A stretch of DNA of 64,000 nt, taken from positions 1 to 64,000 of the forward strand of contig PNKL01000004.1 of the NCBI GenBank assembly GCA_013822425.1. Reading direction: 5' to 3'. The notes below the pieces were generated by a model. It ran no database searches, was not told where the DNA came from, and worked only from the letters and a program-made list of their open reading frames with translations. The stretch is from Gemmatimonas sp. GTDB lineage: Bacteria > Gemmatimonadota > Gemmatimonadetes > Gemmatimonadales > Gemmatimonadaceae. This document shows, piece by piece, positions 1 to 64,000 of the stretch (its first letter is position 1; each line of letters begins with the position of its first letter). Both the position numbers and the translations under genes were made by a program.

Positions 1-1
1 G

Positions 2-433
2 TTCAGCACGCTGCACACCACCGATGCCACGCAGACCATCAACCGCGTGCTGTCGTTCTACCCGCCCCACCAGCAGGCCGACGTGCGCTTCTCGCTGTCC
101 ACCGCGCTCAACGCCGTCGTCTCGCTGCGCCTCGTGCCGCGCTCCGACCGTCCTGGCCGCGTCCCCGCGTGCGAAGTGCTCATCAACACGGCGGCGGTGC
201 AGGACAACATCCGCGACATGAACAGGGCGCTCAACATTCCCGACCTCATCAAGGAAGGGACGGTGCAGTACGGCATGCAGAGCTTCGACCAGTCGCTGAT
301 GGGCTGGTACTCGAAGGGTGTCATCTCGTACGAGAACGCGTTGCTCTTCTCCACCAACCCGAGCGAGTTCGCGCTCAAGGTGCAGGGTATCGCGGGGACG
401 AGTGATACGAGCTGGGACACATTCACGCAGTGA
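2..433 (+). CDS. pilT: Type IV pilus retraction ATPase PilT (C-terminal part)
   Basis: This is the last 143 codons of a PilT-type AAA+ motor that drives retraction of type IV pili from the cytoplasmic face of the inner membrane; the gene enters from outside the window. The fragment opens in the His-box region (STLHTTDATQTINR), followed by LVPR, the AVQDNI block and the QSFDQSL block near the C-terminus, in the order seen in PilT. Because the ATP-binding half is missing, PilU cannot be excluded. The reading frame is continuous from base 2 to the TGA at 431-433. A repeat-filled spacer and accC follow. Confidence 0.85.
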   Translation, partial: FSTLHTTDATQTINRVLSFYPPHQQADVRFSLSTALNAVVSLRLVPRSDRPGRVPACEVLINTAAVQDNIRDMNRALNIPDLIKEGTVQYGMQSFDQSLMGWYSKGVISYENALLFSTNPSEFALKVQGIAGTSDTSWDTFTQ

Positions 434-440
434 CGAGCAG

Positions 441-540
441 ATGGTAGATGGTCGAAGGTAGATGGTAGACGCGGTCCTCCGCCGCTTTGCGCTCCATCAC
501 CCTGACTGTCATCTACCATCTACCATCGACCCTCTACCAT
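441..540. repeat. Inverted 'atggtagatgg' spacer repeat
   Basis: Bases 441-470 contain atggtagatgg twice, and bases 508-540 contain the complementary catctaccatctaccat wording, so the two halves can pair as an imperfect hairpin just upstream of accC. The same word recurs at 55036-55075 ahead of nrfA. No gene is visible here. Confidence 0.75.
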
Positions 541-555
541 CGGCCTGCTGCCACT

Positions 556-1908
<1,353 letters not shown>

Positions 1909-1914
1909 CCTTTC

Positions 1915-1995
1915 GGAACGGGGAGGAGGTAGAGGCGAAGCCTCTATCTCCTCCTCGTTCCGAGCAGTCTGCGCCTCTACCTCCTCCTCGTTCCG
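1915..1995. repeat. Spacer repeat, ggaacgaggagg family (three copies, inverted)
   Basis: One forward copy (1915-1937, ggaacggggaggaggtagag) is followed by two complementary copies (about 1940-1962 and 1971-1995). The first two are separated by only a few bases and would form a long hairpin downstream of accC. It could act as a transcription barrier between accC and the convergent gene at 1998, but no U-tract follows. Confidence 0.8.
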
Positions 1996-1997
1996 TT

Positions 1998-2435
1998 CTA
2001 CTCCCCTTTCGACCTCCATCCCCCCGTCCTCCCGACGTTCCCGTGCATGCCGAGCACCAGTCGCCTGAGCTGCGCAATTAGGTCAATCCGTCGCTGCACG
2101 CGATCCGCCGGCAGGTGCGCGCGCACGCTCATGTACCACACCGTCGCTTCGCGCACGGAGCCGAGCGCGTACGAGTAGAAACGCGTCCGGTCATTCGGCG
2201 TGCGGCGTGAGTAGCCTTCGGAGATGTTCGCCGTGATGGAGGCCACTGCACGCCGCAGCTGATCCGCGCTCTGCGCATGCAGTGGTGGATGCGCTGCGGC
2301 GATATCCGAGCGGCAGCAATCGAGCAGGTATCGGGCGAGGCGGTACGCATGCAATTTCCAGAGAGAATCCCCCGTCTCGGCGGGTGAAACGCCCGTTTCC
2401 CAGCGTCCGAGTTCGTCGAGAAGTGCGATGTCCAT
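1998..2435 (-). CDS. Four helix bundle protein (23S rRNA intervening-sequence protein family)
   Basis: The 145-residue protein has the hallmarks of the small helical family found in 23S rRNA intervening sequences and, more often, free in chromosomes: a central LRRAVASITANISEGYSRR segment followed by a YALGSVREA helix. The biological role of the family is unknown; members form pentameric four-helix bundles. Here it is a stand-alone reverse-strand gene whose stop codon abuts the repeat spacer behind accC. The N-terminal 20 residues are less conserved, so a downstream start is possible. Confidence 0.8.
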   Translation of the reverse strand: MDIALLDELGRWETGVSPAETGDSLWKLHAYRLARYLLDCCRSDIAAAHPPLHAQSADQLRRAVASITANISEGYSRRTPNDRTRFYSYALGSVREATVWYMSVRAHLPADRVQRRIDLIAQLRRLVLGMHGNVGRTGGWRSKGE

Positions 2436-2505
2436 GCCGACAGGGTAGGGGCGCTCAGCCGAAACCCCGTCATCGAAGTACCGCCAAGCTCATCGTTTCA
2501 TTGCG

Positions 2506-2570
2506 CGCCTCTCGTCCCTCGTCCCATCTCTCGTCCCTCGTCCCACAGCCTCTACCTCCTCCTCGTTCCG
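2506..2570. repeat. Spacer repeat upstream of comB, ggaacgaggagg family
   Basis: Contains ctcgtccctcgtccca followed by the complementary copy of the main word (cctctacctcctcctcgttc) at 2548-2570. It lies about 10 bp before the comB start, so it forms the immediate leader region of that gene. Confidence 0.75.
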
Positions 2571-2580
2571 ACTCGTAGTC

Positions 2581-3405
2581 GTGCCCCTCTCCGTCCTGCT
2601 GACTCCCCTTCCGTCCGCCTGTGACGTCGCGGTAGTCATCGATGTCCTCCGCTTCACGACCGGCGCCGCGTACGCCCTCGCGAATGGCGCCCGCTCGATC
2701 GTCCCGTGCGCGACTCTCGACGACGCGCAGGCACACGCCGGGCAGGCCCTGCTCGCCGGTGAGCGCAACGCCGTCCGCCCAGAGGGCTTCGACCTCGGCA
2801 ACTCCCCCCTCGAGTTCACGCGGGCGGCGGTGCAGGGGAGGGACATCGCCTGGACCACGACGAACGGCACGCGAGCCCTCGCGATTCTGATGGCACGTCA
2901 GGCAGCCCCGGAGCGAGCCGGCGCGGGCGGCGGCACCGCCGCCCCGGGCAATCCCCTCCTCGTCCCACCCCCCGTCCCTCGTCCCTTCGCCTCTACCCCC
3001 TCCTCGTTCCGCCCTAATAGTTGTGACTTGCTCCTCGCTTCATACGTCAATCTGACAGCAATCGTCTCCCGCCTTGAGCGCAGGCTCAGGGAGGATGCGG
3101 TTGTGGCCATCGCCTGTTCGGGACGTGAGGGAGGCTTCGCGCTCGAGGATTCCGCTTGTGCCGGGGCTCTCGTTCATCGTCTCCGCGCGGCGCTGGGCGA
3201 CCGGCTCACGATGAATGACGACGCGCGCGCGAGCGCGTGCATTGACGAGGCCTATGGCGAAGATTTTGCGCGGCTCTTCCGCGACGCTCAGCACGGACGA
3301 TTCCTCCGAGACCATGGATTTGGAGCCGACCTCGACGCCTGTGGCGCGCTCGATGCGGTCCAGGTCGTCCCGCGCTGGCATGACGGACGATTCGTCGCTG
3401 GATGA
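2581..3405 (+). CDS. 2-phosphosulfolactate phosphatase family protein (ComB-like)
   Basis: The 274-residue protein resembles ComB, the Mg-dependent phosphatase of coenzyme M biosynthesis; in bacteria without coenzyme M the substrate is unclear. Recognisable blocks are VVIDVLRFTTGAAYAL near residue 19, the GERNAVRPEGFDLGNSPLEF loop near 60, TTNGTRAL near 97 and ACSGREGGFALEDSACAG near 178. Between the TTNGTRAL block and SCDLLLASYVN there is an extra low-complexity proline-rich stretch of roughly 30 residues encoded by spacer-type repeat DNA (2940-3012). A GTG start is used. The 3' end overlaps ftsK. Confidence 0.75.
   Translation: MPLSVLLTPLPSACDVAVVIDVLRFTTGAAYALANGARSIVPCATLDDAQAHAGQALLAGERNAVRPEGFDLGNSPLEFTRAAVQGRDIAWTTTNGTRALAILMARQAAPERAGAGGGTAAPGNPLLVPPPVPRPFASTPSSFRPNSCDLLLASYVNLTAIVSRLERRLREDAVVAIACSGREGGFALEDSACAGALVHRLRAALGDRLTMNDDARASACIDEAYGEDFARLFRDAQHGRFLRDHGFGADLDACGALDAVQVVPRWHDGRFVAG
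2940..3012. repeat. In-frame repeat insert inside comB
   Basis: The DNA here has ctcgtcccaccccccgtccc, cgtccctcgtcccttcgcct and ctctaccccctcctcgttcc in succession, the same words as the spacer just upstream of the gene. It keeps the comB frame open and adds about 24-30 residues rich in P, S and R at a position where the family normally has a short loop. Confidence 0.75.
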
Positions 3406-5950
3406 CCTCGACGTCGCCCCGAAGCCCCGCCGTCGTCGTGCGGCCACCCCGGACGATGAGGTCTACACGCCGCCCCGCGCCCGCCGCACCGCTCCCGTGA
3501 CCGAGAGCGACATCGGCGAGCCCGTGCAGAACATGCCGCGCCGCAAGCGCGGCAAGAGCGACGGCGCGGACCCCACGCCCGAGCAGCTGGCCAAGGCCGT
3601 CCGCCGCGAACATCTCAAGCGCGAGGTCGGTGGCATCGCCCTGATGCTCGGCGCGGTTTTCATCGCCGGCGCCCTGCTGGCGCGGCCCGCGTTCACGTCG
3701 GAGTCGTGTGCCGACGCCGGGTCCGTCTTCGGCCCCGTCGGCGCCTGCCTGCGCTGGTCCGTGCTGACCCTCGTCGGAGCCCTCTCGGCCGCCATCGTGC
3801 CGCTCATCCCCGCCGTCTTCTCCCTGCGCCTCCTCGGGCGCATCGGCGAAAAGGACGACCGCCGCTGGCTCACGTTCACCATCGGCCTCGCCGTCCTGGT
3901 GCCCGTCATCGCCTCGCTCGCCCGCGGCCAGTTCGCCAACGCTGAAATGGATCCGCTGGCCGGCCTCTGGGGTTCGTTCGCCGCGTTCTACCTGGTGCAG
4001 GCCATCGGCAACGGCGGTGCCTGGGTGGTGGTGGCGCTCGCCCTCAGCGCCCTCTCCGCCGTCGCCCTCAACTGGAACCCGATCCGCGCCATACTCGGCT
4101 CGGCCACTCCCATCGTGGCAGCGGAAGGCAACCTCACGAAGGCCGAGCAGATGGAACCGCCGGCCTCCGAGATGCCGGCGCTCGACCTGTCGCTCATGCC
4201 GGCCATCGTCCCCGCCAGCACGGCCGCGCAGGAATCGGGACCCGACGGCGCTTTTGAACTCATCGACGCATCCGCGCAATCCGCCTCCTCCGCGTCCATC
4301 CGCGGCAAGGGGGAAAAGTCGGATAGGCGCAAGAAGTCGAGAGACGATGCGGTCGCCGACTTGATCGACGCAACGGAACTCGTGGATCCGCTCGCCGAGG
4401 AACTGCCGTCGCCCGAGCTGCTCTCGCTGCCGCCCGTGCGCAACGCCGACGCGGGCCGCGCGCAGCTCGACGCCGCTGGCCAGAAGCTGATGGACGCGCT
4501 GCGCACCTTCCGCGTGGACGGCGAGCTCGTTGGCCGCACCACCGGCCCGACCGTGACGCAGTTCGAGATCGAACCTGCGCCCGGCGTGAAGGTGCGCCAG
4601 TTCGCGAACCTCGCCAATGACCTCGCGCTCGCCATGCGCGCGCAGTCCATTCGCGTCGTCGCTCCCATTCCCGGCAAGGGCGCTGTAGGCATCGAGGTGC
4701 CGAACCCCATTTCGGAGATGGTGATCTTCCGCGAACTCCTCGAAAGCCGCGACTACGCCACCAAACCGTTCGCACTGCCGATGGCCATCGGCAAGGACCT
4801 TGAGGGGCGCGCCGTGGTGGCCGACCTCGCCAAGATGCCGCACCTGCTCATCGCCGGCGCCACCGGCTCGGGCAAGTCGGTCTGCGTGAACACCATCATC
4901 ACGAGCCTCATCTACCGGCACACGCCCAAGACGCTGCGCTTCCTGATGGTGGATCCCAAGATGGTCGAGCTCAGCGTCTACAACGTCCTGCCGCACCTGC
5001 GCCACAAGGTCGTCACCGACAACCGGGACGCGGCGGCGATGCTCAAGTGGGCTGTGCTGGAGATGCAGGAGCGCTACCAGCTCCTCGCGGCCAACGGTGC
5101 GCGCAACATCCAGGACTTCAACCAGAGGGTGCGCGACGGCCACAGGCTGCTGAAACCCAAGAATCCGAGCGTTGCGTTCGAGGACCGCGAGTACAAGGGG
5201 AATGTGCTTCCCTACATCGTGGTGGTCATCGACGAGCTTGCCGACCTCATCATGACCTGCGCCGCCGAGGTCGAGACGCCGCTGGCGATGCTCGCGCAGA
5301 AGGCGCGCGCCATCGGCATTCACCTCATTCTCGCGACCCAGCGTCCGAGCGTGAACGTCATCACCGGGCTCATCAAGGCCAACTTCCCCAGCCGGATCGC
5401 CTTCCGCGTGGCGAGCCAGGTGGACAGTCGCACGATCATTGACGGCATGGGCGCCGAGTCGCTGCTCGGCAATGGCGACATGCTGTTCATTCCGCCTGGC
5501 AAGAGCGAGCCCGCGCGGTTGCAGGGGGCGTTTCTGAGCAACGAGGACACCGAGCGGCTGATGCATTGGTACGCCGACCGTCGCGAGGCCCGCCAGGCGG
5601 CGCTCGAGGCCAACGGCTACATGCACGAGCCCACGGAAGCGGAGATGGACATCCTCGAACGTGTGCGCCTGCAGGAGGCGCTGGAGGCCGGTGCCGGGCA
5701 GGATGGCGACACCGACGATAGCGACCGCGACAAGCTGTTCCGCGAGGCGGCAGAGGTCTGTATCCAGAACCAGGGCGGCTCCACGTCGCTGCTGCAGCGT
5801 CGCCTGAAGATCGGCTACGGTCGCGCCGCGCGCGTCATTGACCAACTGCACCTCGCCGGTGTGCTCGGCCCGCCGGACGGTTCCAAGCCGCGCGATGTGC
5901 TCGCGGGCCTCGAGGACCTCGACCGGATCTGCGGAAACCGGGAGGAGTAA
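3380..5950 (+). CDS. ftsK: DNA translocase FtsK/SpoIIIE
   Basis: An 856-residue septal DNA pump that clears the chromosome terminus during division. From the chosen ATG: a charged N-terminal tail, four transmembrane helices near residues 85-105, 123-147, 164-181 and 215-232, a linker, then the RecA-like motor with Walker A GATGSGKS (494-501) and Walker B VVVIDELADLIM (about 614-625), and a C-terminal winged-helix gamma domain (about 786-850, RRLKIGYGRAARVIDQL) that reads orienting DNA sequences. ATG 3380 was chosen because the upstream ATG at 3215 would overlap comB by 190 bp; this start still overlaps comB by 26 bp. No clear ribosome-binding site, so translational coupling to comB is likely. 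Confidence 0.93.
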   Translation: MTDDSSLDDLDVAPKPRRRRAATPDDEVYTPPRARRTAPVTESDIGEPVQNMPRRKRGKSDGADPTPEQLAKAVRREHLKREVGGIALMLGAVFIAGALLARPAFTSESCADAGSVFGPVGACLRWSVLTLVGALSAAIVPLIPAVFSLRLLGRIGEKDDRRWLTFTIGLAVLVPVIASLARGQFANAEMDPLAGLWGSFAAFYLVQAIGNGGAWVVVALALSALSAVALNWNPIRAILGSATPIVAAEGNLTKAEQMEPPASEMPALDLSLMPAIVPASTAAQESGPDGAFELIDASAQSASSASIRGKGEKSDRRKKSRDDAVADLIDATELVDPLAEELPSPELLSLPPVRNADAGRAQLDAAGQKLMDALRTFRVDGELVGRTTGPTVTQFEIEPAPGVKVRQFANLANDLALAMRAQSIRVVAPIPGKGAVGIEVPNPISEMVIFRELLESRDYATKPFALPMAIGKDLEGRAVVADLAKMPHLLIAGATGSGKSVCVNTIITSLIYRHTPKTLRFLMVDPKMVELSVYNVLPHLRHKVVTDNRDAAAMLKWAVLEMQERYQLLAANGARNIQDFNQRVRDGHRLLKPKNPSVAFEDREYKGNVLPYIVVVIDELADLIMTCAAEVETPLAMLAQKARAIGIHLILATQRPSVNVITGLIKANFPSRIAFRVASQVDSRTIIDGMGAESLLGNGDMLFIPPGKSEPARLQGAFLSNEDTERLMHWYADRREARQAALEANGYMHEPTEAEMDILERVRLQEALEAGAGQDGDTDDSDRDKLFREAAEVCIQNQGGSTSLLQRRLKIGYGRAARVIDQLHLAGVLGPPDGSKPRDVLAGLEDLDRICGNREE

Positions 5951-6083
5951 GGAGGTCCTCGCACACCCCCGGCGCCGCGCGCTTCGCTTGCACGCGGGTC
6001 TGTCGCCCTCCTGCGCGCGAATAGGATGCGGACCGCACGCGAATGGTGACACACGGCGCGCGCCGTACCGCTACACTCGCGCC

Positions 6084-6485
6084 ATGACAAAAGCGACGAA
6101 CACCTTCGGCGAACTCGGCGAACGAGTCGCCGCCCGCTGGCTCGAGCGCCAGGGCTACACCGTGCTCGCGCGCCGCTGGCGTAGTGGGCATCGCGACATT
6201 GATGTGATCGCCGAGCGTGATGGCATTGTCGCCTTTGTCGAGGTGAAGACGCGCGCGGCGCTCGAGTTCGGCGATCCCGTGGAGGCCGTGCACGCGCAGA
6301 AGCAGCGTTCACTCGTGCGTAGCGCACGCGAGTGGATGGCGCGCCATGAAGGCGCGGTGCGTACCGACGGCAGCGCTTCCGCGCGGGGCTCGAGCGAACG
6401 CGAGTATCGCTTCGACGTCATTGGGGTACTGCTGCACGATCGAACAGCCTGGGTTCGGCACATCGAGTCTGCGTTCACAGTGTAA
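6084..6485 (+). CDS. YraN family putative endonuclease (UPF0102)
   Basis: The 133-residue protein matches the YraN/UPF0102 family, a restriction-endonuclease-like fold of unknown cellular role. The diagnostic residues are present: GELGERVAARWLERQGY at the N-terminus, RSGHRDIDVIAERDG containing the catalytic Asp, and FVEVKTR (the ExK motif). It also keeps the family C-terminal YRFDVIGV block. It sits between ftsK and recA on the same strand with gaps of about 130 and 280 bp, so it is probably transcribed separately from recA. Confidence 0.85.
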   Translation: MTKATNTFGELGERVAARWLERQGYTVLARRWRSGHRDIDVIAERDGIVAFVEVKTRAALEFGDPVEAVHAQKQRSLVRSAREWMARHEGAVRTDGSASARGSSEREYRFDVIGVLLHDRTAWVRHIESAFTV

Positions 6486-6639
6486 CAATTCACGACATAA
6501 TGCAGCTCGGGCAAGATCACGGATTTGCTACCACCCGTGCCTGGTGACGCATAAAGCGATAGTCCACAACAAGTTGCACCGTCTGTTGATAAGTCGTTGT
6601 TCGGAAACACGTTACGCATTGAGTGGGCCGCCCACCCCC

Positions 6640-6668
6640 TTGTCAAAGTACGTTCTCTTCGTATTTTC
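6640..6668 (+). promoter_or_regulatory. Candidate sigma-70 promoter of recA
   Basis: TTGTCA at 6640-6645 is followed after 16 bp by TATTTT at 6662-6667, about 100 bp before the recA start. The surrounding 6490-6700 stretch is noticeably more AT-rich than the flanking genes. No convincing LexA operator was seen. Position inferred from sequence only. Confidence 0.35.
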
Positions 6669-6769
6669 TTCGGGACGCCGTTTTCGCTTTTTATTCGGGG
6701 ATAGCCCCACCGCTTCACCGGGGTAGATTCCCTCCACGGGCCGCTGGCCCCAGTACGCTCGAGGAGTTC

Positions 6770-7813
6770 ATGGCCGTTACCGCCGCGCAGCACGACGAGA
6801 AGAAGAAGGCACTCGGTCTCGCCATCGCGCAGATCGAGAAGTCGTACGGCAAGGGCGCCATCATGAAGATGGGCTCCGACCGTGCGGCGGTGCGCGTGGA
6901 ATCGATTCCGACGGGCGCCATCAATCTCGATGCGGCGATCGGCGTGGGCGGCATTCCGCGCGGACGCGTCACGGAGATCTACGGGCCGGAGTCGTCGGGC
7001 AAGACCACGCTCTGCCTGCATGTCATCGCCAACGCGCAGAAGATGGGCGGCACCGCGGCCTTCATCGACGCCGAGCATGCGCTGGACACCGAGTACGCCA
7101 AGAAGCTCGGCGTGGACGTGGACAAGCTCCTCATCTCGCAGCCCGATACGGGCGAGCAGGCGCTTGAGATCTGCGAGATCCTCGTCCGCTCGGGCGCCGT
7201 GGACATCGTGGTCGTCGACTCGGTCGCCGCCCTCGTGCCGAAGGCGGAAATCGAGGGCGAAATGGGCGATTCGCACGTCGGCCTGCAGGCGCGGCTCATG
7301 AGCCAGGCGCTTCGCAAGCTGACCGGCGCGATTGCCCGCTCCAAGACGTCGGTGGTCTTCATCAACCAGTTGCGCGAGAAAATCGGGGTCATGTTCGGCA
7401 ACCCCGAGACGACGACGGGCGGCAAGGCCCTCAAGTTCTACGCCTCGCTGCGCCTCGACATCCGCCGCATCGGACCGGTGAAGGAAAAGGAAGACGTCAT
7501 CGGCTCGCACGTGCGCGTGAAGGTCGTGAAGAACAAGGTCGCCCCGCCGTTCAAGCAGGCGGAGTTCGACATCATGTACGCCGAAGGGATCTCGCACGTC
7601 TCGCTGCTGGTGGATATCGGTGCCGAGGCGGGGATCATCGAGAAGTCCGGCGCCTGGTACAGCTACAACAATCAGCGCATCGGGCAGGGACGCGAGAACG
7701 CCAAGATGTTCCTGCGCGACAACCAGGCCGTCATGCTCGAGATCGAGGCGAAGGTCAAGGAAGTGCTCGGTATCGGATTGGCGCCCGTCGGCGAGGACGC
7801 CGCGGAGGACTAG
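6770..7813 (+). CDS. recA: Recombinase RecA
   Basis: A 347-residue RecA that forms ATP-dependent filaments on single-stranded DNA, promotes strand exchange and activates the SOS response. Walker A GPESSGKT is at residues 72-79, and the family signature [14 protein letters not shown] and the MSQALRKL segment are intact. The start ATG 6770 has GAGGAG six bases upstream and gives the normal length; the longer open frame beginning at 6623 crosses the promoter region. The acidic C-terminus (GEDAAED) is typical. recX follows on the same strand about 260 bp downstream. Confidence 0.98.
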
Positions 7814-8071
7814 GGGCAGCACACTCGCCCCGTGGGTTGCGCCGGGGGGTCGATCTTGGTGTACGGCCGGGGCCCGGAATCCCCGATCTGCACCTGGGTG
7901 GCCCCCCGGTGCTCTTCCCCCCGCGATTGGGAGGGGAACAGGCGCAGGGGGCTCGTTGCGGGAGAGGAGTGGAGGTTTGGGGGACGAGAGGTGAGGGAGT
8001 TGATTGGTACGGAGTGAGGCGCCGGATGGCGGTTTTCACTCACTCCAGATGGCATCCCACGGAGTGCGTTG
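7814..8071 (+). other. recA-recX intergenic region
   Basis: No gene is visible. There are two inverted features: CCGGGGGG near 7848 pairs with CCCCCCGG near 7905, and GGAGTGAG (8011-8018) pairs with CTCACTCC (about 8039-8046) around a 20-base loop directly before recX. Either could attenuate transcription from recA into recX; neither has a U-tract. Confidence 0.4.
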
Positions 8072-8803
8072 ATGTTCAGCTGGACGAAGTCGAAGATGGT
8101 CACGGTAGGTGGGCCTGAAGACGCGGATGCCGATGGCGCGCATTCGGCATCCGCCGTCACCGGCACGATCACCGCACTGCGCGAGAACCCCCGGAAACCG
8201 GGGCGCTACTCGGTGCTCGTGGACGGCAAGAGCGTTGCCATCGTGAACGCCGCCTTCCTGCACGACGCGGGCCTCTCGGTGGGGAAGGTGATTGATGAAG
8301 CGGCGGGCGAGCGGCTGCTGTTGGCGGCTCGCAAGCTCGAGGCCTTCGATCGCGCCGCAGCCGCGCTGGGCCGCCGGGCGCGCAGCGCCCACGAGCTGGA
8401 GCGCTGGCTGCTGCAGCGCGGCTTCGACCGAGGGGACGTGACCGACGCCGTCCAGCGACTCACCGAGATCGGCGCCATTGACGACAGCCAGTTCGCGCGC
8501 GCCTTCGCCCGCTCTCGCGCCCTCGGCAAGGGCATGTCCAAGCGGCGTCTCGCGCAGGAACTCTCGCGGCGCGGCGTGGACAGCAAGATGGCCAGCGCCG
8601 CGATCGCCGACGTGCTCGAGGAGGAGTCAGTGGACGAGCGCGCGCTGCTCGAGGCGGCGGCCCGCAAGAAGTTGGCGGTGTTGCGCGGGCAGGAGCCGGA
8701 CGCGGTGCGGAAGCGGCTGTACGGCTACCTGGCGCGCCGCGGCTATGACTCCGCGGATATCGCGGCGGTGCTGCGGACGATCATGGCGGACTACAAGGCC
8801 TGA
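8072..8803 (+). CDS. recX: Regulatory protein RecX
   Basis: The 243-residue product belongs to the RecX family, which binds RecA filaments and limits their activity. It is helical, with the expected tandem three-helix repeats: RARSAHELERWLLQRGF, LTEIGAIDDSQFARAFARSR and the SKRRLAQELSRRGVDSKMA repeat. The N-terminal 35 residues are variable, so the ATG at 8096 is an alternative start. Location behind recA supports the call. Its 3' end overlaps the convergent ctaA gene by 23 bp. Confidence 0.88.
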   Translation: MFSWTKSKMVTVGGPEDADADGAHSASAVTGTITALRENPRKPGRYSVLVDGKSVAIVNAAFLHDAGLSVGKVIDEAAGERLLLAARKLEAFDRAAAALGRRARSAHELERWLLQRGFDRGDVTDAVQRLTEIGAIDDSQFARAFARSRALGKGMSKRRLAQELSRRGVDSKMASAAIADVLEEESVDERALLEAAARKKLAVLRGQEPDAVRKRLYGYLARRGYDSADIAAVLRTIMADYKA

Positions 8804-9932
8804 CGTCCGCTGGGGGCGCGCCGATCTGGGGCGCGCAGTTTAGGGGTACCCGGTCTCGCTCAATTCTCGGGCCTGACTGGCGCGCTTCGCGCGCCGCGCG
8901 CCGCGCGGCGTGCGCGGCCAGCACCGTCGCGCCCAGCAGCACCACCGCGACCAGCTGGTGCAGTGCGGCGACGGTCACTGGCACGACCAGCAGCAACGTC
9001 GCGATGCCGAGGCAGACTTGCGCCGCTGCGATGAGCGCCACGTTGCGCTGGGCGCGTACCACGCGCGCGGGCGCGTCGGCGGTGCTGACCCAGAGCCAGA
9101 GGCCGACGGCAACGAAGACGGTGACGATCGCAAGGACGCGATGGTGGAACTGCGCCGAGGCGGGATTCTCGAACGCGTCCTTCAGGAATCCGTCCAGCTG
9201 ACCGTACCCCGGCGGCACGACCTGTCCGGCCATCAGCGGGAAGGTGTTGAAGCTCTTGCCGGCGCGCAGGCCGGCCACGAAGCCGCCGCTCAGGATGACG
9301 ACAAAGGTCCAGATCGCGAAACCGTCGGCGACGAGCGCCCAGCGGGTGAGATTGAACGATGTGGAGACCTGCTCCTCCGTCCCACGCATCGCCACCCGCA
9401 GCGACGCCGAGGTCCAGAGCGCGATCACGAGGATCACCAGCGCGAGCCCGAGATGCGCCACCAGCCGGTACTGGCTGACGTTCGTGCGCTCCACGAGTCC
9501 CGAACTCACCATGTACCAGCCGAGCGCCCCCTGCGCCGCCACGAGCACGGGGAGCGAGGCGAGGCGCAGCGTGAGCGAGGCGGGAATCTGCCCTTTCGCC
9601 CAGAACCAGAAGAACGGCACCGCGATCACGAGCCCCACGCCGCGCGCGAGGAGGCGGTGCAGCCATTCCCACCAGTACAGCACCTTGAACGCCGCCATCG
9701 AGATGCCGGCGTGCAAGGTCTGCGCCTGCGGGATCTCCTGGAACTTGGCGTACGCGGACACCCAGTCTACCTCGCTGAGCGGCGGCAGGACGCCGGAGAC
9801 GGGCTTCCATTCGGTGATGGAGAGTCCGCTCTCGGTGAGGCGGGTGATCCCGCCGATCACGACGGCGATGGCCACGGACACGACGGTGGCGTCGAGCCAA
9901 CGGATCAGCGATTTGAAGTCTGGACGAGTCAT
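8781..9932 (-). CDS. ctaA: Heme A synthase, COX15/CtaA family
   Basis: A 383-residue membrane protein that oxidises heme O to heme A for aa3-type cytochrome oxidase. About eight transmembrane helices are evident. The first helix is followed by GGITRLTESGLSITEWKPV, typical of COX15, and the histidines near HAGIS, WEWLHRLL, AQFHHRVLA and ALHQLVA would be the heme ligands. The last 20 or so residues, beyond ARRAAREARQ, are encoded by part of a structured repeat element (8858-8895) and look like a replaced tail. The gene is divergent from alaS and convergent with recX, whose end it overlaps. Confidence 0.9.
   Translation of the reverse strand: MTRPDFKSLIRWLDATVVSVAIAVVIGGITRLTESGLSITEWKPVSGVLPPLSEVDWVSAYAKFQEIPQAQTLHAGISMAAFKVLYWWEWLHRLLARGVGLVIAVPFFWFWAKGQIPASLTLRLASLPVLVAAQGALGWYMVSSGLVERTNVSQYRLVAHLGLALVILVIALWTSASLRVAMRGTEEQVSTSFNLTRWALVADGFAIWTFVVILSGGFVAGLRAGKSFNTFPLMAGQVVPPGYGQLDGFLKDAFENPASAQFHHRVLAIVTVFVAVGLWLWVSTADAPARVVRAQRNVALIAAAQVCLGIATLLLVVPVTVAALHQLVAVVLLGATVLAAHAARRAAREARQSGPRIERDRVPLNCAPQIGAPPADVRPCSPP
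8858..8895 (-). repeat. Partial copy of structured element (ctaA 3' end)
   Basis: Read on the reverse strand this stretch contains GGCGCGCGAAGCGCGCC then AGTCAGGCCCGAGAATTGAG, the same right half found in the complete elements at 22687-22770 and 43749-43844. The left half with gaatactggaggg is missing. It overlaps the last codons of ctaA. Confidence 0.7.
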
Positions 9933-10130
9933 GCCTCAAGCTATCGGGTGCCCGATTCCTTGGGGGAGGGGGCGCCGCGCGCGTGAGGAACGGGGGCGAG
10001 CGCGACTTGCGGCAAGCCCCGCCCTCAACAACGGATGCCAGCGGCGCGCCGCCCCCCCGTCTGGAACGCGAAGAGGGGAAGGCCCCGTCCCCCGCGCGAG
10101 CGAAGCGAAGCGCCCCCACGGGAATGGGGA

Positions 10131-10160
10131 GGCGGAGCGGCGGGTACCCGCCGCTCCGCC
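10131..10160. promoter_or_regulatory. Perfect 30-bp palindrome between ctaA and alaS
   Basis: GGCGGAGCGGCGGGT is followed immediately by its exact complement, ACCCGCCGCTCCGCC. It lies in the 303-bp divergent region between ctaA (start 9932) and alaS (start 10236). A possible alaS -10 box, TATAGA at 10219-10224, sits only 11 bp before the alaS ATG. The rest of the gap is G/C-rich with no gene. The palindrome could be an operator or a cruciform-forming repeat. Confidence 0.5.
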
Positions 10161-10235
10161 GCGCGCCAAACCAAAACCGCACGCGATACGCGCGCAGGTG
10201 ACCAGCACCCTTTCCCTCTATAGATTCCCAGAACT

Positions 10236-13021
<2,786 letters not shown>

Positions 13022-13025
<4 letters not shown>

Positions 13026-13333
13026 CCCTTCAGGTCTGGCTCGACGCGCGCCAACCCGTGGCGCCCGACGCGCTGAGGGGACGCATCGCCGAGCTGGTGT
13101 CGGAGCACCCGGAGTGGGAGGCGATGCCGCGGGCACACGCGCTGCTCCTGGCGAGCGAACGCCTGATGAAGGATGTGCTGGCGGCGGCACCGAAAGACCG
13201 TCAGGCGGCGCTCGACCTGCTCGCGGGCGATGCGTGCGTCACGTACGCGTTCGAAGCCGCGGCAGACGAGCCAGACGAGCTTGGCGCGCTCGCCGACCAA
13301 GCCATGCAGCGAATAGCCAGGCTCGCGGATTGA
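13022..13333 (+). CDS. Hypothetical protein translationally coupled to alaS
   Basis: A 103-residue, acidic, predicted soluble helical protein that I do not recognise. It starts with GTG inside the alaS stop (GTGA overlap), so it is almost certainly translated with alaS. It contains a leucine/alanine-rich middle and a C-terminal ADQAMQRIARLAD helix, with no cysteines typical of a metal site apart from one. No signal peptide or membrane segment is seen. Coding-like composition and coupling support reality; the function is unknown. Confidence 0.65.
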
Positions 13334-13345
13334 TAACGCTGGACT

Positions 13346-13515
13346 TCTTCACCACGGAGGCACGGAGGAGAACGGAGGGCCACGGAGTACGACAACGGCA
13401 ACTTCTGGGGGGAACTGCGAGTGCCAGACCGACCCCTGTGTTGCACGCTGTCGTTCCTCCAAGCAGTAGCAGTCCTCCGTGGCCCTCCGTTTCCTCCGGT
13501 CCTCCGTGGTTCAAC
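13346..13515. repeat. Inverted 'cacggaggcacggagg' spacer repeat
   Basis: Bases 13352-13388 contain ccacggaggcacggaggaga and ggagggccacggagt; bases 13471-13513 contain the complementary cctccgtggccctccgttt and cctccgtggttcaacc. The two halves enclose about 80 bp and can pair. No gene is visible in the 200-bp gap between the orphan gene and gmhA. Confidence 0.75.
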
Positions 13516-13533
13516 CACTCGTCCCTCCTCCCG

Positions 13534-14082
13534 ATGCAACATCTTGCTGAGTTAGCTGAACTCGCCGCCAAGAGCGCGACGGAACTGACCCCCGCCATCG
13601 AGCGCGCGGTCACGATGGTGCGCGACACGCTGCAGCGCGGCGGCACGCTCTACTTCTGCGGCAACGGCGGCAGCGCGGCCGACGCGCAGCACATGGCCAC
13701 CGAGTACGTGGTGCGGTACAAGAAGGAGCGCCGCGCCTACGCCGCCGTCGCGCTGACCACCGACACGTCGCTGCTCACCGCCGCCGGCAACGACTACGGC
13801 TTCGATGCCATCTTCGCGCGTCAGGTGGAAGCGCTGTGCCGGAAGGGAGACCTGCTCATCCTGCACACGACGAGCGGCAACTCGCCCAACCTCCTGCGCG
13901 CGGCCGAGGCCGCGCAGGCGCAGGGCGTGGCGACACTGGCGCTTTCAGCAAAGGGCGGGGGACCGCTCTCGGTGCTCGTGGATCACTGCATCATCGTGCC
14001 CACCGACCGAACGGATAGAGCGCAGGAGATTCAGCTGTGCATCCAACACTACATTTGCGAGCAGGCAGAAAAGGACGATTGA
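13534..14082 (+). CDS. gmhA: Phosphoheptose isomerase (SIS domain)
   Basis: The 182-residue protein matches GmhA, which converts sedoheptulose 7-phosphate to D-glycero-heptose 7-phosphate for LPS inner core and related glycans. A SIS fold is seen with CGNGGSAADAQHMATEY near residue 44, TTDTSLLTAAGND near 75, HTTSGNSPN near 111 and the C-terminal DRAQEIQLCIQHYICE helix carrying the catalytic Glu/His region. The ATG at 13534 follows the repeat spacer and gives the expected family length. The heptose 7-phosphate kinase of the same pathway is encoded at 34616-35632. Confidence 0.92.
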   Translation: MQHLAELAELAAKSATELTPAIERAVTMVRDTLQRGGTLYFCGNGGSAADAQHMATEYVVRYKKERRAYAAVALTTDTSLLTAAGNDYGFDAIFARQVEALCRKGDLLILHTTSGNSPNLLRAAEAAQAQGVATLALSAKGGGPLSVLVDHCIIVPTDRTDRAQEIQLCIQHYICEQAEKDD

Positions 14083-14224
14083 GGATTATGCGGAACGGGG
14101 AGAAGGTCGAGGCTTAGTACTTATAGTTGCACCCATGACCGTTCGCGCGTCGCTCTGGTAACGACGGCCGGAGCGTGGCGATGCGCGAGCAGCACCTGGC
14201 GGCGGGATGGGCGCGGGAGCTGGC

Positions 14225-14294
14225 GACGCGCCCACCAAGCGAGCGCCCGCTGTGGACACTACCGCGCCCGTCGGCGATGAACCGCAACTGTAGT
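14225..14294 (+). repeat. Direct repeat, left copy, flanking the orphan lipoprotein
   Basis: About 70 bp similar to 15172-15242, including an identical accgcgcccgtcggcgatga (14261-14280) and ccgcaactgtagt. It sits in the 450-bp gap 14083-14531, which has no convincing gene apart from a small main-family spacer word at 14092-14114. Near 14115 the sequence agtacttatagttgc is an imperfect inverted match to the repeat end gcaactgtagtact. Confidence 0.6.
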
Positions 14295-14531
14295 ACTGAT
14301 ATGAAGCGAGTGGTTGCGTGTGTCGGTTCACTGGTGCTCGGTAACGTTCCGTTTGGCAACGTCGGCTATGCGCCGCCCGTCGCGGCTCGGTGGTCTCGGC
14401 GCATCGGGTGGACGCGCGGGCGCACCATCACCGCACAGTTAGTGTACCACGCAGGACGTCCAGTCGACGGGTGCAGTGAGATATCATCGGATCACTGCAG
14501 CGGCAAGCTGCACCAGGGGAGAGGTATTCCC

Positions 14532-15047
14532 GTGTTTCACCATTGGTCCGCCATGTGCTTGGGAGTCGTTACGCTGACGGCCTGTCGGTCTCCGGTGGAG
14601 CCGACGGCAGATCTTGCAGTTGCCCTACGCGTCACGGTCGCCGACGTACGCGTGGTTCAGGGGGGGACAGTCGCCCGTCCATTGCGGGGTCTCAGTTTGG
14701 GGGTGCGGCTGGAGAACACCGCGCGCGATTCCCTCGATTTCTCGGAATGCGGCATCTCTCTCTCGTTCTTCGATGTGGCATCCTCCCAGTGGCAGAGCGT
14801 TGGCGGAGGTTGTGGTTGGGATGGGAGCCTGCAATGGAGGACCCTCGCTCCGGGTAAGGCCTTTGAACGGCAGAAGGTGTATCTTGCGTCGTCGGGGGTG
14901 TTTCCGTTCCAGTGGCCTGTCGGTGGACTTACCGGGAACGTATCCGGGACGTACAGAGTTGACGTCATCGTCGGAAGTGCCGGCGACCCAGTCATTTCCT
15001 GGGCGTCTTCGGTTCCATTCGTTGTGGTCGACACGGCGGCTCGTTGA
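14532..15047 (+). CDS. Putative lipoprotein, orphan
   Basis: The 171-residue product begins with a short signal peptide ending in a lipobox (GVVTLTAC, Cys at residue 18), so it is probably anchored to a membrane. The mature part is beta-rich, with GLSLGVRLENTARDSLDF and a LAPGKAFERQKVYLAS segment that recall the small immunoglobulin-like BsuPI/intracellular proteinase-inhibitor fold, but this is only a resemblance. The GTG start has GGAGAGG seven bases upstream; ATG 14553 is possible. GC content and codon use are lower than in neighbours, and it lies between two direct repeats, which suggests acquired DNA. Confidence 0.55.
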   Translation: MFHHWSAMCLGVVTLTACRSPVEPTADLAVALRVTVADVRVVQGGTVARPLRGLSLGVRLENTARDSLDFSECGISLSFFDVASSQWQSVGGGCGWDGSLQWRTLAPGKAFERQKVYLASSGVFPFQWPVGGLTGNVSGTYRVDVIVGSAGDPVISWASSVPFVVVDTAAR

Positions 15048-15171
15048 ACCGCGAAATGTGCGCGCGTTCGAGTACGCGCTGAGCGTGCCGGAGATTCGGC
15101 ACCTCCTCACGCACCTCGTCTTTCACCAAGTGCCCCCAGATCCCGCGCACATCGTCGCCACCTCCCGGTGG

Positions 15172-15242
15172 CGCCGCGCCCACCAGGATAGCGCTCGCCG
15201 TGGGCACAACCGCGCCCGTCGGCGATGAGCCGCAACTGTAGT
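15172..15242 (+). repeat. Direct repeat, right copy, flanking the orphan lipoprotein
   Basis: Partner of 14225-14294: it shares accgcgcccgtcggcgatga (15209-15228) and gccgcaactgtagt, with a similar but diverged 35 bp before that. The two copies are about 945 bp apart and in the same orientation. Confidence 0.6.
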
Positions 15243-15248
15243 GTTAGC

Positions 15249-15360
15249 GACGAGGGAGGAGATGTGGAACGAGGAGGGAGGTCTCCGGCGCACAGGAGGG
15301 CTCCCTCCTCGTTCCGGCTCCCGTCCCTCGTCCGTACGCCTCGACCCCCTCCCCGTTCCG
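15249..15360. repeat. Spacer repeat cluster, ggaacgaggagg family
   Basis: A forward copy (tggaacgaggagggagg near 15264) is answered by complementary copies (ccctcctcgttccggctccc near 15311 and ctcgaccccctccccgttcc near 15340). It ends exactly at the stop codon of the reverse-strand efflux gene, so it could serve as its 3' hairpin. Confidence 0.75.
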
Positions 15361-18300
15361 TCAAGGCACCGGAATCGGATGCTCCGCCGTGAACTCAAGC
15401 TTTGGCGCCAGCAGGCGGTACAGCACCGGTGTCACGAGTCTCGCAATCAGCGTGGAGGACACGAGCCCGCCGATGATCACCCACGCCAGCGGCGAATACA
15501 GGCTCGAGCCTTCGAGTGCGAGCGGCAGCAGGCCGCCGATGGCGGTGGCGGATGTCAGCACGATCGGCACGAAACGCACCTCGCCCGCGCGCTGGATGGC
15601 GTCGTCGAGCGAGTAGCCCTGCCGGCGCAGCTCGTCGGTGAAGTCCACCAGCAGGATGCTCGTCTTGATCTCGATGCCGATGAGCGCCACGAAGCCGATC
15701 ATCGCCGCAAAGCTCAGCGTGTAGCCGGTCAGCCAGAGCGCCGTGATGCCGCCAACGATGCCGAGCGGGATGACGCTTGCCACCACCAGCGTGCTCTTGA
15801 ACGTGCGGAACTCGAGCACGAGAATGGCGAGGATGCCGAACACGGCCACGATGATGGCGCCGCCGATGCCGCCAAAGCTCTCCTGGCGGCTCTCGATCTC
15901 GCCGGCCGGCACCAGGCGGTAGCCGGCGGGAAGCGTAAGCCCCTCGAGCCTTGCCAGCACGTCCTTTGTGACGCGGTCGGTGTTGTACCCCGTCCGCACG
16001 GAGCTGGTCACCGTCACCGAGCGCTGCTGCAGGTGGTGCGCGATGACCGTCGGCGAGCCCTGGAAGCCGAGCTGCGCCAGCTGGTTCAGCGGGATCATCG
16101 CCCCCGTGGTCGAGGCCACGTGGATGCGGTCCAGGATCTCGGTCGTCGGCCGTCCCTCGCGCGGCACGCGCACGGTGATGGGATACTCGTCGCCATCGGC
16201 TGCGCGGAACTTCCCCGCCTCGAGCCCCGCCACGCCGAGCCGCACGGTGCGGTCGAGTTCGGCCGTTGCCACGCCCACCAGGCCGGCCTTCTGCCGGTCC
16301 ACGATGAGCGCCAGGTCGGTGCGCGAGACGGTGAGCGGATTGCGCACATACTGCGTCCCCGCCGTCCCCTGCATGATCTTCTCCACCCGCGCCGCCAGCG
16401 TGCGCAGGGAGTCGAGGTCGTTGCCCTCGATGCGCATGGCGACGGGGGCATCAATGGGCGGTCCGTTCTCGAACTCCTTCACCTCGATGCGTGCCCCGGC
16501 GTACTGCGCGAAGATCGCGCGCAGGCTGTCAATCATCAGCGGCTGCTGCTTGGGCTCGTACTTCCTGAGCAGCACGAACAGCTGGCCGATGTGCGCCGAT
16601 TCCTGCCGTGGCGCGGTGTTGTAGTAGACGAACGGGTTGCCGAGCCCGACGTTGGTGAAGACGCCCCGCACGCTCGGATGCTTGAGCAGCACCGACTCGA
16701 CGTGGCGCGCCGCCTGGTCGGTGGCGTCGATGGACGCCCCCTGCGCCGCCTCGATGTCCACCAGGAACTGCGGCGTCCCCGCCTTCGGGAAGAGCGAGAA
16801 GCCCACCACCGGGACGAGCGCGAACGACGACGCGATGAGCGCGCCGGCGATGGCCAGCGTGCGCAGCGGATTGCCGAGCGCGCGGTGCAGCAGTGGCGCG
16901 TAGCTCTTCTGGATGCCCAGCTCGAGCCACTGCAGGTAGCGGTTCCCCTTGGGCGCCGACGTCGCCGGCATCACCTTCGATGCCAGCCACGGGACAATGG
17001 TGAAGCTGACGAAGAGCGAGGCGAGCACGGCGTACACCACCGCGAGCGGGAGCGAGCGGATGTATCGCCCTGCGAGCCCGGGGAGGAAGATGAGCGGCAG
17101 GAAGGCGAAGATCAGCGTCGCCGTCGCCCCCATCACCGCCACGGAGATCTGCCTGGTGGCTTGCACGGCGGCTTGTCGTCGCGAATGCCCGGCGCGCAGG
17201 AAGCGCGAGATGTTCTCCACCACCACGATGCTGTCGTCCACCAGCAGGCCGAGGGAAATCACGAAGCCCACGATGGACAGCTGGTTGATGCTGAACCCCG
17301 TGAGGTCGAGCAGGGTGACGGCAATGGCGAGCGACGTCGGAATGGAGACCATCACGACGAGGCTCGCCCGCGGTCCGAGCGGGAGCAGCGTGAGCAGCAC
17401 GAGGCCCAGCGCGATGGCGAAGTCGGTGGCGAGGCGCGACAGACGCGAGGCGACGTTGGCCGCCTGGTCGAAGCCGCGCTCCATCTTCACCAGCGGCGGA
17501 AGCGTCCGCTCCAGCGTGTCGAGCGCCGGCCACATCGCAGCCTTCACGCGCTCGATGTTGAAGCCCTCCTGCATCGCTGCCGTCACGAAGACGGCGCGCT
17601 GGCCGTTCCAGCGCCCGATATGCACCGGGTCGGCGTACCCCCAGCGCACATCGGCGACGTCGCGCAGGCGCACCACGCCGGTGCGTGACCCGCCGACGAT
17701 GGTCTGCTGCACCTCCTCGATGGTCCGGTAGCGTCCCTGCGGCACGAGGTTGAAGCGCCGCGTGCCCGCGTCCACGCTCCCGCCCGGGATGGAGACGTTG
17801 TCGCTCCCGATGGCCTGCATCACCTGAGTCGGCGGAATCCCCGCCCGCGCGAGGCGATCGAGGTCGAGCGCCACCTGCACCTCACGCTTCGGCGCGGCCC
17901 ACCGTTCGGCCTTCTTGATGCCGCTGATCCGCTCGAGGCGTTCCTCGATGCGGTTGGCGATCGAGTCCAGTTCGGCGTACGGCACCGTCCCGCTTACCAG
18001 CGCCAACTGGAGGATGTTCACGTTGGTGCCCGACGCGCGGAGGACCTGCAGTCGCGCCAGTCCCGAAGGCAGGTCGGGACGCAGCGCGCTCATCTCGCGC
18101 ATCACCTCCTCCTCCTTGGCATCCGCATCCACCGACGTCTCAAACTCGAGCTCGATGGACGCCAACCCATCCTCGGCGTACGACACGAGCTTCTTGACGC
18201 GCTCCAGCGCGCCCAGCTTGTCCTCGATCTTGTCGACGACGAGCTGTTCCATGTCGCTCGGGCTCGCCCCCGGATACACCGCGTAGACGATGAAGACCGG

Positions 18301-18426
18301 AATCTCGATGATCGGGTCTTCGCCGCGCGGAATCTTGAGCCAGCTCGAGATGCCCAGCGCGCCGAGCATCAGGAACAGCAGGATCGTGAACTGCCAGCGC
18401 CTGACGGAGAACTCGGCGAGCTTCAC
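15361..18426 (-). CDS. RND-family efflux transporter permease
   Basis: A 1021-residue inner-membrane pump of the AcrB/RND superfamily that expels small molecules by proton antiport. The N-terminal helix is followed by the porter domain, and the characteristic GLLVDDSIVVVENISR (TM4, with the proton-relay Asp pair) and the GLVSSTLIARLVTPVLY C-terminal helix are present. It lacks features of the metal-exporting CusA class. Start GTG 18426 overlaps the adaptor stop (GTGA). The gene ends in a repeat spacer. It forms a four-gene operon with the adaptor, a TolC-like protein and a TetR regulator; substrate cannot be predicted. Confidence 0.92.
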   Translation of the reverse strand: MKLAEFSVRRWQFTILLFLMLGALGISSWLKIPRGEDPIIEIPVFIVYAVYPGASPSDMEQLVVDKIEDKLGALERVKKLVSYAEDGLASIELEFETSVDADAKEEEVMREMSALRPDLPSGLARLQVLRASGTNVNILQLALVSGTVPYAELDSIANRIEERLERISGIKKAERWAAPKREVQVALDLDRLARAGIPPTQVMQAIGSDNVSIPGGSVDAGTRRFNLVPQGRYRTIEEVQQTIVGGSRTGVVRLRDVADVRWGYADPVHIGRWNGQRAVFVTAAMQEGFNIERVKAAMWPALDTLERTLPPLVKMERGFDQAANVASRLSRLATDFAIALGLVLLTLLPLGPRASLVVMVSIPTSLAIAVTLLDLTGFSINQLSIVGFVISLGLLVDDSIVVVENISRFLRAGHSRRQAAVQATRQISVAVMGATATLIFAFLPLIFLPGLAGRYIRSLPLAVVYAVLASLFVSFTIVPWLASKVMPATSAPKGNRYLQWLELGIQKSYAPLLHRALGNPLRTLAIAGALIASSFALVPVVGFSLFPKAGTPQFLVDIEAAQGASIDATDQAARHVESVLLKHPSVRGVFTNVGLGNPFVYYNTAPRQESAHIGQLFVLLRKYEPKQQPLMIDSLRAIFAQYAGARIEVKEFENGPPIDAPVAMRIEGNDLDSLRTLAARVEKIMQGTAGTQYVRNPLTVSRTDLALIVDRQKAGLVGVATAELDRTVRLGVAGLEAGKFRAADGDEYPITVRVPREGRPTTEILDRIHVASTTGAMIPLNQLAQLGFQGSPTVIAHHLQQRSVTVTSSVRTGYNTDRVTKDVLARLEGLTLPAGYRLVPAGEIESRQESFGGIGGAIIVAVFGILAILVLEFRTFKSTLVVASVIPLGIVGGITALWLTGYTLSFAAMIGFVALIGIEIKTSILLVDFTDELRRQGYSLDDAIQRAGEVRFVPIVLTSATAIGGLLPLALEGSSLYSPLAWVIIGGLVSSTLIARLVTPVLYRLLAPKLEFTAEHPIPVP

Positions 18427-19526
18427 GGCTTGATCTCCACGCGCGCGCTGTCGGAGAGCCACGTGGCGCCGTTGCGGACGACGCGCGGCACACCATCGAG
18501 GCCGCGCACCAGCACCTTGTCACCCGCGAGTCCGACGAGCGCCACGGTCACGCGACGCGCGCGCGTGCCCGACGCATCCACGGTGTACACGCTCCCGCGC
18601 GCCTTGTTGCCCTCCGCGAGCGCCTCGGCGGGAATCGCGTACACGGCACCGTCGGTCAGTGCCGCCGCTCCGAGCAATCCTGAATCCGAAATCGGTTTCC
18701 GTGCCCGTGCCCGTTCCCTCACCGTGCCCCTGTCCCGCAGTGCAATGACCGCTCGCCCCACCAGCCCGGAAGGCAACGCCTGCACCCCCTCAAGCAGAAT
18801 CTCGACGACGTAGACACCTGTCCGCGGATCAGCCGACGCGCCCACCTGCGTGACCTTGCCGCGGAAGATCTTGCCCGGCACCGCATCAAACGCCACCTCG
18901 GCGCGATCACCGACGGTCAGCCGCACCGCGTCGCGATCAGAGACGCCGGCGCGTAGCACGGAGCCACGCGCGTTCGATGCGAACTGGATGACCGGCGTCC
19001 CCGCGCCGACCATCTGTCCTGCGCTGGCGAGGCGCATCAGCACCACGCCGTCCGCCGGCGCGACGATGGTCGCGTACTCCTGGTTCACGCGCGCAGCGCG
19101 CAGGTCGGCCTCGGCGGCGTCGCGCGCCGTCTGCGCATCCTGCAGCTGCGCGAGCGTCACGACGGAATCGCGGTAGAGCCGCTCGACGCGCTGGGCGTCG
19201 CGCCGTGCCTTCTCCGCGCCCGCCGCCGCCTTGGCGAGCAGCGCGTCAATCTCGCGCTGGTCGAGCGCGGCGAGCACCTGGCCGCGGCGCATCCGTGCAC
19301 CGTCGTCCACCATGACCTTGCCCACGATGCCGCCGATCTTGAATGAGAGCGTGACTTCGTCCTTGGCGCCGAGCGTGCCCGACGCGGTGACGGGGGCACT
19401 CTGACCAGCCGGAACGACGTCGGCCATCTGCACGGGGATGACGGTCTCGGGCGGCGCGTTGCGCCCCTCGGCGCCGCCGCCGCAGGCGGAGAGCGCGAGA
19501 AGCGCGAGTAGGGGGAGCCTGGTCAT
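18423..19526 (-). CDS. RND efflux periplasmic adaptor (membrane fusion protein)
   Basis: The 367-residue lipoprotein (lipobox LLALSAC, near residue 12) bridges the RND pump and the outer-membrane channel. A biotinyl-lipoyl half-motif (SFKIGGIVGKVMVDDGARM), a long helical hairpin and the returning half-motif (ATIVAPADGVVLMRLASAGQ) are followed by beta-barrel and membrane-proximal domains. Around residue 265-280 a stretch reading RDRGTVRERARARKPISDSG is encoded by repetitive gggcacgg-type DNA and looks like an inserted loop. ATG 19526 was chosen because it begins the signal peptide; an open frame continues upstream. Confidence 0.88.
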   Translation of the reverse strand: MTRLPLLALLALSACGGGAEGRNAPPETVIPVQMADVVPAGQSAPVTASGTLGAKDEVTLSFKIGGIVGKVMVDDGARMRRGQVLAALDQREIDALLAKAAAGAEKARRDAQRVERLYRDSVVTLAQLQDAQTARDAAEADLRAARVNQEYATIVAPADGVVLMRLASAGQMVGAGTPVIQFASNARGSVLRAGVSDRDAVRLTVGDRAEVAFDAVPGKIFRGKVTQVGASADPRTGVYVVEILLEGVQALPSGLVGRAVIALRDRGTVRERARARKPISDSGLLGAAALTDGAVYAIPAEALAEGNKARGSVYTVDASGTRARRVTVALVGLAGDKVLVRGLDGVPRVVRNGATWLSDSARVEIKP

Positions 19527-19573
19527 GGTCTTGGTGGTTGGGCAGCTGTCAGGATGAATGCCGTTGGACGAAA

Positions 19574-21049
19574 TCATGGAATGGCCCTCAACGCCGCCGC
19601 CCGCTCCAGTTCCACATACCTCGCGACGAGCGCATACCGGCTCATCACGAGGTTCAGCTCGGCGGCGGTGAACTGCTGTCGCGCGTCGGCCCATTCCAGG
19701 TGCGGCGCGAGCCCTTCAGTGAAGCGGCGGTCCACCATCTCGAAGGCGCGGCGTGATGCGTCCACGCGGGCGGTGGCGGCGACAAGGCCCTGACGCGCCA
19801 CAGTCACCGCGTCGAACGCCGTGCGCACGTCGAGCGCGATCATGCGATCGGTCTCCGCAGCGCGCAGGGCCATCGCGTGCTGCGCGGAGCTCGCCTGCTG
19901 GCGGCGCATCGCGTCCTGTCCGCCGTTGAAGAGGTTCCACTGCAGCACGACGCTCGCCATGCTCGCGTCGCGCCTGGTGTCGAAATGGTACGCGGAGCCC
20001 TGCACCCCATAGTCGGCGGCGATCGCGAGCATCGGGAGGAAGCCCGACGTTGCGGCACGTCCCTGCGCACGCGCAGCAGCGCGGCCGGCGGCCACCTGCG
20101 CGCGCTCCTCGCGCCGCCGGGCGGCGACGAGCGCCTCGTCGAGCGTGAGCGGGCGCATCGCGGGGAGCTGCGCGTCGTCGAGCGTCGCCATCGGAGTGTT
20201 GGCGTCGCGATCGAGCAGGAGATTGAGCGCGCCGAGTGCCGCGTCGCGCAGGCGCGTCGCCTCGGCGCGCTGCTGCTCGACGTCGGCCACGGTGGCGCGG
20301 GCGCGATAGACCGCGTCGCCGGTGGCGGCGCCGGCGCCCACGAGCCGCTCGGCGACGCGCTGGTTCTCGTTGACGACGCGGAGCGCCGCGTCGTAGATGT
20401 CCACCGCGCGCGCGGCGCGAGCGTAATTCAGGTAGGCCACGCGCGCGTCGGCGTCGAGCCGGCGCTTGGCGACGGCCAGCTCGGCGCCGCGCAATTCGCG
20501 AATGGCGCGCGCCGCCGCGAGGTTGGCGAAGAGCGCGCCGTTGAAGAGCGGGAGCGTGGAGCGGAGCTTCGTCTCCTGCTTGTAGGGCAGGGTCTGACGG
20601 ATGTTGGTGGGGAACTGGTCGCGCCCGATGAGCTGGTTGAGCGCCGCGTAGGCCGGGTTGATGGCGTCGCCGATATCAAATGCGCCGTCCAGCTCCGAGT
20701 AGCGCGCGTCCACCGAGAGCGTGGGAAGGAACATTCCCTTCGCCTGGCGCACGCCGAGCTGTCCCTGGCGTTCCACTTCGTGCGCCTGACGCACCCCGAG
20801 GTTGCGGCTGATGGCGAGCCGCGCGACGGAGTCGAGCGTCGACGCGGCTGCAACCGGAGCTGCAACCGGAGCTGCAACCGGAGCTGCGACCGGAGCCGCA
20901 ACCGGAGCCGCCGCGAAGGCGCGCTGCGCTGCCACCTCGCCGGACAGGATCAGGAGCAGGGCAAGCGTTGCGATGGCCACGGCGAGGCCCGAGAGAATCA
21001 GGTGGACGACGGCGCCGTCGGGAGAGATGACTCTGCAGTGCTTGAGCAT
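19574..21049 (-). CDS. TolC-family outer membrane efflux protein
   Basis: A 491-residue outer-membrane channel subunit with two OEP repeats: long amphipathic helices with YLNYARAARAVDIYDAAL and the second repeat DVRTAFDAVTVARQGLVAA. An N-terminal signal segment (LALLLILSGEVAAQ) is followed by PVAAPVAAPVAA repeats encoded by a 12-bp tandem repeat (about 20852-20912), a likely slippage-prone linker. It is first after tetR in the operon; the gap to the adaptor gene is 47 bp. The start is uncertain: ATG 21049 is used, which leaves a longer N-terminus than usual before the signal helix. Confidence 0.85.
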   Translation of the reverse strand: MLKHCRVISPDGAVVHLILSGLAVAIATLALLLILSGEVAAQRAFAAAPVAAPVAAPVAAPVAAPVAAASTLDSVARLAISRNLGVRQAHEVERQGQLGVRQAKGMFLPTLSVDARYSELDGAFDIGDAINPAYAALNQLIGRDQFPTNIRQTLPYKQETKLRSTLPLFNGALFANLAAARAIRELRGAELAVAKRRLDADARVAYLNYARAARAVDIYDAALRVVNENQRVAERLVGAGAATGDAVYRARATVADVEQQRAEATRLRDAALGALNLLLDRDANTPMATLDDAQLPAMRPLTLDEALVAARRREERAQVAAGRAAARAQGRAATSGFLPMLAIAADYGVQGSAYHFDTRRDASMASVVLQWNLFNGGQDAMRRQQASSAQHAMALRAAETDRMIALDVRTAFDAVTVARQGLVAATARVDASRRAFEMVDRRFTEGLAPHLEWADARQQFTAAELNLVMSRYALVARYVELERAAALRAIP

Positions 21050-21083
21050 CGCGGGAGAGGGAGACTGGGGGAGTAGGGGAGCG

Positions 21084-21746
21084 TCAGGCGGACGGTTCGC
21101 GAAGCAGCCCGCGGAGCACGATGTCCGACATGACCGCGGCCGTCGCGTCCGGATCGCGCAGGTCAAGCCAAGGGTGAGTCTTCTCCGGTGAGTGCAGGTG
21201 GATGGCGGCAAGTCCGTGCACACCGGACCACAGGATCTGGGCGACCATCTCCGGATCGGTGAACTCGGGGCGCAGGCGCCCGGCCGCGATAGCCTCACGA
21301 ACGTTTGCGAGCAGGAACTGATAACCGTTTTCAGCAGGATCGATGGTTACGCACTCCGGCCCCGGTATCGGACGCTCGACGAGAAACATGAAGCGGAACT
21401 GCTGCGGGTGATCCAGCGCGAAGCGGACGTAGTTCTGACCCATAAGTCGAAGACGCGTCACCGGATCGGGGATCTTGTCCATGGTCTGGAGCGCCTCGCC
21501 GAGTGCGCGGAAGTCGACGGCGCACAGCTCGTTGAGGAGGGAGTCCTTGTCTTGGAAGTGGTGGTAGATGGCGGTTGCCGTGTAGCCGATCTGGTCGGCG
21601 ATGCGGCGCATCGAGGTCTGCGCGTAGCCCTGCGTGGTGAAGAGCTCGCGGGCGGCTTCGAGGATGCGCTGGCGCGTCTCGGCTTTTTCTCTATCGCGCC
21701 GGGCGCGGGAGGGAGACGTGGGGTCCAGGTGTGTTGTACTTGACAT
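21084..21746 (-). CDS. TetR-family transcriptional regulator of the efflux operon
   Basis: The 220-residue protein has a TetR helix-turn-helix at residues about 25-70 (RILEAARELFTTQGYAQTSM then ADQIGYTATAIYHHFQDKDS) and a divergent ligand-binding domain. Being the first gene of the reverse-strand operon, with a clean palindrome 10 bp before its start, it most likely represses itself and the pump genes until a substrate binds. Start ATG 21746 is preferred over the in-frame codon at 21764, which would lie inside the operator region. Confidence 0.9.
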   Translation of the reverse strand: MSSTTHLDPTSPSRARRDREKAETRQRILEAARELFTTQGYAQTSMRRIADQIGYTATAIYHHFQDKDSLLNELCAVDFRALGEALQTMDKIPDPVTRLRLMGQNYVRFALDHPQQFRFMFLVERPIPGPECVTIDPAENGYQFLLANVREAIAAGRLRPEFTDPEMVAQILWSGVHGLAAIHLHSPEKTHPWLDLRDPDATAAVMSDIVLRGLLREPSA

Positions 21747-21755
21747 GGTGAGATT

Positions 21756-21772
21756 ACCTAACACCGTTAGGT
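21756..21772. promoter_or_regulatory. TetR operator palindrome
   Basis: ACCTAAC and GTTAGGT form a perfect 7-bp inverted repeat around three bases (ACC). It lies between the divergent tetR operon (start 21746) and the dehydrogenase gene (start 21866). The arm sequence and spacing fit the common TetR-family operator type. The dehydrogenase may share the regulation. Confidence 0.75.
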
Positions 21773-21865
21773 CGGCCTGTCAAGCGCCCCGTTGCGCCGG
21801 ACGCCGGGCGCGGGCACGGCTGGCGTGCTAAATTTCGATGTCCCACACCCGCAATCGGAGCAAGG

Positions 21866-22621
21866 ATGTTCAGTCTCAAAGGCAAGCGCGCGCTCATTAC
21901 CGGCGGCTCCCGAGGCATCGGCGCCGCCATCGCCAAGGTCCTGGCCGAGGCCGGCGCCGACGTCTGCATCGGGTACCGCAAACGTACCAAGGACGCCAAG
22001 GCCGTGGCCGCCGCGTGCAAGGCGCTGGGTGTGAAGGGCGTAGCCTACGCCAGCGACATCGGCACCACAGTGGGCGCGGAGAAGCTCATCGTCCACGCGG
22101 TGAAGGAACTCGGCGGGCTCGACGTCTTCGTCGGCAACGCCGGCATCTGGGCGGTGGAGGAGGTCGCGGCAGCCGACATGGCTGACGACCGCTGGCGGCG
22201 CACGATGCGCGAGAACGTGGACTCGATGTTCTACACCTCGCGTGCCGCGCTCAAGGTGATGGAACCCGGAGGCCGGGTGGTGCTGATCGCGAGCACGGCG
22301 GGCCAGCGTGGCGAGGCGATGCACTCCGACTACGCCGCCTCCAAGGGGGCGATGATCGCCTTCGTGAAGAGCGTGGCCATCGAGGTGGCGCGCCAGGGGA
22401 TCACCGTCAACGCGGTGGCGCCCGGATGGGTGGACACGGAGATGTGCGAGGTGCCGTACGCCGATGGCGGCAGGGAAAAGATCTCGGCGGGCATTCCGGT
22501 GGGGCGCGTGGCGTCGCCGGAGGACATTGCGTACCCGACGGTCTTCCTCTGCACCGACGAGGCGCGGCATATCACCGGCGAGATTCTCAACGTGAACGGC
22601 GGCTCGGTGCTCTGCGGGTAG
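21866..22621 (+). CDS. Short-chain dehydrogenase/reductase (FabG-like SDR)
   Basis: A 251-residue classical SDR using NAD(P)H. The cofactor motif TGGSRGIGAA is near residue 12, the NAGIW motif near 92, the catalytic Ser in VLIASTAG near 142 and YAASKG near 156; the C-terminus ends with LNVNGGSVLCG as in FabG-type enzymes. Substrate is unknown. A purine-rich site (ggagcaagg) precedes the ATG. It is divergent from tetR and might be co-regulated. A structured repeat follows its stop. Confidence 0.85.
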   Translation: MFSLKGKRALITGGSRGIGAAIAKVLAEAGADVCIGYRKRTKDAKAVAAACKALGVKGVAYASDIGTTVGAEKLIVHAVKELGGLDVFVGNAGIWAVEEVAAADMADDRWRRTMRENVDSMFYTSRAALKVMEPGGRVVLIASTAGQRGEAMHSDYAASKGAMIAFVKSVAIEVARQGITVNAVAPGWVDTEMCEVPYADGGREKISAGIPVGRVASPEDIAYPTVFLCTDEARHITGEILNVNGGSVLCG

Positions 22622-22686
22622 CCGCCCGCACGTCCGGGGGCCCGCTCTGCGGGGGCGCTTCGCTCGTGGGCCCGCCCTGCGGGGGA

Positions 22687-22770
22687 GACCTCTCCCGGCG
22701 AATACTGGAGGGCTCAATACAGGCGCGCGAAGCGCGCCGTTCAGGCTCGAGAATTGAGCCGGGAGGGGTC
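22687..22770 (+). repeat. Structured 84-bp element, copy 1 (after SDR gene)
   Basis: Outer arms GACCTCTCCCGGC and GCCGGGAGGGGTC pair with one exception. Inside are gaatactggaggg, the stem GGCGCGC-gaa-GCGCGCC and the sequence TCAGGCTCGAGAATTGAGCC. The same arrangement occurs at 43749-43844 and in part at 8858-8895. It occupies most of the gap between the SDR gene and lhgO and could serve as a terminator. The 22640-22686 part holds simple gcgggggcgcttcgctcgtg repeats. Confidence 0.75.
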
Positions 22771-22802
22771 CCCCGCGCTGCGTCGCAGCGGTAGCGTATA
22801 GC

Positions 22803-23993
22803 ATGGGACGGATTCTCGTCATCGGCGGCGGCCTCGTCGGCCTCGCCACGGCAAGAGCGCTGCGCACGAAATACCCCCGCGCCGCCATCACGCTCGTTGA
22901 CAAGGAACCTCAGTTCGGCGCCCACCAGAGCACGCACAACTCCGGCGTCCTCCATAGCGGCCTTTACTACAAGCCTGGCTCGGCGCGTGCTCGCCTCGTG
23001 CGCCGCGGGCTCTCGCAAATGCACGACTACTGTCGCGCACGCGGTATCGTGCACGACGTCTGTGGCAAACTCGTCGTCGCCGCCACGCACGACGAGATTC
23101 CGCGCCTCAAGGCGCTGCTCGAGCGCGGAGAGCAGAACGGCCTGCAGGGTCTGCGCTGGCTCACCGCCGACGAAGCGCACGCAATCGAACCGCACGTGCG
23201 CGTCGTCGCCGCAGTACACGTCCCCGAAGAGGGCATCGTCGATTATCGCGGCGTGGTGGACGCGCTCGTCGAGGACCTGACGGCCGCCAACGTCGAGCTG
23301 CACGCGAGCGCCCCCGCCACGAGCATCGTGCGCGACGGGGCGGGGTGGCGCGTGCAGGCCGCCGCGCTCGATCTCCGCGCCGACTTCATCGTGACGTGCG
23401 GCGGCCTGCACAGCGACCGCCTCGCGCGGCTGGCGGGAGAGACTCCGACAACGCGCATCGTCGGTTTCCGCGGCGAGTACTTCGTCCTCAAGCCCGACCG
23501 CCAGCACCTGGTGAAGGGATTGATCTACCCCGTGCCCGACCCGGCGTTCCCCTTCCTCGGCGTGCACTTCACGCGCCTCGCGCGGGGCGGGGTGGAGTGC
23601 GGCCCCAACGCGGTGCTCGCGCTCGATCGCGAGGGATACAGGCGCTGGGCCTTCCGCGCGCAGGACGCCGCCTCGGCGCTCACGTTTCCCGGCCTCTGGC
23701 GCTTCGTGATGAAGTATGCAGGCACGACGCTCTACGAGCTGCGGCGGTCGTTGAGCAAGGATGTCTTTGTGCGCTCGCTGCAGCGGCTCGTCCCCGACGT
23801 CACCGGCGATGACCTGTTGCCAGGGCCGGTGGGCGTGCGAGCACAGGCGATGCGCCCCGACGGAACGCTGGTGGACGACTTCGATTTCATGGAGCGCCCC
23901 GGCGCATTGCATGTGCTCAACGCGCCCAGCCCTGCGGCGACGGCCTGCCTGGCGATCGGCGAGGAGATCGCGGCGAAGGTCGAGGTAGCCTAG
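22803..23993 (+). CDS. lhgO: L-2-hydroxyglutarate oxidase
   Basis: The 396-residue flavoprotein belongs to the DAO/L-2-hydroxyglutarate dehydrogenase family, which returns L-2-hydroxyglutarate to 2-oxoglutarate. The N-terminal FAD motif ILVIGGGLVGLATARAL is intact, and HQSTHNSGVLHSGLYYKPGS near residue 40, the QAMRPDGTLVDDFDF block near residue 345 and HVLNAPSPAATACLAIGEEI at the C-terminus match LhgO closely. The ATG follows 32 bp after the structured repeat. No obvious operon partner. Confidence 0.9.
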   Translation: MGRILVIGGGLVGLATARALRTKYPRAAITLVDKEPQFGAHQSTHNSGVLHSGLYYKPGSARARLVRRGLSQMHDYCRARGIVHDVCGKLVVAATHDEIPRLKALLERGEQNGLQGLRWLTADEAHAIEPHVRVVAAVHVPEEGIVDYRGVVDALVEDLTAANVELHASAPATSIVRDGAGWRVQAAALDLRADFIVTCGGLHSDRLARLAGETPTTRIVGFRGEYFVLKPDRQHLVKGLIYPVPDPAFPFLGVHFTRLARGGVECGPNAVLALDREGYRRWAFRAQDAASALTFPGLWRFVMKYAGTTLYELRRSLSKDVFVRSLQRLVPDVTGDDLLPGPVGVRAQAMRPDGTLVDDFDFMERPGALHVLNAPSPAATACLAIGEEIAAKVEVA

Positions 23994-24064
23994 AAGACCC
24001 TATCGCGCCCCAAATGCGGTACTTTCCACCGCACGGGGAATGGAGCGGGAGGACGCGCCTGGTT

Positions 24065-24116
24065 TCGTCCCCCTCCCGTTCCTCGTCCCTGCGCCTCTAC
24101 CCCCTCGCCGTTCCGC
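24065..24116. repeat. Spacer repeat upstream of cca, ggaacgaggagg family
   Basis: Complementary-strand words (cgtccccctcccgttcctcg and cctctaccccctcgccgttc) fill the last 60 bases before the CCA-adding enzyme start; a weaker forward word (cggggaatggagcgggagg) lies near 24033. Confidence 0.7.
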
Positions 24117-24122
24117 AAAGGA

Positions 24123-25517
24123 ATGTCCCGCCTCCAACCACCGCCCGAGGTTCTCGAAATCGCCGCCCGCCTAAGGCGCGCCGGCTTCGAGGCGTGGTGT
24201 GTCGGGGGAGCTGTGCGCGATGCATTGCTGGGCCACGCGCACCTCGACTGGGACCTCGCAACAAGCGCTACGCCCACGGAAGTCATGCGCACCTTCAGGC
24301 GCACGGTCCCCGTTGGCCTCGCGTTCGGCACCGTCGGCGTTCTCGACGCCAACGGGCGACTGCACGAGGTCACCACCTTCCGTCACGACGTGAAGACCGA
24401 CGGGCGCCACGCCGAGGTGCTGTTCGGCGCCTCGGTCGAGGAGGACCTCGCTCGGCGCGACTTCACCATCAACGCCATCGCCTACAACCCGCAGACTGGC
24501 GAGCTCCTCGACCCGTTCGGCGGGCGCAAGGACCTGCGCGCCGGGCTGGTGCGCTGCGTCGGCGACGCCGAACAGCGGATGAAGGAGGATCGCCTCCGCG
24601 CGCTCCGCGCCCTGCGCTTCGCCGCGCGCTTCGACTTCGCCATTGACCCGGCCACCTGGAAGGCCATCTGCAACTCGGCCCCCCACCTCACCCGCCTCAG
24701 CGCCGAGCGCGTGAAGCAGGAGATCGAGAAGACGATGGAGCAGGTGGCGCGTCCGAGTGCGGCCTTTGCCACCTGGCGTGCGGCCGGGGCGCTGCGCGTG
24801 CTCGTCGCGCCGCTGCACGACGCGCCCGCCGAACGCTTCGCGGCGCTCGACCATCTGTCGCTGCCACGCGGGAAGCGCGCCGCCGAGCGCAAGCTGCTGC
24901 GCCTCGCGATGCTTTTCTTTGGAACCGACAAACACGGTACGGAGAAGACGTGCAGGGGCCTGCGATTCTCCAACCACGACGTGGCCTGGGTGGCCCGGCT
25001 CGCCGAAGCGCGCGCTCGGCTGGGCGACGTAGTGGACGCCGCAATGCTGCGCGACGGCGGCCCGACCGACGCCGAGTTGCGCCGCTGGGCCGCCGAGGTG
25101 GGGCGCACCGCCGCGGCGAGCTGGTGGCGGTTGAACGCCGCGCTCTGGTGCGCGCGCCGGTCAGCGGTAGTCGCCAGCGCGAATGGTGCCGGCGCCGACG
25201 GTGAGCCCCCCCCGCCTGGGGGGGGCTCACGCAAGTCGGTGCCCGCGAACAAGAGGGTGGCAAGCGTCTACCGCCGACTGCTGCGAATTGCGTACCACGA
25301 CGCGATCGAAATCGGCGACCTGCAGGTGGACGGCGAGGATCTCGCCGCCTCCGGCGTCCCCAAGGGTCCGCAGCTTGGTACAATGCTCCGGCATCTGCTC
25401 GACGCGGTCATCGAGAATCCTGCACTCAACACGCGTGCCGAGTTGCTGCGGGTTGCGCGAGAGCGGAGCGCGCTCGGGGAAGATGGTGGTGAGCGGAAGG
25501 CGAGAAGCGGGCCGTGA
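24123..25517 (+). CDS. cca: tRNA nucleotidyltransferase (CCA-adding enzyme family)
   Basis: A 464-residue class II nucleotidyltransferase that builds or repairs the 3' CCA of tRNAs. VGGAVRD (residues 27-33) and the catalytic pair in LDWDL (D42, D44) are intact, followed by RRDFTINAIA near 122 and EDRLRALRALRFAARF near 157. The C-terminal tRNA-binding part is interrupted by two extra stretches: FFGTDKHGTEKTCRG (about 264-279) and EPPPPGGGSRK (about 359-369). The latter is encoded by a perfect hairpin. Poly(A) polymerase cannot be fully excluded, but the size and motifs favour CCA addition. The stop overlaps the next GTG. Confidence 0.9.
   Translation: MSRLQPPPEVLEIAARLRRAGFEAWCVGGAVRDALLGHAHLDWDLATSATPTEVMRTFRRTVPVGLAFGTVGVLDANGRLHEVTTFRHDVKTDGRHAEVLFGASVEEDLARRDFTINAIAYNPQTGELLDPFGGRKDLRAGLVRCVGDAEQRMKEDRLRALRALRFAARFDFAIDPATWKAICNSAPHLTRLSAERVKQEIEKTMEQVARPSAAFATWRAAGALRVLVAPLHDAPAERFAALDHLSLPRGKRAAERKLLRLAMLFFGTDKHGTEKTCRGLRFSNHDVAWVARLAEARARLGDVVDAAMLRDGGPTDAELRRWAAEVGRTAAASWWRLNAALWCARRSAVVASANGAGADGEPPPPGGGSRKSVPANKRVASVYRRLLRIAYHDAIEIGDLQVDGEDLAASGVPKGPQLGTMLRHLLDAVIENPALNTRAELLRVARERSALGEDGGERKARSGP
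25201..25230. repeat. Perfect hairpin inside the cca coding region
   Basis: GTGAGCCCCCCCC (25201-25213) and GGGGGGGGCTCAC (25218-25230) are exact complements around the loop gcct. The 30 bp keep the frame open and add about ten P/G-rich residues. In RNA this is a very stable stem that ribosomes must unwind. Confidence 0.85.
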
Positions 25518-26044
25518 GCCTCTTCCGCCACCATGCGCCCGCCACACGCGTCGGCGAACGCTTCCGCTCCGGTGAGGCGGTCTTCTCCATCGAGATGCGG
25601 GACGGCCTGTTCGCGATGCGGATCGGGGCGGGGATGGAGCGCAGCGTGGAGTTGCTGCACGCGCTCGCCGAGCACCTGCCGCCGGTGGTGGACTGCGCCA
25701 TCGACTGCCTTCGCAGCAAGCGGCGGTTCGTGGGCGAGGGGCTGAGCCTTCCCGAGGTGCGCGAGTCCATTGGTCGGCTGAAAGTGGCGCTGGTGCAGAG
25801 TGGCGGCGTGGAGGTGGCGGTGTACACGGCGGAGGAACAGCTGGTGCTGAGCCCGATGCTCGACCTGTGGATCTACAGTCGCACCGACCGGTGGGTCTAT
25901 TTGCTGGTCGGGGAGGGGCTGGAGGAGGTGGACGCGGTGCTGCGTCGCGGGTGGAACGTAGGGCGCGACGAGTGGATCGGGGCGCCCGAGGTGGTGGCGG
26001 CCGTGGAAAAGACGGCGGAGCGCTTGACGCTCAGGTTACTGTAA
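25514..26044 (+). CDS. Conserved-looking hypothetical protein coupled to cca
   Basis: A 176-residue soluble protein I do not recognise. It starts with GTG overlapping the cca stop by 4 bp, so translation is coupled. Sequence features include a helical SVELLHALAEHLPPVVDCAI segment, a KVALVQSGGVEVAVYTAEEQ beta-rich middle and a C-terminal helix. No signal peptide, membrane segment or metal motif is seen. The next gene (ZIP transporter) begins 3 bp after its stop, so all three probably form one transcript. Confidence 0.7.
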   Translation: MSLFRHHAPATRVGERFRSGEAVFSIEMRDGLFAMRIGAGMERSVELLHALAEHLPPVVDCAIDCLRSKRRFVGEGLSLPEVRESIGRLKVALVQSGGVEVAVYTAEEQLVLSPMLDLWIYSRTDRWVYLLVGEGLEEVDAVLRRGWNVGRDEWIGAPEVVAAVEKTAERLTLRLL

Positions 26045-26047
26045 GGC

Positions 26048-26761
26048 GTGTCCCTGCCCATCCTCCTGACGATCGTGGCGGCGCTCGCCAACGTGGCCGG
26101 TGCGGCGGCGGTGCTCAGTCGCCGCGGGTGGAGCGCACGGTCTCTCGAGTTCGTCCTCGCCTTCTCGGCGGGCTTCCTCGTGGCGGTGTCGCTCGGCGAC
26201 CTGGTCCCCGAGGCCATCACCACGGGCGGGACGAGCGCGAGCTGGATCATCCTGCTGGGCTTCGTGCTGGTGCACCTCACCCAGCATGTGTTCGTGCGCC
26301 ATTTCCATTTCGGCGCGGAGACGCACCAGGTGGAGCACTCGGTCGGAGTGTCGGCGCTCATCGGCCTCACGCTTCACACCTTCGTGGACGGTGTTGCCAT
26401 AGCGACGTCGTTCGCGGTGACGACCCATCTCGGACTGCTCGTCTTCGCTGCCATCGTGCTGCACAAGCTGCCCGAGGGATTCGCGATCTCGTCGCTCTTC
26501 CTCGCGGCTGGCGGAACGCGGCGCGCCGCGATGCTGGCCGCCGGTGCCCTCGGCGTGGCCACCGTGTTGGGTGGGCTTGCGCCTGGGCTCTCGGGAGCGC
26601 TTGCGACGCACGGGCTGGCGTTGTCCGCGGGTGTTACGCTGTATGTGGGCGCGTCGAACCTGATTCCGGAGTTTCAGGGGAAGCGGGGCTGGCATCACAA
26701 TGCGTTCTTCTTCGCTGGTTGCGGTGCTTACTCCCTGCTGACGCTGCTGCTGCCGCACTGA
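26048..26761 (+). CDS. ZIP-family metal transporter
   Basis: The 237-residue inner-membrane protein has the ZIP layout of about eight helices. The two metal-coordinating helices carry HTFVDGVAIATSF (TM4, near residue 113) and HKLPEGFAISSLF (TM5, near 139), the diagnostic signature for Zn/Fe/Mn uptake proteins; a histidine-rich loop (VRHFHFGAETHQVEHS) lies before TM4. Specificity for zinc is the likeliest but not proven by sequence. GTG start directly after the preceding gene. Confidence 0.9.
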   Translation: MSLPILLTIVAALANVAGAAAVLSRRGWSARSLEFVLAFSAGFLVAVSLGDLVPEAITTGGTSASWIILLGFVLVHLTQHVFVRHFHFGAETHQVEHSVGVSALIGLTLHTFVDGVAIATSFAVTTHLGLLVFAAIVLHKLPEGFAISSLFLAAGGTRRAAMLAAGALGVATVLGGLAPGLSGALATHGLALSAGVTLYVGASNLIPEFQGKRGWHHNAFFFAGCGAYSLLTLLLPH

Positions 26762-26869
26762 TTGCGGGCGCGCGCGCCTGGCGGCAGCGTCGGCATCCGT
26801 CCGCGCTCAACTCGCGGACACGGCGCGCGGTGCGCCCCCTGACTCGCGTGGCGCGCGCTAAATTGAAGC

Positions 26870-28273
26870 GTGACCTCAAAACGCGCCGCACCTTCTCAGC
26901 CATCGATGTTCGCCGCCGCCGCCGGACCCGCGCCGTTGGCGGCGCGCATGCGCCCGCGCACGCTGGACGAGATGGCTGGCCAGCAGCACCTGCTCGGCCC
27001 CGGCAAGCCCCTGCGGGTCGCCCTGGAAGGGGGCCAGACGGGCTCAATCCTGTTCTGGGGGCCTCCAGGCACCGGCAAGACCACGCTGGCCCGCCTTGCC
27101 GCCCAATACCTCCACGGCGAGTTCGTCCCGTTCAGCGCCGTCAGCGAGGGCGTGCCGCGCCTGCGCGAGATCGTCCTTGCCGCCGAGGGACTGCGAGCCG
27201 TCGGGCGGCGAACCATCCTGTTCGTGGACGAAATCCACCGCTTCAACAAGGGGCAGCAGGACTACCTCCTGCCGCACGCTGAGAGCGGCCTGCTCACGCT
27301 CATCGGTGCCACCACCGAGAACCCCTCGTTTGAACTGAACGGTGCTCTCCTCAGCCGCCTTCGCGTGTTTGTGCTCCAGCCGCTGAGTCCGGACGACATC
27401 AAGGGCCTGGTCACCCGCGCCCTCACCGACGCCGACCACGGACTCGGCGCGCTGCGCGTGGAGATTGACGACGACGCGCTGGAGATCCTGGCGAGGGAGT
27501 CGGATGGGGACGCGCGCCGGGCGCTGACCGTGCTCGAGGCGGCGGTGCACTTGCTGAGCGCAACGGGAGACGAGAGGCGGAAGACGGGAAAGGACGCGGT
27601 GGCCTTGGTGTCAGCGTCTCCCGTCTTCCGTCTCTCGTCTCCCGTCTTGAAGGAAGCACTCCAACGCCGCTTTGCCCAATACGACAAATCGGGCGAAGGA
27701 CATTTCAATACGATCAGCGCGTATCATAAAGCGCTCCGCGGCAGCGACCCGCAGGGCGCGCTGTACTGGCTGGCCCGCATGATCGAAGGCGGTGAGGATC
27801 CGATGTACATCGCGCGGCGCACGGTGCGCTTTGCCAGCGAGGACGTGGGACTCGCCGATCCGCGCGCGCTGCAGGTCGCGATCGCGGCCCGTGACGCGTA
27901 CCACTTCCTCGGCTCGCCGGAAGGAGAGCTCGCGCTCGCGGAGGCGGCCGTGTACCTGGCGACGGCGCCCAAAAGCAATCGCGTGTACGAGGCGTGGGGC
28001 GCGGCGCTGGCGTCGGCGCGCGAGACACCGGCGGCGCTGGTGCCGCTGCACATTCGCAACGCGCCGACCAGGCTGATGAAGGAACTCGGCTACGGGGCAG
28101 GGTACCAGTATGCGCACGCGGCGCCCGAGGGCTACACCGCGCAGGATTACCTCCCCGACGAGTTGGCCGAGCGTACGTTCTACGAACCGACATCGTTTGG
28201 CTTTGAGAAGGAAATCGGCAAGCGGCTCGAGTGGTGGGCATCGCTACGGGCGAAGAAAACCTCAGACACGTGA
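26870..28273 (+). CDS. rarA: Replication-associated recombination protein A (RarA/MgsA)
   Basis: A 467-residue AAA+ ATPase of the clamp-loader group that acts at stalled replication forks. Walker A GPPGTGKT is at residues 64-71, Walker [11 protein letters not shown] near 117, sensor 1 [12 protein letters not shown] near 144, and the family-specific [20 protein letters not shown] block near 297. Between LEAAVHLLS and LKEALQRR (about residues 230-260) there is an extra stretch encoded by a 25-bp inverted repeat of spacer type. The protein's N-terminus and the catalytic core are otherwise standard. GTG start chosen by family alignment. Confidence 0.93.
27565..27643. repeat. In-frame inverted repeat inside rarA
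   Basis: The arm at 27565-27589 (gggagacgagaggcggaaga, then cggga) and the arm at 27619-27643 (tcccgtcttccgtctctcgt, then ctccc) are complementary over 25 bases with a single mismatch, around a 29-base loop. It adds about 26 residues to RarA without disturbing the frame. The same gacgggagacggaag wording occurs in the heptose kinase gene near 34860-34888. Confidence 0.85.
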
Positions 28274-28278
28274 CCAGA

Positions 28279-28761
28279 ATGAATTCGAGCGCTCGCATTC
28301 CGCGCATGACGATCGTGCTTGCCGCCCTTCTCCTGGTTGGCGCGGCCGGCTGCGCCCGCATGGCGCGGTCGTCCTTCCAGAACCCTGTCGTCGAACTCCA
28401 GGACGTCGTGGTGCGCGGCGTGGGCCTGCAGGGGGGCACGCTGGATGTCGTGCTCGAGGTCCAGAACCTCAACGACTATCGCATTGACGTGCGCAGGGTG
28501 ACGTACACCGTCTTTGCGGAATCGCTGAAGGTGGCCACGGGGGACGTAAGCCGGATGGTGACGCTGGACAACAAGAGCCGCACCATGGTGACGCTGCCGG
28601 TGAACTTCACGTTTCGCGAGGTGCAGCAGGCGGCGGTGATCCTGGTCCAGCGCGGGAGCGTGGAGTACACGGTGGAGGGGGACTTCACGCTCGCCACACC
28701 GTTCGGGTCGATCACGCGGCCATATCGGAGCAAGGGGCGGTACGACACGCTCGGTCGCTAG
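28279..28761 (+). CDS. LEA type 2 family lipoprotein
   Basis: The 160-residue product has a signal peptide with lipobox (LLVGAAGC, Cys near residue 25), followed by a domain with the LEA-14/water-stress pattern: VVVRGVGLQGGTLDVVLEVQ near residue 43, then NLNDYRIDVRRVTYTVF and a closing YTVEGDFTL strand. Such domains are immunoglobulin-like and occur in envelope proteins of unclear function. ATG 28279 was chosen; ATG 28306 also gives a plausible signal peptide. hflX starts 9 bp downstream. Confidence 0.75.
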   Translation: MNSSARIPRMTIVLAALLLVGAAGCARMARSSFQNPVVELQDVVVRGVGLQGGTLDVVLEVQNLNDYRIDVRRVTYTVFAESLKVATGDVSRMVTLDNKSRTMVTLPVNFTFREVQQAAVILVQRGSVEYTVEGDFTLATPFGSITRPYRSKGRYDTLGR

Positions 28762-28770
28762 ATTACAGGC

Positions 28771-30063
28771 GTGTCTCGCGAAATCATCGATCTCAGCCCG
28801 CCCCAGGAACGCGCCATCCTCGTTGGGGCTCCGCTCAAGCGCGGTACCGGCAAGCTGCTGGTGCAGGAACATCTCGAAGAACTCGGCCGGCTTGCCGACA
28901 CCGCCGGCGCCGAGGTGGTAGGCGAACTCACGCAGCAGCTCGACCGGCCTGACAGCGCGACGTACATCGGCAGCGGCAAGCTCGAAGAGTTGAAGATGCT
29001 GATCGCCGAGCAGGAAGCGACGGTCGTGATCTTCGACGACGAGCTGTCGCCGGCGCAGGGGAAGAACCTCGAACAGGCGCTCACGAAGCGCGTGATTGAC
29101 CGCGCCGAACTGATTCTGGACATCTTCGCCATCCGTGCGCGGAGCGCCGAGGCCAAGATGCAGGTGGAGTTGGCCCAGCTCGAGTATTCACTGCCGCGGT
29201 TGACGCGCTTGTGGACTCACCTCGAGAAGTTCCGCGGCGGCATAGGAGTGCGGGGTCCGGGGGAGACTCAGCTTGAAACGGACCGTCGGTTGGTGGGGCA
29301 CCGGATCCGCCTGCTGAAGGACCGGCTGGCCGAGGTGACGAAGAGCCGCGAGGTGCAGCGCAAGCAGCGGCGGTCGCAGTTTCGCGCGGCGCTGGTGGGC
29401 TACACGAATGCCGGGAAGAGCTCGATCCTGAAGGGGATGAGTTTGGCGAACGACATCTTCGTGGAAGACAGGCTCTTCGCTACGCTGGACCCGCTCACCC
29501 GCGAGGTAAACCTCGGGGGAGGGGGGCAGGGAACAGGGGTGCTATTGACGGACACTGTGGGGTTCATCCGCAAGCTGCCGCACGACCTGGTGGCGTCGTT
29601 CAGGGCGACGCTGGAGGAGACGCGCGAGGCCGACCTGCTGCTGCACGTGATAGACGCGAGCCACCCGACGTGGGAGGAGCAGCGGCTGGTGGTGGATGAC
29701 GTGCTGGCCGAGTTGGGGGTGCACGACACGCCGGTGCTGCACGTGTTCAACAAGATGGACCGGCTGACTCCGGGCGAAGCGCAGGCACTGCGTGAGCGGA
29801 TGGACAACTTGCTGCCGGGGAGCGCGTTCGTGAGCGCGGTGCGGTCCGGGGGGCTGGAGGCACTGCGGGCGGCGCTTCTCGAAGCCAGGCGAGCGTCACG
29901 GCCGGTAACGGAAGTGCGGTTGAGTCCAGGCGACGGGAAGCGGCTGGCGGAGCTGCATCGCGGAGCGGAGGTGCTCGGCCAGGCGATGGACGACGAGACC
30001 GGCGAGCTGGTGGTGCACGTGCGGGCGGCCGCAGCACTGCTCGCGCGACTGGAGTTGACGTAG
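28771..30063 (+). CDS. hflX: GTPase HflX
   Basis: A 430-residue ribosome-associated GTPase that splits stalled or heat-damaged ribosomes. It has the N-terminal HflX domain (YIGSGKLEELKMLI near residue 71), the glycine-rich linker GGIGVRGPGETQLETDRR near 156, the G1 motif GYTNAGKSS near 209, G3 DTVGFIRKLPHDLVASF near 260 and G4 FNKMDRL near 325. In the switch region the usual short strand is replaced by NLGGGGQGTG, encoded by a ggggggcagggaacagggg stretch. GTG start follows directly after the LEA-2 gene; a tRNA-Val gene lies just beyond on the other strand. Confidence 0.95.
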   Translation: MSREIIDLSPPQERAILVGAPLKRGTGKLLVQEHLEELGRLADTAGAEVVGELTQQLDRPDSATYIGSGKLEELKMLIAEQEATVVIFDDELSPAQGKNLEQALTKRVIDRAELILDIFAIRARSAEAKMQVELAQLEYSLPRLTRLWTHLEKFRGGIGVRGPGETQLETDRRLVGHRIRLLKDRLAEVTKSREVQRKQRRSQFRAALVGYTNAGKSSILKGMSLANDIFVEDRLFATLDPLTREVNLGGGGQGTGVLLTDTVGFIRKLPHDLVASFRATLEETREADLLLHVIDASHPTWEEQRLVVDDVLAELGVHDTPVLHVFNKMDRLTPGEAQALRERMDNLLPGSAFVSAVRSGGLEALRAALLEARRASRPVTEVRLSPGDGKRLAELHRGAEVLGQAMDDETGELVVHVRAAAALLARLELT

Positions 30064-30096
30064 CCTGCCGTCCTCACGTACCAGCCACGTTCGTCA

Positions 30097-30170
30097 TGGG
30101 CGCGCAGGGACTCGAACCCCGGACCTCTGCTGTGTGAAAGCAGCGCTCTAACCAGCTGAGCTACGCGCCC
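30097..30170 (-). tRNA. tRNA-Val (CAC)
   Basis: On the reverse strand the sequence folds into a full cloverleaf: acceptor GGGCGCG pairing with CGCGCCC, D-arm AGCTCAGCTGGTTAGAGC, anticodon stem CTGCT/AGCAG with loop TTCACAC (anticodon CAC), and T-arm GGGGTTCGAGTCCCT (one imperfect pair). CCA is not encoded. Confidence 0.93.
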
Positions 30171-30242
30171 GTACCAGAACAGGAAAAGTAGTCACGAAAC
30201 GCTCCAGTTCAATGCCCACCCCACCGGCCCCACCGCCACCGG

Positions 30243-32129
30243 ATGTCAACGCTCAGTAGGATCCCCCTGCCACCTGCTGCGGGGGGCTTGTTCGCGCCGT
30301 ATGTTCCCGCATCCCTCACGCACCGTGACCTCGTGCCGAATCTCATCGACTCCCGCACCCTCGCTTTCCAGCTCTACGACGTCTTCGACGCCGGAGCCCT
30401 CTGCCAGCGTCCGCGCTTCAGCGACTACTCCCGCGAGGCCTTCGACGCCGTCCTGAGCTCGGCCCGCGGCATCGCCGCCGACCTCTACGCCACCCACCAG
30501 AAGCTCAACGACACCGACGAGCCCTCGGTCGTCAACGGCAACGTCGTCCTCAACCCGGGCGTCAAGCCGGCCTACGACGCCACCGCTGAGGCGGGGCTCC
30601 TGGCCGCCTCGCAGGACGCCGAACTCGGTGGCATGCAGCTGCCGCACCTGATTTCCATCGCCGCCTACGCCCTCCTCGACTCGGCCAACGCCGCCACCGC
30701 CAGCTACTCGCTTCTCACCGTCGGCGCCGCCAACCTCATTGCCGCCTTCGGTTCGCAGGAACAGAAGGACACATGGCTCCCGCCGATGTTCGCCGGAAAA
30801 TTCGGCGGGACCATGGCCCTCACCGAGCCGGATGCGGGCTCATCACTCGCTGACCTGCGCTGCTCGGCCGCGCCGCAGCCCGACGGCACCTATCACATGG
30901 GCGGGACGAAGATCTGGATTTCGGGCGGCGATCACGAGCTCACGCAGAACATTGTCCACCTGGTTCTCGCCCGCATCGAAGGCGCGCCCCCCGGCACCAA
31001 GGGAATCTCGCTCTTCATCGTCCCCAAGTTCCTCCTCAACGCCGACGGCACCCTTGGTGCGCGCAACGGCGTCGTGCTCGGCGGACTCATTCACAAGATG
31101 GGCTGGCGCGGCACCTGCAGCACCCTGCTGAACTTCGGCGAAACGGCGCCCTGCGTCGCCTACCTGGTGGGCGAGCCGCACAAGGGCCTGACCTACATGT
31201 TCCACATGATGAACGAGGCGCGCATCGCCGTGGGGCGGGCCGCCACGGGCATGGGGCACACGGCCTACAACCACGCCGTGGCGTACGCCCGCACGCGCCG
31301 GCAGGGCCGGCTGCCGTCGAACAAGGACCCGCTGTCGCCGCCGGTGTCCATCATCGAACATGCCGACGTCCGCCGCATGCTCCTCGAGGCGCTCGCCAAC
31401 GTGGACGGCGCGCTCGCCCTGATCCTCGAATGCGGCCGCCTCCTGGACGACGAACAAACCGCTCCGTCCGCCGCCGACCGCCAGCAGGCCTCCGCGCTCC
31501 TGGAGGTGCTCACCCCGCTCGCCAAGACCTTCCCCGCGCTCGGCTGCCAGACCGCCATCAGCAACGCCATGCAGGTCATGGGCGGCTACGGCTACGCCCG
31601 CGAATACCCCATCGAGCAGCTCTACCGCGACAACCGCCTCAACCAGATCCACGAGGGGACCAACGGTATCCAGGCGCTCGATCTGCTGGGCCGAAAGGTC
31701 GTGCAGCAGGGCGGGGCATCGTTCAAGGCGCTGATGGCCCGCATTCGCACCACGTTGGCTGCTGCCGCCGAAACGCCGCTTGCCCCCTACGCGGGCCAGC
31801 TCGAGACGGCCCTGGGGCAGTGGGCCGAGTGCACGCGGGTGCTCGGGATAGCGATGGCGACGGACCCGAATCTCGCGCTGGCCAACGCCAACGTGTACAT
31901 GGACGTGTCGAATCGGGTGGTCATCGCCTGGGTGTGGTTGCGCATGGGACTGACGGCAGACGGCAGACGGCGGACGGCAGTGAACGAGGAGGAGAGGGAC
32001 TTCTTCGAGGGGAAGCTCGCGGCGATGCGGTACTGGTTCGCCTTCGAGTTGCCGCGCATCGGGCCGGACATCGCGCTGCTCTCTCGCCTCGAGGCAACGA
32101 CCCTGGAGGCGAACCCCGCCTGGTTCTGA
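30243..32129 (+). CDS. Acyl-CoA dehydrogenase (DmdC/AidB-like long form)
   Basis: A 628-residue FAD-dependent acyl-CoA dehydrogenase of the long-form group that includes 3-methylmercaptopropionyl-CoA dehydrogenase. Seen: GGTMALTEPDAGSSLADL near residue 190 (FAD-binding signature), GGTKIWISGGDHE near 221, GLTYMFHMMNEARIAVG near 317, and ANGI-type IHEGTNGIQALDLLGRKV near 469 with the flavin contact region. The extra C-terminal domain is present. Near residue 578 the run TADGRRRTAVNEE is encoded by ggcagacggcagacggcgg and looks like an inserted loop. True substrate unknown. Confidence 0.88.
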   Translation: MSTLSRIPLPPAAGGLFAPYVPASLTHRDLVPNLIDSRTLAFQLYDVFDAGALCQRPRFSDYSREAFDAVLSSARGIAADLYATHQKLNDTDEPSVVNGNVVLNPGVKPAYDATAEAGLLAASQDAELGGMQLPHLISIAAYALLDSANAATASYSLLTVGAANLIAAFGSQEQKDTWLPPMFAGKFGGTMALTEPDAGSSLADLRCSAAPQPDGTYHMGGTKIWISGGDHELTQNIVHLVLARIEGAPPGTKGISLFIVPKFLLNADGTLGARNGVVLGGLIHKMGWRGTCSTLLNFGETAPCVAYLVGEPHKGLTYMFHMMNEARIAVGRAATGMGHTAYNHAVAYARTRRQGRLPSNKDPLSPPVSIIEHADVRRMLLEALANVDGALALILECGRLLDDEQTAPSAADRQQASALLEVLTPLAKTFPALGCQTAISNAMQVMGGYGYAREYPIEQLYRDNRLNQIHEGTNGIQALDLLGRKVVQQGGASFKALMARIRTTLAAAAETPLAPYAGQLETALGQWAECTRVLGIAMATDPNLALANANVYMDVSNRVVIAWVWLRMGLTADGRRRTAVNEEERDFFEGKLAAMRYWFAFELPRIGPDIALLSRLEATTLEANPAWF

Positions 32130-32353
32130 GCGTGTCACACGCGAGTCAGGCCGTAGTGAGGCCGGTTCGCCGCCGAGCAGGGATCAGCCGGCGGACGCGG
32201 GCCTGCTTCACCGCGACCGAGTCGCCAGCTTCCGTTTGAGTGCCAACTGCCGCTTCTCGCGCCTGCGTTCCGCCTCAAGCCAGGCGGGCAGGGCCTCGTT
32301 CCTCAGCGTCTGCCAGCCGCGGCCGGTTGCTTGACATCCGGCACGATATCGAA

Positions 32354-32426
32354 TGGGCCCTGATGGATTCGAACCATCGCGCGTCGGATTATGAGTCCGC
32401 TGCTCTAACCGCTGAGCTAAGGGCCC
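32354..32426 (-). tRNA. tRNA-Ile2 (CAT anticodon, lysidine type)
   Basis: Reverse-strand cloverleaf with acceptor GGGCCCT pairing AGGGCCC, D-arm TAGCTCAGCGGTTAGAGCA, anticodon arm GCGGA-CTCATAA-TCCGA and T-arm GATGGTTCGAATCCATC. The anticodon is CAT, but acceptor and D-arm wording resembles the minor isoleucine tRNA whose C34 is converted to lysidine by TilS, rather than elongator or initiator Met tRNA. About 220 bp between this gene and the acyl-CoA dehydrogenase contain no supported gene. Confidence 0.85.
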
Positions 32427-32618
32427 GCGTCGGGGCGAAAACTACTTGCTCCAGTATGCTATTGACAGTCCTCAGCCGGAGTCTCTAATCTTACATGTAG
32501 GCGGCGCTCCAGGGTTACTTGGTGCCGCTCACGCGGCTTGGGAATCGGTCGTTAGATCTGGGCCCTCCGCTCCGGCGCACCGAACGGCCCGGCGAGCAAT
32601 CGTCGGGTCGTTTGCATT

Positions 32619-34510
32619 GTGTGCCCAGCATGAACATCGACTTGGAGGTGAAAGTCCTTTGGGGAGTTGGTCGCAGCGACCCGAGTGAACCGCAAAGTGC
32701 CGACCGTGAGGGGAGCGCTGAAAGAAGCGGGGAGCGAGACCTGTGGGGCGACGAACAGAAACCGGATCGGAGGCAGAGCGAATCAGGGCGAGCGGGCAAT
32801 GGACCGCGAAGCTCTCGCGACCAAGGAAACGTTCTGTAAATCCGGCGCTCGTGCAGGGACAGTCGATGCGTCTTACCTGGGGAGATCTCGCCTCACTCCT
32901 GAAAGGGAGACGCCACGTCCGGGAAGGACGGGGTGGAGCGAGAAGTCAGCAACGGCCGTAATAGCGACGGGCTTCGGGGAGCGTGGACCGCCCCAGTCGT
33001 GAAGGGCCTAACGGAGAGGAGAGTGAATCGCCCATGCATTTCGACAAGACCGGGCACCAGAAATCCATCGACCAGATGGAGCTGCCGCTGGAGGGTCGGG
33101 GTGAAGCCCCGAGAGCAGAGCGGGGTGGTGACGTCGGGTCGGCAATGCAAGGAGACGAGCGCTCAGGAACGGACGAGGTCCTGCTGATGGAGCAGATCAT
33201 CGAACGGGGGAATCTGCAGCGCGCGCTCAAGCGTGTGCAGCAGAACCAGGGGAGCCCCGGCGTGGATGGACGGACGGTGGAGGAGCTACCGGCCTATCTC
33301 GCGCAACACTGGCCCGCACTCCGGGAGCAGTTGCTCACGGGAGGCTACCAGCCGAGCGTGGTGCAGCGGGTGGAGATTCCGAAGCCGGGTGGTGGAGTAC
33401 GGATGTTAGGCATTCCCACCGTGCTGGACCGATTCATTCAGCAGGCCGTGTTACAGGTCCTGCAACCGCAGATCGATCCCACCTTCTCAGAGTCCAGCTA
33501 TGGCTTTCGGCCGGGCCGTCGGGCGCACGACGCGGTCTGTCAGGCGCAACGGTACGTGCAGAGCGGTCGTCGCTGGGTGGTGGATGTGGACTTGGAGCAG
33601 TTCTTTGACCGCGTCAACCACGATGTGCTCATGGGGAAGCTGGCGCCCCGGATTGCGGACGCGCGGGTGCTCAGACTCATCCGGCGCTATCTCACCGCCG
33701 GGATCATGGCGGACGGGGTGGTGCTGGAGCGACACGAGGGGACGCCGCAAGGCGGTCCGCTCTCGCCGCTGCTGGCGAACGTGTTGCTGGACACGGTAGA
33801 CAAAGTACTGGAGCAACGCGGGCACCGGTTTGTCCGGTACGCCGATGACTGCAACGTCTATGTGCAGTCGAAGCGAGCGGCAGACCGGGTCATGGAGGGG
33901 CTGGTCGCCCTCTACGCGACGCTCAAGCTCCGCGTCAACGGGACCAAGAGTGCGGTGGCACGGGTATGGGACCGACCGTTTCTGGGCTACCGTTTCTGGG
34001 TAGCGCCGGGGAAGATCGTGAAACGTCGCGTGGCACCGAAGGCCCTGAAGACCATGCAGGAACGCGTCCGGGACATCACGTCCCGGAACGGCGGACGCAG
34101 CATCAGGCACGTGGTGCGAGTGCTGCGGAGCTATCTCTTGGGCTGGAAGGCGTACTTTCATCTCGCGGACACGCCGGGCATCTTCGCCGACGTGGATCAA
34201 TGGCTCCACCGTCGATTGCGAATGCTCATCGTCAAACAGAGCAAACGGGGCACGACGCTGTTTCGACTCCTGCGCACCCGGGGAGTCCCGGAGCGCGTGG
34301 CGCGAGCGGCGGCGGCGCACTGTCGGCGCTGGTGGGCGATGGCGGCGCATGGCGCACTGCACGCGGCATTTCCATCGCGGTACTTCGACGCACTCGGCGT
34401 CCCGCGCTTGGGTCCCACGTAACCTCAACTCACCGAACCGCCGGATGCGGACCCGCATGTCCGGTGGTGTGGGAGGGAAGTAGGAGAGCTATCCTCTCCT
34501 ACTCCCTATC
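32619..34510 (+). mobile_element. Group II intron with reverse transcriptase ORF
   Basis: The element begins GTGTGCCCAGCATG (classic group II 5' start) with GGAGGTGAAAGTCC shortly after. It carries a maturase ORF (33034-34422) and ends with domain V at about 34434-34468: GAACCGCCGGATGCGG, a short loop, then CCGCATGTCCGGTGG. A domain VI-like hairpin follows (GTAGGAGAG / CTCTCCTAC around 34478-34502). The 3' end is placed near 34509-34510 by the DVI hairpin and is uncertain by several bases. The intron lies in a non-coding gap, not in a gene. Confidence 0.88.
33034..34422 (+). CDS. ltrA: Group II intron reverse transcriptase/maturase
   Basis: The 462-residue protein assists splicing and copies the intron into new sites. 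RT domains are intact: the LGIPTVLDRFIQQAV block near residue 127, SYGFRPGRRAHDAV near 155, GTPQGGPLSPLLANVLLD near 238 and the active-site YADD at 269-272, followed by the maturase (X) domain with FLGYRFWV and SYLLGWKAYF. No HNH endonuclease domain follows; the C-terminus ends in the WWAMAAHGALHAAFPSRYF block. ATG 33034 follows a purine-rich site; an upstream in-frame codon at 32983 is less likely. Confidence 0.93.
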   Translation: MHFDKTGHQKSIDQMELPLEGRGEAPRAERGGDVGSAMQGDERSGTDEVLLMEQIIERGNLQRALKRVQQNQGSPGVDGRTVEELPAYLAQHWPALREQLLTGGYQPSVVQRVEIPKPGGGVRMLGIPTVLDRFIQQAVLQVLQPQIDPTFSESSYGFRPGRRAHDAVCQAQRYVQSGRRWVVDVDLEQFFDRVNHDVLMGKLAPRIADARVLRLIRRYLTAGIMADGVVLERHEGTPQGGPLSPLLANVLLDTVDKVLEQRGHRFVRYADDCNVYVQSKRAADRVMEGLVALYATLKLRVNGTKSAVARVWDRPFLGYRFWVAPGKIVKRRVAPKALKTMQERVRDITSRNGGRSIRHVVRVLRSYLLGWKAYFHLADTPGIFADVDQWLHRRLRMLIVKQSKRGTTLFRLLRTRGVPERVARAAAAHCRRWWAMAAHGALHAAFPSRYFDALGVPRLGPT

Positions 34511-34615
34511 CCGATCAGGACGGGCGCTTCACGCCTGTCGGGCGTGCATGATCGGCGGCGTGCGAACCGGGTGGGGTGTGGTTTGCGCGCACACCCCCGG
34601 AAGGGCGCGCGAGCG

Positions 34616-35632
34616 CTACGACGTGTGGCCGTCGAACGCCTCGAGTACCTCGGCGGGGCTTGCCGTTGCCGCACCGAGCTTGCCGACTTCCACGCCGGCG
34701 GCGTAGTTGGCGATGACCGCCGCCTCGAGCGCGGTGGCACCGGCCGCCAGCATCGCCGCCAGGTAGGCCGTCACCGTGTCGCCCGCGCCGACGACGTCGT
34801 ACACCTCGCGCGCCGTGGTGGGAATACGGTCGATGCGCACGTCGGTGCCCCGCGCGCCGCCAGTCTTCCGTCTTCCGTCTCCCGTCTGCACCAACGCCAT
34901 CCCCTTCTCGCTCAGCGTCAGCAGCAGATTCTGCACGCCAAGCCGCTCGAGAACGATCGGCAGCGCATCCGGATGCTCGAGATCCACGGCGGCGCCGAGC
35001 GCGGCCTCGAGCTCACGGCGGTTCGGCTTGAAGACAGTGGCGCCCTTATAAGCGAAGAAATTGTGGTACTTGGGGTCCACCACCACCGGGATGCCCTTGA
35101 TGCGCGCCTGCGCAATGGCGCGCGCAATGACCGGCGCCACGAGCACGCCCTTGTTGTAGTCCTCGAGCACCAGCGCGTCGGCGTCGGCCACGGCGCGACC
35201 AATCGCCGCGAGGAGCGCCTCGACTTCACTGTCGAGGCAGTCGCTGTCCACTTCCTCGTCCACGCGCAGGAGCTGCTGCGACCGCGCGAGGATGCGCGTC
35301 TTGGTTGTCGTCGGCCGCGCCGTCTGCACGAGCCCGCGCGTGTCGCCGCCCATCGCGGCGAGCATCTGCATGAGCCGCGCGCCGGCGTCGTCGTCACCCA
35401 CCACTGCCACCAGCTCAACGCGCGCGCCGAGCGCGGCAACGTTCTGCGCCACGTTGGCCGCGCCGCCCAGCGCGTCCTTGCGGTCGCGCACGCGCACCAC
35501 GGGCACTGGCGCTTCGGGCGAGACGCGATCCACGTCGCCGCGCAAATAGATGTCCAGCATGGCATCGCCTACTACGGCGATGCGCAAGTTGGCTGAGGCG
35601 TCGAGGAGAGATTCGAGACGATCGCGGCGCAT
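34616..35632 (-). CDS. rfaE1: D-glycero-beta-D-manno-heptose-7-phosphate kinase (RfaE1/HldA-type)
   Basis: A 338-residue PfkB/ribokinase-fold enzyme that makes heptose 1,7-bisphosphate for LPS core or related glycans, acting after GmhA. Seen: VVGDAMLDIYLRGDVDRVSP near residue 20, GGAANVAQNVAALGA near 56, DYNKGVL near 157, FKPNRRELE near 194 and the catalytic GAGDTVTAYLAAM near 286. It lacks the adenylyltransferase (RfaE2) domain found fused in enteric HldE. A TGDGRRKTGGARG stretch around residue 248, encoded by cttccgtcttccgtctcccg on the plus strand, is a repeat-type insert in a loop before the last strand. Confidence 0.92.
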   Translation of the reverse strand: MRRDRLESLLDASANLRIAVVGDAMLDIYLRGDVDRVSPEAPVPVVRVRDRKDALGGAANVAQNVAALGARVELVAVVGDDDAGARLMQMLAAMGGDTRGLVQTARPTTTKTRILARSQQLLRVDEEVDSDCLDSEVEALLAAIGRAVADADALVLEDYNKGVLVAPVIARAIAQARIKGIPVVVDPKYHNFFAYKGATVFKPNRRELEAALGAAVDLEHPDALPIVLERLGVQNLLLTLSEKGMALVQTGDGRRKTGGARGTDVRIDRIPTTAREVYDVVGAGDTVTAYLAAMLAAGATALEAAVIANYAAGVEVGKLGAATASPAEVLEAFDGHTS

Positions 35633-35639
35633 TGAGGCG

Positions 35640-35792
35640 AGGGACGAGGGACAGGAGACGGAACGAGGAGGAGGTAGAGGCGATGGGACGAGGGACGAGG
35701 GGCGGAACGAGGAGGGAGATTCTTGCGGCTGCTCTCCTCCTTCCTGCTACTCCCTTCACTCGTCCCTGCGCCTCTACCTCCTCCTCGTTCCG
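35640..35792. repeat. Inverted spacer repeat, ggaacgaggagg family, between divergent genes
   Basis: Forward copies at 35660-35681 (ggaacgaggaggaggtagag) and about 35703-35718 face a complementary copy at 35769-35792. The gap separates the divergent heptose kinase and EamA genes, so both promoters must lie in or beside repeat DNA. Confidence 0.8.
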
Positions 35793-35834
35793 CTAAATCT
35801 GCCCTCCGCACCTCAACCCCGCCATATTCCCAGC

Positions 35835-36773
35835 GTGCTATTCCTGGTCCTCGCCATTGCCCTTCTTGGCATTTCTACCAGCGGTCCGCTCGCGCGTCTC
35901 AGCGAGGCTCCTCCGCTTGCCATCGCCACCTGGCGCCTGGGCTTCTCGCTCCTCATCGTCGCGGTCCCTCTCATCTGGACGCGCGGGTGGCGGCAATGGA
36001 AGGGACTTGGCGCCAAGGACCTCGGTATTGCCGTCGCGGCCGGGGCCTTTCTCGCGGTGCACTTCTGGAGCTGGATCGCCTCGCTCGGCATGACCACGGT
36101 GGCGGCGTCGGTGCTGCTGGTGAACCTGCACCCCGTGGCCATGATCGCCGGCTCGGCGCTCTGGCTCGGCGAGCGACCCACCCAGCGGCAGATTCTCGGC
36201 ACGGTCATCGGGCTCTCGGGGGCGGTGGTGGTTGCGTGGGGAGACTTCTGGGGCATGGGCACGGTGGGGTGCACGGGCACGGACACGGTGGGGTGCACGG
36301 GCACGGACACGGTGGGGTGCAGGGGAAGAGAGCTGCTCGGCAATATGCTGGCGCTGCTCGGCGCGCTCACCGTGGCCTTCTACTACCTCTCGGCGCGGAA
36401 GCTGCGGGCCAAGCTGGACGTGTGGCCGTACGTGACGCTCGTCTATGGCACGTGCTTCGTGGTCCTGCTGGGCTTCTCGACGCTCACGGGCGTGCAGCTG
36501 GCGCCGCAGCCGCCGCGCGAGCTGACGATCTTCGCCGCCATCGCGCTGGGGCCGATGCTGCTGGGCCACACGGGATTCAACTGGGCGCTCAAGCACGTGA
36601 ATGCCCCGACAGTGAGCCTCGTGATGCTCGGCGAGCCGGTGGGGGCGGGGATCATCGCCTTCCTGGTCCCGGCGATCGCCGAGGTGCCGTCGGTGCGGAC
36701 GTTCGTTGGGGGCGCCGTGATATTGAGTGGGATCGTGATCGCGACGCTGTCGCCGCGCGCGCGGAGCTCGTAG
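35835..36773 (+). CDS. EamA/DMT-family transporter
   Basis: A 312-residue inner-membrane protein with ten predicted helices in two EamA repeats (drug/metabolite transporter superfamily). Typical blocks are the first helix VLFLVLAIALLGISTSGPLA, AVHFWSWIASLGMTTVAASV near residue 75 and GHTGFNWALKHVNAPTVSLV near 243 before the last pair. Between the two halves, where the family has a short loop, lies TVGCTGTD repeated, encoded by a 24-bp tandem repeat. GTG 35835 was chosen; the open frame extends upstream through the repeat spacer. Substrate unknown. Confidence 0.88.
   Translation: MLFLVLAIALLGISTSGPLARLSEAPPLAIATWRLGFSLLIVAVPLIWTRGWRQWKGLGAKDLGIAVAAGAFLAVHFWSWIASLGMTTVAASVLLVNLHPVAMIAGSALWLGERPTQRQILGTVIGLSGAVVVAWGDFWGMGTVGCTGTDTVGCTGTDTVGCRGRELLGNMLALLGALTVAFYYLSARKLRAKLDVWPYVTLVYGTCFVVLLGFSTLTGVQLAPQPPRELTIFAAIALGPMLLGHTGFNWALKHVNAPTVSLVMLGEPVGAGIIAFLVPAIAEVPSVRTFVGGAVILSGIVIATLSPRARSS
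36260..36320 (+). repeat. 24-bp tandem repeat inside the EamA gene
   Basis: The word cacggtggggtgcacgggca starts at 36260, 36284 and 36308 (period 24 bp), so each unit adds exactly eight residues. Related gggcacgg words occur in the efflux adaptor gene near 18700-18735. Confidence 0.85.
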
Positions 36774-36806
36774 CGCCTCTACCGATCTAGCGGATAGCGC
36801 CGGCGA

Positions 36807-37595
36807 CTACAGCGTGGCCGTCCGCTCGAAGAACACCATCTTGTCGTTGGTCGCCGCGAGCAAAAGGCCCGCCTCGAGGCAGGCCGCCGTGATCTGGCCG
36901 AGCTCGGCGGGGCCGTGCCACTCGGCGGCGACGAACTGCGTGCGGCGGAGCATCTGCGCCGCGCCGCGGAGCGCCATCCCCCCGGCTCCCTCGATGTCAA
37001 TCTTCAGCACGAGCAGGTCGCGCGACCCGGCGTCCGCCCAGATCTCGTCCAGGGTGCGCACCGCGACCTCGCGGCGCGTGGCCCCTCCCCGCGCGTCAGC
37101 GGCATTCGTCCCCTCGAGCGGGTCGTCGAAGGCGATCTCCATGCGGCCGGGCGCGTCCGACACGACCGCGTGCACCGCGTGCACCTGCGCCGCCCATCGC
37201 GGCTCCATAAGGTCGAGCACGCGCGCGGCGAACTCGTGCGCCTCGCGGATCATGTCAACGGCGATGATCTCGGTGCGCGAATTGAGGTGCAGCCACCAGC
37301 GCAGCGTGACGCCGAGGTTGACGCCCACGTCCATCACCAGCGGGTCGCTCGCGGCGCGCAGGCCCCACTCCAGCGGAGGAAAGCGGAGCGTGCCGCGGAA
37401 GAAGTTGTCGGCGATGCTCTCGAACTCGTTGCGATGGGTCAGGCGGCCGAACCCGGCAATGACGGGCAGCCACGCCACGGGCAGGCGCATTGAGTGCATG
37501 ATCCAACCGGCGAGCGCCTTGCGGCCGCCGAAGTCGAGTGCGGCGGCCGCGTGAAAGAGCCAGGCGGACGAGCGATGCAGCAGCGAGGAGAGCAC
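36807..37595 (-). CDS. FkbM-family methyltransferase
   Basis: The 262-residue protein is a SAM-dependent O-methyltransferase of the FkbM type, often found with glycan genes. The SAM pocket begins with VMDVGVNLGVTLRWWLHL near residue 105, IIAVDMIREAHEFAARVL follows near 130, and the FkbM-specific LKIDIEGAGGMALRGA block is near 210. GTG 37595 starts a plausible N-terminus (VLSSLLHRSSAWLF); the open frame runs further upstream into the divergent asparaginase gene and was rejected there. Target is unknown. Confidence 0.78.
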   Translation of the reverse strand: MLSSLLHRSSAWLFHAAAALDFGGRKALAGWIMHSMRLPVAWLPVIAGFGRLTHRNEFESIADNFFRGTLRFPPLEWGLRAASDPLVMDVGVNLGVTLRWWLHLNSRTEIIAVDMIREAHEFAARVLDLMEPRWAAQVHAVHAVVSDAPGRMEIAFDDPLEGTNAADARGGATRREVAVRTLDEIWADAGSRDLLVLKIDIEGAGGMALRGAAQMLRRTQFVAAEWHGPAELGQITAACLEAGLLLAATNDKMVFFERTATL

Positions 37596-37712
37596 TGATC
37601 CGGGACTGAAGCGTGTGAAGGGTCGGGCTGGGCGGCATCCGCTTCCACGGGGCAAAATGTGGTATGCCCGCCCTCTCGCCGCCGCCGCCCATCTTCCGAT
37701 TAGATTGCCCGC

Positions 37713-38699
37713 ATGCGCCAATTGCCCCTCGACGTCGAAGTCACGCGCGGCGACACCGTGGAGTCGCGGCACCGCGTGCACGCCGCCGTCGTTGAGGGTG
37801 ACCAGCTCATCGCCGGGGCACGCGACCCGCACCTCGTGACGATGTGGCGCTCGTGCGCCAAGCCGTTCCAGGTGATGCCCCTCCTCGTGTCGGGTGGGTT
37901 CGACAGGCTGCAGTGGGGCCCCGAGGAACTCGCCCTCGCCTGCGCGTCGCACGGCGGCGAGCCGGAGCACGTCGAGATCGCCGCGCGCATGCTCGGGTCA
38001 CTCGGCCTCGAGGAAGGCGATCTTGCCTGCGGCCCGCACGAGCCGCTGTCGGGGCGCGGCGCGCGGCTGTGGCGCGAGAGCGGCCAGCCGCTCACGCGCC
38101 TGCACAACAACTGCTCGGGCAAGCACTCGGCGATGCTGGCGCGCGCCCACACCATGGGCTGGCCCACGCACGGCTACCAGCGCATCGAACACCCGGTGCA
38201 GCGCGCCTGCCTCGGCGAGGTGTCGTGCTGGAGCGGCGTGCCGTTCGACAACATGGCCGTGGCGGTGGACGGCTGCAGCGCGGCGGTGATGGCGCTGCCG
38301 CTCGACCGCATGGCGCTTGCCTACGCGCGGCTCGGCGCCGCCATCGAGTCGGGCGACGAAGTGCCGGTCCGCATCGCGCAGGCCATCCGTGCGCACCCCA
38401 CGCTTGTGGGCGGCACCGACCGGTTCGACACCGTGCTGCTGCAGGAGACGCAGGGACGCGTCATCGCCAAGGTCGGCGCCGAGGGCGTGCACACGGTGAT
38501 GATCCCGGAGCGGCGCATCGGCTTCGCCGTCAAGGTGGAAGACGGCGCCGTCCGCGCCCAGCACGCGGCGGTGGTGGCCATGCTGCAGATGCTCGCGGTC
38601 TTCCCGGAGCTGCCACAAAAGCTCGCCGAGTATGTGCAGAGGCCGGTCAAGAATACGAGGGGCGAGAAGGTGGGTGAACTGAGGGTCTCGGGTGAGTGA
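37713..38699 (+). CDS. Asparaginase (Rhizobium etli AsnA-II type)
   Basis: The 328-residue protein belongs to the class 3 (Rhizobium-type, thermolabile) asparaginase family, related to beta-lactamase-like folds and unlike the E. coli enzymes. It converts asparagine to aspartate and ammonia. The conserved catalytic residues are seen in WRSCAKPFQ near residue 45 (Ser-Cys-x-Lys), CASHGGEPEH near 77, LHNNCSGKHSAMLA near 130 and VDGCSAAVMALPL near 188. Alone in its transcript, divergent from the FkbM gene. Confidence 0.88.
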   Translation: MRQLPLDVEVTRGDTVESRHRVHAAVVEGDQLIAGARDPHLVTMWRSCAKPFQVMPLLVSGGFDRLQWGPEELALACASHGGEPEHVEIAARMLGSLGLEEGDLACGPHEPLSGRGARLWRESGQPLTRLHNNCSGKHSAMLARAHTMGWPTHGYQRIEHPVQRACLGEVSCWSGVPFDNMAVAVDGCSAAVMALPLDRMALAYARLGAAIESGDEVPVRIAQAIRAHPTLVGGTDRFDTVLLQETQGRVIAKVGAEGVHTVMIPERRIGFAVKVEDGAVRAQHAAVVAMLQMLAVFPELPQKLAEYVQRPVKNTRGEKVGELRVSGE

Positions 38700-38864
38700 G
38701 GCAGAGTGAGGCAGAGTGAGGTAGTGACTGCAGTCTGGTGATCGAAGACGACAGCATGCAATGAGGGCGCTCCGATCAGATCGCGGGCGCCCTCTGTTGT
38801 TTCTCTGTTGTCTCTCTGTTGTTTCTCTGTTGTTTCTCTGTTGTTTCTCTATTGTTTCTCTATT
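38691..38864. repeat. Tandem gagtgaggca and 12-bp ttgtttctctgt repeats
   Basis: Immediately after asparaginase come gtgaggcagagtgaggcag-type repeats (38691-38725). From 38794 to 38862 a 12-bp unit (tctctgttgttt) is repeated about five to six times, ending on the stop codon of the reverse-strand lipoprotein gene. Such perfect short tandem repeats are slippage-prone. Confidence 0.85.
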
Positions 38865-39381
38865 TGAACTGTACTTGCAACACATACTGCCCCTGTTTCG
38901 CCATGCCCATCGGAAACTTCCAATTGGTCGCGGCGTCGTTGAAGCACTTGTCGGCCACGGTGCCGGCCTGCGACGTCCATTCGCTCGTCTGCACGCGGAC
39001 GACGTCGGAGCCGACGACGCTCATGTGGATATAGAACGTGACGGTGCCGGCGAGGTAGGGATCCATGTCGCGGGCGTTCTTGAAGCACTGTGGCGTGGCT
39101 GCGACGTACTTCATCAGCGAGTCGCGCATCTGCACGCTGCCGACCTCGACGCCCGTGCCGTAGCTCTTGGCGACGTCGGTAACGCTGCGGGCGTTGCCGA
39201 GCACGGAGTCGGCGAAGCTCGCCTGGCGCTTCTGGTATTCCTCGACGCTCTTGGCCTCGCGCTGCTCCGGGGTCAGCGACACATCGGTGCTCTCGCCTTC
39301 CGGTTGCACCTTCTCACCCCCGCACGCGGCGAGGGAGAGGGCGGCGAGCAGGGACAGCGTGGTCAGTCGGGTCAGTTTCAT
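38860..39381 (-). CDS. Putative lipoprotein with AgmX/PglI-type C-terminal domain
   Basis: A 173-residue product with signal peptide and lipobox (AALSLAAC, Cys near 20). A charged helical region (SLTPEQREAKSVEEYQKRQA) is followed by a domain with KYVAATPQCFKNARDMD and the VTFYIHMSVVGSDVVRV strands ending in CFNDAATNWKFPMG. This pattern resembles the TonB-like tail found in AgmX/PglI myxobacterial proteins, used in periplasmic or outer-membrane contacts. The assignment is by eye. The stop lies at the edge of a 12-bp tandem repeat. Confidence 0.6.
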   Translation of the reverse strand: MKLTRLTTLSLLAALSLAACGGEKVQPEGESTDVSLTPEQREAKSVEEYQKRQASFADSVLGNARSVTDVAKSYGTGVEVGSVQMRDSLMKYVAATPQCFKNARDMDPYLAGTVTFYIHMSVVGSDVVRVQTSEWTSQAGTVADKCFNDAATNWKFPMGMAKQGQYVLQVQFK

Positions 39382-39521
39382 GGGATTAGTCAGCTCTGCT
39401 GGTGAATGATGTATCTTAATGGAGGAGGAGGCTCGAGAGACAGGGTGCAGAGAGCGGCTTCCTCTCTTTTCTCGTGCGTCGGCCACAGCTGCGCTTACCC
39501 GATACCGACGGGGTTGTTTCG

Positions 39522-40175
39522 ATGACGGATGGGGCGGCTCCCCCTGCTAGCTTGACGTTCGACTCGCCCACCCGGGCGCTGGTGCGTCTCGCGGCGCGCA
39601 TCGCCGGAGGCTCGGAGCAGGATGTCCGCGACGGGCTGCGAGAGGTGTCCTCGGCGGGGACGCCTGACGGCTGGGTGGAGGAGCTGGTCCTGCAGTCGTA
39701 TCTGTTTTGCGGGTTTCCGCGGGCTTTGAATGCGGCGAGGGAATGGAGACGCACTCCGCGCCAGGGGCAGGGGCAGGGAGCAGGGCGAGGTGCGGGGGCT
39801 TGGGACAGGGACTACGACCGATGGCAGGCAGAGGGCGAAGCCACCTGCGCAAAGGTCTATGGACGGTTCTACTCGAAGCTGCGGCAGAACATCGTCGCGC
39901 TGCATCCGGAGCTCGACGCCTGGATGATCGTTGAGGGATACGGCAAGGTCCTCAGCCGCCCGGCGCTCGATCTCGGGCGGCGCGAGCTCTGCATCGTGGC
40001 GGCGTGCGTGGCGTCGGGGCAGGACCGGCAGCTGCACTCGCACCTGCACGGCGCGCGCAACGTGGGGGTGGCGGACGACGTGATCGGCGCGAGCCTGGAC
40101 GCGCTGGAGGGGACGGTGAATCCGGCGGTTCTCGCGCGGGCGGTGGCGCTTTGGGCGAAAGTCAGGGCGCAGTAG
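39522..40175 (+). CDS. Carboxymuconolactone decarboxylase family protein
   Basis: The 217-residue protein carries a CMD/AhpD-like helical domain: EELVLQSYLFCGFPRALNA near residue 51 and a second copy, SRPALDLGRRELCIVAACVA near 147, with DRQLHSHLHGARNVGVADD following. There is a single Cys near each helix, not the CxxC of peroxidase-active AhpD, so activity is uncertain. The mid-protein run RQGQGQGAGRGAGAW is encoded by aggggcaggggcagggagca, the same wording as in hflX, and is probably a linker insert. ATG 39522 chosen over GTG 39474. obgE follows about 110 bp later. Confidence 0.75.
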   Translation: MTDGAAPPASLTFDSPTRALVRLAARIAGGSEQDVRDGLREVSSAGTPDGWVEELVLQSYLFCGFPRALNAAREWRRTPRQGQGQGAGRGAGAWDRDYDRWQAEGEATCAKVYGRFYSKLRQNIVALHPELDAWMIVEGYGKVLSRPALDLGRRELCIVAACVASGQDRQLHSHLHGARNVGVADDVIGASLDALEGTVNPAVLARAVALWAKVRAQ

Positions 40176-40285
40176 GGCTTGAGGAGGCGTGCAGGGGTTT
40201 GGAAGGCGGGAGGAGTGGAGTTCGGAGGGGAGGGGGCGGGCGAACTCCACAAGTCCGGCGCGACAACGAACAACTAAAGGCAAGC

Positions 40286-41281
40286 ATGTTCATCGATAGA
40301 GTCACCGTGCGCGTCGAAGCCGGCACCGGCGGATCCGGGTGCACCTCGTTCCGACGCGAGAAGTTCGTGCCCATGGGCGGACCCGACGGTGGCGACGGCG
40401 GGCGCGGCGGCGATGTCATCATCCGCGGCGACACCAACCTCGGCACCCTCCTCGACTACACCTATCGCGATCAGTGGAAAGCCGAGCGTGGCGAGCACGG
40501 GATGGGGTCCAACAAGACCGGGCGCTCGGGGAAGGACGAGGTCATGCCCGTGCCGGCGGGCACCGTCATCAAGGACCAGGACACCGGCGAAATCCTCGGT
40601 GAGGTCCTCGCCGACGGCGACGAGATCATCGTGGCCAAGGGCGGCCGCGGCGGGAAGGGCAATGCCTTCTTCGTGACGGCCACGCACCAGTCGCCGCGCG
40701 AGTGGCAGCCGGGCGAGGAAGGGCAGGTTCGCACCCTCGAACTCGAGCTCAAGCTCATCGCCGACATCGGCCTCGTGGGCCAGCCCAATGCGGGCAAGTC
40801 CACGCTGCTGTCGGTGGTGTCTGCGGCGCGCCCCAAGATCGCCGACTACCCGTTCACCACGCTGCAGCCCAACCTGGGCGTGGTGCAGATGAGCGACCAC
40901 CGCACGTTCGTGGTGGCCGACATTCCGGGCATCATCGAGGGGGCGCACGAGGGGAAGGGGCTGGGGCTGCAGTTCCTGCGGCACATCGAGCGCACGCGCA
41001 TCCTGGCCTTCCTCATCCCGATTGACGTGATGGAGTGGCAGGAGGAGTACGACAAGCTGCGCGCGGAGATCGCGGCCTATTCGCCGGAACTCGCGGGCAA
41101 GCCGCACTGCGTGGTCTTTTCGAAGCTGGACCTGTGGGGCGAGCAGATGGTCCCGGAGATCAGTGCCCCGGGGGCGTTCGGCGTGTACTCGATCTCGGCG
41201 CCGGCGCGGATGGGGCTGGATGAGCTAAAGCGGGCGTGGTGGGGGAAGTTGCTGGAGCTCAAGAAGGCCGGCGCGGCGTAG
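40286..41281 (+). CDS. obgE: GTPase ObgE/CgtA
   Basis: A 331-residue essential GTPase that binds the 50S ribosomal subunit and acts in its late assembly. The N-terminal glycine-rich Obg fold is clear (GGPDGGDGGRGGDVIIRGD, KGGRGGKGNAFF), followed by the G domain with GQPNAGKSTLLSVVSAARP near residue 166, DIPGIIEGAHEGKGLG near 212 and FSKLDLWG near 281. It has no C-terminal OCT domain. ATG 40286 begins MFIDRVTVRVEAG, the family start; the open frame continues upstream without support. Confidence 0.97.
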   Translation: MFIDRVTVRVEAGTGGSGCTSFRREKFVPMGGPDGGDGGRGGDVIIRGDTNLGTLLDYTYRDQWKAERGEHGMGSNKTGRSGKDEVMPVPAGTVIKDQDTGEILGEVLADGDEIIVAKGGRGGKGNAFFVTATHQSPREWQPGEEGQVRTLELELKLIADIGLVGQPNAGKSTLLSVVSAARPKIADYPFTTLQPNLGVVQMSDHRTFVVADIPGIIEGAHEGKGLGLQFLRHIERTRILAFLIPIDVMEWQEEYDKLRAEIAAYSPELAGKPHCVVFSKLDLWGEQMVPEISAPGAFGVYSISAPARMGLDELKRAWWGKLLELKKAGAA

Positions 41282-41327
41282 CTGGATTTGCGCCACGCCG
41301 CGCACACATCTGCTGAGGGAGGGGCGA

Positions 41328-42191
41328 TTGGCGTTCAACATCCGACTCTTGACCCCGACCTCGCCCCAATGGCCCAGCTCGCTCGGCGACCTCGCCTCGC
41401 CGCCGGCGCGGCTCCATCTGGTGGGGGACTTGGACCTGCTGGCCGCCCCGCAGGGGCTGGTGGCCATCGTGGGGACCCGCGCGGCGACCAGCTACGGAGA
41501 GCGGGTGGCGGACAGCCTGGGCTACGCCTTCGCGGCGGCTGGGGTTCCGGTGGTCAGTGGCATGGCGCGGGGGGTTGATGCGGCGGCCCACCGGGGCGCC
41601 CTGAGGGGCGGTGGAAAGACAATCGCCATTCTGGGGACCGGCGTGGACATCGCCTACCCGCCAGGACACCGGGCGTTGCATGAGTCCATTGCTGCCGCCG
41701 GGCTTCTGATCGCCGAGCAGGAGCCGGGGTCCAAGGCCCACGCCGGGTCGTTCCCCACCCGCAACCGAATCATTGCCGCGCTGGCGCGCCTGGTGATCGT
41801 CGTTGAAGCCCCGCATAGGTCAGGGGCCATGAACACGGTGGAGCAGGCACTGGGGCTCGGACGCGCCGTGGCAGCTGTCCCGGGGCCCATAGACAGCCCC
41901 CAGAGCGCCGGTGCGAACTGGCTGCTGGGGTCCGGCGGGCAGGTGATCTGCACTATCGAGGACGCCCTTTCGCTCATGGGCGTGCACGCATCTGCCCTGC
42001 CGCCGGCCGCTGACCTGGAGCCGATTGAGGCCGAAGTGCTGGCCGGTGTCCCCTCGGGCGGGGCTTACGTTGATGAGGTAGCGTTGAACAGTCAACTGTC
42101 AGTTAGGCAGGCCGGTGTGGTGTTGACTTCGCTCGAACTGAAGGGAAGAGTGTGGCTCGGTTCGGACGGTCGGGTCAGCCGGAGGCCGTAG
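41328..42191 (+). CDS. dprA: DNA-processing protein DprA/Smf
   Basis: A 287-residue Rossmann-fold protein that loads RecA on incoming single-stranded DNA during natural transformation. The family blocks are intact: VAIVGTRAATSYGERVADSL near residue 45, SGMARGVDAAAHRGAL near 77, GTGVDIAYPPGHRAL near 102, FPTRNRIIAAL near 138 and the C-terminal winged-helix (VRQAGVVLTSLELKGRVW). It lacks the N-terminal SAM domain. TTG start. With pilT, recA and this gene, transformation competence is plausible, but only circumstantially. Confidence 0.9.
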   Translation: MAFNIRLLTPTSPQWPSSLGDLASPPARLHLVGDLDLLAAPQGLVAIVGTRAATSYGERVADSLGYAFAAAGVPVVSGMARGVDAAAHRGALRGGGKTIAILGTGVDIAYPPGHRALHESIAAAGLLIAEQEPGSKAHAGSFPTRNRIIAALARLVIVVEAPHRSGAMNTVEQALGLGRAVAAVPGPIDSPQSAGANWLLGSGGQVICTIEDALSLMGVHASALPPAADLEPIEAEVLAGVPSGGAYVDEVALNSQLSVRQAGVVLTSLELKGRVWLGSDGRVSRRP

Positions 42192-42548
42192 CGATGAGAC
42201 AGCACGTCCGTCCGCTCGGCGCTCGCGAGTGGCGAGATGGGAACCGCCCAGAATAGTGACATCGGGGAATGGGGACGTTTTAGACGTTGTTTCACCGCTT
42301 ATTCGAGCAATCAGCATCGGTGGTTCCAGGCAGTGCGTGAGGCTTCACGAAGTCCATGGTTACATCTGATGTTGTTTCTAGATGTGTTCTATAAACGATT
42401 GCATAGAATGTGGTTGAGAAGATACTTCAAGTGTTTCTCAAGAAGCTGTCGCCTTGCCTTTTCGTGAGCTCACAGTTCCTTATATGCCCTGGCCGCCTCG
42501 ATGGGCGTTGTTGAGCCCCATCCATACATTCTCGCTTGGGCAGAACCA
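42192..42548 (+). other. AT-rich spacer upstream of hemW
   Basis: This 350-bp gap is much richer in A and T than surrounding DNA, especially 42290-42480. It has no spacer repeats and no RNA gene that I recognise. An open frame of 76 codons (42237-42467) is present but lacks family features; its aromatic/basic C-terminus makes a real small protein unconvincing. It may hold a promoter or be foreign DNA. Confidence 0.35.
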
Positions 42549-43682
42549 ATGGCCAGCCATCCTCACCTGACAGCCTGTCCGCCTCACGTCTACGTCCACG
42601 TGCCGTTCTGCTCGCGGCGTTGCTCCTACTGCGACTTCTCGATCGCCGTCAGGAAGCAGGTTCCGGTGACCCGCTTTATAGACGCCATTAAGGCAGAAAT
42701 GGTCACGCGCGCTATCGGAGCGTCCGACGGCCCGCTCGGATCTGTCTATCTGGGTGGCGGTACCCCATCGAAACTCGGGGTAGCCGTCTCAGACATCACA
42801 AAACTGATTTCCACAATCACTGAGCAACCGCTGTCGGACCTTGGGGAGGTGACCGTCGAGGCCAACCCGGAGGACATCACTGCGGAGGTCGTGAAGGCCT
42901 GGCGAGCCGGCGGAGTGAACCGGGTATCCCTCGGTGTGCAGTCATTCGACGCGGGCGTTCTGGAATGGATGCACCGCACGCACACCGTCTCCCAGGTAGC
43001 CGACGCTGTCAGAATATTGAACGGTGAGGGGATTGCTCGCCTCTCTCTCGACCTCATCTTTGCCCTCCCTGACAGCGTGAAGCGCGATTGGGTGCGCGAC
43101 CTTGAAGCAGCTGTTTCTCTCGAACCGGGGCACCTCTCGGTCTATGGACTGACGGTCGAACCCCACACACCCTTGGGGCGATGGACCGACTACGGACGGG
43201 TGGCGGGGGCGAGCGAGGAACGATTCGAGGCCGAGTTCCTTGAGGCGGATCGGCGGCTCGGGGCGGCCGGATTTCTTCATTATGAGGTCTCCAACTACGC
43301 CCGGCCCGGCGACGATTCCCGGCACAACTCGGCCTACTGGAGCGGTGCCAGATACCTCGGTCTCGGGCCGTCGGCGCACGGATTCGATGGCGAGACCAGG
43401 CGCTGGAATGCCCGCGATTACGTCCGCTGGCTCGATCTCGTCGAGGGCGGATGCGACCCAATGGAAGGCGACGAGACCCTCTGGCCGGCGGAGCTCGCCG
43501 CCGAGCGGGTCTATCTCGGGCTTCGCACGTACACCGGCCTGCGGGCGACGGAGGTGGAACTCCACCGCGCCGAACCCTGGATCGCTGCGGGGTGGGCCCG
43601 GCGGGAAGGCAGCCAGCTTGTGCTGACCCCGCGGGGCTGGCTCCGGATGGATTCGCTGGCCGCAGCGCTGGCGAGCGGGTGA
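42549..43682 (+). CDS. hemW: Radical SAM heme chaperone HemW
   Basis: The 377-residue protein resembles HemW (formerly annotated as oxygen-independent coproporphyrinogen oxidase), which delivers heme to membrane targets. The radical SAM motif CSRRCSYCDF supplies C21, C25 and C28, with SVYLGGGTPS near residue 60, RVSLGVQSFDAGVLEWMHR near 125 and HYEVSNYARPGDDSRHNSAY near 240. Lack of the HemN-specific N-terminus supports HemW. The ATG at 42549 places the CxxxCxxC near the N-terminus as usual; the ATG at 42501 adds 16 residues without family support. Confidence 0.92.
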   Translation: MASHPHLTACPPHVYVHVPFCSRRCSYCDFSIAVRKQVPVTRFIDAIKAEMVTRAIGASDGPLGSVYLGGGTPSKLGVAVSDITKLISTITEQPLSDLGEVTVEANPEDITAEVVKAWRAGGVNRVSLGVQSFDAGVLEWMHRTHTVSQVADAVRILNGEGIARLSLDLIFALPDSVKRDWVRDLEAAVSLEPGHLSVYGLTVEPHTPLGRWTDYGRVAGASEERFEAEFLEADRRLGAAGFLHYEVSNYARPGDDSRHNSAYWSGARYLGLGPSAHGFDGETRRWNARDYVRWLDLVEGGCDPMEGDETLWPAELAAERVYLGLRTYTGLRATEVELHRAEPWIAAGWARREGSQLVLTPRGWLRMDSLAAALASG

Positions 43683-43748
43683 GGTGGCGGTTTCTCGGTG
43701 AGCGTAGCTGGCTGGGAATGCCCTTCGGCTGAAGGGTGTGCGCAGCTT

Positions 43749-43844
43749 GGCCGGGGGTGTGGTCCGGCGAATACTGGAGGGCCCGATAAGGGGCGCGAAG
43801 CGCCCAGTCAGGCCCGAGAATTGAGCCGGACCACACCCCCGGCC
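43749..43844 (+). repeat. Structured 96-bp element, copy 2 (after hemW)
   Basis: Perfect 20-bp inverted arms: GGCCGGGGGTGTGGTCCGGC at 43749-43768 and its exact complement at 43825-43844. Between them lie gaatactggaggg, a stem GGGGCGCGAAGCGCCC and CAGGCCCGAGAATTGAGCC. The inner part matches copy 1 at 22687-22770, whereas the outer arm sequence differs although pairing is preserved. It lies 66 bp after hemW and 85 bp before hrcA. Confidence 0.8.
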
Positions 43845-43928
43845 AGTTGCGCGGGCCACGCTACGCACCAAGCGCCGCGTTAGCCATCAATTTGACAAAT
43901 CGCAGAACTCGTTAGATTCAATGAACTT

Positions 43929-44969
43929 ATGGTATCAGTCGAGCTCTCCGAACGCGAGCGACGCGTCCTCGAAGCCATCATTCGGACATACGTCGAGACT
44001 GCCGAACCAACCGGCTCGCGCGCGCTGACGCGCAGATTCCGGCTCGGGGTCTCGCCCGCCACCATTCGCAACACGATGGCGGACCTTGAGGAGAAGGGCT
44101 TCCTCTCGCATCCGCACACCTCGGCGGGGCGCGTTCCCACCGACAAGGCGTATCGCCTGTACGTGGACTCGCTGATGCACGTCACCGAACTTGCCACGGT
44201 GGACCGCGAGCGCCTGCTCGGCGGCATCGCCGGCGGGGGCTCGGCCATCGAGTCCATTCTTCGCCGCACCGCGCAATCACTCGGCGTACTCACGCAGGAA
44301 CTTGGCGTTGCCCTCGGACCCCGTCTCGACCTGATCGTGCTGACGCGGCTCGAACTCGTGCGCATGTCGAGCGAGAAACTGCTGCTCGTGCTCACGCTAC
44401 AAGGGGGCACCGTGCGCACGGTCTTCATTGAAGTGCGCGGCGAGATCGCCGACACGGTGCTCGTCGAGGTGCAGCTGGTGCTCAACGAGCGGCTCGCGGG
44501 GATGTCGCTCTCGGAGATTCGCCACTCGCTCGGCATGCGCCTGCGCGACGTGCACACGACGGTCGAAGGCGGCGACCTGCTGAACATCTTCGTGCAGGAA
44601 GGGAACGCGCTGTTCGACATCCCGGCCACCGCCGAGGAGAGCGTGGTGCTCGGCCAGGCGTCGGTGCTGGCCGACAAGCCCGAGTTCGCGAGCGGCGACG
44701 CGATGCGCAAGCTGATCGCGCTCACCGACAAGGGCAACCAGCTCGCGACGCTGCTGCGCCGGCGCTCGTCCACCGGCGGCATGTCCATCACGATCGGGTC
44801 CGAACACGACAACGCCCTGCTCGGCGGCCTCACGGTGGTGACGGCGGAGTATCGCGCCGGCGCGTTGAGCGGCGTGATCGGCGTGATTGGCCCGACGCGC
44901 ATGCCATATGAGAAGGTGATTGCGGTGGTACGACATGCATCGCAGCTGGTGGAAGACGTCCTCGCCTGA
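43929..44969 (+). CDS. hrcA: Heat-inducible transcription repressor HrcA
   Basis: A 346-residue repressor of heat-shock genes that binds CIRCE operators. The N-terminal winged helix is present (SERERRVLEAIIRTYVETAE then GVSPATIRNTMADLEEKGF and HPHTSAGRVPTDKAYR near residue 57), with the GAF-like domain and a C-terminal GVIGVIGPTRMPYEKVIAVV. No CIRCE-like inverted TTAGCACTC was seen upstream; TTGACA at 43892-43897 is a candidate -35 with a weak -10 (TAGATT) near 43913. It heads a run of tightly overlapping genes that leads to dnaJ. Confidence 0.95.
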   Translation: MVSVELSERERRVLEAIIRTYVETAEPTGSRALTRRFRLGVSPATIRNTMADLEEKGFLSHPHTSAGRVPTDKAYRLYVDSLMHVTELATVDRERLLGGIAGGGSAIESILRRTAQSLGVLTQELGVALGPRLDLIVLTRLELVRMSSEKLLLVLTLQGGTVRTVFIEVRGEIADTVLVEVQLVLNERLAGMSLSEIRHSLGMRLRDVHTTVEGGDLLNIFVQEGNALFDIPATAEESVVLGQASVLADKPEFASGDAMRKLIALTDKGNQLATLLRRRSSTGGMSITIGSEHDNALLGGLTVVTAEYRAGALSGVIGVIGPTRMPYEKVIAVVRHASQLVEDVLA

Positions 44970-45871
44970 TGCTGCGCGCGCCCGTCGCCCTGTTTGCCTT
45001 CAACCGGCCGGAGACGACGGCGCGGGTGTTCGAGGCGGTGCGCGCCGCGCGGCCGTCGCGGCTGTTCCTGGTCTGCGATGGACCGCGCGCCGACCGTGAG
45101 GGCGAAGCGGTGCGGTGCGCGGCGGTGCGCCGCCTGCTGGAGCAAGTGGACTGGCCGTGCGAGGTGGAGCGCAACTACACCGACGCGAACCTCGGTTGCC
45201 GGGCGCGCATCTCGAGCGGCATCGCGTGGGTGTTCACGCGCACCGAGGAAGCGATCTTCCTCGAGGACGACACGCTGCCGGATGCGTCGTTCTTTCCGTA
45301 CTGCGACGCCCTGCTTGAGCGCTTCGCCGAGGACGAACGGGTAATGATGATCTGCGGGTACAACGCGCTCGGTCACGGGGCGCGCGGGGCGAGCTACTGG
45401 TACACGGCGCACCCGCGCATCTGGGGATGGGCCTCGTGGCGGCGCGCGTGGGAGGGCTACGACGTGACGATGGCCGCCTGGCCGGCGATGAAGGCCACGG
45501 CCGCGTGGACGGCGCGATCCCGGCTGGAGCGACGGCTGTGGGAGCAGTTCTTCGACGCGGTCAAGGCAGGAGCCATCGACACTTGGGACGCACAAGTGTC
45601 GCTGCACACTTGGACGACGGGGCGCCTTTGCGTGATTCCCGCGACGAATCTCGTGGCGAACATCGGCTTCGGGCCGGCCGCGACGAACACGCGTGCGACC
45701 GCCGCTCCGGGGCCGGCCGTGCAGCCCCTGTCATTTCCGCTGGTGCACGCAACGCACGTGTCGTGCGACGCCACGCTCGACGCCGAGTGGGTGCGGCACG
45801 AGATGGCGCCGGAAGCGGGGCGCGCGCAGCGGCTGCTGCGACGCGCCATCACCTGGGTGAGGGGGCGATGA
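44969..45871 (+). CDS. Glycosyltransferase-A-like protein
   Basis: A 300-residue protein with a GT-A-like nucleotide-diphospho-sugar fold: an N-terminal PVALFAFNRPETTARVFEAV strand-loop-helix, a DDT-type metal site in AIFLEDDTLPDASFFPYCD near residue 95 (candidate DxD equivalent EDD), and an IWGWASWRRAW segment near 151. It resembles the GT2-like proteins of LPS/surface polysaccharide clusters, for which sugar specificity is unknown. ATG overlaps the hrcA stop by one base, and its own end overlaps the next ATG by four. Confidence 0.7.
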   Translation: MLRAPVALFAFNRPETTARVFEAVRAARPSRLFLVCDGPRADREGEAVRCAAVRRLLEQVDWPCEVERNYTDANLGCRARISSGIAWVFTRTEEAIFLEDDTLPDASFFPYCDALLERFAEDERVMMICGYNALGHGARGASYWYTAHPRIWGWASWRRAWEGYDVTMAAWPAMKATAAWTARSRLERRLWEQFFDAVKAGAIDTWDAQVSLHTWTTGRLCVIPATNLVANIGFGPAATNTRATAAPGPAVQPLSFPLVHATHVSCDATLDAEWVRHEMAPEAGRAQRLLRRAITWVRGR

Positions 45872-46566
45872 AAGAGATCTACGACCGCTACCTCGAGCAC
45901 AACTTCGGCACGCGCGATCCCCATCCGCTCAAGCCGCACTGGTTCGCGTTCAACTATCGCGCGCTCCTGCCGGCCGACCGCGCCACGCCGATGCTCGACG
46001 TGGGCCCCGGGCTCGGCGAGTGGCTCGACTGCCTCACGGAGTGGGGATACACCGGCGGGAGCGGCATTGACCTCTCGCCGCAGGTGGTGGAGGTCTGCCG
46101 GGAGCGCGGGCACCGCGTGGAGCTGGTGACGGACACGATTGCGTGGCTTGCGGCGCACGAGGGGGCGTTCGGGTTCATCACGCTCCTCGACGTACTCGAG
46201 CACGTACCGCGCGACGAGACGGTGGCGCTGCTGCGCGCGCTGCGCGGGGCGCTGGCGCCGGGCGGCCGGCTTGTGGTGCAGGTGCCGAACGCGCAGAACC
46301 CCGACGGCCTGCTCTACCGGTACGGCGACTTCACGCATACGGCGGGCTTCACCGAAGCCAGTTTTGCGGAGGTGTTCCGCGCCGCCGGGTTCAGCGCGTG
46401 GCGCTTTGCCGGTTTTGAATTCCTGCCGTGGCGCGGCAAGCGCGCCACGCTCCACCGGGCGGCGCGCGCGCTGTACTACCGGTGGGTGCGGTTGCGTCGC
46501 CTCGTGGACGTCAACCTGAACCCCGACGTGCTGCATCCCGTCATGTTCGCGGTGGTCGAACGCTGA
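45868..46566 (+). CDS. Class I SAM-dependent methyltransferase
   Basis: A 232-residue protein with the Methyltransf_23-like pattern: an N-terminal YLEHNFGTRDPHPLKPHWFA stretch, motif I LDVGPGLGEWLDCL near residue 43, motif II-like LLDVLEHVP near 104, GALAPGGRLVVQVPNAQNP near 125 and TPSSFAE-like TEASFAEVFRAAGF near 162. This type commonly methylates sugars or lipids in glycan clusters; its target is unknown. It overlaps both neighbours by 1-4 bp. Confidence 0.82.
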   Translation: MKEIYDRYLEHNFGTRDPHPLKPHWFAFNYRALLPADRATPMLDVGPGLGEWLDCLTEWGYTGGSGIDLSPQVVEVCRERGHRVELVTDTIAWLAAHEGAFGFITLLDVLEHVPRDETVALLRALRGALAPGGRLVVQVPNAQNPDGLLYRYGDFTHTAGFTEASFAEVFRAAGFSAWRFAGFEFLPWRGKRATLHRAARALYYRWVRLRRLVDVNLNPDVLHPVMFAVVER

Positions 46567-47822
46567 TGCCGCGCGCGGTGCTCGGTGCGGCCGCGCCCGG
46601 CGGCCTCGCGCGCGTGGCGGAGACGCTGCGGTTCTACGAGCAGCGTGCCGCGCGCTGGGCGCGCGTGCTGGGCGAGTGGCGCCCGGGCACGGCGCGGCCG
46701 GCGCCGGGGCGGCGCCGGGTGCTGGTGGTGCGGCTCGACGCGATTGGCGACTTCGCGCTTTGGACGGGCGCGGCGCGCGTGCTGCGCGCCTGGCTCGGAC
46801 CGGACACCCACGTGACGCTCGCGGCAAACGCGCTCTGGGCGGAGCTGGCGCGCGATGCCACGATTGCCGACGACGTGTGGCCCGTCGCGCGCGGGCCGCT
46901 CGAGCACGACGGGCGCTATCGCGCCGACCTGCGCGCGCGCGTGCGCGGCGCGGGATTCAGCATGGCCATCAACCCGCGCTTCACGCGGGAGCTGATGCTC
47001 GGCGACAGTCTCGTGCGATGGTCAGGCGCGGCGGAGCGCATCGGCGACATGGGGGACGACGTGCTGCTTCCGCCGCTCGAGCGGCGGTTTGCCGATGCCT
47101 GGTATACGCGCCTTCTCTCCACGACGGCGCAGCCGATGCACGAGTCGGATCGCCACGCTGAGTTCCTGCGCGCGCTGGGCGTGTCCCTTGAGCGCGTGCC
47201 GCGTCCGTCGCTACGCGTGACAGCGGGCCCGAAGGGCGGCGCGCCGGGAGGGGCAGCTGCCGGCGTGCCGCCCGGTGTCAGCGCCTTCGTCGTCTTTCCC
47301 GGCGCGAGCGTGGCCGAACACCGCTGGCCGGCGTCGCACTTTGCCGCCGTTGCGCGGGCCATTCACGAGCGCACGGGCTGGCTGCCATGGGTGCTCGGTG
47401 CCGAGAGCGACGCACCGCTGGCGCGCGCGATCCTGGACGTGGTGCCAAGCGCGATCAACCTCGCAGGACGCACGACGGTGGCGGAACTCGCCGCTGCCGT
47501 GGGCAGATCGCGGCTCGTGGTGACCAACGACACGGCGGCCGTGCACTTGGCCGCCGCGACGGGTGTCCGCGTGATCTGCATTGCCGGTGGCTGGCATTGG
47601 GAGCGGTTTGTGCCGTACCCGGCGTCACTGGGCGAAGTCAGCCGTCGCGTGCACGTGGCGTCAATGGTCGACGAGATGCCGTGTTTCCGCTGCCGTGGTT
47701 ACTGTTCTCTTCCCCATCGTGCGGGCGAACCACGCCCGTGCGTCGAGCGCGTGAGTGTCAAGCACGTCCTTGCGACTGTCGATTACGTGCTCTCCCTCCC
47801 CGACATGCAATCCGATGGCTGA
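46566..47822 (+). CDS. Glycosyltransferase family 9 (heptosyltransferase-like)
   Basis: The 418-residue protein has the GT-B fold of ADP-heptose:LPS heptosyltransferases. Seen: [18 protein letters not shown] near residue 52 (family N-terminal loop), an [20 protein letters not shown] block near 239, and the GT9 signature [18 protein letters not shown] near 317 followed by a Cys-rich tail (CFRCRGYC). Together with gmhA and the heptose kinase in this window it suggests heptose-containing surface glycans. dnaJ starts within its last three codons. Confidence 0.85.
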
Positions 47823-48942
47823 TTTCTACCAGGTACTCGGCGTCGAACGCAACGCGAGCGACGACGACATCAAGCAGGCGTACCGCAAGCTCGCGATGAA
47901 GCACCATCCCGACCGGAACGGCGGCTCCAAGGAGGCCGAGGAGACGTTCAAGGCCCTGACGGAGGCGTACGACGTGCTCAAGGACCCGCAGAAGCGGGCC
48001 GCGTACGACCGTTACGGCGAGGCTGGGCTGCGGGGCGCGGGTGGCGGCGGCGGGTTCCACCACGTGGACCTCTCCGAAGCGCTCAATATCTTCATGCGCG
48101 ATTTCGGCTTCGGCGACATCTTCGGCGGCGCGCAACGGCCGCAGACGGGGCCGAGCGCGGGCGCGGACGTCAAGTTCGAGGTGAAGCTCACACTCGCCGA
48201 GGTGGCGACGGGCGTGGACAAGGTGGTGAAGCTCAAGCTGCTCGACCCGTGCGAGAAGTGCCGCGGCGCCGGCGCGGAGCCGGGGACCAAGCCGACGCGC
48301 TGCGTGACGTGCGGCGGGCACGGCGAGGTGCGGCGGGCGCAGCGGTCGTTCTTCGGCAACTTCGTGAGCGTGGCGCCGTGTCCGACGTGCGGCGGCGAGG
48401 GGACGATGATCGAGCGTCCGTGCAAGTCGTGCCGCGGCGAGGGACGCCAGCGCGGCGAGCACGAGATCCCGTTGAAGGTTCCGGCGGGTGTGGCGAGCGG
48501 GCAGTACATGCACCTGCGCGGCGTCGGCAACGCGGGCGTGCGCGGCGGACCGCGCGGCGACGTGCTCGTGCTCTTCGAGGTGCAGGACGACGAGCGGTTC
48601 GAGCGCGACGGCGAGGATCTCTACACCGAGGTGCTCGTCACCTACCCGCAGCTGGTGCTGGGCGCCGACATCGAGGTGCCGGGCGTGCTCGGCCCGCTGA
48701 GCCTGCGCGTGCCGCCGGGGACGCAGAGCGGCCAGGTGTTCCAGCTGCGCGGGCGCGGCCTGCCGCGCGTGAACGCGAGCGGCACCGGCGACCTGCAGGT
48801 GCGCGTGCAGGCGTGGACGCCCAAGACGATGAGCGCGGAAGAGGAGAAGCTGGTGCGGCGGCTGCAGGAGGTGCAGGAGAAGCCGCCGCTGGGGAGGGAG
48901 AAGGGATTCTGGGACAAGATGAGGGAAGTGCTTGGCGCTTGA
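47815..48942 (+). CDS. dnaJ: Chaperone protein DnaJ
   Basis: The 375-residue class A J-protein stimulates DnaK and holds unfolded proteins. J domain at residues 1-70 with HPD at 31-33, a short G/F region (GGGGGF), and a zinc-finger domain with all four CxxCxGxG motifs ([32 protein letters not shown], about 146-205), then C-terminal substrate-binding domains. ATG 47815 overlaps the GT9 gene by 8 bp. Position after hrcA via three glycan genes and before prmA indicates co-transcription with the heat-shock repressor. Confidence 0.97.
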
Positions 48943-48949
48943 ACTGCAG

Positions 48950-49085
48950 ATTGAGGATATGGACTTAGGATTCCGATCTATGATTGCGATTCATGATTGC
49001 GATTTGCGATTATGGGTGCCATCGCTGGTCGAACTCCTGCATCGGAGTCCTCAATCGCAATCCTAGGTCCAAATCCTCAGTCTCC
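48950..49085. repeat. Inverted 'gattgcgatt' spacer repeat between dnaJ and prmA
   Basis: Forward wording gatatggacttaggattccg and gattgcgattcatgattgcg (about 48955-49010) faces complementary wording near 49050-49080 (aatcgcaatcctaggtcc, aaatcctcag), able to form a long hairpin. Another family from the main ggaacgaggagg word. No gene lies in the gap. Confidence 0.75.
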
Positions 49086-49092
49086 TGGACGC

Positions 49093-49986
49093 ATGCCACT
49101 GACCCGCCTCTCCATCCTCCCCTCCGCGCCCGCCCTCCGCGATGGTCTCAGCTCCGCTCTCTTCGCTACCGGCGCACAGGGGCTGCAGGAGGACGGCGAG
49201 GCGCTGGTCACGGTGCTCGACGAGGCGCATGCGCGCGCGCACCTCGACGCGTTCGTCGAGGCGGCGCGGGCGGTGGATCCGGCGTGTGTCGTGGAGATCG
49301 GCGAACTCCCTGAGGTCGACTGGAGTTCCGCGTGGCGCTCGCGCATCGGCGCGCACGAACTGGGCGCCCTCGCCATCGTACCGCCGTGGCTCGCCGAGGG
49401 ACGCGATGCGGCGCGCACGGTGGTGATTGACCCCGAGATGGCGTTCGGCACCGGCGAGCACGAGACGACGCGGTGCGTCGTGCGCCTGATGGACGGCGTG
49501 ATTCGCGCGGGCGACACGGTGGTCGACCTCGGCGCGGGATCGGCCGTGCTCGCGATCGCGGCGGCCAAGCTGGGCGCCACGCGCGTGGCGGCCATCGAAC
49601 TCGACCCCGACGCCATCAACAACGCCGAGCAGAACGTCGCGGCGAACGGCGTGGGGGATCGCGTGAGGGTGCTCGAGGGCGATGCGGCGGTGCTGCTGCC
49701 GCTCGTCGCCCCCGTGCGCGTGGTGCTGGCGAACATCCTGTCGAGCGTGATCACCGTGCTGCTGCCGGCCATCGGCGCCGCCGTGCCGGCCGGCGGCGCG
49801 GCAATCTTCAGCGGCATCCTGGTGACAGAGCGCGAGAGCGTGCTCGCCGCGATCGAGGCCGCTGGCCGCTGGCGCGTGACGCGCGAGACGAGCGAGGGGG
49901 AGTGGTGGGCGGTGGTGGTGGAGAGAACGGCGGAGGACGGCGGAGAACGGCGGAGAACGGCAGAGGACGGCAGGAGGCTTTGCTGA
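49093..49986 (+). CDS. prmA: Ribosomal protein L11 methyltransferase
   Basis: The 297-residue protein methylates ribosomal protein L11. Seen: DPEMAFGTGEHETTRCVV near residue 117, SAM motif DLGAGSAVLAIAAAKLG near 145 and ANILSSVITVLLP near 216. ATG 49093 follows the repeat spacer. The C-terminal tail after EWWAVVVERTAE (about 20 residues, EDGGERRRTAEDGRRLC) is encoded by ggcggagaacggcggagaac wording, so the natural end of the protein appears to have been replaced by repeat-encoded residues. Spacing to dnaJ is 150 bp, so it is probably within or just after the heat-shock operon. Confidence 0.9.
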   Translation: MPLTRLSILPSAPALRDGLSSALFATGAQGLQEDGEALVTVLDEAHARAHLDAFVEAARAVDPACVVEIGELPEVDWSSAWRSRIGAHELGALAIVPPWLAEGRDAARTVVIDPEMAFGTGEHETTRCVVRLMDGVIRAGDTVVDLGAGSAVLAIAAAKLGATRVAAIELDPDAINNAEQNVAANGVGDRVRVLEGDAAVLLPLVAPVRVVLANILSSVITVLLPAIGAAVPAGGAAIFSGILVTERESVLAAIEAAGRWRVTRETSEGEWWAVVVERTAEDGGERRRTAEDGRRLC

Positions 49987-50065
49987 TTGAGTGAGTGCGC
50001 GGCAAGTTTAGATGGTGTTGCAATTGTGGTAATCCGCCATCTGCCATCCGCCATCCGCCATCACC
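49921..50065. repeat. gcggagaacggcgg and ccgccatctgccat repeats around prmA stop
   Basis: Bases 49925-49976 repeat a ggcggagaacggcggaga-type word inside the prmA 3' end. Bases 50033-50065 hold gccatctgccatccgccatc, repeated up to the rsmE start. Neither has an inverted partner nearby as clear as in the other families. Confidence 0.7.
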
Positions 50066-50068
50066 CTC

Positions 50069-50785
50069 GTGTCCCTCCCAACTTTCATAACGACAGACCA
50101 ACTGGCGGCAGAATCCAGCCTCTCGCTCGGTGAAGACGCCGCGCACCACATGCGCGTGCTGCGACTCGAACCGGGTGCGCCGGTGCGACTGGCGGACGGG
50201 CAAGGGTCGCGGGGCCTGGGAACGGTGATCCGCATCGCCAAGCGCAACGCGCTCGTGCAGGTGGACAGCTGCGAGTTCACGGAGCCGCTGCCGCCGGTGC
50301 ACCTGATCGTCCCGATTGCCGATCGCGAGCGCATGCTCTGGCTGGGCGAGAAGTGCACTGAGCTCGGCGCGACGAGCTGGCGGCCGGTGATGTTCCGCCG
50401 TTCGAAGAGCGTCTCGCCGCGCGGCGAGGGCCCCACGTTCCAGCAACGGCTGCGCGCGCGCATGGCCGCGGCGCTGGAGCAATCGGGAGGCGCGTGGCTT
50501 CCGGTGCCGTTCCCCGACGCGACGGTCGAGACGTGCATTGCCGCCGCTCCCGGCGGCGTGCGACTCGTCCTCGCACAGAGCGGCGCGCCCATCGTGTCGC
50601 TGATCCAGAGCGAGCCGGACGTCCCGGTGACCGTCGTGCTTGGGCCCGAGGGCGGGCTCGAGGAGTCGGAAATCGAGCAGTTCGTGGCGGCGGGATTCGC
50701 GCCGGCGTCGGTGGGGACGTCCGTGCTGCGGTTTGAGACGGCAGGGGTTGCGGCGTTGGCGATAGCGAGGGCGAGCAGGGGTTAG
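50069..50785 (+). CDS. rsmE: 16S rRNA (uracil-1498-N3)-methyltransferase
   Basis: A 238-residue SPOUT-class methyltransferase acting on U1498 of 16S rRNA. The N-terminal PUA-like domain with HHMRVLRLEPGAPVRL near residue 26, the CTELGATSWRPVMFRRS segment near 97 and the SAM knot with VVLGPEGGLEESEIE near 189 and VGTSVLRFETAGVAALA near 215 are all typical. GTG start. The prmA-rsmE pairing follows the standard bacterial order. Confidence 0.93.
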   Translation: MSLPTFITTDQLAAESSLSLGEDAAHHMRVLRLEPGAPVRLADGQGSRGLGTVIRIAKRNALVQVDSCEFTEPLPPVHLIVPIADRERMLWLGEKCTELGATSWRPVMFRRSKSVSPRGEGPTFQQRLRARMAAALEQSGGAWLPVPFPDATVETCIAAAPGGVRLVLAQSGAPIVSLIQSEPDVPVTVVLGPEGGLEESEIEQFVAAGFAPASVGTSVLRFETAGVAALAIARASRG

Positions 50786-50915
50786 GGGAGGAGTGCAGGG
50801 GTTCAGGAGGAGTGAAGAGTGGAGTGCGGAGGGAGGAGAACGAGGGTCTCCTCCCCCCTCACCCATCGCTCCACTCGTCCCCCTCCTAAACCGCTGCACC
50901 CCTCCTCCTCCCACC
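50786..50915. repeat. Inverted spacer repeat, rsmE to HIT gene
   Basis: Forward wording (gaggagtgcaggggttcagg, gagtggagtgcggaggga) around 50789-50840 faces complementary wording at 50851-50912 (ctcctcccccctcacccatc, ctgcacccctcctcctccca). It pairs imperfectly and belongs to the spacer repeat set, with related pieces at 51264-51327 after the HIT gene. Confidence 0.75.
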
Positions 50916-50927
50916 TGAGGACCAATC

Positions 50928-51263
50928 ATGCGTTGTCTTTTCTGCAGAATCGTGGCGAAGGAAATCCCCGCGACCATCGTTGCCGAAGACGAGCATTGCC
51001 TCGCCTTTCGGGACATCAACCCGCAGGCGCCGACGCATATTCTGGTGATACCCAAGGCGCACGTGCCGTCGCTGAACCAGATGACGGATCCCGCGCTGGC
51101 GGGGCGCGTGCTGGCGTTCGCGCGCGACCTGGCGGCCAAGGAGGGGATCGCCGAGCGCGGGTATCGCGTGGTGATCAACACCAACGCCGAGGCGGGGCAG
51201 ACGGTCTTTCACCTGCATGCGCACCTGCTCGGCGGACGGGAGCAGGGATGGCCGCCAGGATAG
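50928..51263 (+). CDS. HIT family protein (HINT-like nucleoside phosphoramidase)
   Basis: The 111-residue protein is a HINT-type histidine triad hydrolase of nucleoside monophosphate derivatives. The HIT motif HLHAHLLGG is at residues 95-103, with the three catalytic histidines at 95, 97 and 99. CLFCRIVAKEIPA at the N-terminus and the FRDINPQAPTHILVIPKAH block near 28 match PKCI/HINT-1. Gene follows rsmE after a repeat spacer. Confidence 0.93.
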   Translation: MRCLFCRIVAKEIPATIVAEDEHCLAFRDINPQAPTHILVIPKAHVPSLNQMTDPALAGRVLAFARDLAAKEGIAERGYRVVINTNAEAGQTVFHLHAHLLGGREQGWPPG

Positions 51264-51327
51264 GAGGGGGAGGGGTGCAGCGGCTAAGAAGGGGAGAGGA
51301 GTGGAGAGAGGGGTGAGGGGGGAGGGG

Positions 51328-52140
51328 GTGGACAGCACGCGGAGTTCCTCGAGACGCTGGGTCGCACGTCTGACTTTGGCGACAGTGGCCCTCGTGGCCA
51401 TCGCGGCGGCTATCGCCGCGTGGGAGTTCAGGGACGATGCGGGGGCGCCGCCGAACTACGTCGCGCGGGATGCGGTGCTGCGGGCGGCGCCGATACGCGT
51501 GTACCGCGCCGACATCGCACGCGTGTTCGTCTGGTTCTTCGGCAACGACGTGGGATTCTGGGGCGCGCAGCAGCGACTGGCGGCCTCGCTCGCGCGGCGC
51601 GGCGTGGACGTAGTGGGCCTCGACCTGCGGGCGTGGCTGGCCGCGCAGCCGCGCGCGTCGGCTTCGACGAGGGCGGAAGCGTTCCGCACGGCGATGGCAG
51701 ACCTGATGGCGCGGGCGGAGCGCGAACTCGGCGACACGGCCGTGCCGGTTGTGGTGGCCGGGCATTCCGTCGGCGCGGAGGTGGCGCTCTGGATGGCGGC
51801 CGACCGTCCGCCGCCTCGCCTTCGCGGCGTTGTCGCGCTGTCGCCCGGGGCGCGCGGCCACCTGAGGGTCACGGCCTCCGATCTCGCCTTTGGCGAGCCG
51901 ACGGAGCCGGGGAGCTTCGCCGTGGACTCGGTGCTGCGTGCCATCCGCGGCGACGTGCACGTGGCGCTCGTGCGCGGCGCCAACGACCGGCTGCGCCGCG
52001 TCGATTCACTGCTGATGGCGTCGCGTCCCGGCACGCGACGCGTGGTGATTCCGCTGGCCTCGCACTCGATGAAACGGCTCTTCATTGCTGGCCCGATGAT
52101 CGAAGACGCCGTGGAGTGGGCGGCGGGAATCGTGCGCTGA
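51328..52140 (+). CDS. VirJ-like alpha/beta hydrolase
   Basis: A 270-residue protein with an N-terminal membrane anchor (TLATVALVAIAAAIAAWEF) and an alpha/beta hydrolase-like core: RVFVWFFGNDVGFWGAQQRL near residue 65, GLDLRAWLA near 97, and the nucleophile elbow in VVVAGHSVGAEVALWMA near 140. The first block resembles AcvB/VirJ (whose usual form has GDGGW at that place). VirJ/AcvB proteins hydrolyse lysyl-phosphatidylglycerol. Substrate here is inference. GTG 51328 has a strong purine-rich site; an upstream frame crosses the HIT gene end. Confidence 0.65.
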   Translation: MDSTRSSSRRWVARLTLATVALVAIAAAIAAWEFRDDAGAPPNYVARDAVLRAAPIRVYRADIARVFVWFFGNDVGFWGAQQRLAASLARRGVDVVGLDLRAWLAAQPRASASTRAEAFRTAMADLMARAERELGDTAVPVVVAGHSVGAEVALWMAADRPPPRLRGVVALSPGARGHLRVTASDLAFGEPTEPGSFAVDSVLRAIRGDVHVALVRGANDRLRRVDSLLMASRPGTRRVVIPLASHSMKRLFIAGPMIEDAVEWAAGIVR

Positions 52141-52292
52141 GACGGGCGCGCCGCGCGCGTTGCGCCGCCGTCAAGGAACTCGAGCGGGGCAGTGACGTCG
52201 TTTCGAAACCGTACTGGAGTGACACGCGCTGTCGTGTCGGGAGGACGAAGGGCCGCGCCAATGCGCACCCTTCCCGCGAAAGCGACACGCCC

Positions 52293-52326
52293 TGTCACCG
52301 GCAGGTGACACAAATCTGCCGTGTCA
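52293..52326. promoter_or_regulatory. TGTCA-type palindrome cluster
   Basis: TGTCACC (52293-52299) and GGTGACA (52304-52310) form a perfect dyad around GGCA, and the overlapping TGACAC (52306-52311) pairs with GTGTCA (52321-52326). Another dyad-like GTGACACGCGCTGTCGTGTC lies near 52220. The cluster is within 200 bp upstream of the lipoprotein gene at 52406. It resembles CRP/FNR- or GntR-type operators, but the regulator is unknown. The rest of 52141-52405 shows no gene. Confidence 0.45.
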
Positions 52327-52405
52327 GCGTGCCGCGGTGTGGCATCATCGTTGCACCCTCTGTGGGATGCGGCCACAAGGCCGTCCTCAAAACCACGGAG
52401 GCCTC

Positions 52406-52873
52406 ATGACACTGACTCGTGTGACTCGCGCGCTGACGCGCGTCGTGCCGCTCGCGGTCGTGGCCGCGATGCTCAGCGCCTGCTACGACGATCCCTTCTC
52501 GCCGTACTGGGACCGCGGGACGTACTACCTGGCCTACGCCAACAACCGCCCGGTGCCAACCATCATCAGCGGCGGCAGCCTCCCGGGGAGCCTGCGGGTC
52601 GAGGTGACGCGCGGCACGCTGACGCTGCGCCGCGATCACTCGTACGCCCTGCTCGTCGAGGTGCGCGAATGGATGGCCAACGGCCAGTTCTACGAGTCGA
52701 CCCGCGCGTACGCGGGGACGTACGAGAACGACGGCCGCACGCTCTGGCTGAACTACTACCGCCCGCATGACTACTACTCGAGCGTGATGGTCGCCAACTG
52801 GCGGAACGGGCGCATCGAAGTCGTGGTGCCAAACGTTGATGGGGGGCAGGATGTGCTGTGCATCTTTGACTGA
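52406..52873 (+). CDS. Putative lipoprotein
   Basis: A 155-residue product with a clear signal peptide and lipobox (AAMLSAC, Cys near 27), followed by DDPFSPYWDRGTYYLAYAN and a beta-rich domain with TLTLRRDHSYALLVEVRE and GTYENDGRTLWLNYYRP. The pattern resembles small lipocalin-like lipoproteins that report on dose-dependent transcription or stress, but I do not recognise the family. Aligned with a GGAGG site 5 bp before ATG 52406. Upstream region holds the palindrome cluster. The gene precedes the porin-nrfHA module but is separated by repeats. Confidence 0.7.
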   Translation: MTLTRVTRALTRVVPLAVVAAMLSACYDDPFSPYWDRGTYYLAYANNRPVPTIISGGSLPGSLRVEVTRGTLTLRRDHSYALLVEVREWMANGQFYESTRAYAGTYENDGRTLWLNYYRPHDYYSSVMVANWRNGRIEVVVPNVDGGQDVLCIFD

Positions 52874-52874
52874 C

Positions 52875-52934
52875 GGAACGGGGAGGAGGTAGAGGCTTGG
52901 CGAGGGGGGACGAGGGGTGGAACGAGGAGGAACT
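52875..52934. repeat. Spacer repeat, ggaacgaggagg family (two forward copies)
   Basis: ggaacggggaggaggtagag starts at 52875, and tggaacgaggaggaac occurs near 52918. It lies directly after the lipoprotein stop. No inverted partner close by. Confidence 0.8.
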
Positions 52935-53024
52935 TCTCCGACACCTCGTAAACGCCCGCCCTATTGAACTGGTATCTCATCTGCCTATTTTGTCTCCGTG
53001 CAGCGATTCAACCTGCGGGAGCAG

Positions 53025-54476
53025 ATGATGCAGCCTCTTCGACTTGGCCCATTCGCGGCGATCGTGTTCGCCGCTCCGTTGTTTTCACAGCAGGCGCCGG
53101 CGGCGACTGGCGCGGCCGCGACGCCGGTGACGCTCTCGGCATCGGTGCGCGTGCGCGCGGAGTCATGGGACTGGTTTGATGCCGGCCCCGCGGGCGAGTA
53201 CTCGTACGCGCACGCGCTGGCGCGGGTGGCGGCGGCGCGCGCCTCCGGACGCTGGCAGTGGCGTCTCGAAGCGGCGGTGCCGGTGCTGCTGGGCCTGCCG
53301 GACGACGCCACGCTGCCAGCGCCGGCCGGGCAACTGGGACTCGGCAGCACGCTCTACGCCGCCAACGACGCGAAGCAGTCGGTCACGGGCCTCTTCGTCA
53401 AGCAAGCCTTCGTGCGATGGGCGGACGCTGGCAAGTCGCTGCGCGTGGGCCGGTTCGAGCTTGGCGACGGCGCGGAGCGCGCGGCCGCCGATCCGTCGCT
53501 CGCGGCGCTGAAGGCGCAGCGCATCGGGCAGCGGCTCATCGGCCCGTTCGGCTTCTCGGCGGTGGGGCGCGCGTTTGACGGTGCGCACTTCGCGGCCGAC
53601 TGGCGCGGCAAGAACGTCACGCTAGCCGCCATGCGCCCGACGGCGGGCGCCTTCCGCGTGGACGCGCAGCCGGGGCTGCGCGTGGACATGGCGTATGCGG
53701 CGCTGTCGCGCGGCGCACGTTCGGCGACGAGCGAGCAGGACATGCGGCTCTTCGGTCTCTGGTACGCCGACGACCGCGGCACCGTCCCCACGGATAACCG
53801 CACGGCCGCGGCCCGCAACGCGGATCGCCGCCGCGTGGAGGTCCTGACCGTCGGAGGGCACTGGGCGGTGGTGCGAAAGGTGGGCGCGTCGAAGTTCGAC
53901 GCGCTGGCGTGGGGGGCGGTGCAGGGCGGCAACTGGGGGCGGCTGAACCATGCGGCGCACGCCGCCGCGGTCGAGGCGGGCTTCCAGCACGGCGCCCTGC
54001 CGTGGGGAACCTGGCTGCGGGCCGGCTGGCTGCAGACGAGCGGCGACGACGCATCGGCCGACAACCGGCACGGGACCTTCTTCCAGGTGCTGCCGACCCC
54101 CCGGGTCTACGCGCGCTTTCCGTTCTACAACATGATGAACTCGTCCGAGGCGTTCGTGACGGTGCAGGCCAAGCCGCACGCCAAGGTAACGCTGCGCGCC
54201 GGGATGCACGACCTGAGCCTCACCGAGTCATCGGACCTGTGGTACCTTGGCGGTGGTGCCTTCGACGCGCGCGTCTTCGGCTACACGGGGCGTCCGTCGA
54301 GCACTTCGACGTCGCTTGCCCGCGTCTCCGATCTGTCCATCGCCTGGCAGGCGCACAAGCGGCTCGTCGTGGAACTCTACGGCGCCGCGGCGCGCGGTGG
54401 CGCCGTGGTGAAAGGGGCGTACAGCGGCTCGCGCGATGCGCGCTTTGTGTATCTCGAGACTACGTTTACCCGCTGA
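53025..54476 (+). CDS. Alginate-export-family outer-membrane porin (AlgE-like)
   Basis: The 483-residue product has a signal peptide (FAAIVFAAPLFSQ) followed by a predicted beta-barrel. Alternating strands such as LSASVRVRAESWDWFD, WRLEAAVPVLLG, FVKQAFVRWADAGKSLRVGR and the aromatic C-terminus (FVYLETTFTR) are typical for this family; RDxRRVEVL-type ADRRRVEVLTVGGH lies in the middle. Family members export alginate or act as generic porins; next to nrfHA it is more likely to let nitrite or other small anions reach the periplasm. ATG 53025 follows a GGGAGC site; GTG 52998 is an alternative. Confidence 0.75.
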   Translation: MMQPLRLGPFAAIVFAAPLFSQQAPAATGAAATPVTLSASVRVRAESWDWFDAGPAGEYSYAHALARVAAARASGRWQWRLEAAVPVLLGLPDDATLPAPAGQLGLGSTLYAANDAKQSVTGLFVKQAFVRWADAGKSLRVGRFELGDGAERAAADPSLAALKAQRIGQRLIGPFGFSAVGRAFDGAHFAADWRGKNVTLAAMRPTAGAFRVDAQPGLRVDMAYAALSRGARSATSEQDMRLFGLWYADDRGTVPTDNRTAAARNADRRRVEVLTVGGHWAVVRKVGASKFDALAWGAVQGGNWGRLNHAAHAAAVEAGFQHGALPWGTWLRAGWLQTSGDDASADNRHGTFFQVLPTPRVYARFPFYNMMNSSEAFVTVQAKPHAKVTLRAGMHDLSLTESSDLWYLGGGAFDARVFGYTGRPSSTSTSLARVSDLSIAWQAHKRLVVELYGAAARGGAVVKGAYSGSRDARFVYLETTFTR

Positions 54477-54562
54477 GTGATGACGCACGCCGCATTCGCA
54501 GCCACGGTACGAGGGCGACCGATGATGACGACGCCCGGCGTGCCTTCCCGGGCAGCTGACCG

Positions 54563-55033
54563 ATGACCAAGTGGATCCTGTTCGTGATCGCCGCGACGCT
54601 CGGCACGGCCGGCGGCTTGGGCGGCTACACGTTCATCGCCGCCAAGGGCTACTCGTACCTGACCAACGACGCCGCGGCCTGCGCCAATTGCCACGTGATG
54701 CGCGAGCACTTCGCCGCGTGGGAGAAGTCGAGTCATCGCCATGTGGCGGTGTGCAACGACTGCCACGCCCCGCATGACAATGCGGTGCACAAGTACCTGG
54801 TGAAGGGCGAGAACGGCTTCGTGCACTCCATGAACTTCACGACCGGGCGGCACCCCGATCCGCTGCGCATCCGCGCCAAGAACCGCCGCGTCACGCAGGA
54901 CGCCTGCCTGAGCTGTCATGCGGACCTGGCCGCGGGCATGACGCCGGGGGCGCGCGTGGGGCATGCGGCCGCTGGCGACGACGCGCTCGATTGTATTGCC
55001 TGCCACCGCTACGTCGGACACTGGGTACGGTGA
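54563..55033 (+). CDS. nrfH: Cytochrome c nitrite reductase small subunit NrfH
   Basis: A 156-residue membrane-anchored tetraheme cytochrome of the NapC/NirT family that passes electrons from the quinol pool to NrfA. One N-terminal helix (ILFVIAATLGTAGGLGGYTF) is followed by four CxxCH sites: residues 40-44 (CANCH), 64-68 (CNDCH), 115-119 (CLSCH) and 144-148 (CIACH). The protein ends shortly after the fourth site, as in NrfH. nrfA starts 86 bp downstream, across a repeat. Confidence 0.93.
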   Translation: MTKWILFVIAATLGTAGGLGGYTFIAAKGYSYLTNDAAACANCHVMREHFAAWEKSSHRHVAVCNDCHAPHDNAVHKYLVKGENGFVHSMNFTTGRHPDPLRIRAKNRRVTQDACLSCHADLAAGMTPGARVGHAAAGDDALDCIACHRYVGHWVR

Positions 55034-55035
55034 GG

Positions 55036-55075
55036 CGGATGGTGATGGTAGATGGTAGGTAGTAGATGGTGGATG
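55036..55075. repeat. gatggtagatggtagg spacer repeat between nrfH and nrfA
   Basis: The gap contains ggatggtgatggtagatggt and aggtagtagatggtggatg, the same word as in 441-540 upstream of accC, here without an inverted partner. nrfA starts at 55120 after a further gattgtgattcctgattgtc-like stretch that recalls the dnaJ-prmA repeat. Confidence 0.7.
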
Positions 55076-55119
55076 TGATTGTGATTCCTGATTGTCGATC
55101 CTCGATGGAGATTCCTCCC

Positions 55120-56505
55120 ATGTTCGTTCGTTCCCGCCGCGGCGTCACGATGCTGACGCTGATTCTCGTTGCCGTCGCGTTCGGCCTTGCGGCCATTCTC
55201 GCGGGCTTCATGCTGCGCGACATCACGCGCAAGCAGGACGAGGCGCGCAACCCGTTCTATCGTGTCGTCGAGCTCACCGACACGACGACCGACGCCGCGC
55301 TGTGGGGGAAGAACTTCCCCCTGCAGTACGACGGCTACCTGCGCACCGTCGACATGGTGCGCACGCGCTACGGCGGCAGCGAGGCGATGCCGCAAGCGCC
55401 CACGACGCGCGACCCGCGCGAGGTCGTCTCGCAGTCGCGGCTCGAGGAGGACCCGCGGCTGGTGCAGATGTGGGCGGGGTACGCGTTCGCCAAGGACTTC
55501 CGCGAGGAGCGCGGGCACGCGTACATGCTCACCGACCAGATGTACACGGAGCGGCAGCAGGTCGTGAAGCAGCCGGGGACGTGCATCAACTGCCACGCCT
55601 CGACGTACGCCTCGATGATCCGGCTCGGCAACGGCGACGTGATGAAGGGGTTCGAGGCGCTCAACAAGCTGCCGTACTTCGACGCGCTCAAGGAGACGGG
55701 GAAGCATCCGGTATCATGCGTGGACTGCCACGATCCGGCCTCGATGGCGCTGCGCATCACGCGCCCGGCGTTCATGGAAGGGATTCGCGCCTACAAGGCC
55801 TCACTCGGCATCGCGAACTACGACGTGAACACGCAAGCGACGCGCGCCGAGATGCGCAGCTACGTCTGTGGACAGTGCCACGTGGAGTACTACTTCAAGG
55901 GCCCCGACAAGCGCCTCACGTACCCGTGGGCCAACGGGCTCGCCGGCGACTCGATCCTCGCCTACTACCAGAAGGACGGGCACAAGGACTGGGTGCATAC
56001 GGCGTCGGGCGCGCCGGCGCTCAAGGCGCAGCACCCGGAGTTCGAGCTGTTCAGCCAGGGCATCCACGCCAGGAGCGGCGTGGCCTGCGCCGACTGCCAC
56101 ATGCCGTTCCAGCGCGCGGGGGCGCAGAAGATCAGCGACCACCACGTGCAGAGCCCGATGCTGATGGTGAACCGCGCCTGCCAGACGTGCCACAAGCAGT
56201 CGGAAGAGGAACTCAAGGGGCGCGTGACGCTCATCCAGGACCGCACGTTCGGCATGCGCAACATGGCGATGGACGCCCTGCTCGAACTCATCGCCGACGC
56301 GGCGACGGTCCGGAAGACCGACTCCACCAGCGCGGCACTGAAGAAGGCGCAGGATTACCAGCGCCAGGCGCAGTTCCTGCTGGACTTCGTGGAAGCGGAG
56401 AACAGCGTGGGGTTCCATGCGCCGCAGGAGGCGGCACGGCTGCTGCAGAAATCGACTGATTTCTCGCGGAAGGGGCAGATGGCACTGCGGCCCTTGATGA
56501 GATAA
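55120..56505 (+). CDS. nrfA: Ammonia-forming cytochrome c nitrite reductase NrfA (CxxCH type)
   Basis: A 461-residue pentaheme enzyme that reduces nitrite to ammonium in the periplasm with electrons from NrfH. An uncleaved N-terminal helix is likely (TLILVAVAFGLAAILAG). Five heme sites are at 155-159 (CINCH), 200-204 (CVDCH), 250-254 (CGQCH), 323-327 (CADCH) and 354-358 (CQTCH). The first, active-site motif is CxxCH where E. coli has CxxCK. Other catalytic features are present: WAGYAFAKDFREERGHAY near 118, YY after the third motif, and His in QGIHARSGVACADCH. ATG 55120 has GGAG nine bases upstream. Confidence 0.93.
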   Translation: MFVRSRRGVTMLTLILVAVAFGLAAILAGFMLRDITRKQDEARNPFYRVVELTDTTTDAALWGKNFPLQYDGYLRTVDMVRTRYGGSEAMPQAPTTRDPREVVSQSRLEEDPRLVQMWAGYAFAKDFREERGHAYMLTDQMYTERQQVVKQPGTCINCHASTYASMIRLGNGDVMKGFEALNKLPYFDALKETGKHPVSCVDCHDPASMALRITRPAFMEGIRAYKASLGIANYDVNTQATRAEMRSYVCGQCHVEYYFKGPDKRLTYPWANGLAGDSILAYYQKDGHKDWVHTASGAPALKAQHPEFELFSQGIHARSGVACADCHMPFQRAGAQKISDHHVQSPMLMVNRACQTCHKQSEEELKGRVTLIQDRTFGMRNMAMDALLELIADAATVRKTDSTSAALKKAQDYQRQAQFLLDFVEAENSVGFHAPQEAARLLQKSTDFSRKGQMALRPLMR

Positions 56506-56520
56506 GAGGGACGGGAGGTC

Positions 56521-56728
56521 GGAACGAGGAGGAGGTAGAGGCGTACGGCGTTCGGAACGAGGAGGCGGTAGAGGCGTACGGCGTTCGGAACGAGGAGGCG
56601 GTAGAGGCGTAGGGACGAGGGACGAGGGGCGGAACGGGGCGGGAGGTCTCGAGTGCGCCCCGAAAAACCACCCTCCTCGTTCCGCCCCTCGTCCCTCCTT
56701 GCTGAGCCTCTACCGCTTCCTCGTTCCG
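56521..56728. repeat. 33-bp tandem array of the ggaacgaggagg word, with inverted copies
   Basis: The unit ggaacgaggaggcggtagag, completed by gcgtacggcgttc, begins at 56521, 56554 and 56587 (period 33 bp). Complementary copies follow at about 56672-56690 and 56705-56728, ending at the stop codon of the VirJ-like gene. It fills the whole gap between nrfA and the reverse-strand operon, so both transcripts run into a potential large hairpin. Confidence 0.85.
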
Positions 56729-57442
56729 TTATCTCACGAGTGCTAGAATCGTCCTCCCAATTTCCCCGTACGCCCCATCCAGGTGATGTCCACCGCTCAT
56801 CTTCACTACCACCGCCGGCGGCGCGAGGTCGGGACAGATGGTGTTCGTCTCATCCTCGCCGTAGAAGCAGAGTAGTGGCGTGGTGCCGAGCCGGTGAATC
56901 TCGGGGAGCAGCGGCACATCGTCCGGTGTAGGCGCGGTGCGCAGCAGGTCGCGCATCCGGAAATGAAAGCTGGCCGTCCTCTCGCTGCCGATGAGCACCA
57001 CGGCCGCAACGATCCCGCGCAGGTGCGGCGGGAGGCGGTTCACGGCGAAGGGCGCGACACCGGCGCCGCGTGAGTAGCCGATGACAAGCACCGAATCGCG
57101 ATGCCATTTCGCGCGGTACGCGGTGATAATGCGTGCGAGATCGGCGGCGGCCTGGTCGGGCGTCTTTGCGGTCCACAGGTAGGCGCGCTGGTTGAAGCCG
57201 ACCACCGGGATGCCCGCGGCCGCCAACTGCGCCGACACGCCCTCGTCGAGCGCCACCCAGCCGCCATCGCCGGTGAGGAAGACGGCGAAGAACCGCCCCG
57301 CGCCGGTCGCGGGCACCTCGGTGAGCGGCAGGTCGGCGAGCGCGGCCGCCTGCGCGCGCGCTGTGGAACTCGCGACCATCAGCGCGAGCAGCAGGAGGGC
57401 GCCGCGTGCGCCTTGGGTGATGCGGGCGATGCGGACGCTCAT
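56729..57442 (-). CDS. VirJ/AcvB-type lysyl-phosphatidylglycerol hydrolase (putative)
   Basis: The 237-residue exported protein (signal peptide LLLLALMVASSTARAQA) has the VirJ domain: FAVFLTGDGGWVALDEGVSA near residue 50, GFNQRAYLW near 82, VLVIGYSRGAGVAPFAVNRL near 119 with the nucleophile Ser, and CFYGEDETNTICPDL near 190, then KMSGGHHLDGAYGEI with the terminal His. AcvB/VirJ proteins hydrolyse lysyl-PG in the periplasm. Its ATG overlaps the mprF stop (ATGA), so the two are co-translated, supporting a synthase/hydrolase pair. Confidence 0.85.
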   Translation of the reverse strand: MSVRIARITQGARGALLLLALMVASSTARAQAAALADLPLTEVPATGAGRFFAVFLTGDGGWVALDEGVSAQLAAAGIPVVGFNQRAYLWTAKTPDQAAADLARIITAYRAKWHRDSVLVIGYSRGAGVAPFAVNRLPPHLRGIVAAVVLIGSERTASFHFRMRDLLRTAPTPDDVPLLPEIHRLGTTPLLCFYGEDETNTICPDLAPPAVVVKMSGGHHLDGAYGEIGRTILALVR

Positions 57443-60003
57443 TTCGTCACGATCCCAGTGACGCCGCCGGCGATGAGCGAGGCGACGTTGGTGAGAATCC
57501 GCGGCAGCATGAGCCCGCCGGGCGAGGCGAGATATCGGGGCTCCCAGACGGGATCGAACTTCTCCTTGTACTCGCGCAGTCCCTGGAAGTTGTAGAAGTT
57601 CTCGCCGAACCGGTACACGAAGGCGCCGATGCGATTCCAGAGCGGCGCGAGCGCGCGGTTCTCGAGGCCGGCCAGCGGCGCCATGCCGAGGTTGAAATGT
57701 CCGAACCCCTCGGCGCGGCCGTGCAGCATCAACTGAATGAACAGGTACTCCATCACGTTGTCAGGCGCCTGCGATGAGTAGCGCATCAGGTCCACCGTAA
57801 TCTCGTCGCCGGGCTGACCGCGCAGGACATTGGCGAACGCGACGACGCGCCCCTCGCGCCGCACCACCGCCATCGGAAAGCGGCGGAGATACGATTCGCT
57901 GAAATAGCCGAGTGAGAATCCCTTCTCGCGCACGCGCTTGGCCGAGAGCCATTCGTCGGAGACCTCGCGCAGCTCGGGGAGCAGTGCAGGGACGTCGTCC
58001 ACGGGGACGATGCCGAACGCGCCGCCGTCCTTTTCTACCTGATTGACCACGCGCCGCATGCCCTTGCGCGCGCCCCCCTGCAGCGAGAAGTCGGCGAGGG
58101 GCACGCGCGCCTCTTCGCCGAGCTTGAGGAGCGAAAGCCCGAGGTCGAGGTAGAGCGGCAGGTTGTGCATGCGCACTTCGTAGAACACGGTGGCCGACCC
58201 GTGCCGGTCGGCGAGTTCACGAAAGCGCCACGCAAGCTCCTGGCGTTCGCGCGGCGCCCCCACCGGATCGCCGCACGAAATGAACGAACGCCCGGCGACG
58301 CCGTACATCACGAAAGCGTTGCCGGCCTCGCTGAAGAGCAGCGACTTGTCGCCGAGCAGCGCCAGGTTCGCATGCACATCGGGGGAACGGTGCACGACGG
58401 CGGCGACGCGCTCGAGCACGGCATCGTCGGGCGGGGCGAACTGCGGTGGGGCAGGGCGCAGCAGCCGCTGCAGGGCCACCACGAGCAGCAGGCCCATGAC
58501 GCCGACCGACGCGCGCAGGAAGCGCGGCGCGTCACCGCGCACGGCGAATTCCCACCACAAGTCGTGACTGTAGTCCACGTGCTTGTACGCGAAGAGCCCC
58601 AGCCAGAAGGTGGTGCCGACGGCGAGCGTGATGGCGGCGGTCCAGCCGGGGGAGAAGACCCCGCTCGTCATCGAGGCGCGGCGATAGAAATGCCGGCGCG
58701 CCGGCACCAGCGCGGTGAGCACCAGCGCCAGAAAGAGCGCTTCCTCGAAATCGCCGCCCTTGAGCAGCGACGCGACGATGCCGGCCACGAGGGCGGCGCT
58801 CGTCAGCCACCACGCCGCATCGAGCCGGCGGCCAAGGCCCCAGGCGAGCAGCAGCAGCGCCGCACCCGCCAGACTCGCCGTGAAGTGCGACAGCTCGATG
58901 ATCGCGAGCGGCAGGATGTCAGCCAGCCAGTGGAGTCGGGACCGCACGCCCGGCGTGGCGCCCGACATCAGCAGGATGGTGCCCGAGACGAAGATCGTCA
59001 GCGCCAGCACGGACGGCACCACGCCCGGCACCCACCGCCCCGCCACCTGTGCCGCACGTGCGATGCCGTGGCGGGCGCGCGCCACCTCATGCGCCGCGAG
59101 CAGTGCGAGGGCGGCGCCAAGCGGAACGAGATAGTACACGGCGCGATACGCCAGCAGGGCGCCGACGAGCCCGGCCGCCGGAATCTCGTCCTTCAGGAGC
59201 ACCACGATGACGGTCTCGAAGATGCCGATGCCGCCCGGCACGTGGCTCACGAGCCCGACGACCTGCGCGAGCAGGAAGGCGGTGAGGAAGGCGCCGAATG
59301 GCACCGGATGGTCGCCCGGCAGCAGCGCGAACAGCACGGCGCCGGCCGCCACCCAGTCGAACGACGACGCGGCCACCTGCGCGGCGGCCAGTGCGGGGCG
59401 CGGGAGGGTGAACTCCCACCCCTTCACCCGCAGCGGTGCGCGACGCAATGCACTCGCCGCGAGGTAGCCGAGCACGAGCAGCAGCAGCAGCGCGCCAACG
59501 ACGGCGAGCGACGTCACGGGGAGGCCGAGCAGGTCGGGCGTGGCGCGGGGCTCGAGCAGCAGGACCGCGCCGCCGATGCTGAGCACGCCAAGCCAGAATG
59601 TCACCGCGTTGAAGCCGACGGCCAGCGCGATGTCGGCGCTCGACAGGCCCCACGCCGAGTAGAAGCGATAGCGCAGCGACCCGCCGAGCAGCATATGGAA
59701 GCCCAGCGACTGTGAGAGCGCGTAGGCCACGAAGCTCACGAAGGCGACGCGCCGCAGGGCGAGCGCGCGCTGCACGTAGCGCAGGGCCAGCCAGTCGTAG
59801 CTGATGAGCGCCGCGTAGCCGAGTGCCGTGAGCGCGAGGCCAGTGAGGAGGCGCGCACCCGGGACGGCGCGCAGCGCGAGGCGAATGTCCCGATAATGCA
59901 GCGTCGCCAGCTCGTGGTGCAGCGACCAGAGCGCCAGGCAAAACACGAGAGCCCCGGCAAGAACGCCGAGCGCGAGGCGCGAGTTGCGGAAGAAGTTTCG
60001 CAT
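57439..60003 (-). CDS. mprF: Phosphatidylglycerol lysyltransferase MprF
   Basis: An 854-residue integral membrane protein that adds lysine to phosphatidylglycerol, reducing the negative charge of the membrane and raising resistance to cationic peptides. The N-terminal flippase part has about twelve or more helices with VGLVSHVPGGIGIFETVIVV near residue 250; the C-terminal DUF2156/LPG-synthase domain includes SFISCGDPVGAPRER near 577, VFYEVRMHN near 608, LGYFSESYLRRFPMAVVRRE near 700 and FGHFNLGMAPLAGLENRAL near 762. It follows the large fusion gene after 49 bp and precedes the VirJ-type gene. Confidence 0.92.
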   Translation of the reverse strand: MRNFFRNSRLALGVLAGALVFCLALWSLHHELATLHYRDIRLALRAVPGARLLTGLALTALGYAALISYDWLALRYVQRALALRRVAFVSFVAYALSQSLGFHMLLGGSLRYRFYSAWGLSSADIALAVGFNAVTFWLGVLSIGGAVLLLEPRATPDLLGLPVTSLAVVGALLLLLVLGYLAASALRRAPLRVKGWEFTLPRPALAAAQVAASSFDWVAAGAVLFALLPGDHPVPFGAFLTAFLLAQVVGLVSHVPGGIGIFETVIVVLLKDEIPAAGLVGALLAYRAVYYLVPLGAALALLAAHEVARARHGIARAAQVAGRWVPGVVPSVLALTIFVSGTILLMSGATPGVRSRLHWLADILPLAIIELSHFTASLAGAALLLLAWGLGRRLDAAWWLTSAALVAGIVASLLKGGDFEEALFLALVLTALVPARRHFYRRASMTSGVFSPGWTAAITLAVGTTFWLGLFAYKHVDYSHDLWWEFAVRGDAPRFLRASVGVMGLLLVVALQRLLRPAPPQFAPPDDAVLERVAAVVHRSPDVHANLALLGDKSLLFSEAGNAFVMYGVAGRSFISCGDPVGAPRERQELAWRFRELADRHGSATVFYEVRMHNLPLYLDLGLSLLKLGEEARVPLADFSLQGGARKGMRRVVNQVEKDGGAFGIVPVDDVPALLPELREVSDEWLSAKRVREKGFSLGYFSESYLRRFPMAVVRREGRVVAFANVLRGQPGDEITVDLMRYSSQAPDNVMEYLFIQLMLHGRAEGFGHFNLGMAPLAGLENRALAPLWNRIGAFVYRFGENFYNFQGLREYKEKFDPVWEPRYLASPGGLMLPRILTNVASLIAGGVTGIVTK

Positions 60004-60052
60004 GCCGGTTGGAATGTCCGCGCCGGGCGCCGTACGCGCACGGCGCGGACAC

Positions 60053-63000
60053 CTATCTGTTCGCCTCCACGGTCGCCTTCCGTTCCAGCGATCCCCAGCC
60101 CACGGTGCGGCCGCGCACCGCCGCCACGAACGACCGCACCACCACCCAGTACATCACCTGCCGATACGCGAATCGCTGCAGCACGATCAGCCAGGTGAGG
60201 GAATACTCCTCGTCAGGTTCCATTATGAAGGCAATCACCGCGCCAAGCCAATCGGCCACCAGGAAGACGGCATAGAAGAGCAGGATCTGGTACAGGTCGA
60301 CCAGCGCGTAGGACTCCCCGAACGACTGCCAGGTCATCCACGCGGAAATGAGCCCCCACGCAAAGAGCAGGTCGGCGAGCGGCGAGAGCGCGGTGAGGAT
60401 CAGCTGAAAGAGCCACGTGTTGGGCAGGGCGACCATGCCCACCGTGCCGTACGCGGGGTTGAACAACGCGTCGCGGTGCTTCCACGCGCACTGCAGCGTG
60501 CCGAACGACCAGCGGAAGCGCTGACGGGCGAGGCCGCGCAGCGTGTCCGGCGCCTCGGTCCACGCGACCGCGCGCTCGGCGTATGCCACCGAATAGCCGG
60601 CGCGGTGCACCGCGATGGTCAGGTCCTGGTCCTCGGCCAGCGTGTCGTCGCTGAAGCCGCCGGCGGAAACGACCAGCTCCTTGCGCCACGCCCCCACGGC
60701 GCCGGGCACGACGGTGATGCAGTCGAGCAGGGCAAAGGCGCGGCGGTCGAGATTCTGGCTGGTGACGTACTCCAGCGCCTGCCAGCGCGTGACGAGGTTC
60801 AGGCGGTTGCCCACCTTGGCGTTGCCCGCCACCGCTCCCACGGCAGGGTCGGCCAGCGGGGCGACGAGTTCGACGACGGCCTGCCGCTCGAAGAGCGTGT
60901 CGGCATCCAGGCAGATGACGATGTTGGCCGAGGCGCGCGCGATGCCGTAATTCAATGCGCTCGCCTTGCCGCCGTTGGGCTTGGAGTAGACGGCGACGCG
61001 CGCGTTGCCGTCGAACGCGCGGCGCGCCACCGCATAGGTGTCGTCGGGCGATCCATCATCCACCACCACCACGTCGAGCGCGCCCGGGTAGCGCTGCGCC
61101 AGCAGGGAGTGGACGGTGCGCTCGATGACCTTGGCCTCGCGGAAGGCGGGAACGATGACGGTCACGGGCGGCGCAAAGTTCGCGGGCGGCGCACGCGTGC
61201 CGCGCCCGCGCTGAATCAGCGCGAGCACAAGAATGAAGACGAGCCGTCCGACGCCAAGGATGACGGCGGCGAAGAAGAGCCAGTACAGGCCCCAGTCCAG
61301 CGCGCCGATGGCGCCGAAGGCGAGCAGGTCCACCGATCGCTGGGCGGTGGAGCGCCGCGGCAGCGGCGGCATGGCCTCGTCGCGCGTGACGCCGGCGAGT
61401 TCCGAGGCGAGCACCAGCGTGTCGCCGCGCGCCTTGAGTGAGTCGATGATCGGACCGAGCGCCGCCACGGTGGCGGCGCGATCGCCGCCGCCGTCGTGCA
61501 TGAGCACGATGCTGTTCCCGTCGCGTCGCTTGCGCAGGGTTTCGGCGATGATTGCACCAGGGTTCCGGAGCCGCCAGTCTTCGGAATCGATCCGCAGGCC
61601 CACCGACACGTACCCCAATGCGGTGGCCATCGCCACCGGATCGAGTTCTTCGGCCGTGGTGGGTTCGGCATCGCCGAAGTACGGCGGGCGGAAGAGCACG
61701 GTGCGACGGCCCAGCAGCGTCTCGATGAGCCGTTCGGTGGCCACGAGTTCGAGCCGCCCCACCCACGGCGCGGTGAGCGACAGGTTGCGGTGCGTGTACG
61801 TGTGGTTGCCGATTTCGTGGCCTTCGCGATAGATGCGGCGCAGGAGACCGGGGCGATCGTCGGCGTCGCGGCCGACCACAAAGAACGTCGCGACGGCGCC
61901 GCGACTGCGCAGCGTATCGAGAATCGCCGGCGTCCAGCGCGCGTCCGGGCCATCGTCGAACGTCAGCGCCACCTTGCCTTCGGAGGCGCCGAAGCGCTCG
62001 ATGATCCACGGCGACGGCAGCGTCGTGAGCGACTCGGCGACGATGAGGCCACGGGTCGGGTCGAGCTGCACCGTGCGCGTGCCGCCCGCCGGTGGCGCGC
62101 GCAGGCGCAGCAGTTCGCCGTCGCCTTGGAACTCCACCTGGTAGCCGGCCGGAATCCGGGTGATCGCCGCCGGCTCCGTGGTGGCCGTGTGACGGTCGAG
62201 CAGCGCCCACAGCGAGGGATCCTCGGCGCCCAGCCGCCAGAGCGCGACGCCCGCCGCATGCAGGCGCGACACCGTGCCCAGGTGATTCCATCCCGTGGCG
62301 GCGTCCAGGAACCACGCCACGTGGCTCGTGCTGTCGGGGTCATCCCACGCGACGTAGGGATTGAGCGACACGGAGTCGAAGTGCACGGTGCTGCGGCGCT
62401 CGCGCACCGTGCTGATCATCTCCTGAAAGGTGACGGCGCGGCCGTGCAGGCGGCCCCCCGCGTCGCTCCAGTCGTAGCCGAAGGCGCCGAGGGCGAGTAT
62501 CGCCTTGGCCGGCCCGACGGCCGCCGACAGCGTGGCGGCATTCGTGTCGTACCACGCCTGGCTGGCGACCGGCCCCGGTTCGCCGCGTCCGAAATGCTCG
62601 TCGTAGAGCATCACGAAGACGTAGTCGCACGATGCGGCGACGGCGCGTGCGGTCGTCGCGTCCACGCCTGCGCCGATAGTGGCGGTGACCATCCGTCCGG
62701 CAGGCGCAAGCGCGGCGCGCAGGTCACGAAGGAACCGCACCCAGTCGTCGGCGAGGTCGTCGGGGACTTCCTCGAAATCGATGGTAATGCCGGCCAGCGC
62801 GTATTGTCGGGCGACCGCGGCGAGTCGGGCGATGGCGCGGTGTCGCGCGTCGGGGTGCGTGAGGAGGCGGCGCAGGCCGTGCGTGGCAAAGACCCCCGAG
62901 CGCGAATCGAAGTTGCTCACCATCGCGAGGATGCGCGGGCGCGTGGCCGGTGGGAGCATCTGGTTGGCGAAGAGCACCCGTGGATCCACGTCGAGGCGCA

Positions 63001-63502
63001 GCGAGTCGCCCTGGTCGGCCACGAAGATCCACTCGCTCACGACCCAGTCGAGCGCGTCGGCATGCGCGCGGTACGCCGCAAACGAGTTGTCGTCCCACTT
63101 GACGTTGAACCCGACGACGAGCGGCGGCCGCGCCGGGTTGGCCGCGCGCGGTAGGGCGGGGCGGGGGGCCTCGCGCGCGGCGTCGCGCGCAACGGCGAGG
63201 TGCTCCGGACGCTGGGCCTGCGGGGCGGGGCGCAACGCGAGCGCCGCCGTGAGGCGCCGGCGGGCGCTCAGCCGCGCCCGTTCACGGCGCGAGTTGGTAA
63301 ACCCATTGCGGCGCCCACCCCCCACGGCGACGCGCGCCGACTGAATGGAGGGCAGGAGCGGGGGGACGAGTATGCTGATCATCAACCCGAGTGCGAGCAG
63401 GGTCGAGATGGCGCCGATGCCCACGGCCACACGGCGCACGCGCCGCCAACGGCGGCCGGAGGGGTCGATGAAAACTGATTTGGAGGGGAGGGCGGAGGGC
63501 AT
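60053..63502 (-). CDS. Fused GH18 - polysaccharide deacetylase - GT2 glycosyltransferase
   Basis: A 1149-residue membrane protein. After one N-terminal helix (near residues 25-50) come a GH18 chitinase-like domain with TIDFEEV near 238 (catalytic Glu region), a NodB-type deacetylase domain with LTFDDGPD near 511 and GHEIGNHTYTHRNLS near 560, a transmembrane helix, and a GT2 synthase domain with VVVDDGSPDDT near 815, CLDADT near 870, EDQDLT near 945 and QRFRWSFG near 980, then C-terminal membrane helices. The combination suggests making, trimming and deacetylating a beta-1,4 or beta-1,6 N-acetylglucosamine polymer. Product and direction are inferred. Confidence 0.88.
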   Translation of the reverse strand: MPSALPSKSVFIDPSGRRWRRVRRVAVGIGAISTLLALGLMISILVPPLLPSIQSARVAVGGGRRNGFTNSRRERARLSARRRLTAALALRPAPQAQRPEHLAVARDAAREAPRPALPRAANPARPPLVVGFNVKWDDNSFAAYRAHADALDWVVSEWIFVADQGDSLRLDVDPRVLFANQMLPPATRPRILAMVSNFDSRSGVFATHGLRRLLTHPDARHRAIARLAAVARQYALAGITIDFEEVPDDLADDWVRFLRDLRAALAPAGRMVTATIGAGVDATTARAVAASCDYVFVMLYDEHFGRGEPGPVASQAWYDTNAATLSAAVGPAKAILALGAFGYDWSDAGGRLHGRAVTFQEMISTVRERRSTVHFDSVSLNPYVAWDDPDSTSHVAWFLDAATGWNHLGTVSRLHAAGVALWRLGAEDPSLWALLDRHTATTEPAAITRIPAGYQVEFQGDGELLRLRAPPAGGTRTVQLDPTRGLIVAESLTTLPSPWIIERFGASEGKVALTFDDGPDARWTPAILDTLRSRGAVATFFVVGRDADDRPGLLRRIYREGHEIGNHTYTHRNLSLTAPWVGRLELVATERLIETLLGRRTVLFRPPYFGDAEPTTAEELDPVAMATALGYVSVGLRIDSEDWRLRNPGAIIAETLRKRRDGNSIVLMHDGGGDRAATVAALGPIIDSLKARGDTLVLASELAGVTRDEAMPPLPRRSTAQRSVDLLAFGAIGALDWGLYWLFFAAVILGVGRLVFILVLALIQRGRGTRAPPANFAPPVTVIVPAFREAKVIERTVHSLLAQRYPGALDVVVVDDGSPDDTYAVARRAFDGNARVAVYSKPNGGKASALNYGIARASANIVICLDADTLFERQAVVELVAPLADPAVGAVAGNAKVGNRLNLVTRWQALEYVTSQNLDRRAFALLDCITVVPGAVGAWRKELVVSAGGFSDDTLAEDQDLTIAVHRAGYSVAYAERAVAWTEAPDTLRGLARQRFRWSFGTLQCAWKHRDALFNPAYGTVGMVALPNTWLFQLILTALSPLADLLFAWGLISAWMTWQSFGESYALVDLYQILLFYAVFLVADWLGAVIAFIMEPDEEYSLTWLIVLQRFAYRQVMYWVVVRSFVAAVRGRTVGWGSLERKATVEANR

Positions 63503-63573
63503 CGCTGACTGCTACACCGGATTTCGGGAAAGGGTGAGGAGCTTGAGAGTACCGTTTTCTGAGGGAATGGTCG

Positions 63574-64000
63574 TTACGCGATCAATCGGATGCCCTCGGC
63601 GCGGGTGAGATCGATCCGCGCGCGCAGGAATTTCGTAAGGATGGACGCGTAGGCCTCATCCGCGAGAAAATGCGGCAGGCTCTCGCGCAGGGCGATGGCC
63701 ACGACCTGTTCGGAGGGGGCGAGCCCCGGTCGGATCGTGCGCAGCTAGGAGCCGAACGATCGCCAGACGAGTGCGGGCACCGTGGCGGCGAGCAGGTGCA
63801 GCACGCCTTGGGCGATGAGGCCGAGTTGGATGTGCCGATGATAGGCCGCCAGCTTGCGGCGGACGGCGGCGCGGTAGGCAGCCGTCTTGCGATGGAGATA
63901 CTGGTCGCCGCTCTTGCGGGTGAGGGGCGTCATGGTCGCCATCCAGAAATGATAGGCATAGGCCCCGACGACGCGCAGCGCCTGCTTGAAGGACCGCTCG
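63574..64000 (-). pseudogene. Transposase C-terminal part with in-frame amber codon
   Basis: Read on the reverse strand, the fragment enters from outside the window as ERSFKQALRVVGAYAYHFW and continues RKSGDQYLHRKTAAYRAAV, AYHRHIQLGLIAQGVLHLLA and VWRSFGS, then TAG at 63747-63745, then the same frame goes on for 56 codons (LRTIRPGLAPSEQVVAIALR ... DLTRAEGIRLIA) to TAA at 63576-63574. This layout matches IS4-like transposases. The TAG most simply replaces a TGG Trp codon. It lies 70 bp upstream of the fusion gene start, so the insertion may have moved or altered that operon's promoter. Confidence 0.75.

Follow-up and report, generated by a model that had tools for sequence, protein, structure and literature searches.

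The combination of an MprF with the hydrolase AcvB is a known operon, lpiA–acvB (PMC13197417, PMC13135905). AcvB hydrolyses lysyl-phosphatidylglycerol (lysyl-PG) by means of Ser336 and His433, with Asp271, Asp340 and Asp370 also required, and binds LpiA, its MprF (PMC13197417). Asp370 was docked near the epsilon-amino group of lysine, which it is thought to recognise; the same position is occupied by Ser or Thr in Pseudomonas homologues from alanyl-PG producers, and Asp271 and Asp340 are kept across all the homologues aligned in that study (PMC13197417). In Streptomyces coelicolor, the mprF gene sco3397 and the esterase gene sco3396 are neighbouring targets of sigma-E (PMC6767563). As for the lipids of Gemmatimonadota, the marine Gaopeijia has been reported to contain PG and an unidentified aminolipid (PMC11651109).

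Among polysaccharide enzymes, PgaB unites a deacetylase and a hydrolase (PMC5933820), and a 2020 survey described fusions of deacetylases with glycosyltransferases (GTs) in operons without pgaA and pgaD, with the suggestion that deacetylation takes place at the inner membrane (PMC7112194).

Work on how bacteria change their envelope charge has usually kept lipid aminoacylation apart from cationic exopolysaccharides. The gene set analysed here – found in a 64,000-nucleotide stretch of Gemmatimonas sp. DNA, hereafter the window – and a gene fusion related to it provide genomic evidence of coupling between the two. The mprF–virJ pair within the set is of an already known type (lpiA–acvB); what seems to be new is its recurrent linkage with the gene for a trifunctional polysaccharide enzyme (TRI) and the existence of a four-domain fusion, neither of which was found described in the literature searched, where few subscription journals were covered. 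An earlier note on this DNA knew of no description of the three-gene arrangement, which in the literature searched holds for the linkage of the trio but not for its parts, the MprF–AcvB operon and GT–deacetylase fusions both being known (PMC13197417, PMC13135905, PMC7112194).

The locus, its recurrence and a four-domain fusion

The three genes follow one another on the minus strand (63502-56729) in the order TRI, mprF and virJ, with 49 bp between the first two and an overlap between the last two (Table 1). The set itself, its coordinates and domain calls and the 4-bp overlap had been given correctly in the earlier note, as profile matches and open reading frames confirm. The source assembly (3.57 Mb, 99% complete, 206 contigs) contains a single full MprF and a single strong VirJ.

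Table 1. Features of the TRI–mprF–virJ locus, in window coordinates.
Feature	Position	Strand	Basis or remark
TRI, trifunctional polysaccharide enzyme (GH18–CE4–GT2), 1149 aa	60053..63502	-	profile matches
GH18 domain of TRI, residues ~128-435, SleL/YdhD-like	62198..63121	-	PF00704
CE4/NodB deacetylase domain of TRI, residues 507-703	61394..61984	-	PF01522
GT2 domain of TRI, residues 778-1001, PgaC/NodC/HAS-like	60500..61171	-	PF13641
MprF, 854 aa, predicted bifunctional synthase/flippase for aminoacyl-phosphatidylglycerol	57439..60003	-	profile matches
MprF synthase domain (LPG_synthase_C)	57526..58392	-	
VirJ/AcvB-type predicted aminoacyl-PG hydrolase, 237 aa	56729..57442	-	PF06057
ATGA overlap of mprF stop and virJ start, 4 bp	57439..57442	-	
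Inner terminal inverted repeat of insertion sequence	63542..63560	.	partner C4 65256-65274; outside the module

Upstream of the operon lies an insertion sequence (IS) that the earlier note did not mention; it carries a DDE_5 transposase and 19-nt inverted repeats, extends from window position 63542 to position 65274 of contig C4, and lies 40 bp from the start codon of TRI, on its upstream side. Since the intergenic region upstream of TRI is shorter in the close relatives compared, the operon promoter may have been displaced by the IS in the source strain. A scan for promoters and terminators returned two promoter-like sites, where 0.5 would be expected by chance; of these, one is on the operon strand, within the end of TRI.

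Elsewhere in the window, a second, distant VirJ-like alpha/beta-hydrolase with a GHSVGAE motif is encoded at 51217-52140 on the plus strand (E 3e-9 against the operon VirJ); proteins resembling it are found downstream of TRI–MprF on contigs L005 and L011, and weak VirJ matches convergent to mprF in genomes G056, G062 and G091. Convergent with the operon, at 52998-56505 on the plus strand, are genes for an NrfHA-type nitrite reductase (54563-55033 and 55066-56505), preceded by one for an alginate-export-like outer-membrane protein (52998-54476).

Relatives of TRI were taken from 80 contigs (L numbers), and whole genomes (G numbers) come from one draw of 249 Gemmatimonadota; for the survey of about 250 genomes, the query was the C-terminal 565 residues of TRI. 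TRI, MprF and VirJ occur in the same order on four contigs (L003, L004, L025 and L029) and in the whole genomes G064, G222, G079 and G244; three of the contigs have sequences identical to surveyed genomes (L004 to G027, L025 to G201 and L029 to G114), and L003 may be G222. Besides the window, intact trios were counted in no fewer than seven genomes of Gemmatimonadota, which belong to four genera and have differing chromosomal neighbourhoods; L005 was left out of this count because its VirJ is truncated. TRI–MprF without a strong VirJ is seen in L011, L021 and G168. The earlier note had proposed a gene-neighbourhood search and would have abandoned its idea had the trio been absent from all other genomes; because the trio recurs in further genera, its adjacency, judged by gene order, is not accidental. 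In two of the trio genomes (L089 and L090), MprF aligns to the window MprF as two pieces. The gap between the pieces is about 310 bp in L089 and about 165 bp in L090, which points to insertions specific to these lineages around residue 185-210.

Of the 249 genomes, 29 have a strong VirJ, 49 a full MprF and 51 a TRI. Every genome with a strong VirJ also has a full MprF (29/29, with 5.7 expected), which agrees with the earlier proposal of a synthase and a counteracting hydrolase for an aminoacyl-PG. VirJ and MprF lie at most 8 kb apart in 23 of the 29, in tandem, divergent or convergent arrangement. TRI and MprF occur together in 25 genomes and are within 8 kb of each other in 12; for TRI and VirJ, the count is 11 of 20. 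The surveyed genomes being related, these linkage counts are not independent and small p-values overstate the case. Linkage is better argued from how varied the orientations and contexts are.

TRI also occurs without a link to mprF in Acidobacteriota, Caulobacteraceae, Rhodanobacteraceae and many Gemmatimonadota, and so does not depend on the lipid arm. A search for a common partner of TRI in other phyla yielded housekeeping neighbours only (SucCD–OdhAB, IleRS, a 6PGD-like protein and a sigma factor). Several Caulobacter (L073, L075, L080 and L081) have a VirJ about 8 kb from TRI, with the acidic residues mostly kept; they were excluded from the trio, as their MprF is on other contigs.

A further arrangement, absent from the earlier note, is a GH18–CE4–GT2–VirJ fusion. 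In G019, G073 and G236 (contigs L086, L087 and L088), TRI and VirJ form a single open frame without an internal stop (1379, 1410 and 1493 aa, respectively, from stop to stop), and in all three mprF adjoins the fusion gene divergently. An assembly error was considered and ruled out: G019 and G073 were each assembled as one contig, and the three sequences form one clade with a support of 100. At the junction, the tail of GT2 (..GWGxLERKATV) passes straight into a hydrophobic stretch with an AxA-like end, followed by VirJ. The simplest reading is that a stop codon was lost between neighbouring genes, the old VirJ signal peptide becoming an extra membrane segment; if the end of GT2 faces the cytoplasm, the fused VirJ would be periplasmic. 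A VirJ fused to TRI beside mprF suggests a working link between the lipid and polymer arms and, since the fusion is also present in one-contig genomes, it is probably accessible through cultured strains.

The lipid arm and the polymer arm

The window MprF scores 941 bits against the bifunctional model NF033480 (cut-off 600), has flippase and synthase domains that both pass the cut-off (PF03706 and PF09924), and finds its PDB relatives among MprF and LpiA structures. Its synthase domain gives 335 bits against the alanyl-PG synthase 4v34 and 299-300 against LpiA, a difference that is not discriminating alone; no residue rule for the amino-acid specificity of MprF was found in the literature searched.

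VirJ matches PF06057 with 167 bits (cut-off 22). Its closest solved relative is AcvB (PDB, 1e-35), and this sequence match is the informative one, a Foldseek search with the VirJ model having returned general alpha/beta-hydrolases only. In the alignment, the catalytic pair is kept (S124 for AcvB Ser336 and H219 for His433), as are D59, corresponding to Asp271, and the hydrophobic residues at the membrane loop, whereas the conserved Asp340 is replaced by G128, Asp370 by S158 and F337 by R125. VirJ thereby lacks Asp340 and Asp370, two of three acidic residues whose importance in AcvB has been demonstrated, and, by its S158, falls outside the lysyl-PG-specific AcvB subgroup. The window genus has the 'SRGAG' form in common with G027, the fusions and L099, while the form is SRGAD in L090 and SRGAE in L089; these natural variants can serve to separate the roles of Asp340 and Asp370 of AcvB. 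The N-terminus of VirJ is signal-peptide-like, ending, by eye, in ARA before a Q, with a helix predicted at 13-34.

From its co-occurrence in the surveyed genomes, mprF–virJ is well supported as a pair that makes and breaks an aminoacyl-PG, and genetics makes aminoacyl-PG hydrolysis by VirJ likely. VirJ is taken to act like a typical AcvB hydrolase but, because of G128 at the Asp340 position, is not classed as one. The replacement of Asp370 by S158 and of Asp340 by G128 makes lysyl-PG, the lipid named in the earlier note, an unlikely product, and an alanyl-type lipid appears the better guess; with lysyl-PG unsupported, that note's expectation that both products would be cationic becomes doubtful, too.

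TRI consists of an N-terminal membrane helix, GH18, CE4/NodB, another membrane helix, GT2 and C-terminal membrane helices, an architecture already known from the CDD entries GH18_trifunctional and CE4_GT2-like. Both its domain order and its catalytic motifs are those of the GH18–NodB–GT2 trifunctional family. The GH18 catalytic residues Asp242 and Glu244 are present in 88 of 88 aligned TRI homologues, throughout which the CE4 residues D516, D517, H567, H571, R605 and H669, together with P607, D639, D642 and W643, and the DD, DAD, ED and QRFRW (QxxRW) motifs of processive synthases in GT2 are invariant or almost so. The predicted activities are thus in keeping with the earlier idea of a single polypeptide able to make, cut and deacetylate an amino-sugar polymer. 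The best NCBIfam match of TRI is PgaC/IcaA (TIGR03937), at 185 bits versus a cut-off of 422; by that model, its GT2 is a related processive GT2, not PgaC.

In the AlphaFold2 model of TRI, GH18, CE4 and GT2 are folded (mean pLDDT 81), a single long helix connects CE4 to GT2, and long membrane helices lie at the C-terminus; the relative placement of the domains is uncertain (pTM 0.57). The nearest fold relatives of GH18 are SleL and YdhD, GT2 matches hyaluronan synthases, and the PDB sequence relatives are peptidoglycan GlcNAc deacetylases for CE4 and SleL-type enzymes for GH18. Provided that the N-terminal helix inserts N-in, GH18 and CE4 would be periplasmic. No PgaA porin scores above the cut-off in the source genome (best match 29.6 bits versus 366.65; 99% complete, in 206 contigs), so that the TRI product may be periplasmic.

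A proposed coupled envelope module and its alternatives

What was observed here – the order of the genes and their domains, the catalytic motifs, the recurrence of the set, the co-occurrence of its members and the fusion – inclines us, by a narrow preference, towards an inner-membrane envelope module in which an aminoacyl-PG cycle is coupled to a PgaB/PgaC-like polymer machine. Aminoacyl-PG synthesis and hydrolysis and AcvB–LpiA binding are drawn from the literature on relatives. MprF would transfer an amino acid – alanine or another small residue being likelier than lysine – from aminoacyl-tRNA onto phosphatidylglycerol and flip the product to the periplasmic leaflet, where periplasmic VirJ would split it into PG and free amino acid and so set the level of modified lipid. 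At the cytoplasmic face, GT2 of TRI would polymerise a beta-linked N-acetylhexosamine chain across the membrane, to be partly deacetylated and trimmed by the tethered periplasmic CE4 and GH18. Both arms would be co-expressed and probably in physical contact, given that AcvB binds LpiA and that one clade joins VirJ and the polymer synthase in a single open frame. The identity of the polymer and of the amino acid, the topology, co-transcription, the coupling of the arms and a shared output – the charge or barrier state of the envelope – are what we infer. Counting against the coupled module are the occurrence of TRI without linked mprF in other phyla and in many Gemmatimonadota, the relatedness of the genomes behind the linkage counts, the IS 40 bp upstream of TRI, the acidic residues lost from VirJ and the lack of a PgaA above the cut-off.

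The locus might instead hold two independent envelope modules, a standard mprF–virJ pair having been inserted behind a stand-alone TRI, with only transcription in common. Such an insertion would suit a TRI that is fixed beside YqeY–MutS2–DnaG in the window clade, is followed by another gene, without mprF, in L006 and L007, and is solitary in other phyla; as the linkage is also seen outside the YqeY–MutS2–DnaG site, in L086-L090, and TRI and VirJ are fused within a well-supported clade, we hold this to be somewhat unlikely. Slightly less credit is due to the idea that GH18 and CE4 of TRI act on peptidoglycan or a periplasmic oligosaccharide, with no exported exopolysaccharide, so that the module would serve cell-wall remodelling. 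The proximity of the GH18 fold to the cortex-lytic SleL and of CE4 to peptidoglycan GlcNAc deacetylases speaks for it, as does a PgaA score below the cut-off throughout the source genome, but these two folds are common to many beta-GlcNAc enzymes, and GT2 has the full motifs of a processive synthase and matches PgaC, NodC and HAS, none of which acts on peptidoglycan.

Two further readings concern the substrate of VirJ. If the lipid were lysyl-PG and VirJ a lysyl-PG hydrolase, both arms would be cationic and would lend the surface a positive charge, as the full-length homology of MprF to lysyl-PG synthases such as LpiA and the standing of AcvB as the nearest solved relative of VirJ might lead one to expect; the Asp370-to-Ser158 and Asp340-to-Gly128 differences (PMC13197417) render this quite improbable, and MprF scores slightly higher against 4v34 than against LpiA, which is not discriminating alone. 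Least probable, we think, is that the VirJ domain transfers the aminoacyl group from aminoacyl-PG to the nascent or deacetylated glycan, yielding an aminoacylated polysaccharide, in which case the pocket changes R125, G128, E154 and S158 would reflect a new acceptor.

Comparison with known systems

The nearest systems to the lipid arm are lpiA–acvB of A. tumefaciens, lpiA–atvA of R. tropici and the PA0919-type alanyl-PG hydrolase of P. aeruginosa. With the lpiA–acvB group, the window shares an MprF-type synthase/flippase and a putatively periplasmic VirJ-family alpha/beta-hydrolase with the same catalytic Ser and His, as well as hydrophobic residues in the loop that in AcvB binds the membrane. 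Unlike the two-domain AcvB, however, the window VirJ is single-domain and has Arg at F337, Gly at D340 and Ser at D370, and it lies in a putative operon, or in some relatives a fusion, with a polysaccharide enzyme. Like the Gemmatimonas operon, the S. coelicolor pair sco3396–sco3397 has an MprF adjoining a putative esterase, under envelope-stress control; it differs in phylum, in the identity of sco3396 (of the Pfam Esterase family, not VirJ) and in the absence of a polysaccharide synthase.

For the polymer arm, the counterparts are pgaABCD and icaADBC, which likewise combine a GT2 synthase and a CE4 deacetylase with a glycoside hydrolase, activities provided there by PgaC and the two-domain PgaB. 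TRI, in contrast, holds the three activities in one membrane-spanning chain, its hydrolase is an N-terminal GH18 whereas the hydrolase domain of PgaB is C-terminal, and there is neither a separate pgaD beside TRI nor a PgaA above the cut-off in the source genome. The same domain set recurs in the GH18–NodB–GT2 trifunctional proteins, also in Acidobacteriota, Caulobacteraceae and Rhodanobacteraceae; what sets some of the Gemmatimonadota proteins apart from those elsewhere is the linkage to mprF and the VirJ domain, seen only in Gemmatimonadota, the sole phylum surveyed for it.
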